Source: Pontibacter populi (GTDB taxonomy: Bacteria > Bacteroidota > Bacteroidia > Cytophagales > Hymenobacteraceae). From it: DNA of 64,000 nt. The notes below the pieces were generated by a model. The model saw nothing but the letters and a program-made list of their open reading frames with translations. It was not told where the DNA came from and searched no databases. Location of the stretch: assembly GCF_019336435.1 (NCBI RefSeq), contig NZ_JAHWXQ010000001.1, positions 124,001 to 188,000 on the forward strand. Direction: 5' to 3'. Shown in pieces: positions 1 to 64,000 of this stretch. Made by a program: the position numbers and the translations under genes. Every line of letters starts with the position of its first letter. Position 1 is the first letter of the stretch.

Positions 1-305
1 TATCTGGCTACGGTAGCTTCAGCGCCAAAATGTGTATTTAAAATACTCATGCCGGCCTTCATATCCGAATTATTATCAAAAGCCAGGATGTTCCGGGAAT
101 AACTAAGTCCGCCAGCCCAGGGCTTTTCTGATGGCTTTATAAGTAAGCTCGGCTCATAGCCAATGGCCGCATACGTATCCCCGAATCTACCGGCAAAACC
201 TGTTACCCGTGCTTTTAACGAAATGTCAACTTCTTGTGCGACGCCAACTATAGGCACTAATACAAAACAGGCTAAAACCAGTAGCGATGCTTTAAAAGCT
301 TTCAT
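1..305 (-). CDS. N-terminal part of an exported protein, truncated by the window edge
   Basis: Reading from an ATG at 305 on the minus strand gives an open frame of 101 codons that runs off the left edge. It begins with a lysine-containing n-region, a hydrophobic core and an alanine/glutamine cleavage region (MKAFKASLLVLACFVLV then PIVGVAQE), so it should be exported by Sec. The mature part starts DISLKARVTGFAGRFGDTY and looks like short amphipathic beta strands, as in outer-membrane beta-barrel proteins, but there is too little to name a family. It lies 39 bases downstream of the CBM20-esterase gene on the same strand and may be co-transcribed with it. Confidence 0.6.
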   Translation of the reverse strand, partial: MKAFKASLLVLACFVLVPIVGVAQEVDISLKARVTGFAGRFGDTYAAIGYEPSLLIKPSEKPWAGGLSYSRNILAFDNNSDMKAGMSILNTHFGAEATVAR

Positions 306-344
306 AAACAAACTATAAAGAGAGATCAGAACTATAAGAAACGG

Positions 345-1505
345 TTATTTATTGCTGCGCTTTGCCGGGAAAATCAACTTTAAGGCACCGGGCATTCTGC
401 GGGCCCATGCTGCTTCGTTGTGTTCAGCCTGAGGCGCTTTTACCCACACAAAATCTTTATGCTCTTTGTAGCCTTTTGCTTTCAGGGCCTGTAGCATTTC
501 ATCTATGCCGGGCTGCAGTTTTTCTTCCAGGGCTACGCCGCCGTTATCAATGTAAAAGTATATTTTCTTCTTTTTGCCAGTATAGTTCAGCACATCGTCC
601 ACGTAATCTATATGCTGTATTTTAAAGGCCGGCGACATACAGATGGCTTTCGAGAACACGTCCGGATACTCCCAGGCCAGCATGAACGCCATGATGCCAC
701 CAGCAGAGGAGCCGCCAATGGCTGTATATTTCCGTCCAGGTTTGGTGCGGTATTGCTTGTCAACAAATGGCTTCACAGTGTTCACTACAAAATCCATGTA
801 GGCGGTACCTTTCTGGCCGGGTATGTACTCGTCGCTGCGGTCTGAGGTGTTGTAGATGCCAACTATAATAACCGGTTCGAGGGCGTTTGCACTTATCAGG
901 CTATCAGCGGTTTCGTCGAGTTGCCAGTCTGTGCCAAAGGAGCTTGTGGCCGGGTCAATTATATTCTGCCCGTCGTGCATGTAAAGCACGGGGTATTTTT
1001 TGCTTTTATCAGCCTCATAACCATCCGGCAACCAAACTATAACATCACGATCCTGGAGGCCTTTTGCTTTTAAGTTTTTATGATAGTTTACATTACCTGT
1101 TATGCCGCCTTTAAACGGACGCATTTTCTTTTCGAGCCAGTGTTCAATGGTGTTTGCTATAGTTGTATCGCTGGCTATAGTTGCCCTGAAGTTTGACAGC
1201 GGAAATCCTTTTGCATCTGTGCCTTCGCGGTCCCAGGAACCAAGGGTGTATTTGTATTCCAATTGGGTATTTGCCGGAAACTTCAGCTTTAGTTGCCAGG
1301 TGTGCCTGCCCGTGTTTTGCATCGCTACTTTGGCAGGATTCCAGTTACCTAATTGCGGCTCGTTACCAACTATAAAAAAGGTACTGCTGTCGGGTAATGT
1401 GGGTGCGTATAGTTCAAAAGTTACCTGCACAGTTTCAGGCTGCTGTGCTTTGGCAACTATAGCTGAGGCCATGGCAAGTATCAAAACAAAGAAGAGCTTT
1501 CGCAT
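345..1505 (-). CDS. Secreted CBM20 starch-binding domain / enterochelin-esterase-like hydrolase
   Basis: 386 residues. A signal peptide (residues 1-20, ending VAKAQ) precedes a starch-binding-like CBM20 domain at about 25-125 (FIVGNEPQLGNWNP followed by WQLKLKFPANTQLEYKYTLG). An alpha/beta-hydrolase of the esterase D / enterochelin esterase type follows at about 150-380. The nucleophile elbow GGSSAGG is near residue 267, the catalytic His is probably in AEHNEAAW near 360, and YPVLYMHDGQN is typical of the family. The likely role is hydrolysis of an ester outside the cytoplasm, with the CBM20 domain binding a glycan. Substrate is unknown; Bacteroidota have many such putative esterases near glycan or iron uptake genes. 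The family is clear, the specificity is not. Confidence 0.85.
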   Translation of the reverse strand: MRKLFFVLILAMASAIVAKAQQPETVQVTFELYAPTLPDSSTFFIVGNEPQLGNWNPAKVAMQNTGRHTWQLKLKFPANTQLEYKYTLGSWDREGTDAKGFPLSNFRATIASDTTIANTIEHWLEKKMRPFKGGITGNVNYHKNLKAKGLQDRDVIVWLPDGYEADKSKKYPVLYMHDGQNIIDPATSSFGTDWQLDETADSLISANALEPVIIVGIYNTSDRSDEYIPGQKGTAYMDFVVNTVKPFVDKQYRTKPGRKYTAIGGSSAGGIMAFMLAWEYPDVFSKAICMSPAFKIQHIDYVDDVLNYTGKKKKIYFYIDNGGVALEEKLQPGIDEMLQALKAKGYKEHKDFVWVKAPQAEHNEAAWARRMPGALKLIFPAKRSNK

Positions 1506-1626
1506 GAGTGAGACGCGCTTTAAATGGATGTGGATATCAGGGAATAAAGATATTTATTTTATAGTTCTGCCAAGTAGCTATTCACAAAAAAGGCCAGCTA
1601 GATTGCTGGCTTTGGTGATGGTAACG

Positions 1627-1680
1627 GTTAGGCTAAACGACGGCAAGGCCGTCGGCCGAGGCTGACGTTTAGCTGTTGTT
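1627..1680 (-). repeat. Imperfect palindrome after orphan gene, cassette-like site
   Basis: Directly behind the stop codon of the orphan gene at 1689-2177 lies a 42-base imperfect palindrome (1632-1673). It has outer arms GCTAAACG / CGTTTAGC and a nested GACGGC-CTT-GCCGTC hairpin, flanked by GTTAGGC (1627-1633) and TTGTTGTAGCACGTTA. The mismatched long palindrome resembles gene-cassette recombination sites, but the canonical integron core boxes are not both present. It could instead be a terminator, although no T-run follows. Confidence 0.4.
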
Positions 1681-1688
1681 GTAGCACG

Positions 1689-2177
1689 TTATTCTATTTT
1701 CTTTTCAATTTGAGCTTTATGTATTTTCCTCAATCTAATCCCAAGAAGTTTGTTATCCGCATAGGCCGACAACGTCGTTCTTAAATTAATCTCATGCTCA
1801 GATTTTGTTTCAGCGTCCATCGCTAGAGAGATGTTTGCTTCATTTAATCCACTTATTGAGATTCTTGAATACTTCTTTTCAAATTCTTTTACCGTTTTCA
1901 GTTTGCTGGCTTTAAATGCTGGCCAATCCGTCAAATTACGTTTTGTCGAGTCCTTATTCTTTTCAGCAAACTTTTCTAGGTTCCGCTTTATTGATTCGCC
2001 TAACAGCTCATCAGTTACGTCGAAACTTAAAACCTCAACGTCCTCTTGCTCATAACGAAGCCAAGATTCATCAACAATGAAAGGAGCAACAAGTATCTTT
2101 CTATACTCTTCGCTCAAGTATACAGCAATCATTTTTGAAAACTGTTTCTTTTCTTTTTTTGACTTAAACCAATTCAT
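1689..2177 (-). CDS. Hypothetical protein, charged, orphan
   Basis: 162 residues, no signal peptide and no membrane segment. The protein is rich in Lys and Glu (starts MNWFKSKKEKKQFSKM, ends IRLRKIHKAQIEKKIE) and predicted mostly helical. I do not recognise a family. The gene is AT-richer than its neighbours and sits between two imperfect palindromes, in tandem with another AT-rich orphan gene. That arrangement suggests laterally acquired cassette-like genes; small immunity or defence-accessory proteins often look like this, but nothing in the sequence shows such a role. Confidence 0.6.
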   Translation of the reverse strand: MNWFKSKKEKKQFSKMIAVYLSEEYRKILVAPFIVDESWLRYEQEDVEVLSFDVTDELLGESIKRNLEKFAEKNKDSTKRNLTDWPAFKASKLKTVKEFEKKYSRISISGLNEANISLAMDAETKSEHEINLRTTLSAYADNKLLGIRLRKIHKAQIEKKIE

Positions 2178-2200
2178 ATTATTAATGTACTACAACGTAC

Positions 2201-2240
2201 TTGGGCATAAGGCGGCGAAGCTGGCTTATGGGTTTGGTTA
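2201..2240 (-). repeat. Imperfect palindrome between two orphan genes
   Basis: Between the stop of the gene at 2248 and the start of the gene at 2177 lies CATAAG (2206-2211), a 13-base loop region containing further GC pairing, and CTTATG (2225-2230). GTTAGC follows on one side and TACAACGTAC on the other. It occupies the same position relative to its gene as the palindrome at 1632-1673, and both are accompanied by an ACGT box next to a TAC/GTAG sequence. Confidence 0.35.
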
Positions 2241-2247
2241 GCAGAAT

Positions 2248-3024
2248 TTATGCTTCTCCGGCAATGTTTAAATCAAAGCAATTCCTTTTTGTTAGATTCA
2301 CTTTCAAATTAATATTACAATTTCCTCCATCATTCATTCTGATTATGAAGTATTTAAATTCTTTACTTATATAACTTCCTCTACAGTAATCTCTTACCCA
2401 AACTTCTTTTTCCTGCTTAGAATTAATAACTGGAATACATTGGATAACATAATTATCTATCGCTTTGAGATTAACCCTATTTTCTGAAAAGCATTTTTTT
2501 AAAATACTATCCAATGCTTCTAAATCATTTTGATTCAAGTCGTAAGGTTTAACAGAATTAGGGTCATAATTATAATTGGCAGGATTATAAAGCTTGGGAC
2601 TAAATGTGAAAACTGCGTAATTTTCATATTTACTAAAATCTAATCTAGGTTTAGAATTGAAAAGATTTTTTTGAATTTCTATTCTTAAAGGAGAATCAAT
2701 GAATTCTATGAAATTATTTTTTATTACAGCTTTATCAGTGTTTGCATATTTGAAATCAAAAGGGCTAAAATTAATTGTATCATTTTCTAAAAAATAAAAG
2801 CCCTTAAACTTTTCTTCCTTCTCATAATTAAAACTTTCTTCTAAAACTGTAAAAGTATAGCTGCTATCAGAAAAGAGTTTTATTTTCATATTTACGCCCA
2901 AATCATGATTGTTTTCCGCAACAATCTGTACATTTTTTGTTCGTGTTGAAACTACCTGTCTATTCTTCTGGCATTGAACGAATAATGCTAAAGAAAATAA
3001 TGTGAGTATGATTTTTATCTTCAC
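2248..3024 (-). CDS. Putative lipoprotein, AT-rich orphan
   Basis: An ATG at 3072 opens a 274-codon frame, but I prefer the GTG at 3024. There the product begins VKIKIILTLFSLALFVQCQ, a lipoprotein signal peptide whose cysteine would be acylated; the longer start buries this behind 16 residues and overlaps an ACTATAGTT copy. The mature protein (about 240 residues) is rich in Asn, Phe, Tyr and Lys, has a Cys-containing C-terminal part (CRGSYISKEFKYFIIR), and belongs to no family I recognise. By eye G+C is near 30 percent, far below gyrB next door. It would be anchored in the cell envelope. Signs of transfer: base composition and flanking cassette-like palindromes. Confidence 0.6.
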   Translation of the reverse strand: MKIKIILTLFSLALFVQCQKNRQVVSTRTKNVQIVAENNHDLGVNMKIKLFSDSSYTFTVLEESFNYEKEEKFKGFYFLENDTINFSPFDFKYANTDKAVIKNNFIEFIDSPLRIEIQKNLFNSKPRLDFSKYENYAVFTFSPKLYNPANYNYDPNSVKPYDLNQNDLEALDSILKKCFSENRVNLKAIDNYVIQCIPVINSKQEKEVWVRDYCRGSYISKEFKYFIIRMNDGGNCNINLKVNLTKRNCFDLNIAGEA

Positions 3025-3161
3025 TTTTGATTTGAAATACCTGCTAACTATAGTACAAACAACAACATACACTTATCTGCACTATGTACGTCATTACATA
3101 CTCAATATTATCAAACCTGAATATACACTATTACAACTCAACTCTTTACAAATTACCCAAC

Positions 3162-3197
3162 AAAAAAGCCGGCTATACTTTGCAGTACAGTCGGCTT
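3162..3197 (-). terminator. Rho-independent terminator of gyrB
   Basis: Read on the minus strand: AAGCCG, an inner stem with a few mismatches, loop GCAA, then CGGCTTTTTTG. It begins 23 bases after the gyrB stop codon and ends in a six-T run. Confidence 0.75.
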
Positions 3198-3220
3198 CTG
3201 TAATCAATAAGAACTATAGT

Positions 3221-5660
<2,440 letters not shown>

Positions 5661-5990
5661 ATGAAAACTATAGTTCTGCTGCTGATTTCCAACATCTTTA
5701 TGACCTTTGCCTGGTATGGCCATTTGAAGTACAAGGATGTATCGCTCTGGAAGGTAATTCTGATCAGCTGGCTCATTGCATTTTTTGAGTGTTGTTTCCA
5801 GGTGCCGGCCAACCGCATCGGGCATGGGCAATTCACGGCTTTTCAGCTTAAAACAATACAGGAAGTAATAACGCTGGTTGTCTTTATCGGCTTTTCTGTT
5901 TTCTATCTCCGCGAAGAAGTAAAGTGGAATTACATAGTTGGCTTTGTTCTGATCCTGGCGGCAGTATTCTTTGTGTTCAAGAAATGGTAA
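5661..5990 (+). CDS. DMT family (DUF486) small membrane protein
   Basis: 109 residues with four predicted membrane helices: KTIVLLLISNIFMTFAWYG, VILISWLIAFFECCFQVPAN, a third around TLVVFIGFSVFYL, and the last YIVGFVLILAAVFFVFKKW. The conserved AWYGHLK, FQVPANR and HGQF motifs mark the DMT-like DUF486 family, small inner-membrane proteins related to EamA-type transporters. The substrate is unknown. A longer frame begins at 5640, but the ATG at 5661 (MKTIVLL) fits the family and follows a TACTTTTG element. The second codon region contains AACTATAGTT. Confidence 0.85.
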   Translation: MKTIVLLLISNIFMTFAWYGHLKYKDVSLWKVILISWLIAFFECCFQVPANRIGHGQFTAFQLKTIQEVITLVVFIGFSVFYLREEVKWNYIVGFVLILAAVFFVFKKW

Positions 5991-6049
5991 CTTGTAATGA
6001 TTAACAGTTAAAGACGAATTAAGTATTATTCACTATTCATTAAACTTAC

Positions 6050-6177
6050 TGTAACGGACATCTTTGTCCGGAACGAATCCTGAAGCGGTTTTCCTAATCC
6101 GCGTAAATGGAAAGCTGATCTACGGGAATAGAGAGTCCCCGGCAGAATGCTTTGGGACTTAGAAGTCCGAAAGAGCA
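6050..6177 (+). repeat. Family A hairpin-cluster repeat, copy A1
   Basis: First of five copies of an intergenic element built of consecutive short hairpins: CGGACATCTTTGTCCGG, GCGGTTTTCCTAATCCGC, a less regular GGGAATAGAGAGTCCCC part, and GGGACTTAGAAGTCCGAAAG ending GAGC. It sits between the DMT gene and the lipoprotein gene. An 18-base direct repeat with one mismatch (6017-6034 and 6180-6197) flanks it. No reading frame runs through it. The rest of the 345-base gap is AT-rich and shows nothing else. Confidence 0.75.
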
Positions 6178-6335
6178 GTAATTAAGTATTAATCACTGCT
6201 CTTTAATCATTCACCATTAGTCATTACCTGCCTGCTTTCTGTAAGCTAAACCCAATTTAAAGTCGCCTGCATTTTTACATTCCTGTATTTGCCCGTACCT
6301 TCGTGGCGTAATTCAAAAGCTTCATTCTGAAACAC

Positions 6336-6770
6336 ATGAAAAAGCTGATCTTGCTGCTTGCTTTACCCTTTGCTATAGTCGCCGGTTGCCAGTCGGGTCC
6401 TACCGAGGCAGAACAGAAGACTGAACTTGAGAGCCACGTTATAGCTGTACACGATTCTGCAATGGCCAACATGGGTACCATTATTAAACTGCGCCGCAAC
6501 CTGCAGGCCCTCTCCGATTCTTTAACCGCGCAGCAAACTGATAGTACAACTATAAAAGTACTACAGCAAAGCGTTACCGGCCTCAAAGCTGCCGACGAAG
6601 GTATGATGAACTGGATGCGCAACTATAAAGCCCCGGATACGCTGCAACACCAGCAGGCCATGACCTATTTGCAGCAGGAATTACAGAAGATTGAGAAAAT
6701 AAAAGTTACCATGGACAGCACGATAAAAGCTGCCCGCGTTATTTACCACCAACATGAACCCAAGAATTAA
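6336..6770 (+). CDS. Small helical lipoprotein in SCO/cytochrome operon
   Basis: 144 residues starting MKKLILLLALPFAIVAGCQ, a clear lipoprotein signal with acylated Cys at 18. The mature part is alpha-helical with Gln/Leu/Met-rich heptads (LRRNLQALSDSLTAQQTDST, TYLQQELQKIEKIKVTMDST), so a coiled-coil periplasmic or membrane-attached protein. I know no precise function; homologues in Bacteroidota are often annotated only as hypothetical or inclusion-like. Its 3' end overlaps the SCO gene by 17 bases, so the two are co-translated. That suggests a role tied to the copper/cytochrome assembly proteins that follow. Confidence 0.75.
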   Translation: MKKLILLLALPFAIVAGCQSGPTEAEQKTELESHVIAVHDSAMANMGTIIKLRRNLQALSDSLTAQQTDSTTIKVLQQSVTGLKAADEGMMNWMRNYKAPDTLQHQQAMTYLQQELQKIEKIKVTMDSTIKAARVIYHQHEPKN

Positions 6771-7437
6771 CTATATCCTAAAGCAAACTATAGTTGCCTC
6801 TGCTTTTATATGTGCATCAGCTTTAACCTATAGTTGCCAAAGCAATTCAGCAGACCAAACATTACCTATACTAGGCTCACGCGAGCCTGTAGAGCGTGTA
6901 GTAGATGGCAAAACTATAGTTGATACCGTTTATCACCAGATACCGGATTTTGCATTCACAGATCAGGACAGCCAACGCGTTACACAGGAGACTGTAGCCG
7001 GAAAGATCTATGTTACTGATTTCTTTTTTACAACCTGCCCGAGTATCTGTCCTAAAATGAAGAGCCAGATGCTGCGCATCTACGAAGCGTACAAAGATAA
7101 TCCCAACGTAGTGCTCCTCTCCCATACCATAGACCCTGCTCATGATACTGTGGCCGTGCTAAAAGAGTATGCCGATCGCCTGAACGTTGAAACAGCTAAA
7201 TGGCACTTCGTAACCGGCGACCGCGACAGCATTTACGACATGGCCTTGCAGTATTTTGTAGGTGTACAGGAAGATGACCAGGCAGAAGGTGGTTTTGCAC
7301 ACAGCGGCGACTTTATGCTGATAGACCAGAACCGCCACATTCGCGGCCATTACCACGGCACCGAACAGGAAGATGTAGACAGGCTGATAAAGGATATGGA
7401 GATACTGCTGAAAGAGCAACAGCATGAAGAAAAGTAG
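6754..7437 (+). CDS. SCO family copper chaperone / thioredoxin-like protein
   Basis: 227 residues. SCO proteins deliver copper to the CuA centre of cytochrome c oxidase or act as thiol-disulfide reductants in the periplasm. An N-terminal hydrophobic segment ends SALTYSCQ, probably a lipoprotein anchor. The thioredoxin-fold domain carries the copper motif FFTTCPSICPKMK (CxxxC near residues 95-99) and the third ligand His in GGFAHSGDFMLID near 183, all present, so it should bind copper. It overlaps the preceding lipoprotein gene by 17 bases and the following cytochrome c gene by 14, which indicates a tight operon. The N-terminus contains two AACTATAGTT copies in frame, reading TIV. Confidence 0.92.
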   Translation: MNPRINYILKQTIVASAFICASALTYSCQSNSADQTLPILGSREPVERVVDGKTIVDTVYHQIPDFAFTDQDSQRVTQETVAGKIYVTDFFFTTCPSICPKMKSQMLRIYEAYKDNPNVVLLSHTIDPAHDTVAVLKEYADRLNVETAKWHFVTGDRDSIYDMALQYFVGVQEDDQAEGGFAHSGDFMLIDQNRHIRGHYHGTEQEDVDRLIKDMEILLKEQQHEEK

Positions 7438-7843
7438 ATTTATAGTTGGCTTTTTTGGTGCACTGGCGCTTATAACGCTAACGCAATGCTTTACCGACAA
7501 ACAGAACCAGGGCCAGAAACTATACGTGCAGCACTGCCTGAGCTGCCACATGGAAGACGGCTCCGGCCTGCGCGGCCTGATACCTCCAATAGCCAAAGCT
7601 GATTATCTGCAAACCCACCGCGACGAACTCGCCTGTCTTATCCGCAATGGCGCTGATGGTCCGATGGTAGTAAATGGTATTGAGTACAACAAAGAAATGC
7701 CGGGCGTGCATACCCTTCGCGAAGACGAGATCACCAACCTGCTAAACTATATCCAAACCAACTTCGGCAACAACAACAAGCGCTACACCATGACCGAGGT
7801 AGAAGAAATGCTGGATATCTGCCCGGTGCCGCATGGGAAGTAA
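7424..7843 (+). CDS. Monohaem cytochrome c lipoprotein
   Basis: 139 residues. The N-terminus is a lipoprotein-type signal (FGALALITLTQC). The class I cytochrome c domain has a haem-binding CLSCH at about residues 38-42 and a distal Met candidate in KEMPGVHTLREDEI. It would carry electrons on the outer face of the inner membrane. It overlaps the SCO gene by 14 bases, supporting a joint role in respiration or copper handling. The C-terminal extension with a CPVPHGK tail is unusual for a minimal cytochrome c. The operon ends at the terminator at 7937. Confidence 0.88.
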   Translation: MKKSRFIVGFFGALALITLTQCFTDKQNQGQKLYVQHCLSCHMEDGSGLRGLIPPIAKADYLQTHRDELACLIRNGADGPMVVNGIEYNKEMPGVHTLREDEITNLLNYIQTNFGNNNKRYTMTEVEEMLDICPVPHGK

Positions 7844-7936
7844 GTTAGAACTATAGTTTGGTACTGCTAAAGGAATATCATACCGTTTTCAACTATGCGA
7901 GCTCACAGGATTAGTTTCAGAAATTCCATAAAAGCA

Positions 7937-7973
7937 AAAAAGCCGTGTGAATCGTTGATTTACACGGCTTTTT
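7937..7973 (+). terminator. Rho-independent terminator of SCO operon
   Basis: Perfect 12-base stem AAAAAGCCGTGT / ACACGGCTTTTT with a 13-base loop. It can act on both strands because A- and T-runs frame the stem. Confidence 0.85.
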
Positions 7974-7998
7974 AGTAATCTAAATTACTCTCTTAATT

Positions 7999-8128
7999 GC
8001 TGTTTCGGACATCCGTGTCCGAAACTTTGTCTGCTGCGGACTTCCTAGTCCGCGTAAATAGGAAGATAATCAACGGGGACAGGGATGCACCGAGCAGGTG
8101 GCATTCGGACTAAAAAGTCCGAAAGAGC
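7999..8128 (+). repeat. Family A hairpin-cluster repeat, copy A2
   Basis: The clearest copy. GCTGTTTCGGAC begins the first hairpin (TTTCGGAC / GTCCGAAA), followed by GCGGACT-TCCT-AGTCCGC, a GGGGACAGGGATGCACC part, and TTCGGACT-AAAA-AGTCCGAA ending AAGAGC. The ends GCTGTTTCGG and CCGAAAGAGC form an imperfect terminal inverted repeat, so the whole element could fold into a cloverleaf. It lies between the SCO operon and the tRNA cluster. Confidence 0.8.
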
Positions 8129-8362
8129 GGCGCTGAGCAGATTCCATTCGGGGAGTAATTTAGAACTATAGTTTAGCAACAGTTACCTCCATTTCTGTTT
8201 TCAGTTCTGAAGTGGAGACGTTTGCAGAGCTGATCATGCCTAAAGAAAGAGTGTGCCGCAGAGTGTGCCTTCACCTATACTAATAGATACTTCCTCGATA
8301 CTGAGCACCTGTTAACCTAAGATGGTTAGAAAGGACTTTACACAACGTATAGGGCCAAAAAC
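8129..8362. other. Gap between repeat A2 and tRNA cluster; possible gene debris
   Basis: Contains AACTATAGTT at 8164-8173. On the minus strand two short broken frames are seen: one reading SIEEVSISIGEGTLCGTLFL then stop, the other SLGMISSANVSTSELKTEME then VTVAKL and stop. They could be remnants of a frameshifted gene, but both are too short to name. Confidence 0.25.
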
Positions 8363-8399
8363 ACAAATGCCTGCTCACAGTCTGTAAGCAGGCATTTGT
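8363..8399 (-). terminator. Terminator behind tRNA-Arg
   Basis: Perfect 13-base stem ACAAATGCCTGCT / AGCAGGCATTTGT with an 11-base loop. On the minus strand it is followed by GTTTTTGG. It ends the tRNA transcript 16 bases past tRNA-Arg. Confidence 0.75.
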
Positions 8400-8415
8400 A
8401 TGTTAAAGTTGCAAG

Positions 8416-8489
8416 TGATCCCGTTTGGATTCGAACCAAAGACCTACTGCTTAGAAGGCAGTTGCTCTATCCAGCTGAGCTACGAGACC
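8416..8489 (-). tRNA. tRNA-Arg (anticodon UCU)
   Basis: 74-base cloverleaf on the minus strand. Acceptor GGTCTCG pairs with CGGGATC, the D-arm contains AGCTCAGCTGGATAGAGC, the anticodon loop is CTTCTAA with TCT, and the T-loop is GGTTCGAATCC. Discriminator A; the CCA end is not encoded. Confidence 0.95.
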
Positions 8490-8522
8490 ATGGGTACAGC
8501 TATTTACTGTATCCTTTAAACA

Positions 8523-8552
8523 AAAAATTTCGGAATTGCTTCCGAAATTTTT
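8523..8552 (-). terminator. Hairpin terminator between tRNA-Pro and tRNA-Arg
   Basis: Perfect 13-base stem AAAAATTTCGGAA / TTCCGAAATTTTT with a TTGC tetraloop, 3 bases past tRNA-Pro on the minus strand. It suggests that tRNA-Arg has its own promoter or relies on read-through. Confidence 0.75.
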
Positions 8553-8555
8553 AAG

Positions 8556-8629
8556 TCGGGGTGGCAGGATTCGAACCTACGACCTCCACATCCCAAATGT
8601 GGCGCGATACCGGGCTACGCTACACCCCG
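8556..8629 (-). tRNA. tRNA-Pro (anticodon UGG)
   Basis: 74 bases on the minus strand. Acceptor CGGGGTG pairs with CACCCCG, the anticodon stem-loop CCACATTTGGGATGTGG carries TGG, and the T-arm is GTAGGTTCGAATCCTGC. No encoded CCA. Confidence 0.95.
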
Positions 8630-8739
8630 AACTATGCTTTCAACTCCGGTGAACACTTGCGTGTTTTATTGTTGAACGCGGTGCAAAAGTAAGAGAAGTT
8701 TTTAAACTGTCAAAACAAATTTTAAAAATATTTCTCTTG

Positions 8740-8826
8740 CGGAGGAGGGGGGATTCGAACCCCCGGTACCGTTACCAGTACGGCAGTTTAGCAAACTGCT
8801 GGTTTCAGCCACTCACCCACCCCTCC
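8740..8826 (-). tRNA. tRNA-Ser (anticodon GCU)
   Basis: 87 bases on the minus strand with the long variable arm of class II tRNAs (CGTACTGGTAACGGTACC). Acceptor GGAGGGG pairs with CTCCTCC, the anticodon loop is TTGCTAA with GCT, discriminator G. It is first in the minus-strand order Ser-Pro-Arg. Confidence 0.95.
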
Positions 8827-9147
8827 GGGCCTCTTTCTGCTAAAGAGTATGCAAACTTACAAAAACTTTACGACCGCGCAATAGCCTCTCTCAAAATTTA
8901 AACACCTTTTTCAGCCAAATTAACCAACCCTCTCCCCCGGTTTCAGCTTAAGTAATTGATACTAAATCAACTTACCATTATCCTACTGACAAAAGTTTTT
9001 TCGGCTTGGACACAAAAAACTTTTAAAAGTGCGTTTCTGAGGCTGGAAGTGCATAGTTACAGGCTGCAGTTAATTCTTATCTTTGTAACCTGCCTGGCTG
9101 TAGATTACCACAAACTATAAAATACGGGCCGCAATTTTTACACAATC
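8827..9147. other. Intergenic region between tRNA-Ser and BatB-like gene
   Basis: 321 bases, AT-rich. It should hold the tRNA promoter on the minus strand and that of the VWA gene on the plus strand. I see no gene, repeat copy or strong hairpin here. Confidence 0.35.
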
Positions 9148-10119
9148 ATGACCTGGTACCAGACCATCACCCTGCTCGAGATTCTGTTCGGTGCGCTCTT
9201 TTTTGGGCTGTACGCAGGCTATCTGTGGCGTGTGCGTCGTATTGCGCATTTCTTCGGGCAGCGACCACATGGGGTCTGGGTTAAATTCGTGCTGCGCCAT
9301 CTCTACCTTATTCTTATAGTTATAGCTATCCTTGGGCCATCGTTCGGCGCCATGAAAAAGGAGATCAGAACGATTGGCAAGGACCTGTACATTGCGGTGG
9401 ATCTTTCGGCTTCTATGAACGCGACAGATGTGCAGCCCTCACGCCTCGAAAAATCTAAACAGGAAATCCAGCGCCTAATCACACGTTTCAACTCCGACCG
9501 GATGGGACTGATGATCTTTGGGGATGACGCCTATATACAAAGCCCGCTTACCTATGACCAGAATGCCCTGCAACTATACACACGCACGCTAAATACCAAC
9601 CTGCTGCCCAACACCGGCACAAACTACGAGCCCGTGTTGCAGCTTGCCCTCGAAAAATTCGGGCAGTTAGGTAACAGCCCTGCGGCAGAGCAAAAAGCCC
9701 GGGTGCTGGTATTAATTAGCGATGGCGAGGATTTTGGAGATCAGGTAGAGCAACTGGCCGAGCAGCTTCGTGAGCAGAACATCAGGGTATTTACGCTTGG
9801 CGTGGGCACCACCGAAGGCAGCCGCATACCAGTAGGCAACACGTATAAGCGCGACAACGATGGCAATATAGTAACTACAAAACTGAACCCGGAGCCACTT
9901 GCTAAACTGGCAGAACTGACCAATGGGCAATACTTTGAGGTAAACGACCGGGTGAGTGAAATAAGCAGGCTGGTAAGCGCTATTAATAATATAGAAGGCG
10001 AGCTGCGCGAAAGCAAAACAATAGATGTAACAGCCAACAAGTACGTGTACCCACTAGCACTTGCGTTACTACTTATTCTGCTGGATGCGCTGCTAACTAT
10101 AAAGATCGTACGGATATGA
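9148..10119 (+). CDS. VWA-domain membrane protein, BatB-like
   Basis: 323 residues. Membrane segments at about 8-25 and 50-66, a von Willebrand factor A domain, and a C-terminal membrane helix (YPLALALLLILLDALLTIKI). The metal-ion-dependent adhesion site is intact: DLSASM near residue 84 and ISDGED near 191. This is the layout of BatA/BatB proteins of the Bacteroides aerotolerance (Bat) cluster, which work with MoxR ATPases in envelope stress. The next gene overlaps by 4 bases (ATGA) and encodes a BatC-like TPR protein. BatA, BatD and MoxR are not next to it here, so only a partial cluster is present. Confidence 0.88.
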   Translation: MTWYQTITLLEILFGALFFGLYAGYLWRVRRIAHFFGQRPHGVWVKFVLRHLYLILIVIAILGPSFGAMKKEIRTIGKDLYIAVDLSASMNATDVQPSRLEKSKQEIQRLITRFNSDRMGLMIFGDDAYIQSPLTYDQNALQLYTRTLNTNLLPNTGTNYEPVLQLALEKFGQLGNSPAAEQKARVLVLISDGEDFGDQVEQLAEQLREQNIRVFTLGVGTTEGSRIPVGNTYKRDNDGNIVTTKLNPEPLAKLAELTNGQYFEVNDRVSEISRLVSAINNIEGELRESKTIDVTANKYVYPLALALLLILLDALLTIKIVRI

Positions 10120-11042
10120 AAATGTGGCTGGCGATACTTCTTTTCCTGAGCATACCCGGATCCGGTATTCAAACCATTTCCAGGATAAACGATTATACCG
10201 TACGCGCTGCTAAAGCCTACGAGAAGGAGAACTACGCCGAAGCCATAACCGCTTACGAATACCTGCTGGAAGACCTGGAGGTACAAGACGACCAACTGCG
10301 CTTAAACCTGGCACATGCTTATTTCAAAGCCGGTCTCTGGGCTGATGCACAGTATCAATACCGTTTGCTGGCCGATCATACATCTGGCCACATCCGGTCG
10401 GTGGTGCACCTGCAGTTAGGCAACATTGCCAGTTACAGTAAAAAATACGCACAAGCCCTCTCGCTGTACCGTAACTCCCTGGTGGCAAACCCTGAAAACG
10501 AGACCGCCCGCTACAACTACGAACTCCTTAAAAAGTACCTGGAACTGCACCCGGAGAAAGCTGAACAGGACAAACCGGACCCGGAACTGGATCAACCTGA
10601 TGGCCAGCAGTTGCCGCCTGCTGCAGAAGAAAACCTGGAACCACAGCCGAAACAAAACCCGGACGCCAAGGGCGATCACGAACAGGAAACTGATACACCA
10701 CAGCCAGACCCGGCCGGTCAGGATCAAAAACAAGGTGGGCAAAGCAATCGGTCTAAGCAAAAAGACAAAGAAGAGGCAGCCGGCAACGAGCAAGGAGATA
10801 CCGAAGGGCAGCAACTCAACAGCCAGTTCGACCCTAACCAGAAAAACCCGCGCGGTAGCAACGAAAATGCAGCCGCAGACGATAGTCGTGCCCGAACACA
10901 AATAGAGAGACAACAGGTAAAGATCAGTGCTGAGAAAGCAAAGATGCTGCTCAACGCCATGCGCGACGCAGAACTGCAATACCTGCAACAGCTTCCTAAA
11001 AAAGCGAAAAGCCAGAAAGACAACAGCAAACCAGACTGGTAA
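10116..11042 (+). CDS. TPR protein, BatC-like
   Basis: 308 residues. Signal peptide or membrane anchor at 1-18, tetratricopeptide repeats at about 28-135 (AAKAYEKENYAEAITAYEYL, LNLAHAYFKAGLWADAQYQY, LQLGNIASYSKKYAQALSLY). A long Gln/Pro/Glu/Asp-rich disordered region (about 140-255) follows, then a short helical C-terminal segment (KAKMLLNAMRDAELQYLQQL). This matches BatC of Bacteroidota, which partners BatB. It overlaps the BatB-like gene by 4 bases, so the two are translationally coupled. The low-complexity linker explains long false frames on the other strands. Confidence 0.85.
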   Translation: MKMWLAILLFLSIPGSGIQTISRINDYTVRAAKAYEKENYAEAITAYEYLLEDLEVQDDQLRLNLAHAYFKAGLWADAQYQYRLLADHTSGHIRSVVHLQLGNIASYSKKYAQALSLYRNSLVANPENETARYNYELLKKYLELHPEKAEQDKPDPELDQPDGQQLPPAAEENLEPQPKQNPDAKGDHEQETDTPQPDPAGQDQKQGGQSNRSKQKDKEEAAGNEQGDTEGQQLNSQFDPNQKNPRGSNENAAADDSRARTQIERQQVKISAEKAKMLLNAMRDAELQYLQQLPKKAKSQKDNSKPDW

Positions 11043-11110
11043 ACTATAGTTTGCCTTCTCCCCTCCCAACTTTAAACTATAAAAAACCTCAGCTTATTTT
11101 TTGAATTCAC

Positions 11111-11124
11111 AAACCGATTGGTTT
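11111..11124. promoter_or_regulatory. TetR operator-like palindrome upstream of the regulator
   Basis: AAACCGATTGGTTT, a near-perfect palindrome 20 bases before the TetR start codon. A related sequence lies before the thioesterase gene. It is the right size and shape for a TetR dimer site; binding is inferred. Confidence 0.6.
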
Positions 11125-11144
11125 ATTTTGTCGCAACATTATCT

Positions 11145-11744
11145 ATGGAAACTATAACCAAAGCCGAACGCACGCGCCAGTACATAATCGAACAGGCAGC
11201 ACACTTGTTTAACCAACGTGGTTATTCCGGTACTTCGTTACAGGATATCATGGCTGCAACCGGGCTTACGAAAGGTGGCATTTATGGTCATTTCGAGAGT
11301 AAGGAAGAGATTGCGCTCGCGGCTTTCAACTATGCGTCCGGTATTATTCTGCAATTGCTTTCGCAAACTGTAAATGCTCACAAAACAGCGGTAGCTAAGC
11401 TGGAAGCGTTGCTGGACTTTTACAAAAAGTATCTCATTTCCCCGCCTATTACCGGTGGTTGCCCTGTTTTAAACACATCTGTAGAAGCCGACGACACCAA
11501 CCCACTGTTGCGCGCCAGTGTGGTAAAAGTGCTCAATAAAATGCACCGCTCCCTCGAATACATAGTGCAGCAGGGAATACAAAATGGTGAGTTGAAAGCT
11601 ACAGCTAATCCGGAGCAGTTTGCCATACTTTTTATCAGTATGATAGAGGGTGGCGTTATGGTTTCCAAGGCGTATGGTAATCCGCTTTATCTGAATACAG
11701 TTTTAAAGCAGCTGCACAAGATGATAGCTGAAATTAAAAGCTAA
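11145..11744 (+). CDS. TetR/AcrR family transcriptional regulator
   Basis: 199 residues from the chosen ATG (METITKAERTRQYIIEQAA). A frame opens earlier at 11118, but that start lies inside the operator-like palindrome. The helix-turn-helix is typical: LFNQRGYSGTSLQDIMAATG then LTKGGIYGHFESKEEIALAA. The C-terminal ligand-binding domain (VLNTSVEADDTNPLLRASVV) resembles TetR_C regulators that sense small organic electrophiles or acyl compounds. It probably represses itself and the thioesterase gene 50 bases downstream, because both have the same palindrome in front. Confidence 0.92.
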   Translation: METITKAERTRQYIIEQAAHLFNQRGYSGTSLQDIMAATGLTKGGIYGHFESKEEIALAAFNYASGIILQLLSQTVNAHKTAVAKLEALLDFYKKYLISPPITGGCPVLNTSVEADDTNPLLRASVVKVLNKMHRSLEYIVQQGIQNGELKATANPEQFAILFISMIEGGVMVSKAYGNPLYLNTVLKQLHKMIAEIKS

Positions 11745-11761
11745 TTTTTTTGATCATAAAT

Positions 11762-11777
11762 AAACCAAACGGTCTTT
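11762..11777. promoter_or_regulatory. Second TetR operator-like site before the thioesterase
   Basis: AAACCAAACGGTCTTT keeps the AAACC / GGT half-sites and spacing of the palindrome at 11111-11124, with weaker symmetry. It lies 16 bases before the thioesterase start. Confidence 0.5.
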
Positions 11778-11793
11778 TTTAAATTTATCAACT

Positions 11794-12306
11794 ATGAACG
11801 AGACATCACTACCAAAGTACCCGGAAAGCGCTTCACTTATTCGTTTTGAAGACTGCGACCCGTTCGGCCACCTGAACAACGGCCGCTACACCGATTACTT
11901 TCTGAACGCCCGCGAGGATCAGCTCCGTGAGAACTATAACCTGGATATTTACCGCCATATGCAGGCAGCAGGTAAAGCATGGGTGGTAACCTCGAACCAG
12001 ATGGCGTACCTGCGCGAGGCCAAACTGATGGAAAAAGTAACCATACGTACGTGCCTGCGCTGGTTTACCGATACCGACATTATGATGGAAGCCCTGATGC
12101 TGGATAAGAAAACCGGCAAAATTAAATCGGTGGCCTGGATGCGCTTTAGCTATATAGATGTGAAGATTGGCAAGAAAACTAGACACGAAGATCATCTGCT
12201 GGAGCTTTTTGGCAAAGTGGCTATACTTGGCGAAGGTAAAGACCTGTTAATGTTTGAGGAACGTGTTAAGGAACTACGGCAGTCAGAAGTAGCTATTGAA
12301 CAATAA
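11794..12306 (+). CDS. Acyl-CoA thioesterase, 4HBT hot-dog fold
   Basis: 170 residues. It hydrolyses acyl-CoA thioesters in the cytoplasm. The signature SLIRFEDCDPFGHLNNGRYT, with Asp in the active-site loop and the HLNN motif, is that of the FcbC / 4-hydroxybenzoyl-CoA thioesterase-like family. YLREAKLMEKVTIRTCLRWF is the following strand pair. It sits immediately downstream of a TetR regulator with a shared operator-like palindrome, so its expression is probably ligand-controlled. Chain-length preference cannot be told from sequence. Confidence 0.87.
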   Translation: MNETSLPKYPESASLIRFEDCDPFGHLNNGRYTDYFLNAREDQLRENYNLDIYRHMQAAGKAWVVTSNQMAYLREAKLMEKVTIRTCLRWFTDTDIMMEALMLDKKTGKIKSVAWMRFSYIDVKIGKKTRHEDHLLELFGKVAILGEGKDLLMFEERVKELRQSEVAIEQ

Positions 12307-12450
12307 CTTATAGTTGCTGAAAGTTTTTTTCAGTTTTTTTCTGTCGTCTTGCAACCAATAAGGCTGTTTAAGACTCTTCCTTTTAAGTTTACGTGTGCGC
12401 TCATCATTCTGAGCTAAAACTGCATCTGATCATTTTCTGCCAAACCTGAT

Positions 12451-13086
12451 ATGAAAAAGGAACTTAAGAGTATTTTAGAAGTAATAACGCTGGCTGAGCG
12501 GCTAAAGTGCGAAATGCGCCACAGCTGGCTTACCGATGGACGACAGGAAAGTGTGGCAGAACATACCTGGCGCATGGCTTTGATGGCAGTTTTACTGGAA
12601 CCTTACCTGGATGAGGAAGTTGACACCGCCCGAATGCTGAAGATGATCCTGGTACATGATCTGGTTGAGATTGAAGCAGGTGATATTCCGGCTTTTCAGC
12701 TGATGACTGAAGAGGCAAGAGCTTTAAAGCAACAGAAAGAACTGCAGGCGATTGAAAACCTGCGTGATAAACTAGGGAATGGCATCGGGCAGCACATTTT
12801 TGAACTATGGCACGAGTTTGAAGCCAAAGCCACCTACGAAGCAAAAGTAGCCAATGCCTTAGATAAACTGGAAGTACGCCTGCAACATAACCACGCCGAC
12901 ATTGCCACCTGGCTGGAAGTGGAACAGGAAAACGTTTTCAGAATGGGCGACCATACCGGTTTCGATTCCTGCCTCGATCAGTTAAAAGACCTGATACAGG
13001 AACAGGCAGTGCAAAAAATGGAGAAGGCTGGCATTTCCACTACAAGTGTACTGGCCCGGGTAGCATCGCAGAATGCGCTCGCTTAA
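12451..13086 (+). CDS. HD-domain hydrolase, YfbR/HDDC2-like
   Basis: 211 residues. Metal-dependent phosphohydrolase with the HD pattern: His in ESVAEHTWRMALMA (about 38), HD in LVHDLVEIEAGDIPAF (about 69-70), and Asp in NALDKLEVRLQHN (about 137). Family members act as 5'-deoxynucleotidases or related nucleotide phosphatases. No regulatory domain is attached. It stands alone between the thioesterase and a terminator; the substrate is inferred from family only. Confidence 0.87.
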   Translation: MKKELKSILEVITLAERLKCEMRHSWLTDGRQESVAEHTWRMALMAVLLEPYLDEEVDTARMLKMILVHDLVEIEAGDIPAFQLMTEEARALKQQKELQAIENLRDKLGNGIGQHIFELWHEFEAKATYEAKVANALDKLEVRLQHNHADIATWLEVEQENVFRMGDHTGFDSCLDQLKDLIQEQAVQKMEKAGISTTSVLARVASQNALA

Positions 13087-13119
13087 AACTTTAGGTTAAG
13101 TTAAACATGTGAATGCAGG

Positions 13120-13146
13120 AAGCACTGGCCTAAGTCAGTGCTTTTC
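13120..13146 (+). terminator. Terminator behind HD hydrolase gene
   Basis: Stem AAGCACTG / CAGTGCTT with an 8-base loop, followed by TTCTGTTTTT. Confidence 0.7.
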
Positions 13147-13235
13147 TGTTTTTATATTTCCTAACTATAGTTTACACTAATCAAAAGGCAAAACTATAGT
13201 TGCTATTCGTATACTTGTGCTCTCAAATTTAAATT

Positions 13236-13682
13236 ATGGACTCAACTGCACATCACCGCCAACTCGAGAAACTATACCACAGCGCCAACATACAGCAGTT
13301 TATAGAAGGCAGCCAGCTAACCGTACAACACCAGACAGCAGAGATTACGTTGCCGGTACAGCCACAGTATAATCATGGAGCCAATGCCATGCACGGCGCT
13401 CTGTATTTTAAATTGCTGGATGATGCCGCCTATTTTGCTGTTGCTTCTATAGTTCAGGATGTGTTTATAGTTACCTCATCTTTTCAGCTAAACCTGGTGC
13501 GCCCTGTAACCGGAGGAACTATAAAAGCAGTCGGCAAAGTCAGAACGATCGGTAAAAATCTGTTTGTAGCTGAGTCTACGTTATTTAATGAGCAAGGCAA
13601 AGAAGTTGCTTTCGGTACAGGTCAGTTCATGAAAACAAACCAGCCGCTCAGCAGCCTCGACGGATACGCTGAAGTAAATTAA
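13236..13682 (+). CDS. PaaI-family hot-dog thioesterase
   Basis: 148 residues. The motif YNHGANAMHGALYFKLLDDA is the PaaI active-site segment (HGG-like loop, Asp on the following helix). The remaining strands VTSSFQLNLVRPVTGGTIKA and VAESTLFNEQGKEVAFGTGQ complete the fold. It should hydrolyse acyl- or aryl-CoA esters. It is monocistronic: a terminator precedes it and two AACTATAGTT copies (13163, 13192) lie in its upstream region. Confidence 0.87.
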   Translation: MDSTAHHRQLEKLYHSANIQQFIEGSQLTVQHQTAEITLPVQPQYNHGANAMHGALYFKLLDDAAYFAVASIVQDVFIVTSSFQLNLVRPVTGGTIKAVGKVRTIGKNLFVAESTLFNEQGKEVAFGTGQFMKTNQPLSSLDGYAEVN

Positions 13683-14057
13683 TTATATTACCCTCAAGTA
13701 TAGCCTTCTCGATGGCTGTTTTTAAAAGTGCGTTTGGTTCTAAAGTTAGAGTACCCACTGTTGCATCTGTACCCTTCCAACCTTCCTTATAACTCTTAAA
13801 GCCGTCACTAAATCACTTCTACTGATTTGTATTTATTCGTGTATCCCAATACGTTACCGCAGTTCCCTAAGCAGAAAAACACCTAAGCTGAGCTGGCTAC
13901 TTATAAATTTTTTGTGTGCTTCCCTCCCATTTAATACGCCTTCTCTTACATATACTCTCCCTTTACCAGTAATTAATAAACCGTGAAGATATATCAATAA
14001 CTAAAGAATGGCCTCCTTGTTCTTAAGGGTATATTCTAAACGAAAAGTAAAAAAACT
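13683..14057. other. Intergenic region, nothing recognised
   Basis: 375 bases of mixed AT-rich sequence between the PaaI gene and the CHRD-like lipoprotein. No coding frame with plausible start and composition, no strong hairpin, and no copy of repeat families A to E was found. Confidence 0.3.
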
Positions 14058-14660
14058 ATGAAAAATTTATCACAAAGAGCTACAGCCATTGCTGCTGCAT
14101 TTTCAATTTTTGCATTTACTGCCTGCGACTCTAATGAAGCAACTCCCGATGCAACTTTACAATCTGATAATTCACAGGCAGCTCATCAATCCAATTCAAT
14201 GAACCTGCACAAAACGTACACTGTAGAGTTGATGGAGTTGAATGGCTCTGGTGTAAGCGGCATGGCACTGATCGAATTAATGGGTAGCGAGATTGAAGTA
14301 AGTTTAGAGGCCACAGGATTAACTCCCGAAATGGAGCACATGCAGCATATTCATGGCTTTATAGAGAACAACAAAAATTCGGTATGCCCTCCCCCTTCTG
14401 CAGATACCAATGGTGATGGCCTGATAAGCTTGGTGGAGGGTATTCCTTTCTATGGACCGGTGCTGGTACCTCTCACTCCGTACCCAATGGCTGACGTAAC
14501 AGGTATGGTAGATTTTATGAATCAGTATTCTATAGACAGAACAGTGAGATCCTTACAAAATAACGTAATTGTGCTGCATGGCATGTACGTTGATGGCGTT
14601 TATGATCCAACCATACCAGTAGCCTGCGGTCAGATAAAAGTAATGAACCAGGGAAAATAG
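14058..14660 (+). CDS. CHRD-like lipoprotein with a calcium-binding loop
   Basis: 200 residues. Lipoprotein signal (AAAFSIFAFTAC, Cys about 23), a Ser/Gln/Asn-rich linker, then a beta-rich domain: YTVELMELNGSGVSGMALIE, IEVSLEATGLTPEMEHMQHI and HG. The last resembles the CHRD/Cu-Zn-SOD-like fold (HIHG). An EF-hand-type loop DTNGDGLISLVE lies near residues 115-126, so a bound calcium is likely. A late VLHGMYVDG and a conserved CGQIK tail follow. It would be exposed on the outer membrane or periplasmic face. Catalytic SOD activity is unlikely because the full set of metal-binding histidines is not seen. It is a stand-alone gene ending in a shared terminator. Confidence 0.7.
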   Translation: MKNLSQRATAIAAAFSIFAFTACDSNEATPDATLQSDNSQAAHQSNSMNLHKTYTVELMELNGSGVSGMALIELMGSEIEVSLEATGLTPEMEHMQHIHGFIENNKNSVCPPPSADTNGDGLISLVEGIPFYGPVLVPLTPYPMADVTGMVDFMNQYSIDRTVRSLQNNVIVLHGMYVDGVYDPTIPVACGQIKVMNQGK

Positions 14661-14685
14661 GGTTAACCTACTTAACTATAAAATA

Positions 14686-14722
14686 AAAAGAGGAGCAGAT
14701 GTAAATCTGCTCCTCTTTTATT
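14686..14722. terminator. Bidirectional terminator
   Basis: Perfect 15-base stem AAAAGAGGAGCAGAT / ATCTGCTCCTCTTTT with a GTAA loop. It serves the converging lipoprotein gene (plus) and S9 peptidase gene (minus). Confidence 0.9.
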
Positions 14723-14734
14723 TTAAACTATAGC

Positions 14735-17629
14735 TTATTGGTTGATCTCACTGGCTAACTCTGGCTCTGGTTGTGGCTCAGGCTCGAGTTCAAAACCATA
14801 GTCTTTCCCTTTCAGGATAGTCGGCACGCCCTTCTTCATCCAGATTGGCATTGGTTTGCCTTTCAGGTAATAATCAAAGAACTGCGACATTCTAACGGAA
14901 AGGTCTTTGCGGTTTTTACGCTGCACCAGGTTATGGTCTTCGCCGTTGTACACCAGCATCCAAACCGGTTTGTTTAACCTGCGGAGTGCCATAAAGTACT
15001 CGATGCCTTGGTACCACGGAACAGCACCATCCTGGTCGTTGTGCATGATAAGTAGCGGCGTTTCTACACGGTCAGCAAAGAACAGCGGCGAGTTCTCGAT
15101 AAACTGCATTGGTTTCTCCCAAAGCGTTCCACCAATACGGCTCTGCGTTTTCTCGTACTGGAACTGGCGGCTCAGGCCTGTTCCCCAACGGATACCACCA
15201 TACGCACTTGTCATGTTCGAGACAGGAGCACCAGCCATGGCAGCTTTAAACAGATTGGTTTTGGTAACCATATACGCGATCTGGTAACCGCCCCAGCTCT
15301 GCCCTTGCAAGGCCATGTTCTTTTCATCAATAAAGCCCTGCATCGCCAGCTTTTGCACACCTGGTATAATACAGTCCATCGCGCTCTCGCCCGGGTAACC
15401 ATTTTTGTACACGATGTCCGGCACAAATACCAGGTAGCCATTACTCACATAGTAGGAGATGTTAACCGTAGAAGCACTTGGTGCAGGGATTTTATGGGCA
15501 TGCAGCTCATCTGAAGAACGCTCATAAAAATAAACGATCATCGGGTACTTCTTCTTCGGATCAAAGTTCTCTGGCTTGTACAGCAAACCTTCCAGCGGAA
15601 TTCCGTCCGTAGATTTCCAGTCAACTAACTCCACCGTTCCCCACAGGTAATCTTTCATTTGCGGGTTAGCGTTGCTTAGCTGCGTTGGTTTATCAAAAGT
15701 GGTTGCCGTGGTATACAGGTCCGGGAACTCCTGGAAAGAGCCCTTGCGGAACGTGAAGCGGTTCTCATTTTTAGCTTTGCGCAAACGGGTAAAGCTATTC
15801 GGAGCCATTACCAGTTGCTCAGGCTGCGCCTCTTTGCTCACATAATCACGGAAATAACCACCTGATTTATCCTTGTTATTGAAAGTGCTTAAGTAAAGCG
15901 TGGCGTTTTCTGGTATAAACTTCTCTTCATCGTCTAGCTGCTCGTATCTAAAGCTGAGCTTATTCTTGCGGCCATAGTTATCAGTCAGGTTAACAGGTGC
16001 TTTTTTACCCGTCGGGTCCAGTTTCCAGATGTCGTATTTATCATACACCAACAGGTAGCTATCATTCTCAACCCACCCTGCAGAACTATAGGAACCTGGC
16101 AGCGCCGGTATGTCATTCGATTCGTCGTAGAACGGCAAACCGATACGTTTGGTAAGGTTCAGGTTCTTGCCATTTTTAGTTGCCAGCGTGTGCCAGCTGC
16201 TATCGGTTGGTTCGTACCAATACACATAGTTTCCCTTCGGAGATAAGCGTGGATAGCCGCGCGTTTCATTCAGTACCTGCTTGCGTGTGCCTTTTTTCAG
16301 GTCGATCAGGTAAGCATCTTTACGGGTTGGTGTATCGTAACCGATGGTCATTTTGTACTTTTCGTCGCTCACACCAAGTGCCACATCACCTTCGCCGTAC
16401 GCATCCAGGTACACATCCGGAATCTCCAGGGTAGCCAGCTGCTGCATTTTCTTGCCTTTCAGCTCATACATCGCCAGGAACGACTGCTTCAGATCGCGGT
16501 CCTTATTCTTAAGCTGCATCGGCTGGATAAGAGGGTCTTTGTAGGTCCAGATGTCGAGGCTAACTTTGTCTTCTTCCAGTTGGGTCGTATCTTTTTCGTA
16601 GCGGGTCGGGCGCGGGAACGTACCAAAGAAAAGGCGCTTGCCATCTTCCGAGAAATTCAGTCTGCCATGTTCACTCACCATCCAGTCTTTCGGCATACCG
16701 GCGCTCAGTGTATCGGCCAGTATTGTTTTGCGGTTGTCCTTTTTGGTCCAGTGGTGCAGGGCAAAGTAACGGATCTCAGCTTCCAGGGTATCGTTGGTTG
16801 CCACAAAAGCCAGTTGCTCACCAGCCTTATCAGCTGCCAAACCTTTGTAAGTTACTTTGCCTGTATCAATTGGCATCACTTTCAGGTCGGCGGTGCTTAC
16901 GGCAAAAACGCCAGCTTTGTGCAGCGAGTCCAGCTCATCTTTCACAAAGTAAAGCATGTTGCCCTTCTCCGAGAAAGTATAGTCAATTACTCTGTCAAAG
17001 CGTTGCTCTTTACCGGTTTGCAGGTTACGCAACACCAGTTCTGTACCGTTATATTTTTTATTTTTCTTCGGAGCTTTTTTAGCTACGGCCGGTTTGGCCG
17101 CTTCCTCTTTTTTGGCTTCTGCTGCAGGCTCTGCTTTCTTTTCCTTTTTAGCCGGAAGCTCTTTCTCCAAGTGATAAGCTACCCAGTTGTTCCCGTTTTT
17201 AGGAAGCTGATAAGACTTTACCCGCGGCATCTTTACCACGTTCATATTCTCCAGCAGCACTATAGCCAGGGAATCTTTCGGCAGGTCGTCGCCTTTTTTC
17301 TTCTTCAATTTCAGCTGGCGCACTTTCTGGTACTCCGGCTTAATATTGAACACAGCATAACGGCTGTCGTTGGTAAAAGAGGCCTTGGTGCCACGCGGGT
17401 AACTGGTAAGTTTGTTGGTTACCATATCCCGGATCAGGAGTTCACCATCGCCTTCCTGAGGGTTCACATTAAACAGCACATACTTGCCGTTATCCGATAT
17501 CTTTTCCCCATCCACGTTTTTCCAACTGTCGTACACGTCGTGGGTTAAAGGTTTTTTTGCTGCTTGCTGTGCCTGGGCCTGCATAAACCCGAAACTACAG
17601 CATACAGCCAGGTATAAAAATTTCTTCAT
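14735..17629 (-). CDS. Secreted S9-family prolyl-oligopeptidase-like peptidase
   Basis: 964 residues. Signal peptide 1-20 (LAVCCSFGFMQAQAQ), a beta-propeller N-terminal part of about 650 residues with a Lys/Ala/Glu-rich insertion near 155-190, and a C-terminal alpha/beta-hydrolase domain. The catalytic triad is visible: Ser in GQSWGGYQIAYM (about 778), Asp in HNDQDGAVPWYQG (about 864), His in NGEDHNLVQRKNR (about 898). It should cleave peptides, probably after proline or a similar residue, in the periplasm or outside the cell. Length and layout fit large Bacteroidota S9 peptidases. A Pro/Glu tail (EPEPQPEPELA) ends the protein. It is monocistronic. Confidence 0.92.
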   Translation of the reverse strand: MKKFLYLAVCCSFGFMQAQAQQAAKKPLTHDVYDSWKNVDGEKISDNGKYVLFNVNPQEGDGELLIRDMVTNKLTSYPRGTKASFTNDSRYAVFNIKPEYQKVRQLKLKKKKGDDLPKDSLAIVLLENMNVVKMPRVKSYQLPKNGNNWVAYHLEKELPAKKEKKAEPAAEAKKEEAAKPAVAKKAPKKNKKYNGTELVLRNLQTGKEQRFDRVIDYTFSEKGNMLYFVKDELDSLHKAGVFAVSTADLKVMPIDTGKVTYKGLAADKAGEQLAFVATNDTLEAEIRYFALHHWTKKDNRKTILADTLSAGMPKDWMVSEHGRLNFSEDGKRLFFGTFPRPTRYEKDTTQLEEDKVSLDIWTYKDPLIQPMQLKNKDRDLKQSFLAMYELKGKKMQQLATLEIPDVYLDAYGEGDVALGVSDEKYKMTIGYDTPTRKDAYLIDLKKGTRKQVLNETRGYPRLSPKGNYVYWYEPTDSSWHTLATKNGKNLNLTKRIGLPFYDESNDIPALPGSYSSAGWVENDSYLLVYDKYDIWKLDPTGKKAPVNLTDNYGRKNKLSFRYEQLDDEEKFIPENATLYLSTFNNKDKSGGYFRDYVSKEAQPEQLVMAPNSFTRLRKAKNENRFTFRKGSFQEFPDLYTTATTFDKPTQLSNANPQMKDYLWGTVELVDWKSTDGIPLEGLLYKPENFDPKKKYPMIVYFYERSSDELHAHKIPAPSASTVNISYYVSNGYLVFVPDIVYKNGYPGESAMDCIIPGVQKLAMQGFIDEKNMALQGQSWGGYQIAYMVTKTNLFKAAMAGAPVSNMTSAYGGIRWGTGLSRQFQYEKTQSRIGGTLWEKPMQFIENSPLFFADRVETPLLIMHNDQDGAVPWYQGIEYFMALRRLNKPVWMLVYNGEDHNLVQRKNRKDLSVRMSQFFDYYLKGKPMPIWMKKGVPTILKGKDYGFELEPEPQPEPELASEINQ

Positions 17630-18072
17630 CCTGGGTAAAATAGGTTAGTTAGTTTAATAGTTGATTAGTTGTTCGTATCTAAAGATAGGTAAAACCCCGA
17701 AAGGTTTAAAACATGAAGAAAGTTATAGCTAAAACTACAGATAGTTTATAGTTTACCTTCTTAAAGGACAAGATAAGCTTTGAAGCTAGAGAGTTTAGGA
17801 GTTAAAGAGTTTGTGAGTTAAAAAGTTAGAAGGTTAGAAAGTTTAGAAGTAGGGTGCTTGCGGTAACTTTCAGGTGTGCTCTAATGTTGCTAACAGAGAA
17901 GTGAGAGTCAGTTACAACCTCAGAACTAAGTACATCATTAGGTCTGATCTTAAACTCACAAACTCTTTAACTACCAAACTCCTAAACTCTCCAACTTCCT
18001 TACCTAACGTTCGTTTGTTTTTAACTATAAATCCTGATAATTTCACAGTACCAATTAAATCCTTACAAAATC
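17630..18072. other. Intergenic region with an imperfect inverted repeat
   Basis: 443 bases between the divergent S9 peptidase and thiolase genes. The block at 17787-17820 (GAGAGTTTAGGAGTTAAAGA then GTTTGTGAGTTAA) returns as its reverse complement at 17950-17992, about 130 bases away, with a short insertion. Each arm itself consists of degenerate GAGTTnA units. Otherwise nothing is recognised; both promoters must lie here. Confidence 0.55.
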
Positions 18073-19257
18073 ATGCAAACTAAAGAAGTTTATATAATAT
18101 CGGCTGTTCGTACGCCAATCGGTTCTTTCGGTGGTGCACTGGCAAGCCTTTCTGCAACTGAGCTTGGTGCGGCGGCTATTAAAGGCGCTGTAGAAAGAGC
18201 TGGTATCGATAAAAACCTGGTGCAGGAAGTTATCATGGGTAACGTACTGTCTGCCAACGTTGGCCAGGCGCCGGCACGCCAGGCAGCTGTTAAAGCTGGT
18301 TTAGGCTACAATGTTGAGTGTACAACTATAAATAAGGTGTGTGCTTCAGGTACTAAAGCGATCATGTATGCTGCTCAGGCTATTATGCTGGGCCATAAGG
18401 ATGTGATTGTGGCAGGTGGCATGGAGAGTATGAGCAATGTACCTTACTATGTAGAAAAAGCACGCTGGGGCGCTAAAATGGGCCATACCCAAATGGCAGA
18501 TGGCCTGATCAGAGATGGTCTGTGGGATGTGTACAATGATTTCCATATGGGGAATGCTGCTGAGAACACAGCCCGCGAAATGAAGATCACCCGCGAAATG
18601 CAGGACGAATACGCGATCAGTTCTTACAAAAAGTCTGCGGCAGCTGCTGAAGCAGGTATGATGAAAGATGAGATCATCCCGGTTGAAATTCCGCAGCGTG
18701 GCAAAGATCCTATAATTGTTTCGGAAGACGAAGAGTACAGAAAAGTAAGCTTCGATAAGATTCCTGGTCTGCGTCCAGTATTTGATAAAGAAGGTTCAGT
18801 AACGGCTGCCAACGCATCTACTTTAAATGATGGTGCTGCTGCCCTTGTACTGATGAGCAAGGAAAAAGCTGAAGAACTTGGTGTGAAGCCGATCGCGAAG
18901 ATCCGTGGTTTTGCTGATGCCGAGCAGGATCCGATCTGGTTTACAACTACGCCAGCTCTGGCTATTCCGAAAGCACTTAAAAATGCAGGTGTAACCCCGG
19001 AAGAAGTAGATTTCTACGAGATCAACGAAGCATTCTCGGTGGTATCTATTGCTAACAACCAGAAACTTGGCCTGGAAGGTGGTAACGTAAACGTGTTTGG
19101 TGGTGCTGTGTCGCTTGGTCACCCGCTAGGAGCATCGGGTGCGCGTATTGTAACCACACTTTGCAACGTACTGGATAAAAAAGGCGGTAAAATTGGTGTA
19201 ACCGGTATCTGTAATGGTGGCGGCGGTGCTTCTGCCCTGGTTATCGAGAAACTATAG
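18073..19257 (+). CDS. Acetyl-CoA C-acetyltransferase (thiolase)
   Basis: 394 residues, full length for a thiolase II. It condenses two acetyl-CoA to acetoacetyl-CoA, or cleaves 3-ketoacyl-CoA. All motifs are present: the nucleophilic Cys in TTINKVCASGTKAIMYAAQ (about 89), GGMESMSNVPY, the NEAFSVVSI active-site segment, GGAVSLGHPLGASGARI with the catalytic His, and the second Cys in GICNGGGGAS near the C-terminus. It stands alone, without hydroxyacyl-CoA dehydrogenase or CoA-transferase beside it, so the direction of the reaction is not shown by context. The stop codon lies inside an ACTATAG sequence. Confidence 0.95.
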   Translation: MQTKEVYIISAVRTPIGSFGGALASLSATELGAAAIKGAVERAGIDKNLVQEVIMGNVLSANVGQAPARQAAVKAGLGYNVECTTINKVCASGTKAIMYAAQAIMLGHKDVIVAGGMESMSNVPYYVEKARWGAKMGHTQMADGLIRDGLWDVYNDFHMGNAAENTAREMKITREMQDEYAISSYKKSAAAAEAGMMKDEIIPVEIPQRGKDPIIVSEDEEYRKVSFDKIPGLRPVFDKEGSVTAANASTLNDGAAALVLMSKEKAEELGVKPIAKIRGFADAEQDPIWFTTTPALAIPKALKNAGVTPEEVDFYEINEAFSVVSIANNQKLGLEGGNVNVFGGAVSLGHPLGASGARIVTTLCNVLDKKGGKIGVTGICNGGGGASALVIEKL

Positions 19258-19276
19258 TCTAACTTATAGTTTGCTC

Positions 19277-19440
19277 TGAGCATGATTAAACTTCGTTTTT
19301 GCAGGCGAAAATTGTTCCTTTAGGGTTCTGACTAAACGATTTATGAGCCGCATAGCAGCGCTACGTGGCGAAGAAATGGTGAAGTCAGGTTCCTGAAGGG
19401 GCAGTTTGCAGCGCAAAGAATGAAGTATAATCATGCTCTA
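19277..19440. repeat. Long imperfect palindrome, MITE-like or structured RNA
   Basis: About 164 bases that fold on themselves almost end to end. GAGCATGATTAAACTTCG and TTTTTGC on the left pair with GCAAAG and AATGAAGTATAATCATGCTC on the right. Inside these, TGTTCCTTTAGGGTTCTGAC pairs with GTCAGGTTCCTGAAGGGGCA, and at the centre TAGC-AGC-GCTA closes the stem. No frame is open. It sits just after the thiolase gene. A palindromic mobile element or a stable RNA hairpin would both fit. Confidence 0.65.
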
Positions 19441-19457
19441 AGGCATACATTTTGCAG

Positions 19458-19491
19458 GAAGCCTTACGTTTAAACGTAAGGCTTCTTTTTT
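19458..19491 (+). terminator. Terminator (28-base perfect palindrome plus T-run)
   Basis: GAAGCCTTACGTTT directly followed by its reverse complement AAACGTAAGGCTTC and then TTTTTT. It ends transcription from the thiolase side. Confidence 0.8.
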
Positions 19492-19555
19492 ATACCTTAG
19501 CTACAGATTAAACTGATTACTATAGTTTTGGTGTTTACCTATACGAAAGATACGA

Positions 19556-20089
19556 ATGTCATTAGAGACTGAATTAGTTAAGTTCTGGGATTGGGCCAAC
19601 ATGACTCCTGAAACTTATAACGAAGAAAGAGGATTAGGCGAATGGGAAATCGAATATCCAGGCTGGGATGAACTATACAAAGTAGCCGACGAAGCACTCG
19701 AACAGTTGAACAAGGAATTTAACCATGACCTGGCCCAATTACTGGTTTACGCCCTGGCTATAGATAATGAATCCGGAACGGTGCTGCAGAAAGTGGATGA
19801 AAAGTTAGAGAACAAACTGCGGTTCGTAAAGAAAGCTATCAATTCGGATCAGTCGCAGGCACGTTGGCAAGCGGCCGAGTTGCTTGGTAACTCAGAAGTA
19901 GAAGACCGTGAAAAGTTGCTTGTTAACCTTATCAGCCGTGATAAAGATAAGTACGTTATCAGGAGGGCATTGATGAGCCTGGATAAGGTGAACCATACCA
20001 AAGCGGCTGAGTTTGCGAAAGGCTTTTTAAAGGACCCGGATCCGTTTATGAAATTAGTATCAAAAGAAATCGTTAAAAAGAAAGCCTGA
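19556..20089 (+). CDS. HEAT-repeat-like protein
   Basis: 177 residues, no signal peptide, acidic and helical. The N-terminal part (FWDWANMTPETYNEERGLGE then WEIEYPGWDELYKVADEALE) is unfamiliar. The C-terminal half shows HEAT/armadillo-like helix pairs: ARWQAAELLGNSEVEDREKL, YVIRRALMSLDKVNHTKAAE and DPDPFMKLVSKEIVKKK. Such repeats serve protein-protein contacts. No catalytic motif is visible. The MORN-type gene follows after about 35 bases on the same strand. Confidence 0.65.
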   Translation: MSLETELVKFWDWANMTPETYNEERGLGEWEIEYPGWDELYKVADEALEQLNKEFNHDLAQLLVYALAIDNESGTVLQKVDEKLENKLRFVKKAINSDQSQARWQAAELLGNSEVEDREKLLVNLISRDKDKYVIRRALMSLDKVNHTKAAEFAKGFLKDPDPFMKLVSKEIVKKKA

Positions 20090-20124
20090 ACTATAGGTTA
20101 GTCATTCCATTGTACTCCATCCGT

Positions 20125-21441
20125 ATGTATAAATTATTTTCAGTTCTGTTTACCCTCTCCCTGGTAAGCACTCTTGCCGTAGGGCAAGCCCGAAAAGTGG
20201 TAACCTACCACGACCAGGCCCGGACAACTATAAAAGAGGTTTATTTTATGAAACCGGATTCGGCTATAGTTGGCAACTATGTTCGCTACTACCCCACCGG
20301 CGAAAAAGAAGCTTTTGCCAAGTTTGTGGAAGGTAAAAAGGACAGCGTTTTCACGGAGTTCTATCCAAATGGCAAGCCTAAAATTAAGGTAACATATAAG
20401 CTGGACGTGAAGCAGGGACCTTTCCAGGCGTTCCATCCGGATGGCCGTTTGATGCAGGAAGGCAGCTATGAGAATGACCAGCAAAGCAGCCTGTTCAAAA
20501 CGTTTTACGATGATGGCAAGATTCGGAAAGAGACCACTTTTGTAAAGGGCTTCCCCGAAGGATTGGTGAAAGAATACTACCCTGATGGCAAGGTAAAATC
20601 AGAGATATACTATAAGAACAGCCAGCAAAGCGGTCCGGCCAAAACATACTACCCGAATGGCCAGCTAGAGAGCGATGCCAACTATAGAGCTGGTATGCTG
20701 GAAGGCTCTTATAAAACCTACTACCAAGATGGGCAACTGCAACAGGAAGTTATAAATGTAGCAGGTCAGCGTCACGGCACTTTCAAAAGCTATTTCCCGG
20801 ATGGTAAGCTAAGTACTGAAGGCGGCTTTGCAGCCGGCAAAATGAACGGTCCAAGCAAATCTTACTTCCCGAACGGTCAGTTAAGAAGTGTTATAAACTA
20901 TAAAAACGGTGAGCCAACCGGCCAGACGCAATTCTTTTATGAAGATGGCACCCTGCGTGAAGAGGGCAACTATAGCAACAACGGCGCCGATACCAAAGTA
21001 ACCACTTATTATGCCAGCGGACATATTAAGGCAGAGGAAGAGTTTAAAAACAAACTGCAGCAGGGCAACTGGAAAACGTACTTCGATGAGCCCGGTAAAA
21101 AGGTAAGCACCAGCGAAGTATATGACAAAGGGAAACTTCAAGGTGATCAGCTTACATTCCACGAAAATGGGCAGGTAAAATCAAAAGCGGTTTACAAAGA
21201 TGGTAAAATAATAGGTCTCAGCTACGAGTATTACCCTTCAGGCAAAGTTAAATCAGAAACGGAGCACAAAGACGGCAAGAAATTCGGCGCTTACAAGCAG
21301 TACTTCGAAAACGGAAAACTGGAAGTGACGGGCAAGCACATCAATAACAAAAAAGTAACCACCTGGAAACACTACAACGAAGATGGCAAAGTTGTCAAAA
21401 CTATAGTTTACAAGGATGGTAAGGTTGTAGAGGAGAAATAG
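20125..21441 (+). CDS. Secreted MORN-type / YwqK-family repeat protein
   Basis: 438 residues from the ATG at 20125 (MYKLFSVLFTLSLVSTLAVG then QA, a signal peptide). A TTG at 20110 opens the frame but would spoil the signal. The mature protein consists of about 17 repeats of 22-24 residues with the core YYPDGKxKxExxYKNG, as in the MORN_2 / YwqK repeat family. These build beta-hairpin ribbons. Many family members are annotated as antitoxins of a putative toxin-antitoxin system, but an exported 440-residue version in Bacteroidota more likely works in the envelope. No toxin gene is adjacent. The tandem repeats produce several false frames. Confidence 0.82.
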   Translation: MYKLFSVLFTLSLVSTLAVGQARKVVTYHDQARTTIKEVYFMKPDSAIVGNYVRYYPTGEKEAFAKFVEGKKDSVFTEFYPNGKPKIKVTYKLDVKQGPFQAFHPDGRLMQEGSYENDQQSSLFKTFYDDGKIRKETTFVKGFPEGLVKEYYPDGKVKSEIYYKNSQQSGPAKTYYPNGQLESDANYRAGMLEGSYKTYYQDGQLQQEVINVAGQRHGTFKSYFPDGKLSTEGGFAAGKMNGPSKSYFPNGQLRSVINYKNGEPTGQTQFFYEDGTLREEGNYSNNGADTKVTTYYASGHIKAEEEFKNKLQQGNWKTYFDEPGKKVSTSEVYDKGKLQGDQLTFHENGQVKSKAVYKDGKIIGLSYEYYPSGKVKSETEHKDGKKFGAYKQYFENGKLEVTGKHINNKKVTTWKHYNEDGKVVKTIVYKDGKVVEEK

Positions 21442-21492
21442 AAAAGTATTAGAGCTACCGATTTTAATTAAAAGGAAAGCTATAGTTTACAG

Positions 21493-21517
21493 GGACAGAC
21501 TACGGTCTGTCCTTTTT
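21493..21517 (+). terminator. Terminator of MORN-type gene
   Basis: Stem GGACAGAC / GTCTGTCC with loop TACG followed by TTTTT. Confidence 0.85.
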
Positions 21518-21577
21518 CTTTAGCTTTAACTATAGCTCTTTAGTTTCTTTGAAGAGTAGGGCTGTTTGAGCGCTGTC

Positions 21578-21681
21578 CTGCCGCAAGTTTACAACTTGTG
21601 GTTTTTAATGGTGTTGAGTTTTCAACTCAACTGGGCCAGAGGCCCAAACTATAGTTCGTCACGAGCAAGGACGCTCGCGAC
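21578..21681 (+). repeat. Family B MITE-like repeat, copy B1
   Basis: About 104 bases. CCGCAAGTTTACAACTTGTGG hairpin first, then GTTGAGTTTTCAACTCAAC, then TGGGCCAGAGGCCCA, then AACTATAGTT (21647-21656), then CACGAGCAAGGACGCTCGCG. The same order of hairpins and the same internal ACTATAGTT are found in copies B2 (32671) and B3 (54592). The first hairpin is the most diverged in this copy. Confidence 0.7.
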
Positions 21682-21797
21682 ATGGAATACTGTATAGTCT
21701 GGAATAACCAGTTAAGCGTCCTTACTAGCATTCAGCGAGTGTAGACGATCTGGCAGACTCTGGCCGCGACAGTTAATATTTCAGTAATTTGGGAACC

Positions 21798-21916
21798 GCT
21801 CTTTGGGACTTCTGAGTCCGGAAGCTCTCTGCAGGGGACATCCTTGTCCCAGTACATTTACGCGGCTTAGGAAGTCCGCGACAGGCAAAGTTTCGGACAG
21901 AGATGTCCGAAACAGC
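21798..21916 (-). repeat. Family A hairpin-cluster repeat, copy A3 (inverted)
   Basis: Reverse orientation of A2. It begins GCTCTTTGGGACTTCTGAG, passes GGGGACATCCTTGTCCC and GCGGCTTAGGAAGTCCGC, and ends with the TTTCGGACAGAGATGTCCGA hairpin and AACAGC. All four hairpins are present. Confidence 0.75.
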
Positions 21917-21963
21917 AATTTATTGTCTTTAGCTTCACAACTATGGTAAAAACTAACATAAAC

Positions 21964-21997
21964 AAAAAGGCACTTCCCAACTATAGGAAGTGCCTTT
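21964..21997 (-). terminator. Terminator of purF / nuo transcript
   Basis: On the minus strand AAAGGCACTTCC, loop with TATAGTTG, GGAAGTGCCTTTTTG, 22 bases past the purF stop. Confidence 0.85.
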
Positions 21998-22018
21998 CTT
22001 ATAAATAGCTATAGTTAC

Positions 22019-23911
22019 TTAGTAAGCTCTTACTGCTTTTTTCTCCACAAAATTCATGAACGCACGGTTCACAACTCTGGTACCACCCGGTGTTGGGTAG
22101 TTGCCTGTGAAGTACCAGTCGCCTCTATGGTTCGGGCAGGCCAGGTGCAGGTCTTCTATAGTTTGATAAATTACCTGTACTTCAGCTTTCACTCCCGGCG
22201 CTTTCACAATTTCAGAAACTTTGGCAGAGATCTCGTCATGCGTAAACAGGTCGAAAAGCTCTTTTACAAAGTTGGTTTCTTTAAACGCTTCAGTTCCTTC
22301 TACAGCCTGGCATTTATCGTACACTTCATCAATTTTGTAGTATAAGCCCCGGTCTTCAAGCAACGCTAACATGGCACGGAAAGCTACGAACTCTTTTAAG
22401 CGGCTCATATCAATGCCATAGCAATCCGGGTAACGGATCTGCGGCGCGCAGGAAACGATAATGATCTTTTTCGGGTCCAGTTTGTCCAGCATCTTAATGA
22501 TAGACTTCTCTAGTGTAGTACCACGAACAATAGAATCATCCAGCACAACCAGCGTATCTATCCCCTTCTTCACTACTTCATAAGTCGTGTCGTAGACGTG
22601 CGTTACCAGGTCGTCGCGGTTGTTGTCGTCGGTAATAAAGGTGCGGAGCTTAACATCTTTAATTACCAGCTTTTCAGCGCGTGGCTTAAACTGCAGAATG
22701 TCGTCCAGTTCCTCTTCAGTAAGCTGCTGGTTCAGAATTGCTTGTTTGCGGTAGGTACGCAGGTAGTCTTCGATTCCCTTCATCATGCCCAGCCAGGAGG
22801 TTTCGGCGGTGTTCGGGATATAAGAGAAAACGGTATTTTTAAGATCGTAGTTAACAGCTTCCAGAATCTGACCACAAAGGCGCTTGCCCATGTTTTTGCG
22901 CTCTTCATAAATTTCCGGATCGTTACCTCGGGAGAAGTAGATGCGCTCAAAGCTGCACGATAACTTTTCGCGCGGCTCTATAATCTCTCTCAGCGATGGA
23001 TTTCCTTCTTTATCAACTATAAGCGCATGTCCCGGCGTAATTTCCTTGATAGCACTATAATCAACATCAAAAGCAGTTTTAATAGCCGGCTTTTCAGACG
23101 CCACCACTACTACTTCATCATCTATGTAATAATAAGCCGGACGAATGCCATTCGGGTCGCGGACAACAAACGATGCACCGTAACCGGTAAGGCCTGCCAT
23201 GGCATAACCACCGTCAAAATCTTTACCGGCACGTTTTAAAACATGCTCCAGGTCAAGGTTCTCCTCTATCAGGCTGGTTATTTCTTTATTGGTAAACTCG
23301 TGCTTGTAAGATTCGAACAGCTCCTGGTTTTCTTCGTCCAGGAAGTGGCCGATCTTTTCCAGAACGGTTATAGTATCAGACTTTTGTTTTGGATGCTGAC
23401 CAAGTTCGATCAGTTTCTGGAACTGTTCTTCTACGTTGGTCATGTTAAAGTTACCGGCAACAGCAAGGCTGCGGCTTCGCCAGTTGTTTTCGCGCACCAT
23501 CGGGTGGCAGTTATCCACGCTGTTTACGCCGTGTGTGCCGTAACGCAGGTGGCCCAGGTACACATCGCCCAGGAAAGGCATGTTATTCCATACCCAGCTG
23601 ATATCTTCCGCTTTTTCCGGGTTACTTTCTTTCAGCTCTTTGTACTCTTTGCCGATCTTGCCAAAAATGCTGTCGATGGCGCGGGTCTTTACAGAGCGGA
23701 AACGGCTGATGTATTCCATGCCCGGTCCGGCATCTATTTTAATACTGGCAACACCTGCCCCGTCCTGGCCACGGTTATGCTGCTTCTGCATAAGCAAAAA
23801 CAGCTTGTTAACGCCGTACATGGGCGTGCCATACTTCTCAACGTAATACTCAATTGGTTTTCGGAGCCTTATGAGGGCAATACCGCATTCGTGTTTTATT
23901 GAATCGCTCAT
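22019..23911 (-). CDS. purF: Amidophosphoribosyltransferase, long Bacteroidota form
   Basis: 630 residues, longer than the usual 460-510. PurF makes 5-phosphoribosylamine from PRPP and glutamine, the first step of purine synthesis. The N-terminal glutamine amidotransferase half has the nucleophile-type start HECGIALIRL (Cys at residue 9 after a short leader), QKQHNRGQDGAGVAS and LGHLRYGTHG. The phosphoribosyltransferase half has the PRPP loop LVVLDDSIVRGTTLEKS near 457. The extra length sits between the two halves and at the end (NYPTPGGTRVVNRAFM). Bacteroidota commonly carry this enlarged homologue, sometimes beside a shorter PurF, so it may have a modified role. It starts 8 bases after nuoN and is probably co-transcribed with it. 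Confidence 0.88.
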   Translation of the reverse strand: MSDSIKHECGIALIRLRKPIEYYVEKYGTPMYGVNKLFLLMQKQHNRGQDGAGVASIKIDAGPGMEYISRFRSVKTRAIDSIFGKIGKEYKELKESNPEKAEDISWVWNNMPFLGDVYLGHLRYGTHGVNSVDNCHPMVRENNWRSRSLAVAGNFNMTNVEEQFQKLIELGQHPKQKSDTITVLEKIGHFLDEENQELFESYKHEFTNKEITSLIEENLDLEHVLKRAGKDFDGGYAMAGLTGYGASFVVRDPNGIRPAYYYIDDEVVVVASEKPAIKTAFDVDYSAIKEITPGHALIVDKEGNPSLREIIEPREKLSCSFERIYFSRGNDPEIYEERKNMGKRLCGQILEAVNYDLKNTVFSYIPNTAETSWLGMMKGIEDYLRTYRKQAILNQQLTEEELDDILQFKPRAEKLVIKDVKLRTFITDDNNRDDLVTHVYDTTYEVVKKGIDTLVVLDDSIVRGTTLEKSIIKMLDKLDPKKIIIVSCAPQIRYPDCYGIDMSRLKEFVAFRAMLALLEDRGLYYKIDEVYDKCQAVEGTEAFKETNFVKELFDLFTHDEISAKVSEIVKAPGVKAEVQVIYQTIEDLHLACPNHRGDWYFTGNYPTPGGTRVVNRAFMNFVEKKAVRAY

Positions 23912-23919
23912 GTTTGCTG

Positions 23920-25434
23920 TTAAAGTGTCTGTGCCAACAGTTTTTCGATCCAGTGCAGCAGCAGGTCGGGCTTAAAAAACAGGACCAGCAGCGGCAACGC
24001 AAAAAACCCCAGCAGCAGCTTATTCGACAGTGAAATAACTAATTTTTCTTCAGTATAATTCCTTTTAAAGAAAAGGTAGTATGGAATCCTGATATAATAG
24101 AATAGCGCAACGCCGGTAAGCAGCACACCCGCTACTAAAAGTACCAGCAGCATGGTTTGGTTCGATGAACTATAGGCTTCCCAGACATTGCTAAAAATTA
24201 ACAGCTTACCCATAAATCCAGCTAAAGGTGGAAGACCGGTTAATGATAGCAGGTACAACAAAGCCATCAGGCCCAGGTAAGGTAATTTGTGCCCTAAGCC
24301 GGTAAAGTGCTCCAGCCTGGTGACTCCAAAATTCTCTTCGGATATCTGCAGAAACAGGAAAATGCCGTAGTTCATGAACAGCAACACCGACAGGTAAAAC
24401 AGCACACTCGAACTATAGTTGGTACCAAAAGCCAGCAAGGCCATCAGCAGGAAACCCGCATGCGAAACGGAAGAATAAGCCATCAGCCTGCGTGGCGTTT
24501 TTTGCCAGAGTGCTGTAAAATTACCAATGATAAGTGTCGCCAAGGCTGCAATGCTCAGGAACCAGAGTATATCATCGAAATAAGAGGCTACAGCCGGATC
24601 GGAGAAGGCTGCCACGAAACGAAGTATAACAATGATACCCGCCATTTTAGGACCTGTTGAGAACAAGGCAACGATGGGCATAGGTGCTCCCTGGTAAATA
24701 TCCGGCACCCAGAAGTGGAAGGGCGCAGCAGATATCTTAAAGAAAAAGCCTGCAAATACAAGTATAGCTGCTATAGTTACCAGCAGGTAATCGGCCTGCA
24801 GAAGTGCCTGCCAGAAAGTGCCTTCGGTATAGTTTAGGGAACCGGTAAAGCCATAGAAAAACGACATACCATACAGCATCACCCCTGCCGATAAGGTACC
24901 GTAAAGGATATATTTCAGGCCGGCTTCTACAGCGCGTTTTTCGTGTTTTAAGGTTAGTGTAAGAATGTAAGATGCTATGGATACAAGCTCGATAGCCAGG
25001 AAAACCATGAGCAGGTTAATGGACTTCGCCATCAGGTTCAGACCCAGCACCAGCATCAGGATCAAAGCAAAGTATTCCCCTTTACCTTCTTTCAGATTTT
25101 CCAGGGACCTGCTTTGGAGTGACAGAAGTGTGGTAAAGATGCCTGCAGCGCTAAATAGGATTCCGCCGTAACGGGCCAGTCCATCGGAGCGCAGCAAATT
25201 TAGAAACTGCACGCCACCTGATGTATAGCCGCCTAAGATTTGAAGTACAAAAGCGGAAAAAAGCCCGGTAAGTGCCAGCCACGGCAGCAGCTGTTTTATA
25301 GTTTTAGATTTAAAAAGATCGAGCGTGACCAGAAGCAGAAAGAAACCAGCCAGCAATAACTCAGGCAACAGCGAACCTGCCCCGGCTATAATGGCGTCGA
25401 TCTTATCAGATAATAATACTGCCTGTTCGTTCAC
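23920..25434 (-). CDS. nuoN: NADH-quinone oxidoreductase subunit N
   Basis: 504 residues with about 14 membrane helices. One of three antiporter-like proton-pumping subunits of complex I. Conserved antiporter segments are visible: MSFFYGFTGSLNY, FFKISAAPFHFWVPDIYQGA (the Lys-bearing helix) with PMPIVALFSTGPKMAG, and LMAYSSVSHAGFLLMALLAF. It is the last nuo gene of the minus-strand set H-I-J-K-L-M-N, separated from nuoM by a family A repeat and from purF by 8 bases. Confidence 0.95.
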   Translation of the reverse strand: MNEQAVLLSDKIDAIIAGAGSLLPELLLAGFFLLLVTLDLFKSKTIKQLLPWLALTGLFSAFVLQILGGYTSGGVQFLNLLRSDGLARYGGILFSAAGIFTTLLSLQSRSLENLKEGKGEYFALILMLVLGLNLMAKSINLLMVFLAIELVSIASYILTLTLKHEKRAVEAGLKYILYGTLSAGVMLYGMSFFYGFTGSLNYTEGTFWQALLQADYLLVTIAAILVFAGFFFKISAAPFHFWVPDIYQGAPMPIVALFSTGPKMAGIIVILRFVAAFSDPAVASYFDDILWFLSIAALATLIIGNFTALWQKTPRRLMAYSSVSHAGFLLMALLAFGTNYSSSVLFYLSVLLFMNYGIFLFLQISEENFGVTRLEHFTGLGHKLPYLGLMALLYLLSLTGLPPLAGFMGKLLIFSNVWEAYSSSNQTMLLVLLVAGVLLTGVALFYYIRIPYYLFFKRNYTEEKLVISLSNKLLLGFFALPLLVLFFKPDLLLHWIEKLLAQTL

Positions 25435-25455
25435 TTACTTAATCTATTATTTTTT

Positions 25456-25578
25456 GCTGTTTCGGATTTCTTAATCCGAAACTAAAGCTGAAGCGGATTT
25501 CCAAATCCGCATTTATAGTATAATGGGGATTAGGAAATCCCCAGCATCCTGCTTCCGGACTTGGAAGTCCGGAAGAGC
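25456..25578 (+). repeat. Family A hairpin-cluster repeat, copy A4, between nuoM and nuoN
   Basis: GCTGTTTCGGATTTCTTAAT then CCGAAAC, GCGGATTTCCAAATCCGC, GGGGATTAGGAAATCCCC, and CTTCCGGACTTGGAAGTCCG ending GAAGAGC: four clean hairpins in 123 bases. It fills the whole gap between nuoM and nuoN and lies opposite to the direction of transcription. Confidence 0.82.
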
Positions 25579-25584
25579 ATTTAT

Positions 25585-27330
25585 TTACTTAATGATCGTA
25601 GACAACACCATATTTAGCTGTTCCTGCCCGCTTCTGAGCACCAGTTCTGTAAAGCCCTGTGCCGTCATTCCAATTTTATCCAACAGCAGGTGCGGGAAAA
25701 TGCCGAACAGAAACGCAAGAATGGCCAGCGGCACCAACATCAGGTATTCTCTCCTATTCAGGTCTGACATAGTTGCTTTCTCGCGCAGTTCCGGGAATAT
25801 CCAGTACTTGCCAAAGAACATGCGCTGCAGCGCCCACAGGTAATAAGCAGCCGCCAGTAATAAGCCAAAAACAGCAACTATAGTTAGCCAGCGTGGCAAC
25901 AGTCCGGTTATATCAGGAGAGCTAAAGCCACCTACCAGTACCAGCAATTCCGCAATAAACCCAGAGAAACCAGGCAAACCCAGTGATGCAAAGAAAGCAA
26001 TTACCACAAACGTAGTGTAAGCCGGCATACGCTTGGCCAGACCACGGAAGTTCAAGATCATGCGGTCGTGGGCGCGGTCATAAATAACACCAACTACCAG
26101 GAAGAGCATCGCTGAAATGATACCGTGACTGAACATCATATAAATCGCACCGTTCACGCCTTCCGAAGTAAGCGAAGCCAAACCCAGCAACACAAAACCC
26201 ATGTGCGATACCGACGAGTAAGCGATCAGCTTTTTCAAGTCGTTCATGGCCAGCGCGCAAAGGGCACCATAGATAATGGAAAGCACGCCCAGGCCGCCAA
26301 CCAACACGGCAAAATAAGCACCGGCATCCGGGAAGATCGGGTAAACGATTCGGATCAGACCATAACCGCCCACCTTTAAAAGTATGGCAGCCAGTAAAAC
26401 AGAAATAGGCGTTGGAGCCTCCACGTGCGCGTCCGGGAGCCAGGTATGTACCGGCACCGAAGGCACTTTAATGGCAAAACCGGCAAACAATAACAGGAAG
26501 GCAATAAAACGGATAGGCAAATCCCACAGCACCGTACCGGAGAACACATGCAGCAAACTACCTGGTATAAAGTTGGCAGGATCCATCATGGCCGGGATAC
26601 TGAATGTGCGGACGAGATCTGCACCCTCGATAACATTTTGCTGCAAAGATTGCTGCACCTGCAGGATCGTATCCGGATTAATTCCGCTGGTTTGCAGCAT
26701 GCCTAATTGTGCTGCTGTAGCTAACGGGTCGATCACAGATGTATATAACCCGATCATCACAATCAGGATAAAAAGCGAACCAACCAACGTGTAAATAAAG
26801 AACTTGATAGCAGCGTATTCGCGTTTCGGACCACCCCAGATACCGATCAGGAAGTACATCGGAAGGAGCATGAACTCGAAGAACAGGTAAAACAGGAAGA
26901 AATCCAGGGCCAGGAAACAACCCATTACGCTGGTTAACAATAACAGGTAGAGCAGAAAATAGCCCTTCACGTTCTTCTTTATAGTCCAGGATGAGATAAC
27001 GCCGATAACGCCAATAATGCCTGTGAGCAGCACCATGCTGATACTGATGCCATCTACACCCACAAAATACTCGATCTGGAAACGACCAAGGCTACCCAAT
27101 GAAAAGCCGATCCAGTTTAGTTTCTCTACAAACTGATAGCCCTGTTGCCCGTTGGCTGCGGCGGTACCATCAAAGCGGAAGTATAAAACTATAGCCAGCA
27201 CCATCTGCACCAACGCACCCAGCAATGCTACTACCTTCGCCGGCTTTTGCAGACGAGCGGGCATAAGCAGCAATACAAGCGCTGCTAATAAAGGTGAAAA
27301 AATAAGGCTACTAAGTATAAAATCCATCAA
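25585..27330 (-). CDS. nuoM: NADH-quinone oxidoreductase subunit M
   Basis: 581 residues, about 14 membrane helices, antiporter-like subunit of complex I. Family motifs: FFLFYLFFEFMLLPMYFLIG then WGG (the conserved Glu of helix 5), FAIKVPSVPVHTWLPDAHVE then APTPISVLLA (the key Lys and the broken helix), and LKKLIAYSSVSHMGFVLLGL. The second Met (27327) may be the real start. It is slightly longer than E. coli NuoM, with an insertion around residues 195-260 (GINPDTILQVQQSLQQNVIE). Confidence 0.95.
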   Translation of the reverse strand: MMDFILSSLIFSPLLAALVLLLMPARLQKPAKVVALLGALVQMVLAIVLYFRFDGTAAANGQQGYQFVEKLNWIGFSLGSLGRFQIEYFVGVDGISISMVLLTGIIGVIGVISSWTIKKNVKGYFLLYLLLLTSVMGCFLALDFFLFYLFFEFMLLPMYFLIGIWGGPKREYAAIKFFIYTLVGSLFILIVMIGLYTSVIDPLATAAQLGMLQTSGINPDTILQVQQSLQQNVIEGADLVRTFSIPAMMDPANFIPGSLLHVFSGTVLWDLPIRFIAFLLLFAGFAIKVPSVPVHTWLPDAHVEAPTPISVLLAAILLKVGGYGLIRIVYPIFPDAGAYFAVLVGGLGVLSIIYGALCALAMNDLKKLIAYSSVSHMGFVLLGLASLTSEGVNGAIYMMFSHGIISAMLFLVVGVIYDRAHDRMILNFRGLAKRMPAYTTFVVIAFFASLGLPGFSGFIAELLVLVGGFSSPDITGLLPRWLTIVAVFGLLLAAAYYLWALQRMFFGKYWIFPELREKATMSDLNRREYLMLVPLAILAFLFGIFPHLLLDKIGMTAQGFTELVLRSGQEQLNMVLSTIIK

Positions 27331-27439
27331 CTGTTTTTATGGTTGATTGTTAATCGCTGATTGATAATTGCTGGCGGTTGGTTTTAACACTCCTCCTGCA
27401 AAATCTTATAATCTCAAAAATCTTAGTCCCAAAGATACT

Positions 27440-29611
27440 TTAAAACAAGACGATATATAGTATAACCAAAATAAATCCGAAAAGCGAATAGGCATAATAA
27501 CTCTGTACTTTCCCATTCTGCAGGTTCCGGCCAAGCATTCCGAATACCTTCGACAGTGCTCCTACCAGCCACACCGACCCATCTACTACCAGTCTGTCGA
27601 ACCAACTCACCATTTTCGAGAGCACGACCAGCCATTTACTGCCATAGTTCAGGGTATAATCTATGATGCGTTTATCGACACGGTAAAGCGTAGTAGCTGT
27701 CCAGAGTACCGGCTTTACAAAAGATGTGTTAAAGAAAGTATCAAGGTAAAAGTGGTTATAGCTGAGTCGGGCAAAGGTGCTGTTCAGCTGCTCGCCTGCT
27801 AGTTGTTCGCTCGTTTTCCGGTTATATTTGATGAGCGCTATCGCTATTCCGACTGCCGCCAACAATGCAGAAGCCACTCCGATTACAATGTGCACCAGGT
27901 GGTTTCCATTATCCTGTATAGTTATAGCCTGCATCAGGTTATCAGCAAGCAGGCCAAACGAGAAATTTTCTAGACCGATACCGTTTACAACCCAACTACC
28001 GCTAAAACTCAAAGGGTTTAAGGAGAAGAAAATACCTAACGATAGTAGAGCCAGTACAATTACCGGAACCAACATGACACGCTCCGTTTCCAGTTTTGCA
28101 GAGAAGCGAATCTGGGTCACATTGAAAGGCGCCCGGAAATTGCCGAAGAACATGAACCACATGTGGCGCGTCATATAATACGCTGTCAGCACCACTACTA
28201 CAAAGCCGGTTATCGGAACTATAAAGTATACTAAATTACCGTTTGCGCTCATAGTTTGCGCCCATGCCCAGCTAACCGAAAGGATAGCATCTTTGGAAAG
28301 GAAACCTGATGTAAGCGGAATGCCTGCCAAAGCAGCAGTTGCCAGCAAGTAACTGTAAAATGTGAATGGCATAGTTTTGCGCAGCCCACCCATATTCCTA
28401 ATATCCTGAGGATCTATGTTTTCCAGGTGTGCGTGGTGCAGCCCGCGGTGCATGGCATGAATGATAATACCGGCATTCAGGAACAACGCTGCCTTAAAGA
28501 AAGCATGTGTGGTCAGGTGGAAAAGCGACGCATCATACGCGCCCGTTCCCATTCCCATTACCATATAGCCCAGTTGCGAAATGGTAGAAAATGCCAGCAC
28601 CGCTTTAATGTCGAATTGGTTCAGTGCAGCAAGCGCTCCGAGCAAAGCTGTAATGGCCCCAACTATAGCGATAATGGTTAGTGCATCCGGGGTAAAAAAA
28701 GCATAGCATCGTGCCAGTAAGTAAACACCTGCCGCCACCATAGTTGCGGCGTGTATCAGCGACGAAACCGGCGTAGGACCCTGCATGGCATCGGGTAACC
28801 AAATCTGCAACGGAAACTGCGCCGACTTGCCCACACAACCCATAAACAAACCTAATCCGGCTAAAGTCAGCAGCAATGGGCTCAGTTCCAGCAGCCAGGG
28901 CTCTCCATTTAAACTATAGGTAACTATGAAATTATTATTTAGCCACTCACCTGAGCCGATAAGTGTTCTGAGGGCTTCCAGGTCGAAAGTGCGGAAATAG
29001 GTGTAGAGGGCAAACAAACCGAGCAGCAGACCAATATCCCCTACTCTGTTCACCAGGAAAGCTTTTTTATTGGCTGCCACCACTGCCGGCCGCTCAAACC
29101 AAAAACCTATGAGTAGATAGGAAGACAAACCTACCAGTTCCCAGAAGATAAAAAGCAGCAACAGGTTATCTACCAGCACAATACCCAGCATACTAAACGT
29201 AAACAGACCCAGGTAGGCAAAATAGCGATGATAGCCTGTGTCGCCGTGCATATACCCTACCGAGAACAACTGCACCAGCGTGGAGATAAAGGTCACGATC
29301 ACCAGCATGAGCACCGTGAGGTTATCCAGCAGTATACCGGCTGTAAAATCGGAAACTATAATGGAGGGCAGGCTAAACCAGACGGTGCGGGTATGATAGG
29401 TTGCAGTGTTCCAGGTTTGAGTGAAAAGATAAACCGAAAGTGCAAAAGTGATTGCTGAAATGCCAATCGCCAGCCAATCGCCACGGCGGGGCAGGCGCTT
29501 ACCGAAACTAAACAGTACCATAAAAGCCAGAAGCGGCAGCAACAACACTACCAGTGCAGTAGTGGTTTGGGGCGTGCCAGCCAGTGGCTTTAAAAGTTGG
29601 GTAAGCTCCAA
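27440..29611 (-). CDS. nuoL: NADH-quinone oxidoreductase subunit L
   Basis: 723 residues, the largest antiporter-like subunit of complex I, with the long lateral helix at the C-terminus. Motifs: LFIFWELVGLSSYLLIGFWF, GCVGKSAQFPLQIWLPDAMQ then GPTPVSSLIHAAT, and FDIKAVLAFSTISQLGYMVM. The last about 150 residues include the amphipathic lateral helix and final anchor (YYAYSLFGFILVILYIVLF). The frame is intact. Confidence 0.96.
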   Translation of the reverse strand: MELTQLLKPLAGTPQTTTALVVLLLPLLAFMVLFSFGKRLPRRGDWLAIGISAITFALSVYLFTQTWNTATYHTRTVWFSLPSIIVSDFTAGILLDNLTVLMLVIVTFISTLVQLFSVGYMHGDTGYHRYFAYLGLFTFSMLGIVLVDNLLLLFIFWELVGLSSYLLIGFWFERPAVVAANKKAFLVNRVGDIGLLLGLFALYTYFRTFDLEALRTLIGSGEWLNNNFIVTYSLNGEPWLLELSPLLLTLAGLGLFMGCVGKSAQFPLQIWLPDAMQGPTPVSSLIHAATMVAAGVYLLARCYAFFTPDALTIIAIVGAITALLGALAALNQFDIKAVLAFSTISQLGYMVMGMGTGAYDASLFHLTTHAFFKAALFLNAGIIIHAMHRGLHHAHLENIDPQDIRNMGGLRKTMPFTFYSYLLATAALAGIPLTSGFLSKDAILSVSWAWAQTMSANGNLVYFIVPITGFVVVVLTAYYMTRHMWFMFFGNFRAPFNVTQIRFSAKLETERVMLVPVIVLALLSLGIFFSLNPLSFSGSWVVNGIGLENFSFGLLADNLMQAITIQDNGNHLVHIVIGVASALLAAVGIAIALIKYNRKTSEQLAGEQLNSTFARLSYNHFYLDTFFNTSFVKPVLWTATTLYRVDKRIIDYTLNYGSKWLVVLSKMVSWFDRLVVDGSVWLVGALSKVFGMLGRNLQNGKVQSYYAYSLFGFILVILYIVLF

Positions 29612-29713
29612 GTTTAGGTTTATAGTTTCAGTTGTGTGCAGTTTTCAGCTGCCAAAGTTAAGTATATTGCTTAAATTTTATACTTATAGTTGCGTGTTGA
29701 TCAACCGTAAGGT

Positions 29714-30025
29714 TTACTTATTAATGTCGGTTACAATCTCGCTCAGATTGGCAGTTTTGAAATGCTGATACACGCGCAGAACTATGGCTAAGGCAACAGC
29801 TGCTTCGGCGGCGGCAATAACTATAACGAACAGGGAGAACAACTGCCCCTGCAATAATTGCGGATCATGACGGCTAAAAGCTACCAGGTTCAGGTTGGCC
29901 GCGTTAAAGATCAGCTCAATCCCCATTAGTACCACCACCGCATGGCGTTTGGTAATAACTGCCAGTATGCCGATGCTAAAAAGCACCGCACTCAGCAGCA
30001 AAATATGTTCTAAGGGAATATTCAT
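29714..30025 (-). CDS. nuoK: NADH-quinone oxidoreductase subunit K
   Basis: 103 residues, three membrane helices, matching NuoK length. GIELIFNAANLNLVAFSRHD carries the conserved Glu of helix 2, and VIVIAAAEAAVALAIVLRVY the second conserved Glu. It starts 2 bases after nuoJ. The 102-base gap to nuoL contains TATAGTT copies only. Confidence 0.95.
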   Translation of the reverse strand: MNIPLEHILLLSAVLFSIGILAVITKRHAVVVLMGIELIFNAANLNLVAFSRHDPQLLQGQLFSLFVIVIAAAEAAVALAIVLRVYQHFKTANLSEIVTDINK

Positions 30026-30027
30026 GC

Positions 30028-30540
30028 TTATACTTTCTGTTTGTCAGTGGCAATGTAAGCAGCACCCATCAGGGCAATAAGTAGCAACAATGAGGCTATC
30101 TCGAATGGCAGTACGAAATCCGTCATCAGTTTTATACCAATTGTTTGCACCGTGCTTTTCTGGTTGCCCAGTACATCCATTTCCATTGTTTGCAGCCATG
30201 GCAGCGAGCTGATATTGGATTTAAGGATACTATAGCTTAGCCCCACAACTATAAGCCCGGCCACCAGCGCACCCCAAACCGTATTCACGTTCTCCGACAA
30301 CAACGATTTATCTTGCACGCGACTGCTGAGCATGATACCGAAAAGTATCAGCACCAACACCCCACCCACATATACCATAAGTTGGGTAACAGCTATAAAA
30401 TCAGCAAACAGCAGCACGTAAATGCCAGCTATACTCAGTAATACTATCAGCAGCGAGAAACCAGCGTACAGCAGGTTACGCGTCAGCACCATGTATGCCC
30501 CCGAGACTATAGCCAGTATTGCGAAGATGTAGAAAAGCAC
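30028..30540 (-). CDS. nuoJ: NADH-quinone oxidoreductase subunit J
   Basis: 170 residues with five membrane helices. Helix 3 shows the typical LFADFIAVTQLMVYVGGVLV then LILFGIML of NuoJ, where a pi-bulge links quinone reduction to pumping. The tight 2-base spacing to nuoK is usual. Upstream it is separated from nuoI by a 101-base inverted-repeat element. Confidence 0.95.
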   Translation of the reverse strand: MLFYIFAILAIVSGAYMVLTRNLLYAGFSLLIVLLSIAGIYVLLFADFIAVTQLMVYVGGVLVLILFGIMLSSRVQDKSLLSENVNTVWGALVAGLIVVGLSYSILKSNISSLPWLQTMEMDVLGNQKSTVQTIGIKLMTDFVLPFEIASLLLLIALMGAAYIATDKQKV

Positions 30541-30581
30541 GATTCCGTTATTAGTTGTTCGTTATTGGTTTTAGTTGCTCA

Positions 30582-30682
30582 AAAGACCTCGTAGCGTGCG
30601 CAGCTCCTACGAGTGTCTGATGCCAAAGGCTTTGATTCTTAGCCAGACACTAGCAGGAGCTGCGCGCACTGCTAGGTCTTTG
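30582..30682. repeat. Family C MITE-like inverted repeat between nuoI and nuoJ
   Basis: 101 bases. The left arm AAAGACCTCGTAGCGTGCGC then AGCTCCTACGAGTGTCTG is the near-complement of the right arm CAGACACTAGCAGGAGCTGC then GCGCACTGCTAGGTCTTT; about 38 bases per arm with a few mismatches, around a 25-base centre. A half copy lies at 49928-49966. It fills most of the nuoI-nuoJ gap and would form a strong hairpin in the nuo mRNA. Confidence 0.8.
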
Positions 30683-30685
30683 CTT

Positions 30686-31288
30686 CTATTGTTTTCTTGC
30701 TGCCAGCGCAGCTGCTTTTGCCGCTGCCATTTCTTCCTGCTGCTTTGCCAGAAGCTCCTTTTTCTCTTCGGCCTGCTCCGGCGACAAGTCAGTAAAATGG
30801 TAGATCATATTTTTGATATCTACTTCCGCGAAATCGTACACGGGTGTCATGGTCAGGCAGTCGGTTGGGCAAACGGTAGTGCAAAGGCCGCAGTAGCAAC
30901 ACTTGGCCATATCGATGTCGAAAACTGGCGCATATAGTCGCTTTTTGGTTCCGTCAGAGGTTAGCCCGATCTCTTCCGTTGCTTTTACAGATTCTATCGT
31001 GATGCAGTTAACCGGGCAGATCTTGGCACAAAGATCACAAACTATACAGTCATCAATCTCATTGTGAAGGCGGTATCGGCCGTTATCGGGAACAGGAATT
31101 GCTTCGTAAGGATAAGTCAGCGTTACTAATCCCTCCGGTTGGTTAAAGTAATTTTTATCGGTCACGTACTCCGGGGTACGGCGGTTTTTTGCATTCCAGA
31201 AGTGTTTCCACGTCAGGCGCAGGCCACTTATCAGTGACCTTACCGCAAACCAGAATCCGGATTTATGTTTTATGGTCTTAGTTTCCAT
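30686..31288 (-). CDS. nuoI: NADH-quinone oxidoreductase subunit I
   Basis: 200 residues. Ferredoxin-like peripheral-arm subunit with two [4Fe-4S] sites: CIVCDLCAKICPVNCITIE and CCYCGLCTTVCPTDCLTMTP, all eight Cys present. It passes electrons towards the quinone site at NuoH. The C-terminal tail is Ala/Lys/Glu-rich (EEMAAAKAAALAARKQ), beyond the family core. Confidence 0.95.
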   Translation of the reverse strand: METKTIKHKSGFWFAVRSLISGLRLTWKHFWNAKNRRTPEYVTDKNYFNQPEGLVTLTYPYEAIPVPDNGRYRLHNEIDDCIVCDLCAKICPVNCITIESVKATEEIGLTSDGTKKRLYAPVFDIDMAKCCYCGLCTTVCPTDCLTMTPVYDFAEVDIKNMIYHFTDLSPEQAEEKKELLAKQQEEMAAAKAAALAARKQ

Positions 31289-31350
31289 AATCTTAATGGC
31301 GTGTTAACCCACACCTAACCCCTCTGAGGAGGGGAATTATTCTTATAGTT

Positions 31351-31422
31351 CTGTCATCTCGAATGTAATGAGATATCTATTTAGAATTCCAGATAGATTT
31401 CTCGCTGTACTCGAAATGACAC
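31351..31422. repeat. Family D palindromic element between nuoH and nuoI
   Basis: 72 bases with arms CTGTCATCTCGAATG and rc of TACTCGAAATGACA, inner parts AGATATCTAT and CCAGATAGATTTCTCG. Halves of the same family (TGTCATTTCGAAC then GAGAAATCTATCTCAGC) occur in the composite repeats at 35375-35402 and 49986-50020. The gap also has a run GAGGAGGGGAATTATTC found in other repeat regions of this window. Confidence 0.65.
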
Positions 31423-31427
31423 TAGTT

Positions 31428-32531
31428 TTAAATCATTAACAATCGCCAGATGCCCGCAATCAGTACAACACCTAAAGCAATAGGCGTGAGCACTTTCCAG
31501 CACAGGTGCATCAGCTGGTCTACGCGCAAACGTGGATACGTCCAGCGTATCTGCAATTGCAGGAACAATAGTACAAATGTTTTGCTCAGCAACCAGAAGC
31601 CGCCCCAGAGTATTCCTGACAGTTCTCCTACAGTGCCGGTTGTCCAGTACGCTAAACTCACAGGGCCGATGTTTGGCAATGGCGTATTCCAGCTTCCCAG
31701 GAAAAGGATAACGGCTACTAAACAAACCAATACCATCATGCTATACTCTGCCAGGAACAATATGGCAAACCGGAATCCTGAATATTCTACGTGGAAACCC
31801 GCCACCAACTCCGACTCCGCTTCCGGAATATCGAAAGGTGCACGGTTACTCTCAGCCAGCGACGCTATAAAGTATATGATAAAGGAAATCAAAAGTATAG
31901 GTGCACGGAAAATGTTCCAGGTAGTAATGCCGCCTATAGTTGTCGTGTTAATGCCCAGGGCCTCGATGCCAAACAGCCAGTTCATCTCAAACTCCAGCCC
32001 CGGAAACCGGTTCATTAAAGCACCTTGCTGGTAACTAATCTCCTGAAAATCCAATGACTGACAAATCATAACTGCTGACAGTATAGCCAGCCCAGCCGGA
32101 ATTTCATACGACACGATCTGAGCTACCGAGCGCATTGCCCCTAGCATGGCATATTTGTTATTGGATCCCCAGCCGGCCATCAACAGACCAACTACATCTA
32201 ATGAGATGATCGCCAGCAGATAGAAAACGCCAATTCCTATGCCTGCGGGCACCAGATCCGGCGTGAAAGGGATAACAGCAAAACCAGCGAAAACTGCAGC
32301 AAATATTAAGATCGGGGCTAACTTGAAAAGATTCTTATCAGCAGCAGCAGGAACAATATCTTCTTTCTGCAACAGTTTAAGCACATCCAGTACCGATTGC
32401 AAAGAGCCATAAGGACCTGCTTCGGTTGGGCCAAGCCTATCCTGCATAAAAGCCGCCACCTTCCGCTCTGCATACGCCAGCACGATCACTATCGAAAGCA
32501 ACAGTACAAGTGTTAGCACAAAAGCGAGCAT
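31428..32531 (-). CDS. nuoH: NADH-quinone oxidoreductase subunit H
   Basis: 367 residues, about eight membrane helices. NuoH forms the quinone chamber with NuoB/D. Motifs: AYAERKVAAFMQDRLGPTEA near the N-terminus, FAGFAVIPFTPDL, ERAPFD-type loop here as ESNRAPFDIPEAESELVAGF, and EYSGFRFAILFLAEYSMMVL. It is the first gene of the local nuo set; the usual nuoA-G are not upstream. The start ATG at 32531 (MLAFVLTLVLLLSIVIVLAY) fits the family. Confidence 0.96.
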   Translation of the reverse strand: MLAFVLTLVLLLSIVIVLAYAERKVAAFMQDRLGPTEAGPYGSLQSVLDVLKLLQKEDIVPAAADKNLFKLAPILIFAAVFAGFAVIPFTPDLVPAGIGIGVFYLLAIISLDVVGLLMAGWGSNNKYAMLGAMRSVAQIVSYEIPAGLAILSAVMICQSLDFQEISYQQGALMNRFPGLEFEMNWLFGIEALGINTTTIGGITTWNIFRAPILLISFIIYFIASLAESNRAPFDIPEAESELVAGFHVEYSGFRFAILFLAEYSMMVLVCLVAVILFLGSWNTPLPNIGPVSLAYWTTGTVGELSGILWGGFWLLSKTFVLLFLQLQIRWTYPRLRVDQLMHLCWKVLTPIALGVVLIAGIWRLLMI

Positions 32532-32855
32532 AGGCGTTCAGGATTTATGAGCAGGCAAAGGTAAGTTTTAATTTGGAAATTTGGGGAGGTAGAGATTTGT
32601 CTGAATCAGGATTTACAGGATTTAGGGTTTGGCAGGATTAATAGCTATAGTTTTACTGCTTGATTGTTTTTGCTGGCGCGAGCTTTCAGCTCGTGTCTTA
32701 CCATTATGTTGAGTTTGTAACTCAACTGGGCGGGACGCCCAACTATAGTTTGTCACGAGCGAAGACGCTCGCGCCATAGTTACAGCTTCAACAAACTATA
32801 GCTATGGTTTAGAAATCTACTCATCTTCAAATTCCCAAATTTTCAAATCTAAAAC
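32532..32855. other. Gap upstream of nuoH with family B element
   Basis: 324 bases between the YgiC-like gene and nuoH. It holds the nuoH promoter region (no clear boxes seen), an AT-rich GGATTTACAGGATTTAGGG stretch, and the complete family B copy B2. Confidence 0.45.
32671..32776 (+). repeat. Family B MITE-like repeat, copy B2
   Basis: 106 bases and the best preserved copy. TGGCGCGAGCTTTCAGCTCG then TGTC at the left, GTTGAGTTTGTAACTCAAC, TGGGCGGGACGCCCA, exact AACTATAGTT at 32741-32750, and GTCACGAGCGAAGACGCTCG then CGCCA at the right. Left and right ends are inverted repeats of each other over about 24 bases, as in miniature inverted-repeat transposable elements. Confidence 0.78.
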
Positions 32856-34040
32856 CTACTCCACCAAATGCGGTACAAACTGCGACAGGTTGGTGATGAT
32901 GCCTTTTTCGCGGCGGAAACCGATGGCGCAACCTTCGCCAGCCCAGAATACGCCTGCCTGGTAGGTATAGCCTTTGTTGTCTTGCGGTAACTCGCACCAG
33001 CGTTGGTAAACCTGCTGTTGCTGGTCGTATTCCCCTTCCATTTTGGTAACACGCACTTTATCCACCACTTCCACACTTTGCCCTTCTCTACCGAAGTAGG
33101 GTTTGCGGATATACTTATCCCTCAGAGGAGTAAGATCAGCTTCGAGTAAAAGCGGGTGGTAAGGATAAGCTTTCCAGAGCCAGGCCAGCATGCCTTTACT
33201 TTGGAACAGTAAGGTATAAGCCGGGTTAGCAATCACTACATTGCGGCTACGGGAAAGTTGTGTCAGGCTTTCGCATAGTTCGGGTTCTTCCCAGGCAATC
33301 TGCTCCCAGGGCAATAACTTAAACAGAAACGAAAACTGTTGCCATTGCTCATTTTCTACCTGTGCCCAAACACCACGCTCTGTTCCTTCTGTCGAAATAT
33401 TTACTTCATCTATCGGGCAAAGATGTGTGTCAAAACCGGCTTCTTTGGCCGCCTGAGCCAGCACAGCACAATTGGTTTCATCTTCAGCACTTCCGCCAAT
33501 GTAAGTCAGCAGTAAAGCAGGGGCAAGATCGCTGTTCATCATGCGCCAGGCCTTAAATTGCTCTACCAGCGCCTCGTAAAGGCCGGAATACTGGTTCGCA
33601 TCATTTTTGCCGGCAGCAGCCAGGCTCGCCCATTGTACTACAGCCGTTTCGGGAATGGAGGTGGCGGTATCAGCGTTAAATTCAATCAGTTTTGGCCCTT
33701 CGGGGGTTTGAGCCAGATCAAAGCGGCCGTACAAATGCCAGTGGCGGTCGTCGTTCCAGGACTGGCGCACCAGCTGCCACAGGTTCTGCGGTATGCCCAG
33801 CACGTTCAGAAAAGCATCCGGTAAATCGTCAGGCACTGCCTGCACCATCATATTATAGAGCGAATCGGCAGCCTCTAACAGTGCATCAGCATCCTGCTCA
33901 TTTAATACCACTGCTTCGCCGGGTACATAGTTGGCGCAGCCGTCTTCTACGCACCACTCCCAACCAAGCCCACGCACAGCAGTTTCCACATCGCCTGTAT
34001 GGGGCTCTAGGCGAACTTTGATTCTTAAGTTATCAAGCAT
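32856..34040 (-). CDS. Glutathionylspermidine synthase-like ATP-grasp protein (YgiC/YjfC type)
   Basis: 394 residues. The ATP-grasp ligase domain of the glutathionylspermidine synthase family without the amidase domain, as in E. coli YgiC and YjfC. Motifs: GRFDLAQTPEGPKLIEFNAD then TATSIPE (substrate/Mg region), LLLTYIGGSAEDETNC, and RKPYFGREGQSVEVV near residue 312 (ATP-binding loop). The C-terminus contains AGVFWAGEGCAIGFRREKG. It probably forms an amide bond to an unknown amine or peptide. It follows a YgiB-like lipoprotein gene by 23 bases, the same pairing as ygiB-ygiC, which supports a joint role. Confidence 0.9.
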   Translation of the reverse strand: MLDNLRIKVRLEPHTGDVETAVRGLGWEWCVEDGCANYVPGEAVVLNEQDADALLEAADSLYNMMVQAVPDDLPDAFLNVLGIPQNLWQLVRQSWNDDRHWHLYGRFDLAQTPEGPKLIEFNADTATSIPETAVVQWASLAAAGKNDANQYSGLYEALVEQFKAWRMMNSDLAPALLLTYIGGSAEDETNCAVLAQAAKEAGFDTHLCPIDEVNISTEGTERGVWAQVENEQWQQFSFLFKLLPWEQIAWEEPELCESLTQLSRSRNVVIANPAYTLLFQSKGMLAWLWKAYPYHPLLLEADLTPLRDKYIRKPYFGREGQSVEVVDKVRVTKMEGEYDQQQQVYQRWCELPQDNKGYTYQAGVFWAGEGCAIGFRREKGIITNLSQFVPHLVE

Positions 34041-34063
34041 TAACTATAGTTCTGAAGTATGGA

Positions 34064-34618
34064 TTAGCCACCGAAACCGCTGCCACTGCTACGGCCTCTG
34101 AAATAACCGCTTCTGCCGGAGCGAGGTGCCGTGGACTGCTGACGGTATGTTTGCACATTCTGGCGCCATGCTGCTGTATTGTTCATTACACCCGGGTTAG
34201 CGTAGTAGCCAGGTCTCGGCGACATCATTCGGCCAGCCATGTAGCCCATTCCGCTCCACCAAAGTACGCTTCCTAACCCGAAGCCGCCCTGTTGGTACGT
34301 GTTCTGGTTTGCCGCAACATTTTTCATCTGGTTCTCCAGTTCCAGACCTTTCAGGGTATCAACCCGGCCATCCTGATACTTCAGGATAGCCATGCTTGCT
34401 CCTGGAACGGTTGTTCGCTCATCGGTTATTTTCCACTGATCCGGTGCTTCTTCGGTAAGTTCAGTAATGATGCCATCCGGCACTTTCACCTCTTCGTTGG
34501 CACCCGTATTATTATTGTTGTTGTCTGGTCCGCAACTAGTCAGGCCCATACAGGTAGCTGCTGCTACAATAAAAGCGTTTCGTTTCAGGTCGCCGATGCG
34601 CAGGTATCGTTTTTTCAT
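34064..34618 (-). CDS. YgiB/DUF1190-like lipoprotein
   Basis: 184 residues. Lipoprotein signal ending TCMGLTSC (Cys about 29), an Asn-rich spacer, a small beta domain, and a Gly/Ser/Arg/Tyr-rich C-terminus (PRSGRSGYFRGRSSGSGFGG). DUF1190 proteins such as YgiB have a similar disordered Gly/Ser tail and always accompany the YgiC-type ATP-grasp, as here. The function of the pair is unknown; it may modify or require the exposed tail. The DUF1190 assignment rests on architecture and neighbourhood rather than on strong residue matches. Confidence 0.6.
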   Translation of the reverse strand: MKKRYLRIGDLKRNAFIVAAATCMGLTSCGPDNNNNNTGANEEVKVPDGIITELTEEAPDQWKITDERTTVPGASMAILKYQDGRVDTLKGLELENQMKNVAANQNTYQQGGFGLGSVLWWSGMGYMAGRMMSPRPGYYANPGVMNNTAAWRQNVQTYRQQSTAPRSGRSGYFRGRSSGSGFGG

Positions 34619-35531
34619 GAGTTCTGATGGATTACAGTTAAAGGTACGGTTTTTAGCCTGATTTTGGTAATTATCACGGGATTTAGGCTTCCCTCAGGCT
34701 GAAGGTCAAAGTGAAAAAGGGGCTTTTCTATTGATTATAGTTGGAATTTTATAGTTGGCGAGGCTCAGTCACCCCTAATCTCTGCTTGTTTAAGGAGGGG
34801 AGCTTTTACCCCTTCCCTACCTTCCCCTAAAAACAGGGGAAGGAGTTTTTCTGCTTTAGCTATTGTTGGTGGCTATGGTTTTATCGTTACGGTTTTAACC
34901 CACCACTCCCCCCCGAGAGGGGAATTTCTTCCTTTGCTATATGTTGAGGTTGTAGTTTTATAGTTGCTGTTTGTCATCCTCCTACCCCCTTCAAAGGGGG
35001 ACTTTTCGGCTATAGTTAAAGTTTGAGTTATAGTGCTAGAGTTACAGTCCACGATCAGGACAGGTCTACCTGTCCCTAAGAAACTACGACCACGATTAAT
35101 CTCGAAGCTTATAGTTTCAAACTATAGTTAGCAGTTGCTAAGAGAAACCTATCAGTCTTTGGGTTGAGCGCCTTGTAGATTTCTGGTGCCTGTAAGGGCA
35201 TTGTGAGGAACGAACAAAAGAAATGTACACCGCGCGATGCCCGAAGACGAGGCCTCCCGGCCGTGAGGGCACCAAAGCTAAATTGAAACTGTAGATTTGT
35301 AGAGTTCCCAGGATTAGAAGTAATTTGTCAGGATAGCTTGGTTCAAGTTGTAGTTGAGCCAACTAGAAGCTGAGATAGATTTCTCACTTTGTTCGAAATG
35401 ACAGAAGAGGAAGGACTATAGGTTGTATAAGATCCTTCGGCTAATGCTCGGGATGACAAGAGAAAACTGTCGAACGGTTAATAATTTCTCACTTATAACG
35501 CTTAGAGCGAAGAAAAAACCTTCTACCCCCA
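34619..35531. other. Large repeat-filled gap before murI
   Basis: 913 bases with no credible gene. From left: AT/GC-mixed blocks with CCCCTCC-type and GGGGAAGG-type palindromes, many TATAGTT copies, then composite repeat E1 (35050-35402), then a GATCCTTCGGCTAATGCTCG then GGATGACA hairpin-type unit near 35430. A 74-codon minus frame inside E1 is spurious because it is made of repeat sequence. Confidence 0.55.
35050..35402 (+). repeat. Composite repeat E, copy E1
   Basis: About 350 bases that recur in inverted orientation at 49986-50340. Shared landmarks in order: GGACAGGT-CTACCTGTCCCT hairpin, CCACGATTAATCTCGAAGCT, CTTTGGGTTGAGCGCC, a 46-base stretch identical in both copies (35232-35277, GATGCCCGAAGACGAGGCCT onwards), CTTGGTTCAAG, and a family D half (GAGATAGATTTCTCAC to GAAATGACA). 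Confidence 0.8.
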
Positions 35532-36347
35532 CTACTCCCACAACGGATAATGCTCTAACTCTACCTGGCGCTGAAAGAAAATACGGGTGCTTTCTTCAAA
35601 GGAACGGGTAAAGTCCGACACGTAAAAATGATGATCGCCGACCAGTTTATCTGAAGCTAAGTTATTCTGCTCAAGGTAATCTTTTACATACTGCGCCACT
35701 ATAAGGCTGGCATCCAGCACATCCACATCACCTTTATAGTAATTTTGTATCTGTTTTTTGATAAGCGGGTAATGCGTGCAGCCAAGTATAAGTGCTTCTA
35801 TTCCCTGCAGGTCCGGATCTGATAAATAGGTATGAATAACACTTTCAGAGATGTTATCATTAAAAAAGCCTTCTTCTATCATAGCGGCCAGAAGTGGCGT
35901 TGCATGCGATTTGAGGTCTATTTCCAGGCCAAGTGCATCTACCTTTTTGCGGTACACATTGGAGTTTATAGTTTGCTTGGTACCAATCAGGCCGATGGTA
36001 CTGCCGGGGTATGAAGCACCAATATAGGATACGATCGGATCTATAACATTCAGCACCTTTGCTTTGCTGCCAACATATTCTTTTACCAGTTCATAAGCTG
36101 CCGCCGATGCCGAGTTACAGGCAATCAGTATAACCTTGCATTGTTGTTTCAGGAGCAGGTCGCAGATCTTAACGGCGTAGGCTTGTATGGCAGCGGTAGA
36201 CTTATCGCCGTATGGCAGGTGAGCCGTATCGCCGAAATAGATAAGTCTCTCGTTAGGCAACACTTTCGTAATAGCCTGAGCTACAGTGAGTCCGCCAATA
36301 CCGCTATCAAATATTCCAATTGGAAGATGTCTTTTTTCCTTTTCCAT
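35532..36347 (-). CDS. murI: Glutamate racemase
   Basis: 271 residues. Converts L- to D-glutamate for peptidoglycan, in the cytoplasm. The cofactor-independent racemase motifs are complete: PIGIFDSGIGGLTVAQ with catalytic Asp, LIACNSASAAA with the first catalytic Cys (about 76), and ALILGCTHYPLI with the second Cys (about 187) and adjacent His. Length is normal. The gene is alone on the minus strand. Confidence 0.96.
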   Translation of the reverse strand: MEKEKRHLPIGIFDSGIGGLTVAQAITKVLPNERLIYFGDTAHLPYGDKSTAAIQAYAVKICDLLLKQQCKVILIACNSASAAAYELVKEYVGSKAKVLNVIDPIVSYIGASYPGSTIGLIGTKQTINSNVYRKKVDALGLEIDLKSHATPLLAAMIEEGFFNDNISESVIHTYLSDPDLQGIEALILGCTHYPLIKKQIQNYYKGDVDVLDASLIVAQYVKDYLEQNNLASDKLVGDHHFYVSDFTRSFEESTRIFFQRQVELEHYPLWE

Positions 36348-36681
36348 CGTATGCGAAATTACTTAAAAAGTCGTTTCCACGCCGTTCACCGTTAAAATAT
36401 ATCTGTTCACAAAAATTTGTAACCTTTTGGAATCATACCAAACTAAGTCAAGTTATATTCGCAACTGTAATATTACTAAAATATTAAGCACTTATTATTT
36501 TTGTTAAATATTTTGTTAGTTTTAAACTATAACTTATATTTAAATGTAGTAAGATTCCACACCTGGTGCTTCTCACGAAGTTATCAGCCTGCCAAAGGTG
36601 ACACACTGTGCAACTGTTTTTCTGTATACTAATCAGAACTATACTATTTCAGCATTTTTTAAATAGATAGAAAAGCCCCTT
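36348..36681. other. AT-rich divergent promoter region murI / RDD gene
   Basis: 334 bases, AT-rich, with TATTTTTGTTAAATATTTTG and several TTTG and TATA-like sequences that could serve either gene. I see no repeat copy and no coding frame. Confidence 0.3.
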
Positions 36682-37185
36682 ATGCAAACAGCACTTACTC
36701 TGCCAGCACCAACCATAAAGCGCTCTTCACTTTATGGAAGTCTTACTACCCGTTTTGTCGCATTCCTGGTAGATACTACCATGTTGGTCTTTTTCTATAC
36801 GATCATATTTTATTCAATCGGTACAAATGCAGATCACATTCATTCCTGGGATAAAACATTTCAGCATAATGGCTTCAGCATCTCAGATTTAGTACTTATT
36901 GGCAAGATTCTTTTCTTCAATCCTTACTTTGCAGCGGTTCACTGGCTGTACTATACCCTGCTGGAAGCCTCACCCAAGCAGGCAACTATAGGCAAATTTA
37001 CGCTGGGCTTAAAAGTGACGGACCTTCGTGGTAAACGCATTACCATCTGGCAATCTAACCTGCGCTATTTCAGCAAGTTAATCTCCATCTTACCGGTGTG
37101 CCTTGGCTTTTTGCTTATACTTGTAACACGCCGCCACCAGATGCTGCACGATTATATTGCACGAAGTGTAGTAGTTGGCGATTAA
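36682..37185 (+). CDS. RDD-family membrane protein
   Basis: 167 residues, three or four membrane helices. RDD domain signature: YGSLTTRFVAFLVDTTMLVF (Arg and Asp of the first helix) and ASPKQATIGKFTLGLKVTDL with RGKRITIWQSNLRYFSKLIS. The C-terminal QMLHDYIARSVVV is the usual RDD ending. Proteins of this family are thought to be small transporters or ion handling proteins; the substrate is unknown. Confidence 0.88.
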   Translation: MQTALTLPAPTIKRSSLYGSLTTRFVAFLVDTTMLVFFYTIIFYSIGTNADHIHSWDKTFQHNGFSISDLVLIGKILFFNPYFAAVHWLYYTLLEASPKQATIGKFTLGLKVTDLRGKRITIWQSNLRYFSKLISILPVCLGFLLILVTRRHQMLHDYIARSVVVGD

Positions 37186-37265
37186 TCCCTTTCACTAAAA
37201 TTGTACTATTTTCCATTACCTCGTCTTAAAGGTCTCGTATAACTATACCTGAGTATCAATAAGAA

Positions 37266-37272
37266 AGGAGGA
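37266..37272 (+). promoter_or_regulatory. Strong Shine-Dalgarno site before SPW gene
   Basis: AAGGAGG lies 5 bases before the ATG at 37278. A full anti-16S match is unusual among the genes of this window, most of which show none. Confidence 0.7.
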
Positions 37273-37277
37273 TTATT

Positions 37278-37673
37278 ATGAGATTTATTCCAACCCGTTT
37301 CCACGGATTTTTAGATTATATAGTAGGTATTTTTATGATCATCGCCCCTTGGGTGCTTGATTTTTCGGACAACGACGCCGCCACCTGGACCATAGTGATA
37401 GCCGGTATTATAGTACTGATACAAGCTGCTATGACTGACTTTGAAGTTGGTTTGGTGAGACGTATACCTATGCAGAGCCACCTGATGATGGACTTTGGTA
37501 TTGGTGTTATACTGGCTCTTTCGCCATGGCTGTTCCAATTCGATGATTATGTGTATCTGCCGCACCTGATAGTAGGTATTTTCTCTATTCTGGCCTCGCT
37601 TACTACACACCGTGTACCGAGCCACAGCTATAAGGCAGAACATACCAACCCGGATCATATCCGCCACATGTAA
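37278..37673 (+). CDS. SPW-repeat membrane protein
   Basis: 131 residues with four predicted helices arranged as two copies of the SPW repeat: FHGFLDYIVGIFMIIAPWVL then DFS, and SHLMMDFGIGVILALSPWLF then QF. The Ser/Ala-Pro-Trp at the end of each unit is the family mark. Function unknown; SPW proteins are small inner-membrane proteins often found with stress genes. Translation is probably high given the strong ribosome-binding site. A terminator follows 17 bases after the stop. Confidence 0.88.
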   Translation: MRFIPTRFHGFLDYIVGIFMIIAPWVLDFSDNDAATWTIVIAGIIVLIQAAMTDFEVGLVRRIPMQSHLMMDFGIGVILALSPWLFQFDDYVYLPHLIVGIFSILASLTTHRVPSHSYKAEHTNPDHIRHM

Positions 37674-37689
37674 GTAAAATACTTTTTAG

Positions 37690-37728
37690 TAAAACAGGCC
37701 AGCCTTAACAGGTTGGCCTGTTTTATTT
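37690..37728 (+). terminator. Terminator of SPW gene
   Basis: Stem TAAAACAGGCCA / TGGCCTGTTTTA followed by TTTTA, with a 12-base loop. Confidence 0.85.
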
Positions 37729-37763
37729 TAACCTATCCCCGAAGAAATGCCTAAATTTGTAAC

Positions 37764-39647
37764 ATGAATTACCTATCTGCAGAAAATATTTCAAAAAGCT
37801 ACGGCGAGCGCTGGCTGTTTAAAAACCTGAACTTTGGTATTAGCCAGGGGCAGCGTGTGGCACTGGTTGGCGTAAACGGCTCCGGAAAAACTACTTTACT
37901 GAATGTGCTGGCCGGCAAAATTCCGCCAGACGAAGGCAGCGTGAGCATGCGCAAAGAAGTAACGATAGGCTTCCTGGGCCAGAACCCGGAGTTCGACGAG
38001 AACCTTACCGTGCATCAAACTATATTTTCGGGACAGAGCGAGGCGTTAGACGTGATCCGTGATTATGAGATCGCAATAGAAAACCCGGACACCAGCGCAG
38101 AGAAAATGCAGCACCTGATGGAAAGAATGGATGAACTGCAGGCCTGGGATTTTGAGCTGAAAGTAAAGCAGATATTATCAAAACTGGGCATCCATAACCT
38201 CGAAGACAAGATCAGTCACCTATCGGGTGGGCAGCGCAAACGTGTAGCCATGGCCCGTGTACTGATAGATGAGCCAAGCATGCTGATCCTGGATGAGCCT
38301 ACCAACCACCTGGACCTGGACACGATAGAATGGCTGGAAAACCTGTTATCGACGCAGAATACCACCTTGCTGATGGTTACCCACGATCGTTACTTTTTAG
38401 ATAGAGTGGCCAACGAAATTGCGGAACTGGACGGTGGGCAGGTGTTTAGCTACAAAGGCAACTATAGTTATTTTGTAGAGAAGAAAGCCTCGCGCGAGGA
38501 AATGGCAGCAGCTGAAACCGAGAAAGCCCGCAACTTAATGCGCAAAGAGCTCGACTGGATTCGTCGTCAACCGAAGGCGCGTGGTACTAAAGCCAAGTAC
38601 CGGGTTGATGCTTTTGAGGAACTGAAAGAAAAAGCGGCCAAGAAAGTAAGCGGCCCGCAGCTGGAGTTATCCGTTAAAACCACACGCCAGGGCGGTAAGA
38701 TCATTGAAGTAGATCATATTTCTAAATCATTTGGCAGCAAGAAGATTGTAGATGATTTCAGTTATGTGTTCAAGAAGAAAGACCGCATTGGTATAGTTGG
38801 GCCGAACGGTGCTGGCAAGTCTACTTTCCTAAATATGCTGACCGGCAAACTACAACCTGATGCCGGAACGATAGATGCCGGCCAGACGACGGTTTTCGGG
38901 TACTATACACAGGAAGAACTTCAGTTTAAGGAAGGGCAGCGCGTTATAGATATTGCCAAAGAGATTGCCGAAGTGGTGGAAATGGCTAATGGCGAGGTGA
39001 TTACAGCATCGCAATTTTTACAGCACTTCCAGTTTGCCCCGGCACAACAGTATACCATGGTTAACAAACTGAGCGGTGGCGAAAAACGTCGTTTACAGTT
39101 ACTGCGCGTGCTTATCAAAAATCCGAACTTCCTGATACTGGATGAGCCGACCAACGACCTGGACATTATTACCCTGAACATACTCGAGGATTTCCTGCTG
39201 AACTTTGGTGGTTGTTTGCTGATGGTAAGCCACGACCGCTACTTTATGGACAGGCTGGTAGAACATTTATTTGTATTTGAAGGCGAAGGCAAGATCCGAA
39301 ACTTCCCGGGTAACTATACCGATTACCGCGAATGGCTGAAGGATCAGGAAAAGCAGGAACCTGAAACCAAAACTATAGTTGCAGCCCCTGCCCCTGTTCA
39401 GGCCAGGAAAGAAGAGCAGCCGACCAACAAGCGCAAAGCGACCTTTAACGAGAAAAAAGAATACGAGCAGCTCGAAAAGGAAATAGCAAAACTGGAAGCG
39501 CGTAAAACGGAAGTAATTGGCTTGATGAACGCCGGCACCACAACTGATCACGCTCAACTAAGTGCCTGGGCTACCGAAATTGAGGAGATAAACGAGCAAC
39601 TCGAAGAAAAAGAATTCCGCTGGCTGGAGCTGGCTGAGATCATCTAA
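37764..39647 (+). CDS. ABC-F family ATPase (Uup-like)
   Basis: 627 residues with two ATP-binding cassettes and no membrane part. First cassette: GVNGSGKTTLLN (about 37-48), LSGGQRKRVAMARVLID (about 153), LILDEPTNHLDLDTIEWLEN. Second cassette: GPNGAGKSTFLN (about 346), LSGGEKRRLQLLRVL (about 435), LILDEPTNDLDIITLNILED. The linker is rich in Lys/Glu, and a C-terminal coiled coil of about 60 residues (KKEYEQLEKEIAKLEARKTE) resembles the Uup DNA/ribosome-binding tail. ABC-F proteins act on the ribosome. The C-terminal coil points to Uup rather than EttA. Confidence 0.92.
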   Translation: MNYLSAENISKSYGERWLFKNLNFGISQGQRVALVGVNGSGKTTLLNVLAGKIPPDEGSVSMRKEVTIGFLGQNPEFDENLTVHQTIFSGQSEALDVIRDYEIAIENPDTSAEKMQHLMERMDELQAWDFELKVKQILSKLGIHNLEDKISHLSGGQRKRVAMARVLIDEPSMLILDEPTNHLDLDTIEWLENLLSTQNTTLLMVTHDRYFLDRVANEIAELDGGQVFSYKGNYSYFVEKKASREEMAAAETEKARNLMRKELDWIRRQPKARGTKAKYRVDAFEELKEKAAKKVSGPQLELSVKTTRQGGKIIEVDHISKSFGSKKIVDDFSYVFKKKDRIGIVGPNGAGKSTFLNMLTGKLQPDAGTIDAGQTTVFGYYTQEELQFKEGQRVIDIAKEIAEVVEMANGEVITASQFLQHFQFAPAQQYTMVNKLSGGEKRRLQLLRVLIKNPNFLILDEPTNDLDIITLNILEDFLLNFGGCLLMVSHDRYFMDRLVEHLFVFEGEGKIRNFPGNYTDYREWLKDQEKQEPETKTIVAAPAPVQARKEEQPTNKRKATFNEKKEYEQLEKEIAKLEARKTEVIGLMNAGTTTDHAQLSAWATEIEEINEQLEEKEFRWLELAEII

Positions 39648-39655
39648 CTTTAAAC

Positions 39656-39692
39656 AACTATAAAGGCGGCTACTTGGCTGCCTTTATAGTTT
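39656..39692 (+). terminator. Terminator-like palindrome after ABC-F gene
   Basis: AACTATAAAGGCGGC, 6-base loop, GCTGCCTTTATAGTTT with one G-U pair. The outer part of the stem is the AACTATA / TATAGTT repeat itself, so the iterated palindrome has been recruited into a terminator. Confidence 0.7.
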
Positions 39693-39763
39693 ACCGTGAT
39701 ATTTCTCTTTCTGAAGTTTGCATATGTAAAATAACTTTCCCTATTTGGGGTATAGATTTAAAC

Positions 39764-39934
39764 ATGCACCAACCAGCTTCCATAGCGATCACACTTTCTT
39801 TGCCGGTAACACCTGGCCAGGAGCTGGTGCATTCTATCTATTCTTATTGCCAGAGCATCTATAGCTATTATCGCTATTATTATCGCCGTACCTACTGCGC
39901 TCTCTTTGGCAATCACACCGATCATACATCGTAA
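39764..39934 (+). CDS. Tyrosine-rich leader peptide ahead of phenylalanine 4-hydroxylase
   Basis: Short frame of 56 codons from ATG 39764; an internal GTG at 39827 preceded by AGGAG would give 35 codons. The key part is IYSYCQSIYSYYRYYYRRTY: nine Tyr codons (eight TAT, one TAC) within 19 codons, first at 39839, last at 39893. The rest of the peptide has no domain. It is followed after 38 bases by a terminator hairpin (39973-40002), and 38 bases after that by the hydroxylase gene. This is the layout of a ribosome-mediated transcription attenuator. When charged tRNA-Tyr is low the ribosome would stall in the Tyr run. A GCGCT (39897-39901) just past the last Tyr codon can pair with AGCGC in the 5' arm of the terminator, giving a possible antiterminator. 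Expression of the peptide is not shown. Confidence 0.65.
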   Translation: MHQPASIAITLSLPVTPGQELVHSIYSYCQSIYSYYRYYYRRTYCALFGNHTDHTS

Positions 39935-39972
39935 ATAACAGAAAGTCTTTACCGGCTTATCTTAAGTGATAC

Positions 39973-40002
39973 AAAAAAGCAGCGCGAAAGCCCTGCTTTT
40001 TT
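39973..40002 (+). terminator. Attenuator terminator between leader peptide and phenylalanine hydroxylase
   Basis: AAAAAAGCAG / CTGCTTTTTT, with inner GC-GAAA-GC, a GNRA tetraloop above a C-C mismatch, and six T plus TTGCTTTT. It precedes the hydroxylase start by 38 bases, so it would block that gene unless bypassed. The strand and the T-run fit the plus-strand gene; there is no other plus-strand gene between it and the ABC-F terminator except the leader frame. Confidence 0.75.
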
Positions 40003-40040
40003 GCTTTTATACCTATCCGTAACTATAAAATTACAACCTG

Positions 40041-40787
40041 ATGAACATTACACAGAACTACAGCAGCTACACACAAGAGAACCATACTGTTTGGGCCATA
40101 CTTTTCGAACGCCAGTACCAGAACCTGCAGGGCAAAGCCATTCCGGAGTTTTTTGAGGGACTGGAAAAAGTAGGCTTCAGCCGCGACCGTATTCCGGATT
40201 TTGATGAAGTGAACCAGCGTCTGAAACCGCTAACTGGTTTTGAAGTGGTGCCCGCGCCCGGCATTGTAGACGATGCGCTATTCTTTGAGCTGATCGCTAA
40301 CCACAAATTTCCGGCAACTGTCTGGATCCGGAACATGGACCAGCTGGATTACCTGGAAGAGCCGGATATGTTTCATGATGTGTTCGGACATGTGCCGTTG
40401 CTAACTATACCGGTTTACTGCCAGTTCCTGGCGCAGCTATCGCAACTTGCCCTGCAATACATTGATCGCCCTGATGTGATTGACCTGCTGACACGCATTT
40501 ACTGGTACACGATAGAATTTGGGTTGTTTACTGATAATGGCAAAACACTGATCTATGGCGCCGGTATTCTTTCCTCTGTAGGAGAAAGCAACCTGTCTGT
40601 TTCTGATGCCAGCACCAAATTCACTTTTGATGTAGCGCAGATACTGGAAACTTCTTACATAAAAGAGACTTTCCAGAGCCAGTATTTCCATATCTCTGAT
40701 TTTAACGAATTGCTGGAGGCTCTGCCAGCCTTAACTATAGCTCTCGACAAATTAAAAGCAGAACTGGAAATACCTGCCACTTTATAA
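40041..40787 (+). CDS. phhA: Phenylalanine 4-monooxygenase
   Basis: 248 residues. Pterin-dependent non-haem iron enzyme that hydroxylates Phe to Tyr. The iron ligands are visible: two His in MFHDVFGHVPLL (about 112 and 117) and Glu in RIYWYTIEFGLFTDNG (about 159). The N-terminal VWAILFERQYQNL and PDFDEVNQRLKPLTGFEVVP are typical of the bacterial short form, which lacks the regulatory ACT domain. Immediately upstream is the Tyr-rich leader and terminator, suggesting that Tyr shortage induces the enzyme. In this organism the enzyme may therefore serve Tyr supply as well as Phe breakdown. No pterin carbinolamine dehydratase gene is next to it. Confidence 0.94.
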   Translation: MNITQNYSSYTQENHTVWAILFERQYQNLQGKAIPEFFEGLEKVGFSRDRIPDFDEVNQRLKPLTGFEVVPAPGIVDDALFFELIANHKFPATVWIRNMDQLDYLEEPDMFHDVFGHVPLLTIPVYCQFLAQLSQLALQYIDRPDVIDLLTRIYWYTIEFGLFTDNGKTLIYGAGILSSVGESNLSVSDASTKFTFDVAQILETSYIKETFQSQYFHISDFNELLEALPALTIALDKLKAELEIPATL

Positions 40788-40790
40788 AAC

Positions 40791-40823
40791 AAAAGCCCGG
40801 CTATAGTTGTAGCCGGGCTTTTT
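40791..40823 (+). terminator. Terminator of phhA
   Basis: Perfect 13-base stem AAAAGCCCGGCTA / TAGCCGGGCTTTT with a loop made from TAGTTG, then TTT. Confidence 0.9.
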
Positions 40824-40894
40824 AATTCTTATCCATAGTTAAGCTTACAAAGCTACCAGCCAACTATAGCCAGCGGCACAGCCTAAATTTATAG

Positions 40895-41572
40895 TCAATG
40901 TGTCAGCGTAGAACTCACCTGGAAGCCTAATTTACGTGGCTGTGTGATCACGTTTTCCTGTTTCTGTTTCAGGGTAATACGTTCTATTTCGCTCACATCC
41001 TGGCCCATTAAGTCGTTGTTTACGGCGGCAACCATGGCGCTTTCAATTATCAGGCGTAGTGTTTTGTTGTTGATCACATTCTGGGCAATGCGGTCGTAAG
41101 GCAGCTCCATCTGTTTCACGCCTTCAATTACAAAATGGCGGTCTATGTTTATCAGCATGCGGCCAACCAGGTAACCGGGGTCATCCATACGGTTATATTT
41201 TATAGTATCGGCCATAAAGTTGTATGCCATTATATGCCCGAAAAACCTGCGCCTGAAATCTTCTTCGATGTAGTCGTTCTTCATCAGCTCATAATCTTCC
41301 GGGAACGTGATGATGTTGGTGTGCATGATAAACATGAGCATGTCGCCGGAGAACTTTACATGAAACTCGAATTCGCTGATATTTATGTATTCGATAATTA
41401 CATCAGCGTCTTTCTTGGTTATCCGGGTGGTCAGTTTCTTTACTATATCCTGGGCAATTTCCTTCATCCTGTCGAAGGTGGCTTTTGTGTTGCGGTAAAT
41501 AGCCTGCTTAGTTACAGATTTCTGATGAAGCCCATTAATAATATCGTTAAGTCTTTCTTCTGATACTGCCAT
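40895..41572 (-). CDS. Conserved Bacteroidota hypothetical protein
   Basis: 225 residues, no signal peptide or membrane helix. Central region EFEFHVKFSGDMLMFIMHTN and RRFFGHIMAYNFMADTIKYN looks like an alpha/beta fold, and the C-terminal SEIERITLKQKQENVITQPR is charged. I recognise it only as a protein of the Cytophagales/Flavobacteriia type without assigned function. It is a single gene, between phhA (converging) and the CoA-transferase gene on the same strand, from which it is about 100 bases away. Confidence 0.65.
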   Translation of the reverse strand: MAVSEERLNDIINGLHQKSVTKQAIYRNTKATFDRMKEIAQDIVKKLTTRITKKDADVIIEYINISEFEFHVKFSGDMLMFIMHTNIITFPEDYELMKNDYIEEDFRRRFFGHIMAYNFMADTIKYNRMDDPGYLVGRMLINIDRHFVIEGVKQMELPYDRIAQNVINNKTLRLIIESAMVAAVNNDLMGQDVSEIERITLKQKQENVITQPRKLGFQVSSTLTH

Positions 41573-41670
41573 TGTTTTTATATACTCGGTAGTTTGAATG
41601 ATTTTACAGCAGAAACTGGTAAAGAGTTATAAAATATAGTTTTGAAAGCGTTGTAACTATAGTTGCTGCC

Positions 41671-42771
41671 TCAGGTTTTATAACCCGGCGGAGGGGTAAG
41701 TTGCACCGGTTTTTCATCTCCTACTTTAAACGCAACCTGGCGCACACCCGGCTTAGCATCAGTAGCTTCCAGTAATAGCTGTCTGGCTTGCGGCAATTCA
41801 AAAACATTAGCAACAGAGTTCACAGCACCAGCCGGAACATGCAGCTTATGCAGGGAATTTAAAAGTTGTTGCTGATCCTGTTTTGCAATAAGCTGGCGCA
41901 ACAGCTCATTTAGCTCCTTCCGGTTTTGCACCCTGCTATAGTTGGTTTTGAACTTTGAATCATGCGCCATTTCAGTAGCTCCCAACACGTTACATAAGCG
42001 CTCAAACTGCCTGTCGTCACCAATGGCCAGCACCAGCTGCTTGTTATCACAGGTTGTAAATACTGTACCATACGGGACAATACTGGGGTGCTCGGAGCCC
42101 ATGCGTTGCGGGTTTTGCCCTGCTACCAGCCAGTTTGTTGCCTGATTAGCCAATGCCGAAACAGCAGCCTGCACCAGCGACACCTGTACATATTGCCCCT
42201 TTTTAGTTCGTTCGCGTTGTAACAAAGCTACTAACAAGCCTTCTTTCAGCTGATGAGCCGCCAGAATATCCATTAGAGCAACGGGCAACTTAGTAGGCTC
42301 TCCCTCCGGCTCCCCGTTCAGATACATAAAACCAGTCTCGGCTTGAATTACTGCATCATAACCGGCTCTTTCATCATCAGGGCCGTAGCCAGTTAAGTGA
42401 CCGTAGATCAGCGTTGGGTTTATAGTTTGCAGGGTTTTATAGTCTACCTGTAACTTTTCGGCGTCGCCGGGTTTGTAGCTGGCAATAACGATGTCAGCCT
42501 GTTTTACCAAACTATAGAGTTGTTCCAGATCGCTTTGCTTTGACAGGTTGAGTGGCATTGATTCTTTGCCCCAGTTTGCCGCGCAGAAGTAGGCAGGTGT
42601 ATCAGTTTCAGTTGGTTCTGATCTTAGTTTCCAGCGGCGGGTTACATCTCCATTAGTAGCGGCATTCTCTATTTTTATCACCCGCGCGCCAAGTTCTGCA
42701 AAAAACTGGCCTACACTTGGCCCGGCCAGCACACTTGCCAGTTCCAGCACCAGCATATCTTTACCTATCAT
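41671..42771 (-). CDS. CaiB/BaiF family CoA-transferase
   Basis: 366 residues. Class III CoA-transferase that moves CoA between carboxylic acids. Motifs: MLVLELASVLAGPSVGQFFA (N-terminal helix of the family), ANWGKESMPLNLSKQSDLEQ, and YNEVE/GYDAVIQAETGFMYLNGEPE containing the catalytic Asp region. The second half (ALAIGDDRQFERLCNVLGA, YSRVQNRKELNELLRQLIA) is typical. Partner enzymes are not adjacent, so the acid substrate is unknown. Confidence 0.88.
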   Translation of the reverse strand: MIGKDMLVLELASVLAGPSVGQFFAELGARVIKIENAATNGDVTRRWKLRSEPTETDTPAYFCAANWGKESMPLNLSKQSDLEQLYSLVKQADIVIASYKPGDAEKLQVDYKTLQTINPTLIYGHLTGYGPDDERAGYDAVIQAETGFMYLNGEPEGEPTKLPVALMDILAAHQLKEGLLVALLQRERTKKGQYVQVSLVQAAVSALANQATNWLVAGQNPQRMGSEHPSIVPYGTVFTTCDNKQLVLAIGDDRQFERLCNVLGATEMAHDSKFKTNYSRVQNRKELNELLRQLIAKQDQQQLLNSLHKLHVPAGAVNSVANVFELPQARQLLLEATDAKPGVRQVAFKVGDEKPVQLTPPPGYKT

Positions 42772-43019
42772 GTCGTTCAGGTTTCTAAAACTATACAGTC
42801 ACCCAAACTTCGCGAAATATTTTTAATGATGTTGAAGTAGTTTGAAGAGAAGGCTGAACTATAAAGAATGCTCTTTCCTTTTACGCGGACAAGGATGTCC
42901 GCATCAGATAAAGGTTCGGACACAGATGTCCGAAACAGCAGGATAGTTATCCAGAGCCAATCTAACTATGGCTTGTTTCCCGCTTCTAAAAGTATAGTCA
43001 GAACAGGCAACTATAAAGC
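42772..43019. other. Intergenic region with partial family A element
   Basis: Holds the CoA-transferase upstream region, the shortened family A copy A5 (42870-42939), and several AACTATA/TATAGTC sequences. Nothing else is recognised. Confidence 0.4.
42870..42939 (-). repeat. Family A hairpin-cluster repeat, copy A5 (shortened, inverted)
   Basis: GCTCTTTCC, GCGGACAAGGATGTCCGC, and TTCGGACACAGATGTCCGAA then ACAGC. Only two of the four hairpins remain; both terminal sequences are kept, so internal deletion is likelier than truncation. Confidence 0.7.
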
Positions 43020-43058
43020 AAAAAAGGCTCATCTGCCGAAGCAGAAGAGCCTTTTTTT
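43020..43058 (-). terminator. Terminator of small ORF
   Basis: Outer stem AAAAAAGGCTC / GAGCCTTTTTT, A-A mismatch, inner stem TCTGC-CGAA-GCAGA, symmetric enough to work on both strands. On the minus strand it lies 21 bases past the stop of the 27-codon frame, which explains its presence. Confidence 0.8.
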
Positions 43059-43079
43059 GAGATTTTTAAGAATTACCTG

Positions 43080-43163
43080 TTATAAAAGAAAAAACAGGGC
43101 ATTGATAATATTCAAGCCAAGCAATAGGTAGAAATTTGGTGAATCTTGTATAGCCTTTTTCAT
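43080..43163 (-). CDS. Putative 27-residue single-span membrane peptide
   Basis: ATG at 43163 gives MKKAIQDSPNFYLLLGLNII then NALFFLL and stop. The charged N-terminus followed by a 16-17 residue hydrophobic helix is typical of small membrane proteins. A strong terminator follows 21 bases after the stop. Upstream is AT-rich DNA with promoter-like TTTG and TATA sequences. It is too short for usual gene calling. I know no family. Support: composition, start-stop-terminator order, and the lack of any other gene that would need the terminator. Confidence 0.45.
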   Translation of the reverse strand: MKKAIQDSPNFYLLLGLNIINALFFLL

Positions 43164-43572
43164 ATATAAACTAATAACTGTAAAATGAAGTCTTTTTGGG
43201 ATGCAGCGTTTGCTACATTTTCATCTTACGCCGGCCTATACCAAATGTTACATTTAAATATCACTTTTTATATACTTGCCTCAATTCATTAATATATAAA
43301 TAGTTATATATATTACATTTAATATCAACAAAAACGCGTTTTAAAGCTTTTAAACCCATATTATATACCAATTACCACATTTACATCATTTTGCACTTAC
43401 TTATATTTTATTCAATTATTTATCATATAAACACCAAACAAAGCTCATTCTTCGCAGGCTATACCATTAGCTTTTTTATAGAAATGATGTCAAAATAATT
43501 TATCTTTACCATAGACCTGCTAAACGCATTGCGTAGTGGGTGCATAACAGTTTATATATAAAGACAATAACA
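43164..43572. other. AT-rich leader region of the DEAD-box gene
   Basis: About 410 very AT-rich bases, containing TATATA runs and the divergent promoters of the small ORF and the helicase. A long 5' untranslated region is common for cold-inducible DEAD-box genes and would fit here, but no conserved RNA element is recognised. A 35-codon plus frame at 43185-43292 has no further support. Confidence 0.3.
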
Positions 43573-44994
43573 TTGAATTTCCATTCATTTAATTTACACG
43601 AAGACGTTGTTACAGGTATAGAATCGATGGGGTATAACAGCCCTACTCCTATACAGCAACAGGCCATACCGCTTATTTTAGAGAAGAAAGACCTGATTGC
43701 CTGCGCCCAGACCGGTACCGGTAAAACAGCAGCGTACCTGCTTCCACTTATCGACCGTATCTCGCATGCCAACGCTACACATACCAGCACACTTATTTTA
43801 GTACCAACCCGCGAACTTGCCAAACAGATTGATGAGCAGGTAGAAGGTCTCGGCTATTTTGCCCCGGTTAGCTCTATTGCCATTTACGGCGGTAACAAAG
43901 GCGGCGAATGGGACCAGCAGAAACGTGCCCTTACCAGCGGCGCCGATATTATTATTGCCACGCCAGGACGACTGATGTCACATATGGCGCTGGGCTATGT
44001 AAAGCTGGACGAGTTGAATTACCTGGTGCTGGATGAAGCAGACAAAATGCTGGACATGGGCTTTATGGATGACATCCTGAAGATTGTGCGCCAGTTGCCG
44101 GCCAACCGCCAGACGTTGCTTTTCTCGGCTACCATGCCTAAAAAGATTCGCGACCTGGCACAGCAGATCCTGAACAAACCAGAGGAAATCAACCTGGCCG
44201 TATCGAAGCCTGCTGAGAAAATAGACCAGCGCATGTACCTGACCTTCGACAACCAGAAACTGCCCCTACTGGAATATATTCTGCGGGAGCTGGAGGTTCA
44301 GAACATGATCATCTTCACCTCGCGCAAGTCTAACGTGGCCCAGATCGTAAGATCGCTGCGCAAGATGGGATTTGAAGCCGAAGGTATACAGTCTGACATG
44401 ACGCAGGATGAGCGCGAAGCCGCTTTGCGTGATTTCAAGAATAAGAAATACCAGGTTCTGGTTGGTACAGATATTCTTTCGCGCGGAATTGATATCGACA
44501 ACCTGAGCCATGTACTTAATTTTGACATGCCGCAGGATGCGGAGGATTATGTACACCGCGTGGGTCGTACGGCCCGCGCTGCCTCTACAGGTATGGCTAT
44601 TACCTTCGTGAACGAAAAGGATATGTATCGTGTGCGCAAAGTTGAGCAACTGATTGAGCGTGAGATACCAAAATTAGGCTTACCGGAAGACTTTGGTCCC
44701 GGCCCGGTTTACGACCTAAGCAAGAAGCAGGAACGACCACATGGTGGTGGCAACCGCCCAGGACAGGGTAACAAAAACCGTTCTAACGACAGAAACAGAG
44801 GCGGCAACCGCGACAGAAACAAACCGAGAGGCCCGAAACCTGAGCAAAAAGCTGTCACCGGCGAAGCTGGTGCAACAGCAGAAAAAACAGGTAACGACAG
44901 GCCAATAAAACCATTTACGCCCCGCAACAGAAACAAAGGTAATCGTGGCCCAGCCGGTAATCCAGCCGCACCGCAATCAACCCCTACAGAATAA
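43573..44994 (+). CDS. DEAD-box RNA helicase (RhlE-like)
   Basis: About 473 residues. ATP-dependent RNA helicase for ribosome assembly or RNA turnover. Motifs in order: Q motif region YNSPTPIQQQAIPLI, Walker A AQTGTGKTAAY, PTRELAKQ, DEAD in LVLDEADKMLDMGF, SAT in LFSATMPKKI, and helicase C motifs IIFTSRKSNVAQ, DILSRGIDIDNLSHVLNFDM, YVHRVGRTARA. The basic Arg/Gly/Asn-rich tail (HGGGNRPGQGNKNRSNDRNR) is for RNA binding. The frame opens at GTG 43540, but a TTG at 43573 (reading LNFHSFNLHEDV) fits relatives better; the true start is uncertain. Confidence 0.93.
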   Translation: MNFHSFNLHEDVVTGIESMGYNSPTPIQQQAIPLILEKKDLIACAQTGTGKTAAYLLPLIDRISHANATHTSTLILVPTRELAKQIDEQVEGLGYFAPVSSIAIYGGNKGGEWDQQKRALTSGADIIIATPGRLMSHMALGYVKLDELNYLVLDEADKMLDMGFMDDILKIVRQLPANRQTLLFSATMPKKIRDLAQQILNKPEEINLAVSKPAEKIDQRMYLTFDNQKLPLLEYILRELEVQNMIIFTSRKSNVAQIVRSLRKMGFEAEGIQSDMTQDEREAALRDFKNKKYQVLVGTDILSRGIDIDNLSHVLNFDMPQDAEDYVHRVGRTARAASTGMAITFVNEKDMYRVRKVEQLIEREIPKLGLPEDFGPGPVYDLSKKQERPHGGGNRPGQGNKNRSNDRNRGGNRDRNKPRGPKPEQKAVTGEAGATAEKTGNDRPIKPFTPRNRNKGNRGPAGNPAAPQSTPTE

Positions 44995-44999
44995 CATAG

Positions 45000-45032
45000 A
45001 AACGCCGCTTCCAAAAAGGGGCGGCGTTTTTT
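45000..45032 (+). terminator. Terminator of DEAD-box gene
   Basis: Stem AAACGCCGC / GCGGCGTTT with inner CC-AAAAA-GG, followed by TTT; A-rich on the other side, so it can also serve comEC. Confidence 0.85.
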
Positions 45033-45043
45033 ATAGTACTAAC

Positions 45044-47161
45044 CTATAGTTGCTGCACCAACGCTCCGGAAGTAGTCACGTCATATACAGGTATTTTCTT
45101 ATTGCTGAGTTCTGCTCTCATACGCTCTATATACCAGGGTTTATTACTACCATCCAGCACTATAGTTTTAAAAGCAAAAGCTTGCAGCTCTTCAGGTCTG
45201 ATGCGAACATTCTGAGCAAGAATAATATAATCTAACACCATAGTTGAAATAGGCTGTACTTTCAGTGGTCTTCGGATAAGCAGGATTTTCTTACTCTCCC
45301 AGACAAGCAACTCATTTCCGTCAAGCAATACTTCTGAGACTACTCCGACAGTTTGAACAGTGGCCTCTCCTACAAGTTTAACCGTTGGTGCCGCCACACC
45401 CAGATCCCACAAATGCGCCTGTATATTGAAATTATAGTTCTGTTTATCTGCTGCCAGCAAGCTGTCTGTAACAAGTATAGCTTCTTGGCTCTGTATAAAA
45501 GCCATGGCTGTGCTGCCGCGCAGACTATAGATCGTCAGTAATTTTTGATTTTGCTGCGCTATCGTTTCCAGTATCTGTTGCACCGAAAGCACGCCAACTA
45601 TGCAGGTAGCAAACACCAGGTACTTCAGTTTTTTACGAACCAGGAACAGCGTAAAAAAGGCAAGCAAACTATAGAGCAGCCACGACTGCAGTGCTGTAAT
45701 ATCAAGGCCATTTATGAGCGCATTCGGGAAAGTGGAAAGCAACAGGTTTATCTCGTTCATGACCCAGATAAAGCCGAAATGTACCGCAAACAGCAACTCT
45801 GATACATAAGGCACCCAGTAAAAAACCAGCGCCAATAATCCTGCATAAAGCCCGAAGGAAGATACCGGAACCACCACGATATTTGCCAGCCAGAAATATA
45901 CCGGGAACTGATGAAAATAATAGATACCCAGCGGCAAGGTGATTAATTGCGCGGCCACAGCAATCGAAAAGAGCTCCCAGATCTTGTCCAGGAATCTGTT
46001 GTTTATATCCAGCAAGCTATAGATTGCTGGATGGATAGTCACAATACCTAGCACCGCCAGGAACGACAACTGGAAACCGACATCGAACAGGAAATACGGA
46101 TCGTAAAAAAGTAACAGGAAAGCAACTATAGCCAGTGTGTTATAAATGTTATGCCGGCGGCTCCAGACCATTGCTATCATCACGAGGCTGAACATAAGCA
46201 CTGCCCGCAGTACCGAAGCCGACAACCCGGTCACAAAAGCGTACAACCACAGCAACGTCAGCACTATAGTTACAAACACCAGTCGCTGACTTTTATTCAG
46301 GTTTACACTCTTAAACAGCAACAGAAACACACCAAATATTAACCCGACATGCATGCCCGAAACAGCCAGCACATGCATGGTTCCGGTGGCAGCATAACTG
46401 TCGCGCACGTCGTTATCCAGGTCATCTTTTACGCCCAGAATAAGCGCTGTAGAAATACCAGCTTCACGTTTGGCCTGCACGTTTTCCTTTATAGTTTCTT
46501 CGAGGTAGCGGCGGATCTTTATGCTCAGGTAAAGCAGGAAATTGGGTGGATCGTTGCCAAGTTTAGCAAACTGCTGTGCCTGCAGGTTCTGGCGATGGTA
46601 AATACTTTTCTTCTGTAGATAAGCCTTATAGTTGAATTGTTCAGGGTTAAGTGGGCCCTGTACCGGTAGCGGCGAACCTTTAATCAGTAATTTATCGCCG
46701 TAAGTAAACGTATATTCTTCAGGCGTATCGTGTGGCACGGTAACCTGCACCTGCCCTGTCGCTTTTTGCCAACTCCCGTTAACCAGTACTTTATCAACAG
46801 CCAGTACTGTGCGCTGGTAGCCGGGTTTCTGAATGACGTAATCGTTAACTATACCGGTGTAATAGGTTGGCTTTTGGTTAAGGTTAGAAAGGTGATTTGG
46901 TTGCAGATGTGGCGTGCGAAGTTCAGTTATCCAGAATCCTGCAGAAGCAAAACAGAACAGGCCAACTATACCAACCCAGGTATTAACTTCTGCTGATCTA
47001 TAGCTGCGGGAATAAATAAACAAGCCCAGAAACAGGGCAACAAAAAAGGTGAAGACCTCAGGGGCAAACCTGAAACCTTCACCTATAGTTGTATACGCTA
47101 AAATGCCCGCTATAAAACTAAGCGCAATCCTTAAAAACGGATATGGCGCCCATTGCAGCAT
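45044..47161 (-). CDS. comEC: ComEC/Rec2 family DNA-uptake channel protein
   Basis: 705 residues. N-terminal two-three membrane helices, a DUF4131/OB-like periplasmic domain (YYTGIVNDYVIQKPGYQRTV, ALINGSPLPVQGPLNPEQFN-like region), then the competence domain with about eight helices. The signature ALILGVKDDLDNDVRDSYAA then TGTMHVLAVSGMHVGLIF is present. After it comes a short soluble domain; the full metallo-beta-lactamase-like domain of Bacillus ComEC is missing its metal ligands, as common in Bacteroidota. It should transport one DNA strand across the inner membrane. It starts one base inside the stop of the GNAT gene (TGATG). Confidence 0.9.
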   Translation of the reverse strand: MLQWAPYPFLRIALSFIAGILAYTTIGEGFRFAPEVFTFFVALFLGLFIYSRSYRSAEVNTWVGIVGLFCFASAGFWITELRTPHLQPNHLSNLNQKPTYYTGIVNDYVIQKPGYQRTVLAVDKVLVNGSWQKATGQVQVTVPHDTPEEYTFTYGDKLLIKGSPLPVQGPLNPEQFNYKAYLQKKSIYHRQNLQAQQFAKLGNDPPNFLLYLSIKIRRYLEETIKENVQAKREAGISTALILGVKDDLDNDVRDSYAATGTMHVLAVSGMHVGLIFGVFLLLFKSVNLNKSQRLVFVTIVLTLLWLYAFVTGLSASVLRAVLMFSLVMIAMVWSRRHNIYNTLAIVAFLLLFYDPYFLFDVGFQLSFLAVLGIVTIHPAIYSLLDINNRFLDKIWELFSIAVAAQLITLPLGIYYFHQFPVYFWLANIVVVPVSSFGLYAGLLALVFYWVPYVSELLFAVHFGFIWVMNEINLLLSTFPNALINGLDITALQSWLLYSLLAFFTLFLVRKKLKYLVFATCIVGVLSVQQILETIAQQNQKLLTIYSLRGSTAMAFIQSQEAILVTDSLLAADKQNYNFNIQAHLWDLGVAAPTVKLVGEATVQTVGVVSEVLLDGNELLVWESKKILLIRRPLKVQPISTMVLDYIILAQNVRIRPEELQAFAFKTIVLDGSNKPWYIERMRAELSNKKIPVYDVTTSGALVQQL

Positions 47162-47589
47162 CAGCCCGCAAAAATCATTTTATAGTGTTGTATATCGCAT
47201 TCCGTAAACATATCGCCTTCGGTTTTAAAGCCGTTGCGCTTATAAAAATTTACTGCCGGTAACTGTGCATGCAGGTAAACTTTTCTGCCATTCTGCTCCG
47301 CATTCACATCACGTAACACAGCCTTTAACACTTCCGCACCTACCAGCTTATTTCTATAGTCAGGCAGTACGGCAAAGCGCTCCAGTTTTACACCGTGGTC
47401 GGTAGTACGCCAGCGGGCTGCGCCGCATGGCACGCCTTCAAAAGTAGCTAAGTAATGACTGGCAGTAGCTTCAAAACCATCGTATTCAGCTTCGCGGGGC
47501 ACCTGCTGTTCTTCTACAAAAACCTGCTCCCGTATCCGGAAAGCTTTTTTGAGGTCCTGCTCCTGCTCTGCCCTGATAACCTGTATCAT
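47161..47589 (-). CDS. GNAT-family N-acetyltransferase
   Basis: 142 residues, ElaA-like. Acetyl-CoA-dependent acetylation of a small amine or protein N-terminus. Motifs: FRIREQVFVEEQQVPREAEY at the N-terminus, GAARWRTTDHGVKLERFAVL, the acetyl-CoA loop YRNKLVGAEVLKAVL (less Gly-rich than usual), and LHAQLPAVNFYKRNGFKTEG then DMFTECDIQHYKM. It sits between phoH (4 bases) and comEC (1-base overlap), so probably one transcript. Confidence 0.88.
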   Translation of the reverse strand: MIQVIRAEQEQDLKKAFRIREQVFVEEQQVPREAEYDGFEATASHYLATFEGVPCGAARWRTTDHGVKLERFAVLPDYRNKLVGAEVLKAVLRDVNAEQNGRKVYLHAQLPAVNFYKRNGFKTEGDMFTECDIQHYKMIFAG

Positions 47590-47592
47590 AAA

Positions 47593-48633
47593 CTATACCT
47601 GCACGTTATTTCTAAAACGCCTGTTGTTGTTTACCACACCGTTTTTCTCATCTTCTTCGGCCTGTGCATCGCGCTTGGCACGACGTTCTTCTTCCAGCTT
47701 GCTGTAGGCATTCACGATGTCTTTCACCAGTCTGTGACGCACCACGTCATCGGCAGTCATCTCGACTACGCCAATGCCTTTTACACCACGAAGTATGTTC
47801 AACGCCTCCATCAGACCGGAACGCTGGTTGCGCGGTAAGTCTATCTGCGACCAGTCGCCGTTTACCATCAGTTTCGCGTTCGGGCCCATACGGGTCAGGA
47901 ACATCTTCATCTGGGCTGGCGTCGTATTCTGGGCTTCATCCAGCAGCACAAACGCGTTGTTCAGCGTACGGCCACGCATGTAAGCCAGCGGCGCAATTTC
48001 GATGATCTTGTTTTCCTGGTAATACTTCAGCTTCTCAACCGGAATCATGTCTTCCAGAGCATCGTAGATCGGGCGCAGATATGGATCCACCTTCTCCTTC
48101 ATATCACCAGGCAGGAAACCAAGGCTTTCGCCTGCTTCCACTACCGGTCTGGAAATGATGATCTTCTTCACTTCCTTGTTCTTGAGCGCACGTACCGCCA
48201 TTGCCACCGACACGTAGGTTTTACCAGTACCGGCAGGCCCTAAGGCAAATACCAGGTCATTCTTCTCAATGGCATCCACCAGCTTCTGCTGGTTCGGCGT
48301 CTTCGCTTTTATAACGCCACCCTTCGAGCCATACACAATAACATCCGGAGAGGTAACTATAACTTCTTCATCGGTAAAAGAATCAGAAGAAAGGTATCTA
48401 TTTACGCTGTTATGCGTAATCTTCCCGAACTTATGGTAATGGTCTATCAGCGACGAAAGTATTTCGTGAATTTTTGTGATCTCAGGGGTTTGTCCCTGTA
48501 TTTTGATCTCGTTTCCTCTTGATATGATTTTGCTGCTCGGAAATGCGGCAGCGAGTTGTTTAATATTTTGATTTTCGGTTCCCAGAAAGTCTATCAGGGA
48601 AATATTTTCGAGTGTTATTACTTTCTCTACCAA
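47593..48633 (-). CDS. PhoH-family ATPase
   Basis: 346 residues. RNA-binding KH-like N-terminal domain (about 1-80: ISLIDFLGTENQNIKQLAAA) followed by the PhoH P-loop domain: FALGPAGTGKTYVSVAMAVR (about 130), IISRPVVEAGESLGFLPGDM, Walker B FVLLDEAQNTTPAQMKMFLT, and TGDLQQIDLP-like NGDWSQIDLPRNQRSGL. The family takes part in RNA metabolism and ribosome maturation, often next to ybeY. Here ybeY is not adjacent. The Lys/Glu tail (KLEEERRAKRDAQAEEDEKN) is disordered. It is divergent from the SAM hydrolase gene with a 97-base promoter region. Confidence 0.93.
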   Translation of the reverse strand: MVEKVITLENISLIDFLGTENQNIKQLAAAFPSSKIISRGNEIKIQGQTPEITKIHEILSSLIDHYHKFGKITHNSVNRYLSSDSFTDEEVIVTSPDVIVYGSKGGVIKAKTPNQQKLVDAIEKNDLVFALGPAGTGKTYVSVAMAVRALKNKEVKKIIISRPVVEAGESLGFLPGDMKEKVDPYLRPIYDALEDMIPVEKLKYYQENKIIEIAPLAYMRGRTLNNAFVLLDEAQNTTPAQMKMFLTRMGPNAKLMVNGDWSQIDLPRNQRSGLMEALNILRGVKGIGVVEMTADDVVRHRLVKDIVNAYSKLEEERRAKRDAQAEEDEKNGVVNNNRRFRNNVQV

Positions 48634-48730
48634 ATGTTTAGCTCTTATATAGAATGTTGGTAATATTTTCTTTAATTTAAAGAAATTTGGTTTATATAAT
48701 TACAAATTTATCTAAATTATAGTTCTAAAG

Positions 48731-49507
48731 ATGGCTGTAATTACGTTTCTATCCGATTTTGGATATACTGATCATTATGTGGCTGCGGTAAAGGCGAAAC
48801 TTCTTTCGTTAGATACTGATTGTAAGATCGTTGACATTACCCACGCCATAGAGCCTTATAACATAGCGCACGCGGAGTATGTGCTGGGTTCTGTGTACCA
48901 CGAGTTCCCGGAAGGCACCGTGCATTTGATTGGTGTCGATACCCAGCGCAACAAGGATGGCAGGTTCCATGCAGCCCGCCACAAAGGCCACTATTTCCTG
49001 ATGCCAGACAACGGCCTACTCTCGCTCATAACAGACGGGCAACCGGAGTTGGTGGTAGAATTGAATGCCGAAGATCCATACATGCCCTTCCCTGTGAAAG
49101 ACCTGCTGGCACCTGCGGCTGTATACCTGGCCACAGGCGGCGATATTGAGGTGCTGGGCGAGCGCACGTTCAACATCCGGCAGTTGCTTAATCGCCAGTT
49201 GCGCCTCAACGACCATTCCATTACCGGCCATGTCATACACGTGGACCGCTACGGAAACCTTATTACAAACATAACCCGCGACAGCGTAGATACCATCGCC
49301 CATGGCAGAACTTTTACTATACATTTTGGCCGCGAAACAATAGGCCGCATCCACCCCAACTATAGCCACATCGACGATGGCGAATGCTGCTGTATTTTTA
49401 ACTCGCTGAACCAACTCTGCATCGGCATTAACAAAGGCCACGCCGCAGAGCTGTTAGGTCTGGGCTTCGACTCGCAGATAGACGTGCGCTTTTACCCGGG
49501 GAGTTAA
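48731..49507 (+). CDS. SAM hydroxide adenosyltransferase (DUF62)
   Basis: 258 residues. Splits S-adenosylmethionine with water to adenosine and methionine; related to fluorinase and chlorinase. Motifs: MAVITFLSDFGYTDHYVAAV (Asp-rich SAM site), DITHAIEPYNIAHAEYVLGS, FLMPDNGLLSLI, and HVIHVDRYGNLITNI (conserved Asn). The halogenase-type loop is absent and HIDDGECCCIF is as in hydrolases. It stands alone, divergent from phoH. Confidence 0.92.
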   Translation: MAVITFLSDFGYTDHYVAAVKAKLLSLDTDCKIVDITHAIEPYNIAHAEYVLGSVYHEFPEGTVHLIGVDTQRNKDGRFHAARHKGHYFLMPDNGLLSLITDGQPELVVELNAEDPYMPFPVKDLLAPAAVYLATGGDIEVLGERTFNIRQLLNRQLRLNDHSITGHVIHVDRYGNLITNITRDSVDTIAHGRTFTIHFGRETIGRIHPNYSHIDDGECCCIFNSLNQLCIGINKGHAAELLGLGFDSQIDVRFYPGS

Positions 49508-49515
49508 TTAGTTTT

Positions 49516-49630
49516 GAATTTTGATTGAGTGAATGAGTGAATAAAATTTAGCATTTTTGAGAGTTTCCCTTTCTGAAATATAAATTCCTAATTTTACCAT
49601 TCACTCAATCACTCATACACTCATTCAAAA
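49516..49630. repeat. Imperfect inverted repeat of GAGTGAAT units
   Basis: TTTTGATTGAGTGAATGAGT then GAAT at 49516-49541 is repeated as the reverse complement ATTCACTCAATCACTCATAC then ACTCATTCAAAA at 49598-49630. Each arm is a degenerate tandem of a GAGTGAAT unit. The construction is the same as at 17787-17992. Confidence 0.6.
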
Positions 49631-49632
49631 TT

Positions 49633-49923
49633 ATGTTAATTCGCATCGTCAGGATGACATTTCATCCGGAGAAGACCGGGGGATTTTTAGAGATATTCCG
49701 TACTTCTAAAGACAAGATCCGTGCTTTTGAAGGCTGCAACCACGTAGAGCTTCTGCAGGACCTGAACCACCCCAACGTGTACAGTACTTATAGTTTGTGG
49801 GATTCCGAAGAACACCTGAATAATTATCGCGACTCCGAGCTTTTCGGGCAGGTCTGGAAAGCCACAAAAGCGCTTTTTGCTGATAAGCCACAGGCCTGGT
49901 CGAATGTACAGGTAGCACTATAA
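49633..49923 (+). CDS. Antibiotic-biosynthesis-monooxygenase-like (ABM) protein
   Basis: 96 residues, ferredoxin-like dimeric alpha/beta barrel. The strands and helices MLIRIVRMTFHPEKTGGFLE, VELLQDLNHPNVYSTYSLWD and SEEHLNNYRDSELFGQVWKA match the ABM / quinol monooxygenase family. Members bind haem or oxidise small aromatic substrates; some have no known enzyme activity. The gene starts directly after the GAGTGAAT inverted repeat. Confidence 0.85.
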   Translation: MLIRIVRMTFHPEKTGGFLEIFRTSKDKIRAFEGCNHVELLQDLNHPNVYSTYSLWDSEEHLNNYRDSELFGQVWKATKALFADKPQAWSNVQVAL

Positions 49924-49927
49924 TCCT

Positions 49928-49966
49928 AAAAGACCTGGCAGTGTGCGCAGCTCCTGCTAGTGTTAT
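49928..49966 (+). repeat. Half copy of family C element
   Basis: AAGACCTGGCAGTGTGCGCA then GCTCCTGCTAGTGTTATG matches one arm of the element at 30582-30682; the other arm is missing. Confidence 0.65.
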
Positions 49967-49985
49967 GGGTTGATAGTATTGTTCT

Positions 49986-50340
49986 GTCATTTCGAACGAA
50001 GAGAGAAATCTATCTCAGCTTATAGTTTGTTACTCCTCTACTTGAACCAAGCCTTACTTTCAAATATCCTCTACTCCTGGGAGCTCTACTCACTTATCGA
50101 TCTATAGTTTTCTTTGGTGCCCTCACGGCCGGGAGGCCTCGTCTTCGGGCATCGCGCTGCTGCTTTCTTGCTATCCTCGTGCCTCGGATTGCCTGGCGGC
50201 ACCGCAACAAAGCAAAGGCGCTCAACCCAAAGACTGAGATAAACTTGATAGCTATAGTTTTAACTGGCAAGCTTCGAGTTTGATCGTGGTGATAGTTCCG
50301 TAGGGACAGGTAAACCTGTCCTGCTCTTAGCCTATAACTG
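49986..50340 (-). repeat. Composite repeat E, copy E2 (inverted relative to E1)
   Basis: Begins with the family D half CTGTCATTTCGAACGAAG and GAGAAATCTATCTCAGC, then ACTTGAACCAAGC, the 46-base block identical to E1 (50112-50157), an insertion with CTTGCTATCCTCGTGCCTCG absent from E1, GGCGCTCAACCCAAAGACTG, AAGCTTCGAGTTTGATCGTG, and the GGGACAGGTAAACCTGTCC hairpin. The 84-codon frame across it on the minus strand is considered spurious. Confidence 0.8.
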
Positions 50341-50783
50341 TAGAACAATAGTTTAGAAATTGATAAAAGCAGTAATTGTCCCTTTGAGGGAACTACAGGG
50401 GCGTTAAAACTGCAACTATAAAACTATAATCCTAGCTATAGTAGCAGCCAAAATTCCCCTCTTGGGAGGGGCAGGGGTGGGTTAAAACGTCAACAATGAA
50501 AATGTTTACAGGACTATAGTAAAGGCCTTACCTCCCTTCTACCAAGATCCTTTCAGGATGACAGATGGAAGAGCAAGAAAAAACTCCACGCCTTAGATAA
50601 GAAGGAGCTAGGGGTGGTTTGATCAACAGTAACTATAGAACTATAACACCAACTAGCAGGGCCTGCCCACACTTGACGATCTCAGACATCGAATTAAACA
50701 AACTATAGCCTTTTGCTGTACCTTTGTACAGACAAGCCACATGCTTTTATCTCTGTAGATAAAGGCTAACTAAAACCTGACGC
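50341..50783. other. Repeat-rich gap before hscB
   Basis: About 440 bases without a gene, with blocks also seen (inverted) at 34.7-35.0 kb: CCCCTCTTGGGAGGGGCAGG then GGTGGGTTAAAAC, GGATGACAG, and several AACTATA copies. The hscB promoter should be near the right end (TTTGCTGTACCTTTGTAC at about 50712). Confidence 0.45.
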
Positions 50784-51317
50784 ATGAATTACTTCGAGTT
50801 TTATAACATACCGGAAAGCTTTATGGCTGATGAGAAAGCGATAAAAGCAAAATATTATCAGCTAAGCCGCGAGTATCACCCGGACTTTTACGCAAACGAA
50901 ACACCTGAAAAACAACAGGAAATTCTGCAGCTCTCTACCCAGAACACCAACGCTTACCGCACCCTCTCTGACCAGGACTTACGCATGCAGTACATTTTAA
51001 AAGAGCATGGCCTGTTGGAAGAAGGTGGTAAGAACGAGCTTCCGGGCGGATTCCTGATGGAAATGATGGAGATAAACGAAGAGCTGATGGAACTGGAATT
51101 CGATTTTGATGCAGCTAAGTTTCACCAGATAAGCGAACAAACCATAGGTATAGTTGCCCAACTCGACAACGACATTTTGCCGGTGCTGCAGCGCTACCCT
51201 GAACTACACGGCATTACCAAAGACGAGGCCCTGGATGAAGTGAAAACCTACTATCTAAAGAAAAAATATTTGTTGCGTATTCAGGAAACATTATCTAAGT
51301 TTGCAACCCGTTCCTGA
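50784..51317 (+). CDS. hscB: Fe-S cluster co-chaperone HscB
   Basis: 177 residues. J-domain protein that brings the IscU-type scaffold to its Hsp70 partner during iron-sulfur cluster transfer. J-domain at 1-75 with YYQLSREYHPDFYANETPEK (HPD near 33-35). The C-terminal HSCB oligomerisation domain (FLMEMMEINEELMELEFDFD) is a three-helix bundle. Length fits. HscA and IscU are not adjacent. The gene begins MNYFEFYNIPESF as in other Bacteroidota HscB. Confidence 0.92.
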   Translation: MNYFEFYNIPESFMADEKAIKAKYYQLSREYHPDFYANETPEKQQEILQLSTQNTNAYRTLSDQDLRMQYILKEHGLLEEGGKNELPGGFLMEMMEINEELMELEFDFDAAKFHQISEQTIGIVAQLDNDILPVLQRYPELHGITKDEALDEVKTYYLKKKYLLRIQETLSKFATRS

Positions 51318-51334
51318 TAGAGGAATGGCCATTT

Positions 51335-51357
51335 TAGTTCGACCCTAGCTCTGGGCA
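51335..51357 (+). repeat. Partial copy of tRNA-Leu 3' end
   Basis: AGTTCGACCCTAGCTCTGGG matches the T-arm and acceptor of the tRNA-Leu that follows (GGTTCGACCCCGGCTCTGGG) with few differences. It lies about 110 bases upstream, same orientation, with no 5' half. Confidence 0.7.
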
Positions 51358-51385
51358 TTACCAAACCAAAGCTAAGAACTAACAA

Positions 51386-51467
51386 GCCCAGATGGCGGAA
51401 TTGGTAGACGCGTTGGTCTCAAACACCAATAACTTCGGTTGTGCCGGTTCGACCCCGGCTCTGGGTA
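51386..51467 (+). tRNA. tRNA-Leu (anticodon CAA)
   Basis: 82 bases. Acceptor GCCCAGA pairs with TCTGGGT, the D-arm is GGCGGAATTGGTAGACGC, the anticodon stem-loop TTGGTCTCAAACACCAA contains CAA, the variable arm is TAACTTCGGTTGT and the T-arm GCCGGTTCGACCCCGGC. No encoded CCA. Confidence 0.95.
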
Positions 51468-51479
51468 CTCTTAAACTAT

Positions 51480-51516
51480 AAAAAGCCTTGCAGATGAATA
51501 TTTGCAAGGCTTTTTT
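51480..51516 (+). terminator. Terminator of tRNA-Leu
   Basis: Stem AAAAAGCCTTGCA / TGCAAGGCTTTTT with a 10-base loop and a T-run. Confidence 0.88.
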
Positions 51517-51633
51517 GTTTTAGGGGAACGGTGTAATGGACGGAATTCTACTTTGAAACTGTAACGGAGGGCATGAACTAAATTAGTTTTATAAAAGATA
51601 TTCTGACACATAAAGCTATTTTAATGCACAACC

Positions 51634-52983
51634 TTATATTTTGATTCTGCTAGATGATTGAAGCTTCCATAAAAAATAAAGTTCATTTTCTTGTGCAGAG
51701 GGTTTTGCTATTAATTTGATGATATCATCACTAATAGACTTTGCAAACCCGAATCCACCAATAGAAGCAACAACTGCATCTATGTTCGATGGTAAAATAC
51801 CGGAATAAAGACTAGCAGATACATAAGTTGATGCCAGAAGAACATTTGACTTGATATTACCCCACAATAACTTCTTATTATGCTTAAGAGTCATATTTAT
51901 CCTATTAAGCTCAGGTCGTATCTCATCATTATATATGTCCTTTGCTTCAACTTCACTTAAGGCTATATTCTTTGTTAGTTTGTTAACCTTGTCTCTATAA
52001 ACTTCAAATGCCTCTCCCTCATTCTGCCTGAGTTGAAGCAATTTAGTCAGACTCACATCATTAATAAATGGAACAAGATGATTTATGCTTTGTAAAACCC
52101 TAGACCTTTGAGAAGTTTCACTGGAAGCATGGAATCTATCATTCAAGAGACTCGACATTTCAATATCAAATTCTCTGTTAGTTAAAATATTAGCAGAATA
52201 GTACCTTGAGTAAAAGTTTTGAATGTACAGGTTATCTGATAAGGGAACAAGAAAATCATATAACACCCCCGACTCTTTAATAACATCCGGTGTCAATTTT
52301 ATTTTTTCACCTATTATTTTGATTCTTTTTAATGGGTTTGGAATGTAGTGTACAAAAGAAATAACTATAGGGTGATCTAAAAAATCAGTCTTACTAGAAA
52401 TTTCAATGCATTTTTCACCACTTCTACTTAAGAATAAAGAGAAGTCAAGGTTTTCCAAAACATAGTCTACAATTATATCTTCAATTGCTTGACTGTTGTA
52501 TTCGACAACATCTAAGTACTGTTTTTGAAATTTCTTATAGCAGTCTTGGCAGTGATGTACAGTAGACTTTGTGAACTCAAAAATACCTGATCTAAAAAGA
52601 GGCATTAGAGCATATATGGTTAAGAAACTATTACAAATATTGTCTCTGGACTTTAGATCAAATGATTTATAGTGAACATATCGGATGAATGGATTCTGGA
52701 TGTAAACAGTATCAGCGTAAAGAATAGCGTTCCTAGCTAAATTATGTACAGCCTGAAAACTGCATTCAAAACTCGAACAAGGAAAAGCAACCCCACTAAG
52801 AGTTGAGTTTGCTACAAAGTTGAATCCTGTGTTTTGTTTTTCTATAGGATCTGAGTTGTTTACCGCAAGATTAAAAGTTTCAATTAGCTTACATAAGAAA
52901 TCATCCTCCGCATCCATTATTAAACTGTAGAACTCTTTACTATAAACATTAAGACTATCAATGATTTCCTCTAAATACCTCAT
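51634..52983 (-). CDS. Hypothetical protein, AT-rich orphan next to tRNA-Leu
   Basis: 449 residues, no signal peptide. The N-terminal part is helical. A pair of Cys in STVHHCQDCYKKFQKQYLD could bind zinc together with the two His. The middle is alpha/beta. Near the C-terminus is a hydrophobic Gly-rich stretch (TYVSASLYSGILPSNIDAVV then ASIGGFGFAKSISDDI) and a final ENELYFLWKL. I do not recognise the family. G+C is by eye near 33 percent, well below its neighbours, and it lies beside a tRNA gene with a duplicated 3' end, so lateral acquisition is likely. A defence or phage-related role is possible but not shown. Alternative: a Bacteroidota accessory protein of unknown role. Confidence 0.65.
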   Translation of the reverse strand: MRYLEEIIDSLNVYSKEFYSLIMDAEDDFLCKLIETFNLAVNNSDPIEKQNTGFNFVANSTLSGVAFPCSSFECSFQAVHNLARNAILYADTVYIQNPFIRYVHYKSFDLKSRDNICNSFLTIYALMPLFRSGIFEFTKSTVHHCQDCYKKFQKQYLDVVEYNSQAIEDIIVDYVLENLDFSLFLSRSGEKCIEISSKTDFLDHPIVISFVHYIPNPLKRIKIIGEKIKLTPDVIKESGVLYDFLVPLSDNLYIQNFYSRYYSANILTNREFDIEMSSLLNDRFHASSETSQRSRVLQSINHLVPFINDVSLTKLLQLRQNEGEAFEVYRDKVNKLTKNIALSEVEAKDIYNDEIRPELNRINMTLKHNKKLLWGNIKSNVLLASTYVSASLYSGILPSNIDAVVASIGGFGFAKSISDDIIKLIAKPSAQENELYFLWKLQSSSRIKI

Positions 52984-53449
52984 GGTGCTTTGCCAATTTC
53001 TTGATGACTGCTCATCATTATAAGTTGATATATTGGCAATAATATATGCAAAAGTACCGGGATTAGCCGGTTCTTTTTATTAAGATTCCTCTATCATAAA
53101 TCGAGCGGAATATTTCTCGCAGTTTGACAGTAAAGAAAGTAGTCAATTTGATTTAATACTCATGATCCTGCTCAATAAGTTTGCTGCTCATCTGAAAATT
53201 CAATTCTCAAGCTATTCCAGCCATTGTTGGTGTTATCACCAATAATCCATCTACTCTGCTGATTTCACTTGCTGGTGAAAACAGCAAGGTCAATAACAAA
53301 TTCCGAGCGGAACTAAGGCTTTTGTTGCAGCACACCCAAACACGAACAACCTATAAACATAAGAGCCACTGAATTTCAGTGGCTCTTATGTTTATAGGTT
53401 GGTATTTCTTTATAGTTCTAGATTCGACTCTGTACGCTAACTATACAAC
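52984..53449. other. Gap with large palindrome between orphan gene and transglycosylase
   Basis: 466 bases, AT-rich at the left. A GTACCGGGATTAGCCGGTTC palindrome-like segment is at 53056-53075, and the 53-base perfect palindrome lies at 53348-53400. No frame of note and no second copy of the tRNA-Leu end was found here. Confidence 0.45.
53348..53400 (-). repeat. 53-base perfect palindrome
   Basis: Left arm AACCTATAAACATAAGAGCC then ACTGAA, a single centre base, and an exact reverse-complement right arm to 53400: 26 pairs without mismatch. It is 50 bases past the transglycosylase stop on the minus strand, so it may stop transcription, though no T-run follows. Confidence 0.85.
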
Positions 53450-54376
53450 CTAATTCGCCTTTGCAGGCAACATCAACTCAAACTCCTTGCCTTGAGCTAT
53501 GGTTAGGGCATAGTCTTTTATCCAGGGGTTGTAGAGGCGCAGGGTTTTATAGTTGGTGCCTTGCTGCAGCGCGTAGGCAGGCAGGTCAGTAATAGTGGAG
53601 GTAACTTTAACTGTGCGTGTTGGCAGTGGCTGGTAGCCCTCCCCTGCCGGCAGTTCAAACCTATATTTCTGCGGGTTGCCCAATACTTCTTTTAAGGCCA
53701 GAATGCGGAACATGTACCGTGAGGTCTCGTCGTTCAGGTAGAGATCATAGTAATTCTCTACGCCCTGTTGTTGCAGTGCGCGGTCCAGGCCGCCCATGCC
53801 CCGGTTATAAGAGGCCGCTGCGTTGGTCCAGGAACCAAAGCGGTTCTTCGCACTTTTCAGGTATTTAACCGCTGCCAGGGTGGCTTTACGCACATGGAAG
53901 CGCTCGTCCACTTCACTGTTAACGATAAGGCCGTAGCCACGGGCAGTATCGGGCATAAGCTGCCAGAAACCTGCTGCCCCAGCCGGTGAGGTTACCTGAC
54001 CAAACAAGCTTTCGGCAAGCGCCAGGTAAATAAAGTCTTCGGGGATGTCGTTTTCTTTCAGGAGCGTTTTTATCTCAGGCTCGTAGCGCTGCATGCGCTT
54101 CAGGCCGAGCAAGGTGGTAGCGTGCAGGTAAGAGTTCACCAGAAGCTCACGATCCAGTCGTTCTGCCACATCGGGCACGTGCAATGGTACCGGTTCGCCG
54201 GCAAAACTTAGTGTGGTAGGCACAACCGGAGACCTGATCACAGTTGTATTATTAACCTCCTCTGCCGAAGCCAGCTTATTGCTACCAGCCGTAATTAGCT
54301 GCTGCTGACTAAACAGCTGCAGTCCAACCACTATAATAAGTGTGATAGCAATATATTTCCACTTCTGTTGTACCAT
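53450..54376 (-). CDS. Membrane-bound lytic transglycosylase, SLT domain
   Basis: 308 residues. Cleaves peptidoglycan glycan strands with formation of anhydromuramic ends. N-terminal membrane anchor or signal (IAITLIIVVGLQLFS). GH23/SLT domain at about 110-240: catalytic Glu in YLALAESLFGQVTSPAGAAG (about 121), FWQLMPDTARGYGL, and AASYNRGMGGLDRAL. The C-terminal part (TYKTLRLYNPWIKDYALTIA-like segment, LPAKAN end) resembles a degenerate LysM-type extension as in MltD. It is a single gene. Confidence 0.9.
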   Translation of the reverse strand: MVQQKWKYIAITLIIVVGLQLFSQQQLITAGSNKLASAEEVNNTTVIRSPVVPTTLSFAGEPVPLHVPDVAERLDRELLVNSYLHATTLLGLKRMQRYEPEIKTLLKENDIPEDFIYLALAESLFGQVTSPAGAAGFWQLMPDTARGYGLIVNSEVDERFHVRKATLAAVKYLKSAKNRFGSWTNAAASYNRGMGGLDRALQQQGVENYYDLYLNDETSRYMFRILALKEVLGNPQKYRFELPAGEGYQPLPTRTVKVTSTITDLPAYALQQGTNYKTLRLYNPWIKDYALTIAQGKEFELMLPAKAN

Positions 54377-54764
54377 AGCTTCCTCCTTCTCTCTTCAGAC
54401 TATTTGTTAAAACGCCCTCCTTAAATTAGTAAAAATTGCAGACCAATCAAAGAGACAACGTCAGAACGAGCTCAACAGTACTTTTATAACTTAAGTTGCC
54501 TGATTCAATTTAAGGGTTTCGATTTCGCAGCTTAAACTTACCCAAAACCCCACTCTGGTAGAGCTGTATACTTTTCTTTGCTGTAACTATTTGCTAGCGC
54601 GGGTTTGTAACCCGTGTTTTTAGTATGGAGTCGGATTTGTAATCCTACTGGGCCAGAGGCCCTGACTATAGTTCGACACGAGCGAGGACGCTCGCGCCAT
54701 AAACGATAATTCAAAAGAGTAAAACAGCCCTGCTCTCAAAAGGGGGAGTCTAATACTTATGCTC
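54377..54764. other. Gap with family B element upstream of transglycosylase
   Basis: 388 bases: promoter side of the transglycosylase gene at the left, repeat B3 in the middle, a short AAAAGGGGGAG stretch at the right. Nothing further is recognised. Confidence 0.4.
54592..54698 (+). repeat. Family B MITE-like repeat, copy B3
   Basis: TGCTAGCGCGGGTTTGTAAC then CCGTG, GTCGGATTTGTAATCCTAC, TGGGCCAGAGGCCCT, GACTATAGTT, and GACACGAGCGAGGACGCTCG then CGCCAT. Same plan as B1 and B2. Base changes in one arm of the second hairpin are matched by changes in the other, so the hairpins appear to be maintained. Confidence 0.75.
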
Positions 54765-55211
54765 CTATCCCTGCAACTTTTCAGTTATTTCCTCAATCAG
54801 CTCATCGCTCCACTTGCCGGCTATAGTTTCAAATTCAGCAGGTGTCCAGCGTTGCAGGTATTCTTTCTCGAGCCAGGTAGTATTCTTATCATGGCCTATA
54901 GTATAACTGTTGTGTTCCAGCTTAAAAAGCAGATCTTTGGTAATATCAAACGGTTCTGCGCCCGGTTTATTAAAACCTTCTAGCCTGATCTTTAAACCCA
55001 GGTTCTGGATATTCCCGTTCTCTACCGATACCTCCTTCTCATTATCTGAGGGGTCTTTGGTCCAGGTATCGAGCAGGCGTTCCAGGGTAAAGTTTTCGAA
55101 CAGCTCTATAACAGGCGCAATATTATTATGGATGTGCTGCCCCAGTGCAGGAAGTACATCATTGTATAGTTGCTGAATTGCTTTTTTATCGCGGGTAGGG
55201 CGTTCTTCCAT
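54765..55211 (-). CDS. Hypothetical protein
   Basis: 148 residues, soluble, acidic. Begins MEERPTRDKKAIQQLYNDVL, with a helical N-terminal half and a beta-containing middle (VSVENGNIQNLGLKIRLEGF), ending EFETIAGKWSDELIEEITEK. No known motif. It lies 36 bases after another small gene on the same strand, and both precede nothing but the transglycosylase, so no function can be read from context. Confidence 0.6.
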   Translation of the reverse strand: MEERPTRDKKAIQQLYNDVLPALGQHIHNNIAPVIELFENFTLERLLDTWTKDPSDNEKEVSVENGNIQNLGLKIRLEGFNKPGAEPFDITKDLLFKLEHNSYTIGHDKNTTWLEKEYLQRWTPAEFETIAGKWSDELIEEITEKLQG

Positions 55212-55247
55212 GGCTTTGATCTGATGTTTTAGTAGAATTAAATAAGC

Positions 55248-55550
55248 TTATACGCGCTCTACCACTATGTAACGAGCCGAGTAACCATTGCTTTTGTACA
55301 GTAACTGCAGTGCCGAAACAAACGACCTGTCAGCGGGAAAGTAGGATGAGGAGTGATGCATGGGCTCAAGGTAATTTTTATACCCGCCCGGGTTATTACG
55401 TTGCAGGTAAGTGCGTACTTCTTTTTCCTGCACTTCGGTCAGCGCTTTTGCCAGCACCACACGCTGTAAATACCGCCTCCCGGTCTGCATACTCTGGTAA
55501 TCCGGGAACGCATAAAGCTTATAGTAAGCGCTAAGTTTTACGGAGTTCAT
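55248..55550 (-). CDS. Small hypothetical protein
   Basis: 100 residues, basic and Tyr-rich (MNSVKLSAYYKLYAFPDYQS, SYFPADRSFVSALQLLYKSN). No signal peptide, no motif I recognise. It follows the signalling operon by 52 bases on the same strand and might be its last gene, but the gap contains a TATAGTT-bearing spacer and no clear coupling. Confidence 0.55.
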   Translation of the reverse strand: MNSVKLSAYYKLYAFPDYQSMQTGRRYLQRVVLAKALTEVQEKEVRTYLQRNNPGGYKNYLEPMHHSSSYFPADRSFVSALQLLYKSNGYSARYIVVERV

Positions 55551-55602
55551 AGCAACTGAAACGGCAGCACCCGGTTTTGCCGGGCAAGTATAGTTGGGGT
55601 GT

Positions 55603-56805
55603 TTACTTTAAATAAATGCGGAAAACAGAACCTTTGCCCAGTTCGCTCTCAAATTCTATACGCCCGTCGCAGTTATCTACAATGCGCTTTACAATGGCCA
55701 GGCCCACGCCGGTCCCATCTACATGCGAGTGCAGGCGCTTGAACATATCAAATATTTTACCCTGATCTTCTTTTTTAAGGCCGAGGCCGTTATCCTGTAC
55801 CGTCAGCAATACACCTTCTTCAGTAGGCGAAGTAGATATCTTTACCTCGGGTTTACGGTTCGGGGAGCTATACTTTATAGAATTTGAAACCAGGTTATAG
55901 ATGATGCTGCGCAGGTTCTTCTTGGAAAACAACATTTCCGGTGCCTCCGAAAAATCGTCAACTATAGTTGCTTCATACCCTTTTATCAGGTCTTTGATGT
56001 TCAGCTTTACATCATCCAGTATTTCTTTAAAGTGGGCCTTGTCTTTTCCGTCGGCCTCTTCATACTGCACTTTGGCAACTTCTGTCAGGTCCAGCAAGGT
56101 GTTTTTAAAGCGACGCACCGAGTCATTGATCATGTTCAGGATCGGTGTCACATCCGATAGTTCAAGGCTCTTTTCCTGCAGCGTTTCGTGCAGCGCTTTC
56201 ATCAGGCCTTCTATGTTATTGATAGGTGCTTTCAGGTCGTGTGAGGCGGTGTAAACAAAGTTATCAAGGTCTTTATTTACACGGGTAAGCTCCTTGGTAC
56301 GCTCTTTCACGCGCTCTTCCAGTTCCTGGTTTATCTCTAGGGTACGCTTATTTACTTTTTCAAGCTCTTTCTTCTGCAGGTAAAACTTCACGAAGGTAGA
56401 TACCTTGGCTTTTGTAATGTACGGGTGCAGCGGCTTGAAAAGGAAATCGACAGCACCAGCTTCAAAGCCTTCAATTACGTGCGCATCCTGCTCGTTTATG
56501 GCCGTTACAAATATGATCGGAATATCCCTTGTTTTGGAAATATCACGCAGGAAACGTGCTACTTCATACCCGTTCATGCCGGGCATCTGTACGTCCAGCA
56601 GTATCAGGGCCAGTTCTTCCTGTAACGCAATTTTCAGGGCCTCTTCGCCGGAGTTGGCAAAAAGGTAAGTGATATGCTCATCTTCCTTAGAAAGTAAACT
56701 CTCCAGGCTAACCAGGTTTTCCGCCTTGTCATCCACTAACAGAATCTTTACCTGATGCAAGCCAGATTCTAAAGCCAGAGGAGTAAGATGTTCGTCAGTG
56801 ATCAT
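55603..56805 (-). CDS. Receiver-histidine kinase hybrid, last gene of CheR/CheB operon
   Basis: 400 residues, soluble. N-terminal receiver domain (ILLVDDKAENLVSLESLLSK, phosphorylated Asp in LILLDVQMPGMNGYEVARFL near 73, Lys in LFKPLHPYI). A coiled-coil linker (ELEKVNKRTLEINQELEERV) follows, then HisKA with FVYTASHDLKAPINNIEGL (His about 191) and a HATPase domain with N, G1 and G2 boxes (YNLVSNSIKYSSPNRKPEV, VQDNGLGLKKEDQGKIF, GTGVGLAIVKRIVD). It overlaps the CheB gene by 11 bases. It probably receives phosphate from the large kinase and passes a signal on by its own kinase; the output partner is unknown. Confidence 0.92.
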   Translation of the reverse strand: MITDEHLTPLALESGLHQVKILLVDDKAENLVSLESLLSKEDEHITYLFANSGEEALKIALQEELALILLDVQMPGMNGYEVARFLRDISKTRDIPIIFVTAINEQDAHVIEGFEAGAVDFLFKPLHPYITKAKVSTFVKFYLQKKELEKVNKRTLEINQELEERVKERTKELTRVNKDLDNFVYTASHDLKAPINNIEGLMKALHETLQEKSLELSDVTPILNMINDSVRRFKNTLLDLTEVAKVQYEEADGKDKAHFKEILDDVKLNIKDLIKGYEATIVDDFSEAPEMLFSKKNLRSIIYNLVSNSIKYSSPNRKPEVKISTSPTEEGVLLTVQDNGLGLKKEDQGKIFDMFKRLHSHVDGTGVGLAIVKRIVDNCDGRIEFESELGKGSVFRIYLK

Positions 56806-57367
56806 GTAAGGAAAGTAAAAATGCTTGTATTTGCTCTAAGTTCATGACAGTGCAGCCGGGTATACTTTCAATAGCTGCTAAAGGCATGATTTTAATTTCG
56901 GCCTCGTTAGGATCCTGCGCAATAGTTTTACCTTGTTTTTCAAAGATATACTTTAATCCTGAACTTCCGTCTTTACTGGCGCCACTTAATAGGATACCTA
57001 TTGTGTTATGGGCAAACACATCGGCAGCACTTGTAAAGGTAACATCTATCGACGGCCGTGAATAATTCTCCAGTTCAGAGTCGTCCAGCGAAAAGGTATG
57101 GTCTTTTTCCAGCAGTACATGGTAGTTGGAGGGTGCCAGGTATACATGGCCCGGTTGTAGCATTTCCTTCTCCTCTACCTCTACTGCTTTCAGGGCAATT
57201 TTATGCTTAAATACATCCTGCAGGTTGCCATCATGGTTCCGTAACCGGTGCAGCACCAGTACTATGGGTATGCTGTAGTTGGCCGGCAGCGCCTTCAGTA
57301 TAGTTACAGAAGCCTGAATTCCGCCCCAGGAGCCGCCTATTACAATAACTTTAGACGATGTTTCCAT
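56795..57367 (-). CDS. CheB-type protein-glutamate methylesterase, no receiver domain
   Basis: 190 residues, only the catalytic domain. Triad: Ser in VIGGSWGGIQASV (about 13), His in VLVLHRLRNHDGNLQDVF (about 40), and Asp in LLSGASKDGSSGLKYI (about 131). Removal of methyl groups from Glu side chains is expected, but no chemoreceptor gene is near; the target may be the hybrid kinase with which it is encoded. It starts on the last base of the cheR-like gene and ends 11 bases inside the next gene. Confidence 0.9.
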   Translation of the reverse strand: METSSKVIVIGGSWGGIQASVTILKALPANYSIPIVLVLHRLRNHDGNLQDVFKHKIALKAVEVEEKEMLQPGHVYLAPSNYHVLLEKDHTFSLDDSELENYSRPSIDVTFTSAADVFAHNTIGILLSGASKDGSSGLKYIFEKQGKTIAQDPNEAEIKIMPLAAIESIPGCTVMNLEQIQAFLLSLHDH

Positions 57368-58197
57368 CAGTTGATCTTGCGGTAAATCCGGTTATTCTTG
57401 TCTACAAAATTATAGTTGCTGCTGATCTCCGACATGGCCAGGGTCTCTTTTTTACCAAGCGCCAGGTAGCCTAAGCTCACCATGCTCTCATCAAAAAGTT
57501 TGAACACCCGCTCCTGCAGTTCCCGGTTAAAGTATATCAGCACGTTGCGGCAAAGGATCAGGTGAAATTCATTAAAAGAGAAATCAGTGGCCAGGTTATG
57601 CGGGTAGATGATCACATTTTTCACCAGTGATGAGTCGAACTTTACACTGCCATAGTTGCTGCTATAGTAGCTCGAAAACTCCTGCCTGCCACCGGCTGCA
57701 TAGTAACCCGACGTATAAGCTGGCATGTTGGCTGCCGAAAATATACCTGCTTTTGCCTGTTTCAGCACTTTCTGGTTTATATCGGTCGCGTAGATTTTGG
57801 TGCGTTCCAGCAGCCCTTCTTCTTTTAAAAGTATAGCCAGCGAGAAAAGCTCCTCACCGGTAGAGCAGCCCGCATCCCAGATCTTAATAAACGGATACGT
57901 TGAAAGTATGGGCAAAACGTTTTCGCGCAACGACAGGAAGAACGACGGGTCGCGGAACATTTCAGTCACGTTCACAGTGATCTCCTGCAAAAAATTCTCA
58001 AAGAAATAGCTATCCAAAAACAGCTCTTTCCGCAGGGCTTCCATCGAGGTCAAGTGCTTATGGCTCAGAAAACGTTTTATCCTGCGATACACCGATGCCC
58101 GCGCATATCCATTGAAATCATACCCGTACTGCGTATGTATCTCTTTGATAAGCTCTTCTACGTCCTGCTCAAAACGCGCTTCGTTCTCAAGCTTCAT
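57367..58197 (-). CDS. CheR-type protein-glutamate methyltransferase
   Basis: 276 residues. N-terminal helical CheR domain (YARASVYRRIKRFLSHKHLT), and the SAM-binding domain with IKIWDAGCSTGEELFSLAIL (motif I), KIYATDINQKVLKQAKAGIF, and LILCRNVLIYFNRELQERVF. A missing beta-subdomain is not evident. It should add methyl groups to Glu in a partner protein using SAM. It overlaps the upstream kinase gene by 11 bases and the CheB gene by one, so the four proteins are made together. Confidence 0.93.
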   Translation of the reverse strand: MKLENEARFEQDVEELIKEIHTQYGYDFNGYARASVYRRIKRFLSHKHLTSMEALRKELFLDSYFFENFLQEITVNVTEMFRDPSFFLSLRENVLPILSTYPFIKIWDAGCSTGEELFSLAILLKEEGLLERTKIYATDINQKVLKQAKAGIFSAANMPAYTSGYYAAGGRQEFSSYYSSNYGSVKFDSSLVKNVIIYPHNLATDFSFNEFHLILCRNVLIYFNRELQERVFKLFDESMVSLGYLALGKKETLAMSEISSNYNFVDKNNRIYRKIN

Positions 58198-61100
58198 ACA
58201 GCCATACCCGCATTAAGGTGAGTAACTTGTCGGTATCTACTGGTTTTGGTATGTAATCGGAGGCGCCTGCTTCCAGGCACTTCTCTTTGTCTTCTTTCAT
58301 GGCTTTCGCGGTAAGCGCAATTATTGGCAGCTGCTTAAAACGAGAGATCGCCCTGATTCGTTTTGTTGCTTCTATACCGTCCATTTCCGGCATCATCACA
58401 TCCATCAGTACCATGTCAATCCCTTTCTCTGCTTCCAGTTTCTCGATAGCCTCTTTGCCATCGTAGGCCACCACTACCTCCATGCCGTGTAGTTCCAGCA
58501 GGCTGCTCAGCGAGTAAATGTTACGTACATCGTCATCTACTACCAGCACTTTTTTATCGCGCAGCACCTCTTCCGGCACGTGCAGCTTCATCTTAAACTC
58601 CTTGCCCGACGGCAGCTTCTGGTTCACCTTGTGCAGGAACAGCTGTACTTCATCCAGCAAACGCAGGTAAGAGTATTCGTTTTTAATGATGATCGTGTTG
58701 GCGAACTCCTTCAGGGCGGTTTCCTCTTCCTCGTTCAGGTCTTTGCCCGAATAAATGATGATCGGAATATCAGAAAGACCAGTTTGCGATTTGATCTTCT
58801 TCATCCAGTCATAGCCTTTCATGCCCGGCAGGTTCAGGTCAAGTATAATACAGTCCACTTTCTGCTTGGCCAGTATCTGTTCTGCCTCTTCCGCCGAGTA
58901 AGCTGAAGTAGATTTAAGGCCATGCGCCAGCAACAGTTCAGATACAGCCCGGTTCTCTATCTCGTTATCTTCCACGATCAGGATATTCTCGATAGATGCT
59001 CCGGATGTAGACGAAATGGTGGTGAACGCCTTGTTAAGCATTTCCAGCGTTACCGGCTTTGGCAGATACTCTTCGTTGTTGCCATGTTCGCCTATCACTT
59101 CTTTGTCGTAAGCCGACATGACGTGCACGTTTATGTGGCGCAGCTCCTTATCTTCCCGCACCTGTCGCAGCACATCCCAACCATTTATATCCGGCAACTG
59201 AATGTCGAGCAGCATGGCATCAGGCTTTGCCTGGCGGGCCAGTTTCAGGCCATCGTTTCCGGTATAAGCCTGGTGCACTTTAAAGTTCTTGGCCACCGCA
59301 AAGTCAGCCAGAATATCGCTGAAGCCTTTGTCGTCTTCCACGATCAGTACCGAGATCTCTTTGTTGTCTTTCTGGTCTATTTTATGGAACATCTGGCTGA
59401 TGCCGCCTATTCTGCCATCCGGTTTTTGTGACGGTGCATTTATTTCCGGCTGCCTGCTTGTAGTTTGTTGTTTTGCATCTGTGCCTACCGGTGTTTTAGG
59501 AAGGTATAGCGTAAAGGTGCTGCCTTTGCCCGGCTCACTTTCAAGTATAACTTCGCCGCCAAGTAAGGTTGCCAGCTCTTTGCTTATAGTTAGTCCCAGA
59601 CCAGTTCCACCATACTTGCGTGTAGTAGATGTATCAGCCTGCTGGAATGCCTCGAACACGACATCCTGTTTCTCTTTTGCTATGCCTATCCCTGTATCGC
59701 GTACCGCAAAGGCTACAATATCAGTTTGCTCGCGCAGGTACTCCGACCTGAATTTAGGCCTGCTTGTAACCGGGTAAATGGCCAGTTCCACTTCGCCACC
59801 CTGTTCGGTAAATTTCATGGCATTGCCGATGAAATTCTTCAGGATCTGCTCTAACCGGAAACGGTCTGTAACTATAGTTTCAAAGCTGCCTGGTGTAAAG
59901 GTCTCTTTAAAATGGATCTTCTTTTTGGCAGCCATTTCGCGGAAAAGTGGCTCCATCGAGATATTTTCCAGTTTCACCTCATCCGTTTCCAGCTTAATCA
60001 TACCCGACTCGATCTTAGACAGGTCCAGTATCTCGTTTATCAGTTTCAGCAGGTCGTTACCGGAACGGTGAATGATCTGTGCATGGTCGATCTGCTTGGT
60101 AGATAAGGTATTCTCGGTATTATCGGCAAGCAGCCTGGAAAGTATAAGTATACTGTTTAGCGGCGTACGTAATTCATGGCTCATGTTGGCCAGGAAATCG
60201 CTCTTATACTTACTCACCGTTTCTACCTGCTGTATTTTCAGCTCTATTGCTTCACGAGCGTCTTCCAGGGCTTTGTTTTTTGCGGCAAGAGATTCGTACT
60301 GTTCTTCCAGCAATTGTGCCTTCTCTTCCAGTTCGGCATTCTTTTCCTGCAGCTCTTCCTGGTTCACACGCAGCTCTTCTTCCGACGCTTTGAGTTCGGC
60401 ATTCAGCTGGCGTAGTTCTTCCTGCTGTGTTTCCAGTTCTTCGGCCTGGTTTTGTGTTTCGTAAAGCAGTTCCTGGGTTTGCAGGTGGGCTTTCAAAGTA
60501 AAGATCAGTACTGAAATGCGCTCGGAGGCAGAGTCCAGCAGGCGACGTTTCACCTCGTTGTAAGCCTGACGGGAGGCAAGCTCCAATGCTCCGACCAGGG
60601 TATTGCCAAAGTAGAGCGGTAGAATTATTACCGTAGCCGGTTCGATGTCTGAAAGGCCAGTTCGGATGCGCAGGTATTCCTCCGGCACCTGCTCCAGCAC
60701 TTTTACTTTTCGCTCCTTAACTGCCTGCCCTACTTTGCCAATGCCAATCTCGAAAGATGGAAGCTGGTCTTTGTGCTGCTGCACTCCATACCCGGCAACC
60801 GGCTGTAGTTTGCCTGCATCGTTGTGCAGGTATAGTACACCCGCGTCAGAATCGGTATAGTTGCAGAGATAGGACAGCGCAAGCGATGACACTCTTTCCA
60901 GGGAATCCTCGCCACCCATCAGGTTACTAAGCTCGGCTACACCGGTCAGTACCCAGTTACGGTTGGCATTTTCGGTGGTAAAGCGTTGCAGGTTATCCTT
61001 CATGTCTCTGATGGCATAACTCAGCACATCCTCCTCGCTCTGCACGGCTACTTCCACATCGTACCTGCCTTGCCCGATGGCCTGCGCCACCTGCGATAGC

Positions 61101-62215
61101 GAAACCGTTTTATTCAGTACACCCCGGAAAGACGAAGCGACACTTCCGATCTCATCCTTGCTGTGAATATCTATAGTTACATCAGTAGCGCCGAGCTTAA
61201 TGCGGTCGGCAGCGGTTTTAAGTACAGAGAGCGCGTTTGAAATAAGATTGATGATGTAAAAAGAAAGAAATCCTGTAAGACCGAGTATAAGCAGCATCCC
61301 GATTACCAGCAAGGTCATGGTTCGCTCTCTCTGAACGATTTCCTGATTTACCTGTTCCTTAATCCTGCTAATGAGCTGCATCTCTGCTACCCTAAGATCT
61401 TCTATGCTTCGGGTAAATAAATTGAAGGTGGCTGTGTTGCTATAGTTCGCCAGGTCAAGATCAGGAGTCTCTTCGATATCCTGCACTATTCCTAACACTT
61501 TTTTATAGTTCTCAGAAGCCATAATCTTTTGCACATCAGCTAAAGAAGTTGCATCCGCATACCTTGCAAATTCTTCCAGAGACGTTTCATAAAATGTGTA
61601 CTGGCTGTGCAATTGTGCAAAGTTCTTGTAAGAAAATCCATTCTCCTGAATAGCCATCATCAAAAGGCTTCTGATCCGGGCCAGTTGTATCTTGGCCTCC
61701 GCCAAATCCCTGAAGCTTGTCAGCTGCTTACCGATCGCAACATTACGCACCCCTCCTGCATTCGCATCCATCCTGCTCAGAAAGTCGAAGATCAAACTGG
61801 TAGAGTACTGCCTGAAATCTGCAACATCCAGTGTCTTTTGATCCAGGTCATTACGGTATTTTCTGATATCATCCAGTTTAGACAGCTCGGGCAGCATTAA
61901 GCCTGAAGCCAGTAAAAACTCTTTCAGGTCGCGTTCTGCTGCATCTGTTAACTGTCGTTGTGACTTTGCCTCAACCAGGAAGGCAGCATCGCCACTGGCT
62001 GCTACCAGAATGCGCGCCCGCTCCTTCTGAAAAGCATGTATCAGTGTCGATATTTTTTCAGACTTCTCCAGCTGTATGGCTTCCTGCTTCAGCTGTTCAT
62101 TCTCATCTATTTCAGTGCGAATGGTAGTAACGACAAAGTATATAAGCGGAAATAACAACAGGGAAAGCAGCAGCAACAGCTTATCTCTGATCTTTAAATT
62201 TCTAAGGATGTTCAT
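58187..62215 (-). CDS. Large hybrid sensor histidine kinase with three receiver domains
   Basis: 1342 residues. Membrane helix at 13-30, a helical periplasmic sensor domain at about 35-295 resembling nitrate/nitrite-sensing (NIT) domains (FQKERARILVAASGDAAFLV), a second helix near 300-325, HAMP at about 325-425, and a GAF domain at about 440-590. A long coiled coil follows (EELETQQEELRQLNAELKAS), then HisKA with FLANMSHELRTPLNSILILS (His about 680), HATPase (about 780-915), and three receivers with Asp near 1005, 1124 and 1272. The middle receiver lacks the usual Lys-Pro end. This is a stress or surface-signal kinase of the type linked to CheR/CheB in Bacteroidota and cyanobacteria. It is the first gene of the operon. 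Confidence 0.94.
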   Translation of the reverse strand: MNILRNLKIRDKLLLLLSLLLFPLIYFVVTTIRTEIDENEQLKQEAIQLEKSEKISTLIHAFQKERARILVAASGDAAFLVEAKSQRQLTDAAERDLKEFLLASGLMLPELSKLDDIRKYRNDLDQKTLDVADFRQYSTSLIFDFLSRMDANAGGVRNVAIGKQLTSFRDLAEAKIQLARIRSLLMMAIQENGFSYKNFAQLHSQYTFYETSLEEFARYADATSLADVQKIMASENYKKVLGIVQDIEETPDLDLANYSNTATFNLFTRSIEDLRVAEMQLISRIKEQVNQEIVQRERTMTLLVIGMLLILGLTGFLSFYIINLISNALSVLKTAADRIKLGATDVTIDIHSKDEIGSVASSFRGVLNKTVSLSQVAQAIGQGRYDVEVAVQSEEDVLSYAIRDMKDNLQRFTTENANRNWVLTGVAELSNLMGGEDSLERVSSLALSYLCNYTDSDAGVLYLHNDAGKLQPVAGYGVQQHKDQLPSFEIGIGKVGQAVKERKVKVLEQVPEEYLRIRTGLSDIEPATVIILPLYFGNTLVGALELASRQAYNEVKRRLLDSASERISVLIFTLKAHLQTQELLYETQNQAEELETQQEELRQLNAELKASEEELRVNQEELQEKNAELEEKAQLLEEQYESLAAKNKALEDAREAIELKIQQVETVSKYKSDFLANMSHELRTPLNSILILSRLLADNTENTLSTKQIDHAQIIHRSGNDLLKLINEILDLSKIESGMIKLETDEVKLENISMEPLFREMAAKKKIHFKETFTPGSFETIVTDRFRLEQILKNFIGNAMKFTEQGGEVELAIYPVTSRPKFRSEYLREQTDIVAFAVRDTGIGIAKEKQDVVFEAFQQADTSTTRKYGGTGLGLTISKELATLLGGEVILESEPGKGSTFTLYLPKTPVGTDAKQQTTSRQPEINAPSQKPDGRIGGISQMFHKIDQKDNKEISVLIVEDDKGFSDILADFAVAKNFKVHQAYTGNDGLKLARQAKPDAMLLDIQLPDINGWDVLRQVREDKELRHINVHVMSAYDKEVIGEHGNNEEYLPKPVTLEMLNKAFTTISSTSGASIENILIVEDNEIENRAVSELLLAHGLKSTSAYSAEEAEQILAKQKVDCIILDLNLPGMKGYDWMKKIKSQTGLSDIPIIIYSGKDLNEEEETALKEFANTIIIKNEYSYLRLLDEVQLFLHKVNQKLPSGKEFKMKLHVPEEVLRDKKVLVVDDDVRNIYSLSSLLELHGMEVVVAYDGKEAIEKLEAEKGIDMVLMDVMMPEMDGIEATKRIRAISRFKQLPIIALTAKAMKEDKEKCLEAGASDYIPKPVDTDKLLTLMRVWLYEA

Positions 62216-62774
62216 CTAATAAGATTATGTTCAGGCTTAAGGGAGTAACGGACCTGCAAATTAGGAAAATGTACTCATAAACTTTCAATATTTAGATTTA
62301 TAGCATTTGAAATGACAGGATAAAGTAATTTAAAACCTTTGCCGAAGGCAACTTGCTATATAGTGCTGTTAATGCCTTTAATGTAGCCTTAACCGTTGTT
62401 GTAGGTTTTTAGGGAAAGTACCTACTATAAATTAGCCTGAACTTTCCTTGTGCATAAGTTACAAAGCTGTTGATCTATAGATTCTGGTTTTTTGTTTCTG
62501 AAGTCAGCCCATTTTTGTTCTCCAAGAATAGTATAAGTCATTTTAGTTTACTCCCCATAGGTTTTAATACGCTTACCTACAGGCAACTCTCCTATACCAA
62601 TTTTTATTTTTATAATACAATTTTTTAAATCACACCCTTTTCTAAAGCGTATTCTACTATAAGCGCTTAAGAGCTAAACACCTCATTATCAGTCGATAAT
62701 CCACCAGGCTTAACTGCAGCACCGGCAGGAGCAACACGTTTGATCACTTTAATAACCAAAAACAGTTTACAGCT
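62216..62774. other. Divergent promoter region, AT-rich
   Basis: 559 bases between the hybrid kinase gene (minus) and the beta-propeller gene (plus). AT-rich with TTTTTATTTTTATAATAC-type runs. I see no ORF of merit, no repeat of families A to E and no clear hairpin. Confidence 0.35.
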
Positions 62775-64000
62775 ATGAATAAAAAATTACCTTTTTGGCT
62801 AGGGCTTTTACTTTGTTTTAGTAGCCTTACAGTATCGGCACAACAAGTTACCGAAGAATGGGCAAAGCTCTATGACAGGCAGGACAGCCTCCTTGACAAT
62901 GCAGTTGATATCGCAGTGGACGCAGCTGGCAACAGCTACGTTATTGGTACAAGCAACAGTTCCGGTTCTGAAAGACGCAACATTGTCACGATCAAGTATT
63001 CCCCAACCGGTGAGGAACTATGGGTACAAGCATACGAAGATGACAGTTTAAATCAGACAGAAGCCTTAGCTATCGCTATTGACAATTCCGGTGGCGTCTA
63101 CGTCATTGGGTACACATATCAGGAAGCCGGCTACGTCAACTACAACTATATTACTATACGCTACGATGCTTCTACAGGGAAGCAGACCTGGGTTCGAATT
63201 TTAGATACCCGAGGCAATGATGAAGACATAATCATGCCTGGAGCAGACATTGCCATAGATAATAAAGGGAGCGTCTACGTTAGTTATTCAGTGATGAAAA
63301 CCTATGGCGAGGATTACGATTACGCTACCGCACACCTTGAAGCTGCAACAGGTAAAGAAATCTGGACTAGCTATTATGATTTGAATAAAGGCTTTGATTC
63401 ACCAACAGCTATAGTTGTAGACAATGCTGGTGGAGTATATGTTACAGGCAATAGTTGGAGTGAAGATGAAGAGGCCGTTATAAGCACAGTCCGCTACAAT
63501 GCAGTCTCAGGAAAAGAGGATTGGACAACACAATTAGACAAAAGCTTTCAGTATACAACAGGCAAGTCCATTGCTATCGACAATAATGGCAATGTATATG
63601 TTACAGGCAATAGCGGTGGACGATTGGTTCTTGCTCGTTATGAGGCAACAACAGGCGAAGAGAAATGGGTCAGATTCTATGAAGGCGCTCTTCCCAATGC
63701 GATCGCTGTAGATGATCAGGGTGGCATCTATGTAACTGGTTATGGAAACGCCGGACACTCAAGCGAAAGCTATGTTACTATTCGATTCGACATGGGTTCG
63801 GGCGAAAAGGAATGGGTCAGCTACTTTGAGAATAGTAATGGGTATGGTGAAGCAGTTGATATTGCAGTTGACAATGCCGGAGGTGTATATGTTACTGGCT
63901 TTACGAAGGGCGACTATAACTATTTTAATGATTATGATTATACGACTGTTCGCTACGCAGCTGCTACAGGCGAAGAGATCTGGGCTAAACAATACAAAGA
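62775..64000 (+). CDS. Secreted beta-propeller (SBBP-type) repeat protein, truncated at the window edge
   Basis: The frame opens at ATG 62775 and stays open for 408 codons to the end of the window. Signal peptide MNKKLPFWLGLLLCFSSLTV then SAQQ. The mature part is a series of repeats of about 50-60 residues with the pattern AxDIAVDxxGNxYVxGxS, then TIRYDAxTGxExW (for example NAVDIAVDAAGNSYVIGTSN, ATTGEEKWVRFYE). This fits SBBP or quinoprotein-like beta-propeller repeats. Such proteins are exported and often end in a C-terminal sorting domain; that end is outside. The internal repeats cause false frames on the other strand. Confidence 0.85.
   Translation, partial: MNKKLPFWLGLLLCFSSLTVSAQQVTEEWAKLYDRQDSLLDNAVDIAVDAAGNSYVIGTSNSSGSERRNIVTIKYSPTGEELWVQAYEDDSLNQTEALAIAIDNSGGVYVIGYTYQEAGYVNYNYITIRYDASTGKQTWVRILDTRGNDEDIIMPGADIAIDNKGSVYVSYSVMKTYGEDYDYATAHLEAATGKEIWTSYYDLNKGFDSPTAIVVDNAGGVYVTGNSWSEDEEAVISTVRYNAVSGKEDWTTQLDKSFQYTTGKSIAIDNNGNVYVTGNSGGRLVLARYEATTGEEKWVRFYEGALPNAIAVDDQGGIYVTGYGNAGHSSESYVTIRFDMGSGEKEWVSYFENSNGYGEAVDIAVDNAGGVYVTGFTKGDYNYFNDYDYTTVRYAAATGEEIWAKQYK

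Follow-up and report, generated by a model that had tools for sequence, protein, structure and literature searches.

A putative tyrosine-codon leader-peptide attenuator ahead of the phenylalanine hydroxylase gene phhA in Pontibacter populi and other Bacteroidia

Leader-peptide attenuation is also known from his, leu and ilv, and in attenuators of the trpL/pheL type the RNA follows a scheme of 1:2, 2:3 and 3:4 pairings, the gene behind it making the amino acid that is sensed; the phhA arrangement proposed here would share both features. In Escherichia coli, trpL and pheL have been described as leader-peptide attenuators (PMC11802643). According to the accessible part of the same source, AroR of Corynebacterium glutamicum, which lies ahead of aroF, answers Phe limitation, and Tyr availability is without effect (PMC11802643). 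As far as the available text of the respective papers goes, phhA was treated as catabolic in an attenuator survey (PMC1173090), and gammaproteobacterial phhA was placed under TyrR/PhhR (PMC3223726, PMC5343134). GapMind, in the portion of its description at hand, proposes Tyr synthesis by phenylalanine hydroxylase (PAH) in Dyella, Legionella and Echinicola vietnamensis (PMC7311316), the last being a member of the Cytophagales.

The window analysed here is the whole stretch of 64,000 nt at positions 124,001 to 188,000 of contig NZ_JAHWXQ010000001.1 from Pontibacter populi. Ahead of phhA, it very probably contains a transcription attenuator of the ribosome-mediated type, through which the level of charged tRNA-Tyr controls this gene; no expression, start-site or 3'-end data are available. 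What could be read from sequence are the parts of the putative switch (Table 1), their mutual exclusion, their recurrence and the constraint on the in-frame Tyr codons. The initial annotation had described nine Tyr codons within 19 (39839-39895), and this run was recovered base-exact when the sequence was re-read. Its other positions hold as well, namely GCGCT at 39897-39901, the terminator at 39973-40002 and phhA from 40041; the terminator loop is GAAA, and AGCGC is at 39981-39985. The leader frame has its own start and stop codons, both located ahead of the terminator (frame 39764-39934; terminator from 39973).

Table 1. Predicted features of the phhA locus, in window coordinates
Feature	Coordinates	Strand	Basis or remark
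Putative promoter region (TTTGC ... TATTTG)	39715..39750	+	By eye, weak
Leader reading frame, 56 codons, MHQPASIAITLSLPVTPGQELVHSIYSYCQSIYSYYRYYYRRTYCALFGNHTDHTS	39764..39934	+	ATG at 39764, stop ending 39934
Hairpin in 5' part of leader RNA; start codon region 39764-39771 pairs with 39825-39832	39764..39832	+	Minimum-energy fold
Tyr run (9 of 19 codons), suggested to sense charged tRNA-Tyr	39839..39895	+	Read from sequence
Region 1 (ATTGCCAGAG), within Tyr run; partner 39904-39913	39846..39855	+	Fold, 10 pairs, one G-U
Antiterminator 5' strand, immediately 3' of last Tyr codon	39896..39916	+	Partial-RNA fold
Core of region 2 (CTTTGGCAAT), pairs with region 1; overlaps antiterminator strand	39904..39913	+	Fold; genus pair counts
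Antiterminator 3' strand, includes terminator 5' arm	39966..39986	+	Partial-RNA fold
Intrinsic terminator, GAAA loop and T tract, AAAAAAGCAGCGC-GAAA-GCCCTGCTTTTTT	39973..40002	+	Sequence; fold -14.0 kcal/mol
phhA, phenylalanine 4-monooxygenase (biopterin-dependent)	40041..40787	+	Pfam PF00351 5e-42; NCBIfam NF008877 7.6e-80
Terminator 3' of phhA	40791..40822	+	Terminator scan

The fold of 39965-40010 reached z = -4.54 against 200 shuffles. A simple promoter/terminator scan of the window did not list the attenuator terminator (39973-40002), whose stem has a C.C mismatch. When the RNA up to 39892 was omitted and the terminator 3' arm was absent, the antiterminator 39896-39916:39966-39986 was obtained, which comprises 17 pairs with interruptions (-19.8 kcal/mol for the complete fold of 39893-39992 and -16.3 kcal/mol for the duplex by itself). 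The initial annotation had guessed a pairing of GCGCT with AGCGC, and this pairing forms the outer part of the longer structure. It had also called for a comparison of alternative folds, which yielded the 1:2 hairpin, the antiterminator and the terminator as mutually exclusive structures: 1:2 and 2:3 overlap at 39904-39913, and 2:3 occupies 39973-39986. Once all RNA to 40004 is allowed to fold, the terminator is retained at minimum energy (-28.1 kcal/mol), from which it is inferred that a working switch relies on the order in which its parts are transcribed. A further point against the model is that the stop codon is found 16 nt past the antiterminator strand, so that a ribosome waiting there would hardly cover region 2.

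In the proposed mechanism, RNA polymerase would initiate slightly 5' of the leader and a ribosome would translate it. At ample Tyr-tRNA the ribosome would clear the Tyr run, the 1:2 hairpin (39846-39855:39904-39913) could form behind it, and the terminator would then end transcription. At scarce Tyr-tRNA it would stall within the run and mask region 1, leaving 39896-39916 free for 39966-39986; this pairing would sequester the terminator 5' arm, so that phhA would be transcribed and Phe converted to Tyr. Translation of the leader, stalling and Tyr-dependent read-through are inferred. It is possible that the modelled start-codon hairpin (39764-39832) provides an extra control of leader translation.

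By eye, TTGCGTTT and a second TTGC-type element could be recognized just 5' of the leader ATG in most other Pontibacter leaders. Upstream regions were also scanned with a Bacteroidetes promoter pattern; no full match was found ahead of 42 leaders, only the second half in L042 and nothing in L001, and for want of a match in L001 the promoter call in Table 1 is regarded as weak. As a separate observation on the window, an abundant dispersed motif is the octamer AACTATAG, which lies within the palindrome AACTATAGTT: it has 98 sites from 246 to 63416, compared with 2.4 expected in shuffles (largest 7).

Within Pontibacter, a phhA match was found in 42 of 50 genomes, and every one of the 42 has a Tyr-dense frame upstream. 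Forty of these leaders resemble the window frame, with types including SYCLSVYSYYSYYYRYY, DCYRAAYYCYGYYYRC and the window's own SYCQSIYSYYRYYYRR; the other two represent a different Tyr-rich leader. At L041 and L042 phhA is 51-54% identical, the leaders are MNNAYYYYYYHQSRRFGVGC and MKITNNAYAYYYYRRNSCFGMGC, and the antiterminator strands, compared by eye, differ and match their own terminators (L050 duplicates L041 and was left out). In G045 the divergent phhA match (L041/L050; G045:C1:738904-739638) has an in-frame TAA, which may mean a decayed gene or a match that overruns the gene end.

The N-terminal part of the leader, about 25 codons, looks alike across the genus. Codon constraint was estimated from 24 of the 40 similar leaders, which share an equal layout, and from 11 leaders of the second type, pairs being pooled without a tree and without correction for descent. 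Over codons 1-15 of the Tyr run, pN/pS was 0.34 in frame, compared with 0.76 and 0.67 when the other two frames were read (24 sequences). The 24 N-terminal codons gave 0.85 in frame versus 0.52 and 0.87 (24 sequences), and the N-terminal part of the second leader type 0.66 versus 0.77 and 0.94 (11 sequences). By these values the Tyr run is constrained in frame, and no clear amino-acid constraint is apparent in the N-terminal part, where a weak one is not excluded. In genus genomes the pattern Y.YY.YYY occurs ahead of phhA and elsewhere mostly in simple repeats. Only five of the places outside phhA leaders were read (L192, L200-L203), comprising two out-of-frame poly-Thr stretches, two of AT-rich or repeat DNA and one unclear case (L203).

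Beyond the genus, phhA matches were obtained in 266 of 390 genomes of the order (genus included), 142 of 160 of the family and 79 of 295 of the class. Some class matches lie within the order, many are hydroxylases of about 590 residues, which were left out of the sample, and G726 and G747 (partial or with stops) were left out too. The sample consisted of 135 non-genus upstreams, of which the order supplied 95, the family 4 more and the class 36; they were taken by ranked listings and not at random. A leader was scored when, at most 330 nt 5' of phhA (278 nt for L114), there was a frame of 8-75 codons that opens with ATG and has 4 or more Tyr within 12 codons. This rule was passed by 42/42 genus upstreams and by 45 of the 135 others, the latter under 14 family labels. 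Over 100 rounds of dinucleotide shuffling the chance level averaged 0.31 for the genus and 1.07 for the others (maxima 2 and 5), and on the antisense strand 0 and 1 passed, respectively. With the same threshold applied to the other 19 amino acids outside the genus, Leu reached 20, Ala 10 and Ser 10 of 135 against 45 for Tyr; at a threshold of at least 5, Tyr was found in 28 of 135 and the next, Ala, in 7.

By family label, leaders were present in 17/19 non-genus upstreams of f1 (the two failing ones have three Tyr each), 12/26 of f19, 2/4 of f5 and 1/1 each of f17 and f9. Among class families the counts were 4/5 for f58, 1/2 for f41, 1/4 for f22 and 1/1 each for f56, f57, f65, f66, f70 and f84. 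By the same rule, no Tyr-dense frame was found in 90 of the 135 non-genus upstreams, with 0/15 in f11, 0/9 in f2, 0/8 in f4, 0/6 in f18, 0/5 in f14 and likewise in others. For 80 named loci, considered over 400 nt, 47 passed, that is 19/19 from Pontibacter and 28/61 from others; passing genera include Marivirga, Roseivirga, Fulvivirga, Nafulsella, Hymenobacter and Aureispira, and no Tyr leader was found in the 11 Algoriphagus phhA upstreams. Judged from these upstream regions, the predicted Tyr leader is common ahead of phhA, not universal. There are many leader types with little in common except the Tyr codons (compare MNFTHNTYYYYYQSPKGIGNGSVMHIL and MLLTTRYYAYAYYAPARSGAATACLGG), and most non-genus leaders are short, with few residues before the Tyr run.

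Several cases lie at the margin of the rule. Its 330-nt limit omits f5 frames at about -370 to -390 (L063, L068), and a frame at -464 in L136 (f14) is doubtful. In eleven upstreams that fail the rule, no frame does better than three Tyr in 12 codons, and a few of these are probably real leaders. The leaders of f22 and f66 are doubtful because they are without a terminator; L138 (f22) passed the Tyr rule and has no real terminator, L167 has none, and both are held to be doubtful. As a further observation, several family members (G262, G311, G413 and others) have two phhA-like genes in tandem, about 0.4 kb apart. At L105, L110 and L123 identity to the window protein is 42-46% for the first copy and 51-52% for the second, and the Tyr leader sits between the copies, 5' of the second.

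Terminators were scored as hairpins of -5 kcal/mol or lower that carry a T tract. Such a hairpin was found behind 85 of 87 leaders, including 42/42 in the genus; among controls, it was present in the last 200 nt of 20 of 90 leaderless upstreams and in 3-4 of 87 shuffled segments. Whether leader tail and terminator belong together was assessed by swapping partners among 28 of 43 non-genus leaders, 15 near-duplicates having been removed, with some likeness left (e.g. L099, L121). The 2:3 duplex, formed by the segment behind the Tyr run and the terminator 5' arm, reached -14.13 with its own partner versus -11.26 (sd 0.46) with permuted ones. For 1:2, in which the segment up to and in the Tyr run pairs with the one behind it, the values were -17.68 versus -13.85 (sd 0.60). 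In both cases none of 20000 permutations was as good.

Inside the genus, 2:3 partner swaps were weak (median z -0.71). Pairs were counted there in 36 of 40 sequences, because L021, L022, L025 and L029 lack the anchor motif. Ten 1:2 pairs were paired in 306 of 360 cells, one of the pairs being A-T in 6 sequences, T-A in 16 and unpaired in 14. Six inner 2:3 pairs were paired in 182 of 216 cells, one being C-G in 25 and G-C in 11. The poor pairs comprise 1:2 pairs holding in 9/36 and 22/36 and two inner 2:3 pairs in 19/36 and 20/36; the middle and outer 2:3 helices were compared by eye only. These comparisons bear on the computational checks that the initial annotation had put forward, and their outcome favours its reading. 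Tyr leaders with terminators do recur 5' of phhA, in the genus and beyond, and the synonymous/nonsynonymous pattern (pN/pS 0.34) speaks for in-frame selection on the Tyr run. The pairings, for which it had asked for covariation, are supported by partner swaps outside the genus and, more weakly, by some two-sided changes within it; the 2:3 swaps in the genus were weak.

The product of phhA scores over the cut-off of NCBIfam NF008877 and somewhat below that of TIGR01267. From the Pfam and NCBIfam matches, and without an activity assay, the gene after the attenuator is predicted to make Tyr, the amino acid that would be sensed. TyrA (PF02153) scores over cut-off in 27 of the 50 genus genomes; the weak PF02153 match in the window genome (G000) resembles 6-phosphogluconate dehydrogenase instead. 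In the genus, phhA is present in each of the 23 genomes that have no TyrA over cut-off, and TyrA in each of the 8 that have no phhA (Fisher p 0.005, uncorrected for descent). No match to prephenate dehydratase (PF00800) was found in 16/50 genus genomes, G000 included, and 15 of these 16 also miss TyrA, a double loss in 15/50; chorismate synthase is present in 50/50, G000 included. Since G000 has neither prephenate dehydratase nor prephenate dehydrogenase over cut-off, it is inferred that Phe from outside is probably needed and that Tyr is made from it. The window species is thus predicted to be probably a Phe auxotroph that obtains Tyr from Phe, with the reservation that divergent enzymes would be missed.

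In f19, a clear TyrA is missing in 6 of 12 leader-bearing genomes and in 0 of 14 leaderless ones. In two genomes, G297 and G330 (the latter Fulvivirga sediminis), a trpA-like frame and DAHP synthase are followed by the Tyr leader, phhA, an aminotransferase and tyrA; three G297 proteins were called by Pfam, and trpA and the genes of G330 were identified by eye. In G228 these aromatic genes are located apart from phhA. Homogentisate dioxygenase (PF04209) was matched in 0/50 genus genomes and only marginally, twice, in 390 order genomes; the model is nearly silent order-wide and may miss the form of this phylum, so this says nothing on catabolism. The biosynthetic use of PhhA implied by the initial annotation is supported by gene content and by the operons, with Echinicola vietnamensis as a precedent in the literature, as given in the available part of the source (PMC7311316). 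Beside phhA, an open frame of 225 residues at 40895-41572 (-) gave no Pfam match at E 0.001, and pieces of a very similar protein adjoin phhA in other Pontibacter loci.

Other explanations of the Tyr-rich frame should be weighed against attenuation. In nascent-peptide arrest of the TnaC type, a known model, the sequence of the leader peptide in the ribosome tunnel would detect free tyrosine or some other ligand, the Tyr residues being part of the arrest motif. The N-terminal part of about 25 codons, similar genus-wide and longer than a classical leader requires, would suit such a switch, as would the hairpin that possibly pairs the leader start codon. However, this part is without clear constraint (pN/pS 0.85, n=24; 0.66, n=11), most non-genus leaders are short and no common motif except Tyr is found, which leaves arrest a very slim chance. 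A T-box or another tRNA- or ligand-binding tyrosine riboswitch, with an incidental open frame, would account for the intrinsic terminator, and Tyr T-boxes are common in Firmicutes. Rfam gave no family at gathering score at 39600-40100, and its four sub-threshold matches up to E 1 include no T-box. Moreover, it is Tyr codons and no conserved fold that recur over families, and the Tyr run shows in-frame constraint, so a riboswitch is scarcely credible here.

The frame stops before the terminator and could pass as a small hypothetical protein, so that an independent gene for a small tyrosine-rich protein, followed by an ordinary terminator and lying by chance 5' of phhA, might be imagined. This is hardly tenable, because very different forms recur ahead of phhA, the genus occurrences of Y.YY.YYY are phhA leaders and otherwise mostly simple repeats, and leader tail and terminator fit each other beyond what swaps give. 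A further reading accepts Tyr attenuation and holds that PhhA serves mainly catabolism, pigment or the like rather than protein tyrosine, the switch merely sparing Tyr pools. The retention of phhA and leader in 19 of the 27 TyrA-bearing genus genomes leaves some room for it. Nevertheless, it is judged quite unlikely: induction by Tyr shortage would make little sense for catabolism, phhA is the only recognised Tyr route in 23/50 genus genomes, and in two genomes it shares an operon with genes of aromatic biosynthesis.

On the preferred reading of a tRNA-Tyr attenuator serving Tyr synthesis, we lean slightly towards a broader view. Bacteroidia would have repeatedly evolved a Tyr-starvation attenuator for phenylalanine hydroxylase, or kept one while rewriting nearly all but its Tyr codons. 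In lineages like this Pontibacter, apparently unable to make Phe or Tyr from chorismate, Tyr would be conditionally essential, and imported Phe would be spent on Tyr only at a shortage of Tyr-tRNA. If true, this would be a bacterial counterpart of the animal Phe-to-Tyr economy, governed by the product and not by the substrate. The attenuator itself would add a Tyr-specific leader-peptide system to a taxonomic class in which little such control has been described, and link a bacterial phenylalanine hydroxylase to Tyr synthesis by regulatory logic besides fitness data. A phhA behind a Tyr leader is predicted to be biosynthetic, and genomes without tyrA therefore need not count as Tyr auxotrophs. 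In addition, the many rewritten attenuators form a natural set in which co-evolution of codon run, leader tail and terminator can be observed.

No Tyr leader-peptide attenuator or phhA attenuator was found in the open-licence literature, covered by titles and abstract beginnings, with subscription journals mostly uncovered. The mechanism is textbook knowledge; the combination of Tyr, phhA and taxonomic range is new as far as this search reaches. In the same phylum, structured 5' regions of amino-acid biosynthesis operons of Flavobacterium psychrophilum were read as leader-peptide attenuation, and tyrosine and phenylalanine are absent from the main text of that paper, to the extent that it is accessible (PMC9723704). 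The Merino database holds computed attenuators 5' of tyrA operons, which like the phhA case concern Tyr biosynthesis; the available part of its description does not tie them to Tyr leader peptides or to phhA (PMC1173090). PAH as a Tyr route in Dyella, Legionella and Echinicola vietnamensis resembles the situation in Pontibacter, and its regulation is not mentioned in the accessible portion of the source (PMC7311316). AroR of Corynebacterium glutamicum is like the phhA leader in that a ribosome stalls 5' of an aromatic gene, at Phe-Tyr-Phe codons, whereas its gene encodes DAHP synthase and, according to the text at hand, it does not respond to Tyr (PMC11802643). With trpL and pheL, as this source presents them, the phhA leader would share the short frame with codons of the regulatory amino acid and the setting of read-through by charged tRNA (PMC11802643); unlike them, the proposed phhA attenuator has Tyr codons, precedes a gene outside the chorismate branches, belongs to Bacteroidia and has leaders that vary widely between families.
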